Origin: an uncultured Sphingobium sp.
GTDB lineage: Bacteria > Pseudomonadota > Alphaproteobacteria > Sphingomonadales > Sphingomonadaceae
Assembly: GCA_913773715.1 (NCBI GenBank)
Contig: CAJYHD010000183.1
Span: 1 to 11,127, forward strand
DNA: 11,127 nt
Direction of reading: 5' to 3'
The stretch's first letter is position 1. Each line of letters begins with the position of its first letter. Below, one piece after another: positions 1 through 11,127 of the stretch. The notes beneath the pieces were generated by a model that was not told the origin of the DNA, ran no database searches, and saw only the letters and a program-made list of their open reading frames with translations. Made by a program: the position numbers and the translations under genes.

Positions 1-849
1 GGTGTGCGTCGTGGACACCGGTACGCCCAGATGGGTGGCAAGGAACAGCGTCAACGCGCCGCCCGTTTCCGCGCAGAAGCCTTGAGCCGGGGTCAGGCGC
101 GTGATCTTCGACCCCATGGTGTGGACGATCTTCCATCCGCCCAGCAGCGTGCCGAGCCCCATCGCCGCCTGACAGGAGATAACCACCCAGAAGGGCACAT
201 GAAACTCGCCCTGCAACATGCCCTGCGAATAGAGCAACACCGCGATGATCCCCATCGTCTTTTGCGCATCATTGCCGCCATGGCCAAGCGAGTAGAGCGA
301 GGCGGAGACGAGCTGAAGCCGGCGGAACACCCGGTCCGCGCCCTGTGGCGTGAAGCGGCGGAAGATCCAGCTGATGATGAGGACGAGCAGAAGTGCCAGC
401 ATCAGGCCGATCGCAGGCGACACGACGATCGCGGCGCTGGTCATGAAGACGCCGTTCCAGACGACCGCCGATAGTCCCGCCTTGGTGATGCCTGCGCCCA
501 GCAATCCGCCGACCAGCGCGTGGCTGGAGGAGGAGGGGATGCCGAGGCCCCAGGTGATGAGGTTCCAGGATATCGCCCCCATCAGCGCGCCGAAGATCAC
601 CTGCGCATCAATGATGTTGGCGTCCACGATCCCCTTGCCCACTGTCGTTGCGACATGGAGGCCGAAGAAGAGGAAGGCGATGAAGTTGAAGAAGGCGGCC
701 CAGGCGACCGCATATTGCGGCTTCAGCACGCGGGTCGACACGATCGTCGCGATCGAGTTCGCCGCGTCGTGCAGACCGTTCAGAAAATCGAACGCCAGCG
801 CGACGGCGATCAGCGCCACCAACAGCGGGAAGGCGATATGGGCTTCCAT
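1..849 (-). CDS. pit: Inorganic phosphate transporter, Pit family (3' end beyond window)
   Basis: Low-affinity, ion-coupled inner-membrane phosphate permease of the PHO-4/Pit family. The frame is open from an ATG at 849 to the window edge and gives 283 residues with no stop, so the C-terminus is missing. Family signatures are seen in order: FDFLNGLHDAANSIATIVST (about residues 20-39), GLGIPSSSSHALVGG (101-115), GHGGNDAQKTMGIIA (189-203) and GVPVSTTHT at the edge (275-283). The two inverted PHO-4 repeats each carry a P-S/T-S-x-x-H type motif, as expected. Hydrophobic segments alternate with short loops throughout. No clear Shine-Dalgarno precedes this ATG. The upstream DUF47 gene stops only 9 bp before it, so translation is probably coupled. 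Pit with a DUF47 partner is a very common bacterial pair. Family identity is secure; the coupling ion and affinity cannot be read here. Confidence 0.95.
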   Translation of the reverse strand, partial: MEAHIAFPLLVALIAVALAFDFLNGLHDAANSIATIVSTRVLKPQYAVAWAAFFNFIAFLFFGLHVATTVGKGIVDANIIDAQVIFGALMGAISWNLITWGLGIPSSSSHALVGGLLGAGITKAGLSAVVWNGVFMTSAAIVVSPAIGLMLALLLVLIISWIFRRFTPQGADRVFRRLQLVSASLYSLGHGGNDAQKTMGIIAVLLYSQGMLQGEFHVPFWVVISCQAAMGLGTLLGGWKIVHTMGSKITRLTPAQGFCAETGGALTLFLATHLGVPVSTTHT

Positions 850-858
850 CGATTTGGC

Positions 859-1974
859 TCAGGCGTGGTCGATGACCAGCCCCGAAATCTCGTTCGCGAC
901 ATCCTCGAACCGGTCGGTGACCTTTTCGAGATGCGAATAGATTTCGTTGCCGACGACGAAGTCCATCGGGTTGCCGACGCGCGCCTGCGCATAGAGCGCC
1001 TTCAGGCCCGCTTCGTGCAGCGTGTCGGCATGTCCCTCCAGCTTTACCAGCCGTTCGGTCAGCTCGTGCAGGCGGCTGGCGTTGAGGTTCAACGATCGCA
1101 GCAGCGGCACGGCCTCCGCCGTGATGCGCGCGCATTCGACGATGATGGCGCTCATGTCCTGCATCTGCGGCGCGAAGTCCTTGACTTCGAACAGGGCGAT
1201 CGCCTTGGCGGTCTGGTTCATCTGGTCGATCGCGTCGTCCATCGCGCCGATGAGGTCGGTGATGGCGCTGCGGTCGAACGGGGTGACGAAGATGCGGCGC
1301 ACGTCGAGCAGCACGTCGCGGATGATTTCGTCCGCAGCATGTTCGCGGTCGGAAATCTCCTTGATATGGACTTCCATCTCCGGCCCGCCCTTCAGCAGCC
1401 GGGCGAGCGCATCCGCGCCCGAAACGAGCGTGGCGGCATGATCCTCGAACTGTTCGAAGAAGCGGCCCTGCTTTGGCATCAATGCCTGGAACCAGCCGAG
1501 CATACCCGTCCTTTCAATCTGCTTGTCCCTGAACCACAAGATCAGGCGAACGAGAAGCCCCGGGTCCTTCGGCGGCTGGCGGAAGGCGGCGATGATCGCC
1601 TTAAGATCGGGTTCGTCCACCGCCTTTGCGGCCTCGGCAACCGGAAACCAACGTAGTTCCCGCTGCCCCTGTTCGGGCCATTGCGTCAGCTGGCCGGTGA
1701 CCGCAAGCGGAAAAACCTCGACCGTCGCCTCGCGCGAGGCACCGCTGCGCTTGCGCTTGTCATAACTGTAGCGGCCAAGCGGCGCGGGGCAGGCAATGCC
1801 GTTGATGCCTGCTTCCTCATAGGCTTCCAGCTCGGCGGCGCGATGGCCCGCCAGCCCTTTGATCCGATTGCCCTTGGGAATGACCCAGCGCCGTGTGTCC
1901 CGCGACGTGATAAGCAGGATGCGCATCGATCCGTCCGTAGCGGTCGAGTAGGGCAGGGCGGCGATCTGGCGCAT
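859..1974 (-). CDS. Nudix hydrolase - DUF47 (PhoU-like Pit accessory) fusion protein
   Basis: A 371-residue frame joins two families. Residues 1-135 are a Nudix domain with RRWVIPKGNRIKG followed by ELEAYEEAGI. The catalytic E-x-x-EE-x-G core is kept, but the usual Glu at box position 7 and the Arg before the core are Leu, a variant I recall from alphaproteobacterial Nudix proteins with an 'IPKG..KG' box. Residues 158-371 are a complete DUF47/PhoU-like helical protein (starting MLGWFQALMPKQGRFFEQFE), of the type encoded beside Pit transporters and thought to modulate them. The linker (about 136-157) holds a hydrophobic LLVRLILWFR helix. Met158 (codon 1503-1501) has its own good Shine-Dalgarno, so DUF47 may also be made separately. 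The stop lies 9 bp before pit, implying one operon. The likely Nudix substrate is a nucleoside polyphosphate or diphospho-compound, but the sequence does not settle it. Confidence 0.88.
   Translation of the reverse strand: MRQIAALPYSTATDGSMRILLITSRDTRRWVIPKGNRIKGLAGHRAAELEAYEEAGINGIACPAPLGRYSYDKRKRSGASREATVEVFPLAVTGQLTQWPEQGQRELRWFPVAEAAKAVDEPDLKAIIAAFRQPPKDPGLLVRLILWFRDKQIERTGMLGWFQALMPKQGRFFEQFEDHAATLVSGADALARLLKGGPEMEVHIKEISDREHAADEIIRDVLLDVRRIFVTPFDRSAITDLIGAMDDAIDQMNQTAKAIALFEVKDFAPQMQDMSAIIVECARITAEAVPLLRSLNLNASRLHELTERLVKLEGHADTLHEAGLKALYAQARVGNPMDFVVGNEIYSHLEKVTDRFEDVANEISGLVIDHA
1509..1515 (-). promoter_or_regulatory. Internal ribosome binding site before the DUF47 part
   Basis: On the minus strand GAAAGGA lies 5 nt before an in-frame ATG (1503-1501) that begins MLGWFQALMP, the usual N-terminus of free-standing DUF47 proteins. 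This supports an internal start giving a separate DUF47 protein of 214 residues besides the long fusion. Confidence 0.55.
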
Positions 1975-1975
1975 G

Positions 1976-2015
1976 GAATTGCGCCTTGTAACACAATTGT
2001 CACAAGGCGCAATTC
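1976..2015 (-). promoter_or_regulatory. Perfect 14-bp hairpin covering the Nudix-DUF47 ribosome binding site
   Basis: Arms 1976-1989 (GAATTGCGCCTTGT) and 2002-2015 (its exact reverse complement) enclose a 12-nt loop. On the transcribed minus strand the 3' arm contains AAGG (1987-1984), 9 nt before the ATG at 1974, so folding would hide the Shine-Dalgarno. The hairpin also lies just downstream of the TonB-receptor stop at 2034. It could therefore act as a terminator, but no U-tract follows it. Control of translation or an operator role is inferred. Confidence 0.6.
1986..2003 (+). promoter_or_regulatory. Possible Pho-box-like direct repeat
   Basis: On the plus strand TTGTAAC, four bases, then TTGTCAC form a direct repeat with 11-bp spacing. 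The architecture and much of the sequence match the PhoB box (CTGTCAT-N4-CTGTCAT): 5 of 7 and 6 of 7 positions. It precedes genes for phosphate uptake. Weak points are that the repeat runs opposite to the genes and overlaps the hairpin, whose symmetry produces part of the pattern. Confidence 0.3.
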
Positions 2016-2033
2016 GAGGGCGCCTAAACTGTC

Positions 2034-4154
2034 CTAAAGCGAGAAGCGCGCCGTCAGGCGGATGTCGCGCCCGGCGAGCGGCGCAAAGTCCTTGAGGAAG
2101 CTGGCATGGCGGCGGGCTTCGACGTCGAACAGGTTGTTCGCCGACAGCATCAGCGTGGTGCGGTCGTTGCCGGGCAGCGGCTTGAGCGAGATGGAGGCGT
2201 TGACCATCGTGTAGCCGTCCGTCGGCGTTTCGAACTGCGTCACGCGATCCTGATCGAAGACATGCTCGACTTCAGCACGAGCCGAGAGCCGATCGCCTTG
2301 CGCTTCCAGACCGCCGAGCAAACGCAGCGGGGGAATGCGCGGAGCGGGACCGCTGCCCTTGATCGTCGCGCGGACATAGTCGGCGACGCCGTCGACATTG
2401 ATCTTGTATCCGCCAATCTTGGCGAGGGTCAGCGATCCTTCCGCCTCGAACCCGTAATAGCGGGCGTCGGCCTGGGAGAAGGCGTAGCAGGGGAATTCGA
2501 GATCGGCCCCGCCATTTACCGCTTGGCACACGGTGTCAGCGACGACGCTTTCGTAGATATAGCCGCTAAACCAGTTGTGATAGGCGGCAAGGCTGATGCT
2601 GTAGCCCTCACCCGATCCGCGCAGCGTGCCTTCGATGCCCCAGCTCTTTTCCTTGGCGAAGTCCGGGTTGCCGAGCTCGAAAGCTTGCGTGCCTGCATGA
2701 TTGCCGCGTGCGAACAGTTCCTCGGCCGACGGCGCACGCTCGCTGCGCGACCCGTTGAGGCCGATGCGCCAACCGGGCGCAATCGCCTGGCTGATGCCCA
2801 GCGAACCGGAGATCGCATCGAAGCTGCGGCGGCGACCGTCGAAGAACAGGTCTTCGTCTGCGTCGGCCTTGAGGTCGGTATGTTCATAGCGTGCGCCGGC
2901 TTCGAGCCGGGTATCGCCGAGGTCGAGGGACTGGAGCGTGAAGATGCCGAGCTGGTCGGTCTCGTTCTTGGGCAGGAATTTCTCCTCGCCGATCACATGG
3001 AAGCGGCGGGTGAAGAATTGTGCGCCGAACGCGCCATCCCAGCCGCCGCGCTTGGACTGGATGAACTCCAGACGGCTTTCCATCGACTGGTTGAGGAAGG
3101 TGGTGCCGACCTCGCCGGTGTCCTCGATCTCCTGATGCTGATAGTCGGCGAAACCGGCGCGCAGGCGGATGCTGTCGAGGAAGCCGCCATTGACCGCGAC
3201 CTCGCCGCGCAGATCGACGCGGTCCTGCTTCATGCGCAGCCGCACCTTCTCCGCTTCCTCGCCTGGGACGAGGGAATAGCGGATGGGGACGCCGTAGAAA
3301 TTGTCCGTGTGGGCGTAGGAGACGCCGAGGTTGCCGCCGTCGTCGATATAGGCGGCGCCGCCCGCGACCTCCCACATGCGCCCGGCGCTATTGGGCAGCT
3401 TGCCGCGCAGGGCGGCAAGATCGCGGATTTCTGGATCGGCGCTGGCGGCGGCCTGTGCGCGTTCGGCAGGCGTGAGGATGTAGCTGCCAGTGTCGAGGTT
3501 GCCGCTCTTGGAATAGGTACCGTCCAAGTGAACAACGAACTTCTCGGCCAGCGGCACTTCGATCTCGCCCGAACCGCTGCGTTCGTTGGCGGCGCTCCCG
3601 TAATTGCCGAGCGCGTCGATGTGGATCGCTTCGTCGGGCACGCGGCGCGGGATGCGGCTGTCGATGACGTTGACGACGCCGCCGATCGCCGAGGAGCCGT
3701 AGAGAAGGGCGGAGGGGCCGCGCAGGATTTCAATCCGATCGGCGGTCAGCGGATTGATCGCGACGGCATGATCGACCGAGGTGTTGGACACGTCGAAGCT
3801 GCCGATGCCATCGGTCAGGATGCGGACGCGCTCGCCCTGAAAGCCGCGCAGGATTGGGCGCGAGGCGTTGGGGCCGAAGGAGGTGGCGGAGACGCCGGGC
3901 TGGCGGGCGAGCGTCTCACCGATGCTGGGGCGCAGGTTGCGGATCAGATTCTCGCCCGCGACGACCGTGGTGCCGGACAGGATGTCGCCCTGACGGCGCG
4001 GGATGAGCGCGGTCACGACGAGGTCGACATTCTGGTCGTGATAGCTGCCCTTGTCCGCGTCATTATCGGCAGCGGGAGCCTGCGCGAAGGCGGGAATGGT
4101 CAGGCACAGCAGCGGAAGGGCGGCGCCAGCGCGCAGCAGCGAAGAACGGGACAT
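2034..4154 (-). CDS. TonB-dependent outer-membrane receptor, ZnuD-like (probable zinc uptake)
   Basis: Complete 706-residue receptor. A Sec signal peptide (about residues 1-25, ending AFAQ) is followed by a TonB-box-like DLVVTA, a plug domain (about 60-165, with ILRGFQGERVRILTDGIG and RIEILRGPSALLYGSSAIGG) and a beta-barrel ending in Phe-Ser-Leu. RAPSAEELFARGNHAGTQAFELGNPDF in the barrel and SFLKDFAPLAGRDIRL at the C-terminus resemble the ZnuD-type zinc receptor group, so zinc is the best guess. Other metal or metallophore substrates are not excluded. I chose the ATG at 4154 because it has GGGTGA upstream and begins the signal peptide; an in-frame ATG at 4205 would add 17 non-signal residues. 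A Fur/Zur-like palindrome lies 51-65 bp upstream. The next gene downstream is Nudix-DUF47, 59 bp away. Confidence 0.9.
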   Translation of the reverse strand: MSRSSLLRAGAALPLLCLTIPAFAQAPAADNDADKGSYHDQNVDLVVTALIPRRQGDILSGTTVVAGENLIRNLRPSIGETLARQPGVSATSFGPNASRPILRGFQGERVRILTDGIGSFDVSNTSVDHAVAINPLTADRIEILRGPSALLYGSSAIGGVVNVIDSRIPRRVPDEAIHIDALGNYGSAANERSGSGEIEVPLAEKFVVHLDGTYSKSGNLDTGSYILTPAERAQAAASADPEIRDLAALRGKLPNSAGRMWEVAGGAAYIDDGGNLGVSYAHTDNFYGVPIRYSLVPGEEAEKVRLRMKQDRVDLRGEVAVNGGFLDSIRLRAGFADYQHQEIEDTGEVGTTFLNQSMESRLEFIQSKRGGWDGAFGAQFFTRRFHVIGEEKFLPKNETDQLGIFTLQSLDLGDTRLEAGARYEHTDLKADADEDLFFDGRRRSFDAISGSLGISQAIAPGWRIGLNGSRSERAPSAEELFARGNHAGTQAFELGNPDFAKEKSWGIEGTLRGSGEGYSISLAAYHNWFSGYIYESVVADTVCQAVNGGADLEFPCYAFSQADARYYGFEAEGSLTLAKIGGYKINVDGVADYVRATIKGSGPAPRIPPLRLLGGLEAQGDRLSARAEVEHVFDQDRVTQFETPTDGYTMVNASISLKPLPGNDRTTLMLSANNLFDVEARRHASFLKDFAPLAGRDIRLTARFSL

Positions 4155-4204
4155 GAAAGGATCACCCTGTAGTCTTGTCGAAAGATGAGACCCTGTATCC
4201 ATCA

Positions 4205-4219
4205 TGATACATCATATCA
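4205..4219. promoter_or_regulatory. Candidate Fur/Zur-family operator
   Basis: TGATA-CATCA-TATCA is a perfect 5-bp inverted repeat with a 5-bp centre. It agrees with the Fur-superfamily 7-1-7 pattern (TGATAATNATTATCA) at both outer pentamers but differs at four inner positions. It sits 51 bp upstream of the chosen receptor start, in the 120-bp gap after the LysR-type gene. An overlapping ATGAT-AC-ATCAT palindrome is at 4204-4215. Zur is the likelier binder given the receptor type; this is inference. Confidence 0.4.
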
Positions 4220-4274
4220 ATATCGATCTGCCGCTTTTTGCCGCGCGCAGTGAGAGGCGGCGTGGAGTGCGACT

Positions 4275-5246
4275 TTATAGAAACAGGAACTCGGCGAGTG
4301 CTTGGACGGCGGGAGTGTCGGACTTTGCCACGGCCTGCCGGATTTCGATCGAAGGAAGCGGTGCATCGAGCGGCAGGCGGCGGATACCGCTCATGCGGCC
4401 AAGGTCGCGGGCGAGTGGCCCGAAAGCCGCGAAGATACCGGCTCCGTCCCGCAACGCGGCCATGATCGCGGACAGATTGCCGCTTTCCAGCGTGACCGGA
4501 CCCGTCGCCGCACGGCCTTTTTCCAGTGCGGCCTCGATCACGCCGCGCATGCCGTTGCCGCGCTCCATGGCGAGCAGCGGCGTGATTGACAAGGCATCAC
4601 GCGACACGCTGTCCTGCCGGGCGAGCGGATGCGCTTCGCCTGCGTAAAGATTGAGCTGCTCGGACCAGCCGTAGCGCGATGGCGGATCGGTTGGTGCTTC
4701 GAGCGTGTAGAAATAGGCGATGTCGGCCTTGCCCGACGCGAGAACGCGAGCGGCGTCGGCGGCGGTCTGCACATGCAGGTCGAGCGCGATGACGATGTCG
4801 TCATTGGCGGCCTCGAACGCAGCCAGGGCATCTTGAAAATGACCGAAGACCGGGGCGGGGGCGGCAAGCATGATCGTGCGATGCGGCGCTTGGGGCGCGG
4901 GCGGCGGAACCAGCGGCGTGAAGCGCGGGGCCGGTTCCGGTTCGGGCTGTGGCTCTGGTTCGGGCGCAGCGGCGGCGGATGGTGGCGCGGCTGTTTCCTC
5001 CCATTGCTCCGGCTCGCCCTGCGAAAGCAGCGTCATCGCCTGCGCCGTCTTGTGTCCCGCTGGCGTCAGGCGCGCGGTGCGCTCCAGATCGTCGAACAGG
5101 CGGTAACCCAGCCGCAACTCCAGTGCTTCGATCTCAGCGGCCACATGGGAGACGGGCATGTCGAGATAGCGCGCGCAGCGAACGAGGCTGCCTGCCGCCA
5201 CCATCTGCGCGAATATGTCGAGTTGGCGCAGCGAGGGGGTGTCCAT
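4275..5246 (-). CDS. LysR-type transcriptional regulator with Pro/Glu-rich linker
   Basis: 323 residues. The N-terminal part (about 5-68) is a LysR winged helix-turn-helix: LRQLDIFAQMVAAGSLVRCA, then PVSHVAAEIEALELRLGYRLF and the wing LTPAGHKTA. From about 125 to the end a periplasmic-binding-like effector domain is recognisable (HRTIMLAAPAPVFGHFQDAL, GKADIAYFYTLEAP, LESGNLSAIMAALRDGAGI). Between them (about 86-122) lies a low-complexity Pro/Glu/Ala stretch (PEPEPQPEPEPAP and PPPAPQAP) in place of most of the usual linker helix. The start at 5246 is the only reasonable ATG; its Shine-Dalgarno is weak. The gene lies 120 bp upstream of the ZnuD-like receptor on the same strand, but the receptor has its own operator-like site, so joint function is not implied. 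The ligand is unknown. Confidence 0.87.
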   Translation of the reverse strand: MDTPSLRQLDIFAQMVAAGSLVRCARYLDMPVSHVAAEIEALELRLGYRLFDDLERTARLTPAGHKTAQAMTLLSQGEPEQWEETAAPPSAAAAPEPEPQPEPEPAPRFTPLVPPPAPQAPHRTIMLAAPAPVFGHFQDALAAFEAANDDIVIALDLHVQTAADAARVLASGKADIAYFYTLEAPTDPPSRYGWSEQLNLYAGEAHPLARQDSVSRDALSITPLLAMERGNGMRGVIEAALEKGRAATGPVTLESGNLSAIMAALRDGAGIFAAFGPLARDLGRMSGIRRLPLDAPLPSIEIRQAVAKSDTPAVQALAEFLFL

Positions 5247-5333
5247 GACCCGAGTGATAGAGGAATTATCGGGGCGGGGTAAGGCCGATCTTGACGGGCC
5301 GGGCGCGATGATGCAGGGCGCTCATCTGCGCGG

Positions 5334-5407
5334 GCGGGTATAGCTCAATGGTAGAGCACTAGCCTTCCAAGCTTGTGATGCGGGTTCGATCCCCGCTACC
5401 CGCTCCA
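5334..5407 (+). tRNA. tRNA-Gly (anticodon TCC)
   Basis: A full 74-nt cloverleaf with encoded CCA. The acceptor stem is GCGGGTA/TACCCGC with discriminator T. The D arm is GCTC-AATGGTA-GAGC. The anticodon stem-loop is CTAGC-CTTCCAA-GCTTG with anticodon TCC. The T arm is GCGGG-TTCGATC-CCCGC. One oddity is a U-U mismatch at pair 28-42 of the anticodon stem. It is the only plus-strand gene in the window and separates the conserved left part from the accessory right part. A TTGACG at 5291-5296 could be a -35 element, but no convincing -10 follows. Confidence 0.96.
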
Positions 5408-5450
5408 GCGCATTTCCAATCAGGTTTGCATGATGCGCGGACTGATCAGT

Positions 5451-5484
5451 CCATTGTCCCGAGGCATACATGCCGGGACAATGG
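5451..5484. terminator. Hairpin between tRNA-Gly and the receptor pseudogene
   Basis: CCATTGTCCCG (5451-5461) and its exact reverse complement (5474-5484) form an 11-bp stem. The loop can form a further GGCAT/ATGCC stem. It lies between the convergent tRNA and the receptor pseudogene, a natural place for a bidirectional terminator. Neither strand has a clear T-run after the stem. A 10-bp palindrome, ACTGATCAGT, abuts it at 5441-5450. Confidence 0.5.
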
Positions 5485-5494
5485 TCCTCCTATT

Positions 5495-6595
5495 TCAGAA
5501 CTTGGCGCGCACGCCGAAATTGAGGCTGCGACCGAAGGTGTGGATTTCGCTGACCTCGCGCTGGGTGCCGGCGAAGGAAACCTGTCGCTGGTCCAGCAGG
5601 TTGACCGCCTGCATGAACAGCTCGACATTGGGGCGCAGCTTGAAGCTGGCGCCAAGGTCGACGATGCCGAAGGGCAGCTTGTTGGTATAGCCGAATTCGA
5701 TACCCGAAATGGCGGCATCGCCGACATTGGTGGGCGTCGCAACCAGCACGTCAACGGGCAGCGTGCTGCCGTCGCGGACGGCCAAGGCAAGCCTGCGTGT
5801 TTCGAAGTCCGACGCGAAATGGTCGCTGATATCCTTGTGGAAGGCGGCAACGGTCAGCGTGCTGAACTGCTTGAAATACCATTCGAGCGACATGTCGAAA
5901 TTCCACTACGTATAGGGTCGCAGGTTGGGATTACCTGCCGACGCGGTCAGGATGATCGACGGATCGGCCAGCGCTGCCGCACCTTCGTTGAACATGCTCG
6001 TTACGGTAGAACTGTTCGTGTTGATCGAGTTGCGCAGTTCCGAAAGTGACGGCCGCGTCATCGTTCGAGCGACGCCCAGACGCAGCTGGACATTGTCGGT
6101 GAACTTGAACGTCGCGTTGGCGCTGGGCAAAAACTCGCCATAGCGCGCCTCGGTGGTCACTGGCGTTACCTGCGTCGTCACCTTGCCCGCCGCATCCGTA
6201 ACCGGCGCGATCGTGGTGCCGTCGACATCGGTGTTCGTGCGGACGTAGCGCAGTCCGAAATTGCCCGTCACGGGGACTTCGCCGACCGTCGCCTCGGAAA
6301 TCGACCCGGCCATAGGCGGCCAGGATTTTCTCGCCGATGCGGTAGCTGTTTTGAAGATCTGCTGCCGTTGGCTTGAGGTCGTACGCACTCGGATTAACGC
6401 CGTCATATTCCGCGCCCAACGTGTAGGCTTGATTAAACAAGGCCCAATCGACGTTGGTCCATGGCTGGCGGTTGACGACTGGTCAAAAGTGTTTGACGGC
6501 ACGGGGTAGCCCAAGAACGCTCCGGTCCGCTGCTCGCCACTGCGCAGCACGGCGGCATTGCGATCGCGCCGCTGATAATCGCGCGATCGCAAAAC
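5495..6595 (-). pseudogene. Decayed TonB-dependent receptor (Caulobacter/Xanthomonas-type), 5'-truncated
   Basis: Barrel half of a TonB-dependent receptor, broken in several ways. The readable segments are: YQRRDRNAAVLRSGEQRTGA (frame A, about 6580-6490); RQPWTNVDWALFNQAYTLGA through to AAYGRVDF (frame B, about 6485-6310); SEATVGEVPVTGNFGLRYVR to NPNLRPYT (frame A); then, after an in-frame TAG at 5908-5906, WNFDMSLEWYFKQFSTLTVA to the terminal GVRAKF. The two frame changes fit a 1-nt and a 2-nt deletion that compensate each other. Near the C-terminus ISGIEFGYTNKLPF runs almost directly into GIVDLGASFKLRPNVELFMQ, where relatives have roughly 100 more residues. The signal peptide, TonB box, plug and first strands are absent. 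The fragment follows the fucosidase gene, and such a receptor would usually import its oligosaccharide products. Confidence 0.85.
6558..6592. repeat. 12-bp perfect inverted repeat with GCGATCGC in each arm
   Basis: TTGCGATCGCGC (6558-6569) and its exact reverse complement (6581-6592) surround an 11-nt loop. No T-run follows on either strand. It sits at the truncated 5' edge of the receptor pseudogene, so it may mark a rearrangement point or be part of the old coding sequence. Confidence 0.5.
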
Positions 6596-6624
6596 CGTCG
6601 TTCGGGCTTAGTCGTCAAAACCCA

Positions 6625-6646
6625 TCCGATGTCGTGGAACATCGGA
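6625..6646 (-). terminator. Probable terminator of the fucosidase gene
   Basis: TCCGATGT/ACATCGGA is a perfect 8-bp stem with a 6-nt loop, 26 bp beyond the fucosidase stop. On the minus strand it is followed by TGGGTTTTG, giving a short T-run. An outer ACCCAT/ATGGGT pair (6620-6625 and 6653-6658) can form an alternative fold. Confidence 0.5.
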
Positions 6647-6672
6647 CGAGACATGGGTCAACGCCGCTCTGA

Positions 6673-8361
6673 TCAAACGCCGTTACGATCGCCCAGGCTT
6701 CCCTGCGTCAGGCCTTGTCCCGACAGGATAAGCGCTACGCCGATGCGATTGCGTGAGGCAGGAGGAAGGTCCACTTCCAGCGCGGTATCGGTGCGGCGGA
6801 ACGTCAGCGGTTCGCTTTGACCCGGCAGCGTGATGCGGCTGATCTCGCCACGACCGATCGGATTGTTGCGGCTCCACAGCGTCAGGCGCGCAACATTGTC
6901 TTCCGGCCAGCCAAGGACCAGCGCATGGACATCGTCGCCCCGCCGGACATAGCGCAGGTCGGCAGCGGTATAGCGCGTTTCCGGCCCGCCCTCGGCGAAC
7001 ATGCCTGCATTGGGCTGCGTCGGTCCTTCGCCGTGGATGCGCCACGGACGCGTGTCGTAGATCGCGCTGCCATAGCGGCCCATCCAGGTCCCGATCTCCT
7101 GCACGATGGCTTCGGCTTTCTCGTCGATGGTGCCGTCGCCGCGCATCGGTACGCTCAGCAGCAGGTTGCCATTCTTTGATACGATATCGGACAGGGTGTG
7201 GATAATGTTGGGCGCCGTCTTGTACCCGTTGCGCTCGTACAGTGCGCGGTCATAGTGCCAGTTGCCGAGGCACGTACAGGTTTGCCACGGATAGATTTCG
7301 ATCATCGACTTGCCGCCGCGCTCGACATCCTCGATCACGCCCATGCGGCGTTCCGCCGGCAGCATCTTGACGTTGATCACGCCCTCGTTCCTGCCGCCGT
7401 GCCACGCCATGTTGGCGTTGTAATAATGCGCAGCGATATCCAGCCCATATTGCTGGAGCGGCAGATCGAAATTGTCGAAATAGATGAGGTCGGGTTTGTA
7501 GACGTCGATCAGTTCGCGACAACGAAGCGCCCAGTTGCGCGCGAATTCGGAATTGTTGGCGGGCAATCCTTCGCTCCACAGGCGGTCGGTCCGTTCGTGG
7601 ATGGCATTCATTTCGACAAGTGTCGTGACGCCGTCGGGCATGGGAATGTTGCGGCCGGTATAAAGCTGCTGCGGATCGAGGCCGTTCCACCATTTGCCGC
7701 GACCGCCCGCTTTGTTCAGGTTCCACGCATCATAGCGCTTGCCCTGCATCGGCCCTTCGGCGTCATAGCCATAGGCGGACTGGAACCAGTGCCAGGCATG
7801 GGCGCTGTGGTTCGATACGCCGAAGCGCACGCCCTTGGCTCGGGCGAGCTTTTCCCAGGTGCCGACTATATCCTTCTTCGGACCCACGCGCGTCGTGTTC
7901 CACGGATGATGGGAGGAAGCATAGGCGTCGAGATTGTCGTGATGGTTGGCGAGTGCGACGAAATATTTGGCGCCGGCGCGAATGTAGAGTTCGATCAGCC
8001 GTTCGGGGTCCCAGCGCTCGGCCTTCCACATATTTTCGATTTCCATGAAACCGACATTGCTGGGATGCCCATATTTGCGAATATGCGCCTTGTTGGCGCG
8101 CGTACCCTGAAGATACATGTCGCGGGCGTACCAATCGCCTTCTTCCGGTACGCACTGCGCGCTCCAGTGCGCCCAGATGCCAAACTTGGCATCACGATAC
8201 CATTCGGGCGCGCTGTAATGACTGGTCAAGGACTTCCAGTCAGGCGTGAAGGGACCGGCAGCGGCGGGGGATGATGCCTGCCGTGCGCTTGCTGCGCCGG
8301 GGGCCAGTGCGCCCATACTTGCCGACAATCCCATCAGGCCCAAGGCGTCGCGGCGGTTCAT
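6673..8361 (-). CDS. GH29 alpha-L-fucosidase, probably Tat-exported
   Basis: 562 residues. The N-terminus MNRRDALGLMGLSASMGALA to about residue 28 is a twin-arginine-type signal, so the enzyme is probably periplasmic. GH29 features follow in order: FGIWAHW (60-66), EGDWYARDMY (74-83), NHHDNLDAY (139-147), DLIYFDNFD (291-299; Asp296 is the predicted nucleophile), PWQTCTCLGNWHY (358-370) and GNLLLSVP with IGTWMGRYGSAIYDTRPW (398-440). A beta-rich C-terminal part follows. The family removes terminal alpha-L-fucose from glycans. The acid/base residue cannot be assigned with confidence. The 8361 ATG begins the signal peptide, with GGAGAG about 12 nt upstream. An in-frame ATG at 8409 lies inside the preceding receptor remnant and is rejected. 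Reading frame and motifs look intact, unlike the neighbouring receptors. Confidence 0.92.
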   Translation of the reverse strand: MNRRDALGLMGLSASMGALAPGAASARQASSPAAAGPFTPDWKSLTSHYSAPEWYRDAKFGIWAHWSAQCVPEEGDWYARDMYLQGTRANKAHIRKYGHPSNVGFMEIENMWKAERWDPERLIELYIRAGAKYFVALANHHDNLDAYASSHHPWNTTRVGPKKDIVGTWEKLARAKGVRFGVSNHSAHAWHWFQSAYGYDAEGPMQGKRYDAWNLNKAGGRGKWWNGLDPQQLYTGRNIPMPDGVTTLVEMNAIHERTDRLWSEGLPANNSEFARNWALRCRELIDVYKPDLIYFDNFDLPLQQYGLDIAAHYYNANMAWHGGRNEGVINVKMLPAERRMGVIEDVERGGKSMIEIYPWQTCTCLGNWHYDRALYERNGYKTAPNIIHTLSDIVSKNGNLLLSVPMRGDGTIDEKAEAIVQEIGTWMGRYGSAIYDTRPWRIHGEGPTQPNAGMFAEGGPETRYTAADLRYVRRGDDVHALVLGWPEDNVARLTLWSRNNPIGRGEISRITLPGQSEPLTFRRTDTALEVDLPPASRNRIGVALILSGQGLTQGSLGDRNGV

Positions 8362-8398
8362 AGTCAAGATCGTCTCTCCGTCTGTTGGATGGGCGCCA

Positions 8399-8779
8399 GA
8401 AGCTGACATGCACGCCAGCAGTAATGCGGCAACCGATCAGATTATAGGTCTTGAGCAGTCCGAAGCTGTTTTCCGTCTTCTGCACCGCATCTAGCAGGTT
8501 GTTGACATCGGCACTGATCGAAATCGCCTTGCTGATCTGATAGCTGATCGGACCATCGAGCTGATCATCGGCCGGCGTGATGTCACCATCGCCGAAGATG
8601 CCGCTACTGCCCGAATAGCTGCTGCGGAAATTGTAGCTGTCACGAATACTGAAGCCGTTCTTCTCGAAATAGGCGCCTGCATTATAGTTGAACTTAGAAA
8701 CGCCATCCAGCGTCGCAGCGGGGCCGCCCTGAAAATTTTCCGTATGAAGCTGCTCGACCGTCGATCGGTAGGGCAGCAT
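8399..8779 (-). pseudogene. C-terminal remnant of a TonB-dependent receptor
   Basis: About 127 residues matching only the last barrel strands of a TonB-dependent receptor: GVSKFNYNAGAYFEKNGFSI, then DQLDGPISYQISKAISISAD and the terminal RITAGVHVSF. A normal receptor would stop after that last Phe. Here the next codon is TGG (8398-8396), one base from TGA, and the frame runs on to 8240 inside the fucosidase gene in another frame. The receptor-like sequence begins abruptly near 8745, with no plug, signal or first strands. The ATG at 8779 has no evident Shine-Dalgarno. It differs from the pseudogene at 5495-6595: both keep a C-terminus, so they derive from two receptors. It lies between nagX and the fucosidase and could matter only as transcribed spacer. 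Confidence 0.82.
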
Positions 8780-8833
8780 TTTGAAAAGGCAAGCGATACT
8801 AATCCGCTACTGGCTTGCGCGGAAACAAAGGAT

Positions 8834-8850
8834 AGCAGTTTCAGCAGTTT
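8834..8850. repeat. Short tandem repeat after nagX
   Basis: AGCAGTTT occurs twice, one base apart (8834-8841 and 8843-8850), just beyond the nagX stop. The 74-bp gap 8780-8853 shows nothing else recognisable, neither terminator hairpin nor promoter. Confidence 0.35.
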
Positions 8851-8853
8851 AGT

Positions 8854-9987
8854 TTAGGCTTTGAGGATGAGCCTCTTCCTGTCCATCCACCAGCCGACCG
8901 CCCAGCACAACATTGTGTAGGTCACGGCGCACAACAACGAGCCGATTGCGCCGGGGACGATCCGCTGGAACACAGCTATTCCAACCCAGTCATAGACACC
9001 TTCGCCGGAGACGATGACGAACTGGTTGAGCGCAACCACGAACAGTTCGGAGAAAAGGTAGATGGCCAGTGGATTGCGGCCGAGAATCGTGAAGAAACGT
9101 ACGCCTTTACGGATGCCAGCCAGCTCGAACAGGATGATGACGCAGCCCAGCGCAATGCAATCGATGCCAATCGTCAGCAAGACATAGGAACTGGTCCAGA
9201 GCTTCTTCGCGATCGGAAACCAAGGCGACCAAGCGAGACCTGCGATGACGAGCGCGATGCCCACCACCATGATCTCGCGCACCGCCTTTTGGAGGCTGGC
9301 GCGCTTCTGCACGACAAGGCCGACGATGTAGCCGCCCAGCACGTTGACGATCGCGGGCAGGGTGCCGAGAAGGCCCTCGGGATCGAACCCATGATCCTTT
9401 TTGTAGAGATGGTCGGGGCCGAGCAGCCACAGGTCGAGATGGGTCCCGATATTGCCAAACTTGTCATAAGCCATGCCCGGAGCGGACAGCGTGAGCAGGA
9501 TGGCCCAATAGCCGAGCAGGAGGGCGATCCCTGCCAGCACGATCTGGCGCGGATTGAGCCAACGGACCATCAGCCCTGCGGCAAAATAGCAGAGTGCAAG
9601 CCGTTGCAGCACGCCAGGAATGCGCGTCACCGAAAAGGGGATCGGCTCCCACCCCGCGCTCGTGTGCGTGACGAATGGGAACCAGGACATGAGGAAGCCG
9701 AGCAGGAAGATGATCGCCGCGCGCCGAGCCAAACGTCCGACATAGGTCCGGTTCGAAAGCTGTGCGCGAGATGCAAAGCTCATCGCATTGCCCATGGCGA
9801 AGAGGAAGCTCGGAAAGATCGCGTCGGCCAGTGTGAAGCCGAACCATGGAGTATGAACAAGCTGCGTGAAAGGCTTAGCCCCGGCGCCCGCCGTGTTGAC
9901 GACGATCATCAGGAAAATGGTGATGCCCCGAAAGATGTCGAGCGCGACGAAACGCCGCCGGGGCGCGATACCGGGGGCGTCGCTCAT
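8854..9987 (-). CDS. nagX: NagX-like membrane acyltransferase (DUF5009 / HGSNAT-like, COG4299)
   Basis: 377-residue polytopic membrane protein with about ten hydrophobic segments. Family signatures are RFVALDIFRGITIFLMIVVN (12-31), DAIFPSFLFAMGNAMSF (55-71), RIPGVLQRLALCY (122-134) and NPLAIYLFSELF (305-316). The family includes human lysosomal heparan-alpha-glucosaminide N-acetyltransferase and bacterial NagX, which is found in N-acetylglucosamine regulons of Xanthomonas and related bacteria. A role in moving or acetylating amino sugars at the inner membrane is inferred. The start at 9987 overlaps the GH89 stop as ATGA, which argues for translational coupling. The frame is open further upstream to 10209, but that stretch is antisense-like, Arg-rich shadow inside GH89. 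In human lysosomes the homologous enzyme works beside NAGLU, a GH89 enzyme, so the pairing is notable. Confidence 0.88.
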   Translation of the reverse strand: MSDAPGIAPRRRFVALDIFRGITIFLMIVVNTAGAGAKPFTQLVHTPWFGFTLADAIFPSFLFAMGNAMSFASRAQLSNRTYVGRLARRAAIIFLLGFLMSWFPFVTHTSAGWEPIPFSVTRIPGVLQRLALCYFAAGLMVRWLNPRQIVLAGIALLLGYWAILLTLSAPGMAYDKFGNIGTHLDLWLLGPDHLYKKDHGFDPEGLLGTLPAIVNVLGGYIVGLVVQKRASLQKAVREIMVVGIALVIAGLAWSPWFPIAKKLWTSSYVLLTIGIDCIALGCVIILFELAGIRKGVRFFTILGRNPLAIYLFSELFVVALNQFVIVSGEGVYDWVGIAVFQRIVPGAIGSLLCAVTYTMLCWAVGWWMDRKRLILKA

Positions 9988-11126
9988 GTGTCGGCGTCCA
10001 CGAGCAGCGCGCGTACGGCGTCGAGCGGCGCGGCCGGGCGTTGCCGAGGCCAGGTTTTGCCATCCTTGATCCAGCCTTGCTCCCAGTTCTTGATCGCAGT
10101 CATCGTCGCAGCTTGATCTAGCGGGCGGCGGGCTGTTGCCGCTGCGCGCTGGGCGCCGAGGAACATCGTCCAGCGTGGCAGATAATAGCCCGCGTAAAGA
10201 CCCTGCCATGCGCGCGACGCATAGTCTGACAAATTGCCTTCGCCACCCCAGACCGTGACGACGGCCTTGGCTTGCTCTTCGAACTCAGCCTTTTCGGCGG
10301 GCGTATCACCATAGGCGCGCGCATCGCCGATCCAGCTGCCCAGCGTTTCCTGCTGGTTGCCGATCAGAGCATCGATTCCTTGCGCCAACCGGGTGACGGT
10401 TGCGGCGGCTGCATCACCTGCGGCCACGTCGCCACGGGCATAGGCCGCGATCGCGGCGCGCAGCTTGTCGTCGAGCCGTAGCGTAGCATAGTGGCGCGCG
10501 AAATCGACCACGTCGTAGATGTAGAGCGGCTGCGATTTCACCGCTTCGACCGATAACAGGCCGTCGAGTGCCTCGCGCAACGCCTTCATGTCGCCGGGCG
10601 GCGTGGGATAATGTTGGCCGTCAACCGTAGGTCGCTTGAAGAACAGATAGGCCCCTGCTTTCTCCTCCCACCAGCGTGGCGTCCAGTATTTCGTGCTGTA
10701 CACGCCTGTATTGGCGCGGCTCCACGCATCGATCAGAGCTGGCGACGCGTCACCGTAGCGGGCGGTCAGATACTGCGCCATCCAGTCTTTCAGCGGTCGC
10801 CGCAGCGTGTCGCCCCAAGCGAGGTCATAGGCATATTGATAGACGACCGAGTTGCTGTTCAGTCCTTCCGGGAACAGGCCGAACGCCTTCAGGTCGCCAT
10901 GCGCGGGATCGTCGACCACGGTGGCGAGATCGGAGCGATAGAAATCGAGATCGCCATAGACCGGATTGCTGCCGCCATAATTATGAACATAGCCATAGGC
11001 CCAGTTCTTGCCGTCGAACGCCTTTGTGTACCGCCATGCTCCCGGATAGCGATCGCCGCGTTCCTGAGCAAGGTGCCGAACGATAAGATGTTCCTGCTCG
11101 ACATCGGCAATGATCGCTATCCGGGA
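9984..11126 (-). CDS. GH89 alpha-N-acetylglucosaminidase (NAGLU-like), C-terminal part, disrupted at window edge
   Basis: Removes terminal alpha-linked N-acetylglucosamine from glycans. Convincing GH89 sequence runs from DRYPGAWRYTKAFDGKNWAY (from about 11054) through YVHNYGGSNPVYGDLDFYRS and FGLFPEGLNSNSVVYQYAYD to the stop at 9984, about 356 residues, where full proteins have over 700. The Glu of FPEG (codon about 10868-10866) aligns by family knowledge with a catalytic carboxylate (human NAGLU APEG). The C-terminal helical domain is complete. The frame stays open to the right edge, but residues beyond 11054 do not look like GH89. The plus strand there encodes AFLSKVPNDKMFLLDIGNDR, the expected preceding residues, so the gene is inverted or misassembled at this point. 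The stop overlaps the nagX start by 4 nt. The N-terminal signal and first catalytic Glu lie outside. Confidence 0.87.
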   Translation of the reverse strand, partial: SRIAIIADVEQEHLIVRHLAQERGDRYPGAWRYTKAFDGKNWAYGYVHNYGGSNPVYGDLDFYRSDLATVVDDPAHGDLKAFGLFPEGLNSNSVVYQYAYDLAWGDTLRRPLKDWMAQYLTARYGDASPALIDAWSRANTGVYSTKYWTPRWWEEKAGAYLFFKRPTVDGQHYPTPPGDMKALREALDGLLSVEAVKSQPLYIYDVVDFARHYATLRLDDKLRAAIAAYARGDVAAGDAAAATVTRLAQGIDALIGNQQETLGSWIGDARAYGDTPAEKAEFEEQAKAVVTVWGGEGNLSDYASRAWQGLYAGYYLPRWTMFLGAQRAAATARRPLDQAATMTAIKNWEQGWIKDGKTWPRQRPAAPLDAVRALLVDADT

Positions 11127-11127
11127 G
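11039..11127. repeat. 16-bp perfect inverted repeat enclosing an inverted GH89 segment
   Basis: CTCCCGGATAGCGATC (11039-11054) and its exact reverse complement (11112-11127) flank 57 bp. Read on the plus strand, this 57-bp segment and the right arm encode AFLSKVPNDKMFLLDIGNDRYPG, which joins perfectly to AWRYTKAFDG read on the minus strand from the left arm. Turning the inner 57 bp around gives a continuous open GH89 frame. The repeat ends exactly at the last base of the window. Confidence 0.8.

Follow-up and report, generated by a model that had tools for sequence, protein, structure and literature searches.

An apparent invertible segment at the end of a GH89 gene fragment is most likely a foldback chimera

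The window analysed here, a whole stretch of 11,127 nt, closes on what looks like a small inversion within a GH89 (NAGLU) gene. This apparent inversion is most likely an artefact and not a genuine feature of the genome, the last 73 bases most likely folding back on the gene to give its other strand. Judging from sequence comparison, we put at about 93% the probability that the sequence end is a foldback (inverted) chimera produced in sequencing or assembly, and that it represents no genetic switch. The features concerned are these:

9984-11054, minus strand: GH89 (NAGLU) gene, C-terminal 356 codons, with Pfam matches; native and collinear with homologues
11039-11054, minus strand: arm 1, native GH89 codons DRYPG(A), with DRYPG also present in Sphingomonas-type relatives
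11049-11054, no strand: probable switch point, microhomology GCGATC, 13/35 relatives having GCGATC immediately before the segment and GATCGC over the DR codons
11055-11127, plus strand: putative foldback tail, 73 nt of GH89 sense strand joined in reverse, translating to AAFLSKVPNDKMFLLDIGNDRYPG
11112-11127, plus strand: arm 2, opposite-strand second copy of the DRYPGA codons, reaching the last base

The two arms (CTCCCGGATAGCGATC at 11039-11054 and GATCGCTATCCGGGAG at 11112-11127) are 16 nt long, 100% complementary and separated by a spacer of 57 nt, and the second stops at 11127, just as the first-pass annotation had described. The repeat is more than chance would supply, since other perfect, non-overlapping inverted 14-mers no more than 400 nt apart occur at a single further place in the window (1976/2002). 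The odd length of the window, together with genes cut at both of its ends, suggests that position 11127 is a contig end, and an arm finishing on the last base fits a foldback cut off at such an end.

On the minus strand the GH89 frame matches NAGLU_C (PF12972, 5.4e-53) and the NAGLU TIM-barrel (PF05089, 1.3e-15), both above curated cut-offs; the second match covers profile positions 259-335 of 336, and the N-terminal part of GH89 falls beyond the window. An NCBIfam search of the same frame returned no family at E 0.001. The closest whole-genome matches of the protein are 72% and 70% identical, in genomes that share a genus group with those of loci L001 and L002 (Sphingomonas sp. Leaf339 and BT553). 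Past 11054, translation of the minus frame gives SRIAIIADVEQEHLIVRHLAQERG, as against AAFLSKVPDDRM..LDIGN in relatives, and it is the plus strand of 11055-11127 whose translation corresponds to the stretch that, in homologues, immediately precedes and includes DRYPG. This comparison bears out the earlier statement that GH89 similarity is lost at 11054 and that the next upstream residues are encoded on the opposite strand. Past the junction, the sequence follows the complementary strand of this GH89 locus: at the nucleotide level the tail is 55-84% identical to the collinear stretch in 35 relatives, and the 57 nt in inverted orientation reach at most 33%.

Relatives were drawn from one scan of genome contigs, which supplied seven, and from whole-genome searches that matched 5/5 genomes already known to be positive, 5/397 genomes of a family sample and 36/201 of a genus sample, six of these last 36 not being retrieved as loci. 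This left 38 non-duplicate loci (L006-L043), 35 of them measured by motif; the three that the motif missed (L010-L012) are Asticcacaulis places duplicating L003-L005 and are collinear by eye. The 57-nt segment stands in native orientation in 35/35 measured loci. The six residues that precede it in these loci are W (35/35), T/S/E, P/R/S/K, D/E/P, A/S and I/V, with T or S at the second position in 34/35, P, R or S at the third in 34/35, and D or E at the fourth in 33/35. A looser motif fits 20 of 50 homologous proteins, 18 with W and two with G at the first position, none with R at position 3 and none with I at position 4. The upstream and DRYPG sites are complementary to each other over 0 nt in five loci, 2 nt in 13, 3 nt in two, 5 nt in two and 6 nt in 13; the run exceeds 6 nt in none of the 35, so the native flanking repeats that would mark an inverton are absent from these relatives. 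GCGATC and GATCGC are present at both sites in 13/35 and a shorter run in 22/35. With no run longer than 6 nt, the most that relatives naturally possess is GCGATC and, 57 nt away, GATCGC; a 16-nt repeat is lacking. The first-pass annotation had named AGCGATC as the homology at which templates might have switched; this comparison reduces it to the 6 nt of GCGATC, a figure derived from the relatives.

A true switch would consist of the 57-bp segment being flipped by a recombinase between its 16-bp inverted repeats, toggling GH89 between a functional state and a scrambled one, and the perfect 16-nt arms, the in-frame loop of 19 codons and the open frame in either orientation are all features that such an element could have. 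Inverting the segment does yield a stop-free frame, as originally reported, but the implied contrast does not hold, since ORF 9984-11126 runs without a stop before its terminal one as the sequence stands; the supposed 'off' form would therefore leave 19 residues scrambled while translation carried on.

What separates the two readings is the sequence beyond the microhomology. An inversion between natural 6-nt arms predicts that GATCGC is followed by the antisense of the W-T-P-D codons, whereas the bases that follow it in the window, TATCCGGGAG, are sense DRYPGA, so that the mirror copy extends past the microhomology into sequence already read. Scored over these 10 bases against the 35 relatives, the foldback prediction gives a mean of 6.9 matches, with at least 7 in 29/35, 6/10 in four relatives and, in the two Bacteroidetes-type loci, 3 (L007) and 1 (L006); the inversion prediction gives 0-4 matches in 35/35, with a mean of 2.3. 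Taken as upstream coding sequence, arm 1 would read C-S-R-I-A-I, as against W-T-P-D-A-I in most relatives. The ancestral gene of an invertible segment would accordingly require C-S-R-I where W comes first in 35/35, and the position of its I is occupied by D, E or P in 35/35; it also needs the rare codon ATA, which accounts for 3/2735 codons in six window genes. Because the bases past GATCGC are sense, because the two predictions score as they do and because C-S-R-I-A-I is unlikely, the 16-nt repeat is best read as one stretch of the gene read once per strand. Its arm is 16 nt long because the sequence ends there, and arm length is thus set by where the sequence stops.

Several further observations weigh against a switch. 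Neither a second arm nor the inverted form was found in any of the 35 measured relatives (0/35), and among the relatives' loci examined only collinear forms were seen, with none in the second orientation that an inverton would show. A Pfam scan of nine window ORFs, from 42 listed with at least 90 residues, gave no recombinase, and a repeat terminating on the last base would be left as a coincidence. The suggestion that an invertible switch fits the data is therefore contradicted by the missing second arm in relatives and the sense bases past GATCGC, and we give it almost no credence; the alternative raised alongside it, a foldback chimera at a contig end with an artefact as the likelier cause, is supported by the sense tail and the collinear relatives.

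A foldback chimera of this kind could arise as follows. A DNA strand running antisense through the GH89 gene would end, or be displaced, at ...GCGATC (11054); its end would then anneal, by about 6 nt, to a GATCGC lying 57 nt further along a second copy of that antisense strand, and extension from the paired GATCGC would copy the sense strand (11055-11127) back across sequence already present. Candidate settings are whole-genome amplification, library end repair or creation by the assembler. Precedents are on record: Lasken and Stockwell describe 406 of 475 chimeras from multiple displacement amplification (MDA; 85%) as inverted, with priming through 2-21 complementary nt in more than 70% of junctions (PMC1855051). 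Chimeric reads from sonication libraries are described in another study as carrying the stretch between natural inverted repeats in reversed form (PMC10908179), and amplification palindromes have been described in long reads in a third (PMC6218980). A limited literature search for de Bruijn assemblies with foldbacks at their contig ends turned up no on-point title, which is not proof of absence; work on foldbacks in long reads does exist.

Two more specific origins were considered and set aside. The tail and the microhomology together make 79 nt (73 + 6), which is a default k of one assembler; this equality was deemed a coincidence, and a k-mer origin was given no weight. A hairpin telomere is expected to leave a mirrored copy whose loop is either native or missing, and was rejected on geometry, the 57-nt loop being reversed here.

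The same strand switch may also be imagined in the living cell, as a real genomic inverted duplication by template switching that broke and mirrored the GH89 gene. A switch at GCGATC in vivo would presumably look identical over these 89 bases, and the window alone would not discriminate between the two. The gene neighbourhood bears on this alternative, and comprises:

8854-9993, minus strand: HGSNAT/NagX-like membrane acetyltransferase (Pfam PF07786; NCBIfam NagX at 151.6 bits, below the cut-off of 480)
5495-6592 and 8240-8779, minus strand: TonB-dependent receptor remnants, pieces of TIGR01782 with N-terminal parts missing

An HGSNAT/NagX-like gene comes after GH89 in 9/9 neighbourhoods (those of L001 and L002, plus seven picked from the retrieved genomes), and in 4/9 this HGSNAT-like gene is directly followed by a GH29 gene. 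The human lysosomal namesakes, NAGLU and HGSNAT, work successively on heparan sulfate. Given this gene order, the locus looks like an ordinary glycan-use cluster whose native GH89 should extend past the window. The gene should run on collinearly beyond 11054 with no invertible segment, and on the minus strand it would be expected to continue through the AAFLSKVPNDKMFLLDIGN codons and then through W-T-P-D-like codons.

An in-frame stop, located between 5893 and 5906, interrupts the first of the TonB remnants (5495-6592), and the second (8240-8779) overlaps the beginning of the GH29 gene; nothing comparable lies between the two genes in the four relatives in which GH29 directly follows HGSNAT. 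At the other side of the window, 859-1974 on the minus strand is a single frame in which a PhoU-like (DUF47) domain comes after a NUDIX domain; its protein finds its best full-length match at 73% identity among 201 genomes sampled from one genus, and partial ones at up to 76%, among the matches listed. The frame beside it, which runs off the left end, is presumably that of a phosphate transporter.

An inverted duplication in the genome would have to sit next to an HGSNAT-like gene that is intact and positioned as in 9/9 relatives' neighbourhoods, although the TonB receptor remnants are signs of nearby decay and temper this argument. Against it are also its absence from all 38 relatives' loci and a mirror copy that halts exactly at the sequence end. 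We regard such a duplication as very unlikely. The same slim chance attaches to its biological corollary, that a switch at GCGATC in a Sphingomonas-like bacterium left a mirrored GH89 and an enzyme disrupted in part of the population.

The frequency of such structures at other contig ends was gauged on six viral-contig scans (IMG/VR), from which 181 whole contigs (362 ends) were hand-picked among the stretches listed, about 80 of 120 per scan; two scans with phage proteins (1 and 0 loci) were left out, and some IMG/VR records may be excised proviruses, with ends that no assembly produced. As an internal control, 50 random positions in each of the first 129 contigs were treated in one direction as pseudo-ends (6450 in all). 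A terminal perfect inverted repeat with arms of at least 12 nt was present at 2/362 ends as against 0/6450 pseudo-ends (Fisher p 0.003, pseudo-ends within a contig being non-independent). Among the ends of other and partial stretches (702 + 368) no arm was longer than 9 nt, and when the criterion was relaxed to 14 nt with a single mismatch, 1432 control-locus ends yielded L440 and one partial stretch, L569. Within the window itself, 12/21454 pseudo-ends reach at least 12 nt, the repeat studied here included. Terminal foldbacks thus appear uncommon, yet enriched at contig ends.

The two positive ends were L440 (17-nt arms, loop of 56) and L532 (13-nt arms, loop of 0). L440 is a public contig terminating in a clear foldback (10178-10267) whose loop has the native orientation, the final arm alone being foreign to its gene. 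The native loop is indicated by an alignment to a mycobacteriophage protein and makes L440 the simpler snap-back kind, with a geometry other than that of the window; for the same reason its arm plus loop of 73 nt is taken to equal the tail length by coincidence. L532 is a 26-nt palindrome and may be of natural origin. With a native loop in one and a palindrome in the other, the control ends showed no second example of the window's exact geometry.

The case carries a caution for annotation. When a gene contains a perfect inverted repeat and the second arm stops at the final base of a contig, the picture is that of a truncated foldback; the present case, if real, would be an intragenic rearrangement of a glycan-degrading enzyme. 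To tell foldback from inversion, one can ask whether the sequence past the microhomology continues the gene in sense or is antisense to the upstream codons.

Among known systems, invertons and other phase-variable inversions (PMC11892184) likewise consist of a short segment between inverted repeats; here, unlike there, the repeat is absent in relatives, the scanned ORFs included no recombinase, and one of the arms sits at the end of the sequence. The inverted chimeras of MDA (PMC1855051) offer a parallel in that a second segment is inverted, the junction, here presumably, involves a few complementary nucleotides and both segments come from one neighbourhood, although in our case there is a single junction, at a sequence end. 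Chimeras of the PDSM model (PMC10908179) are low-frequency calls in human sequencing libraries rather than an assembled contig end, but they share with the window the succession of original strand and then complement, with the stretch between short inverted repeats reversed.
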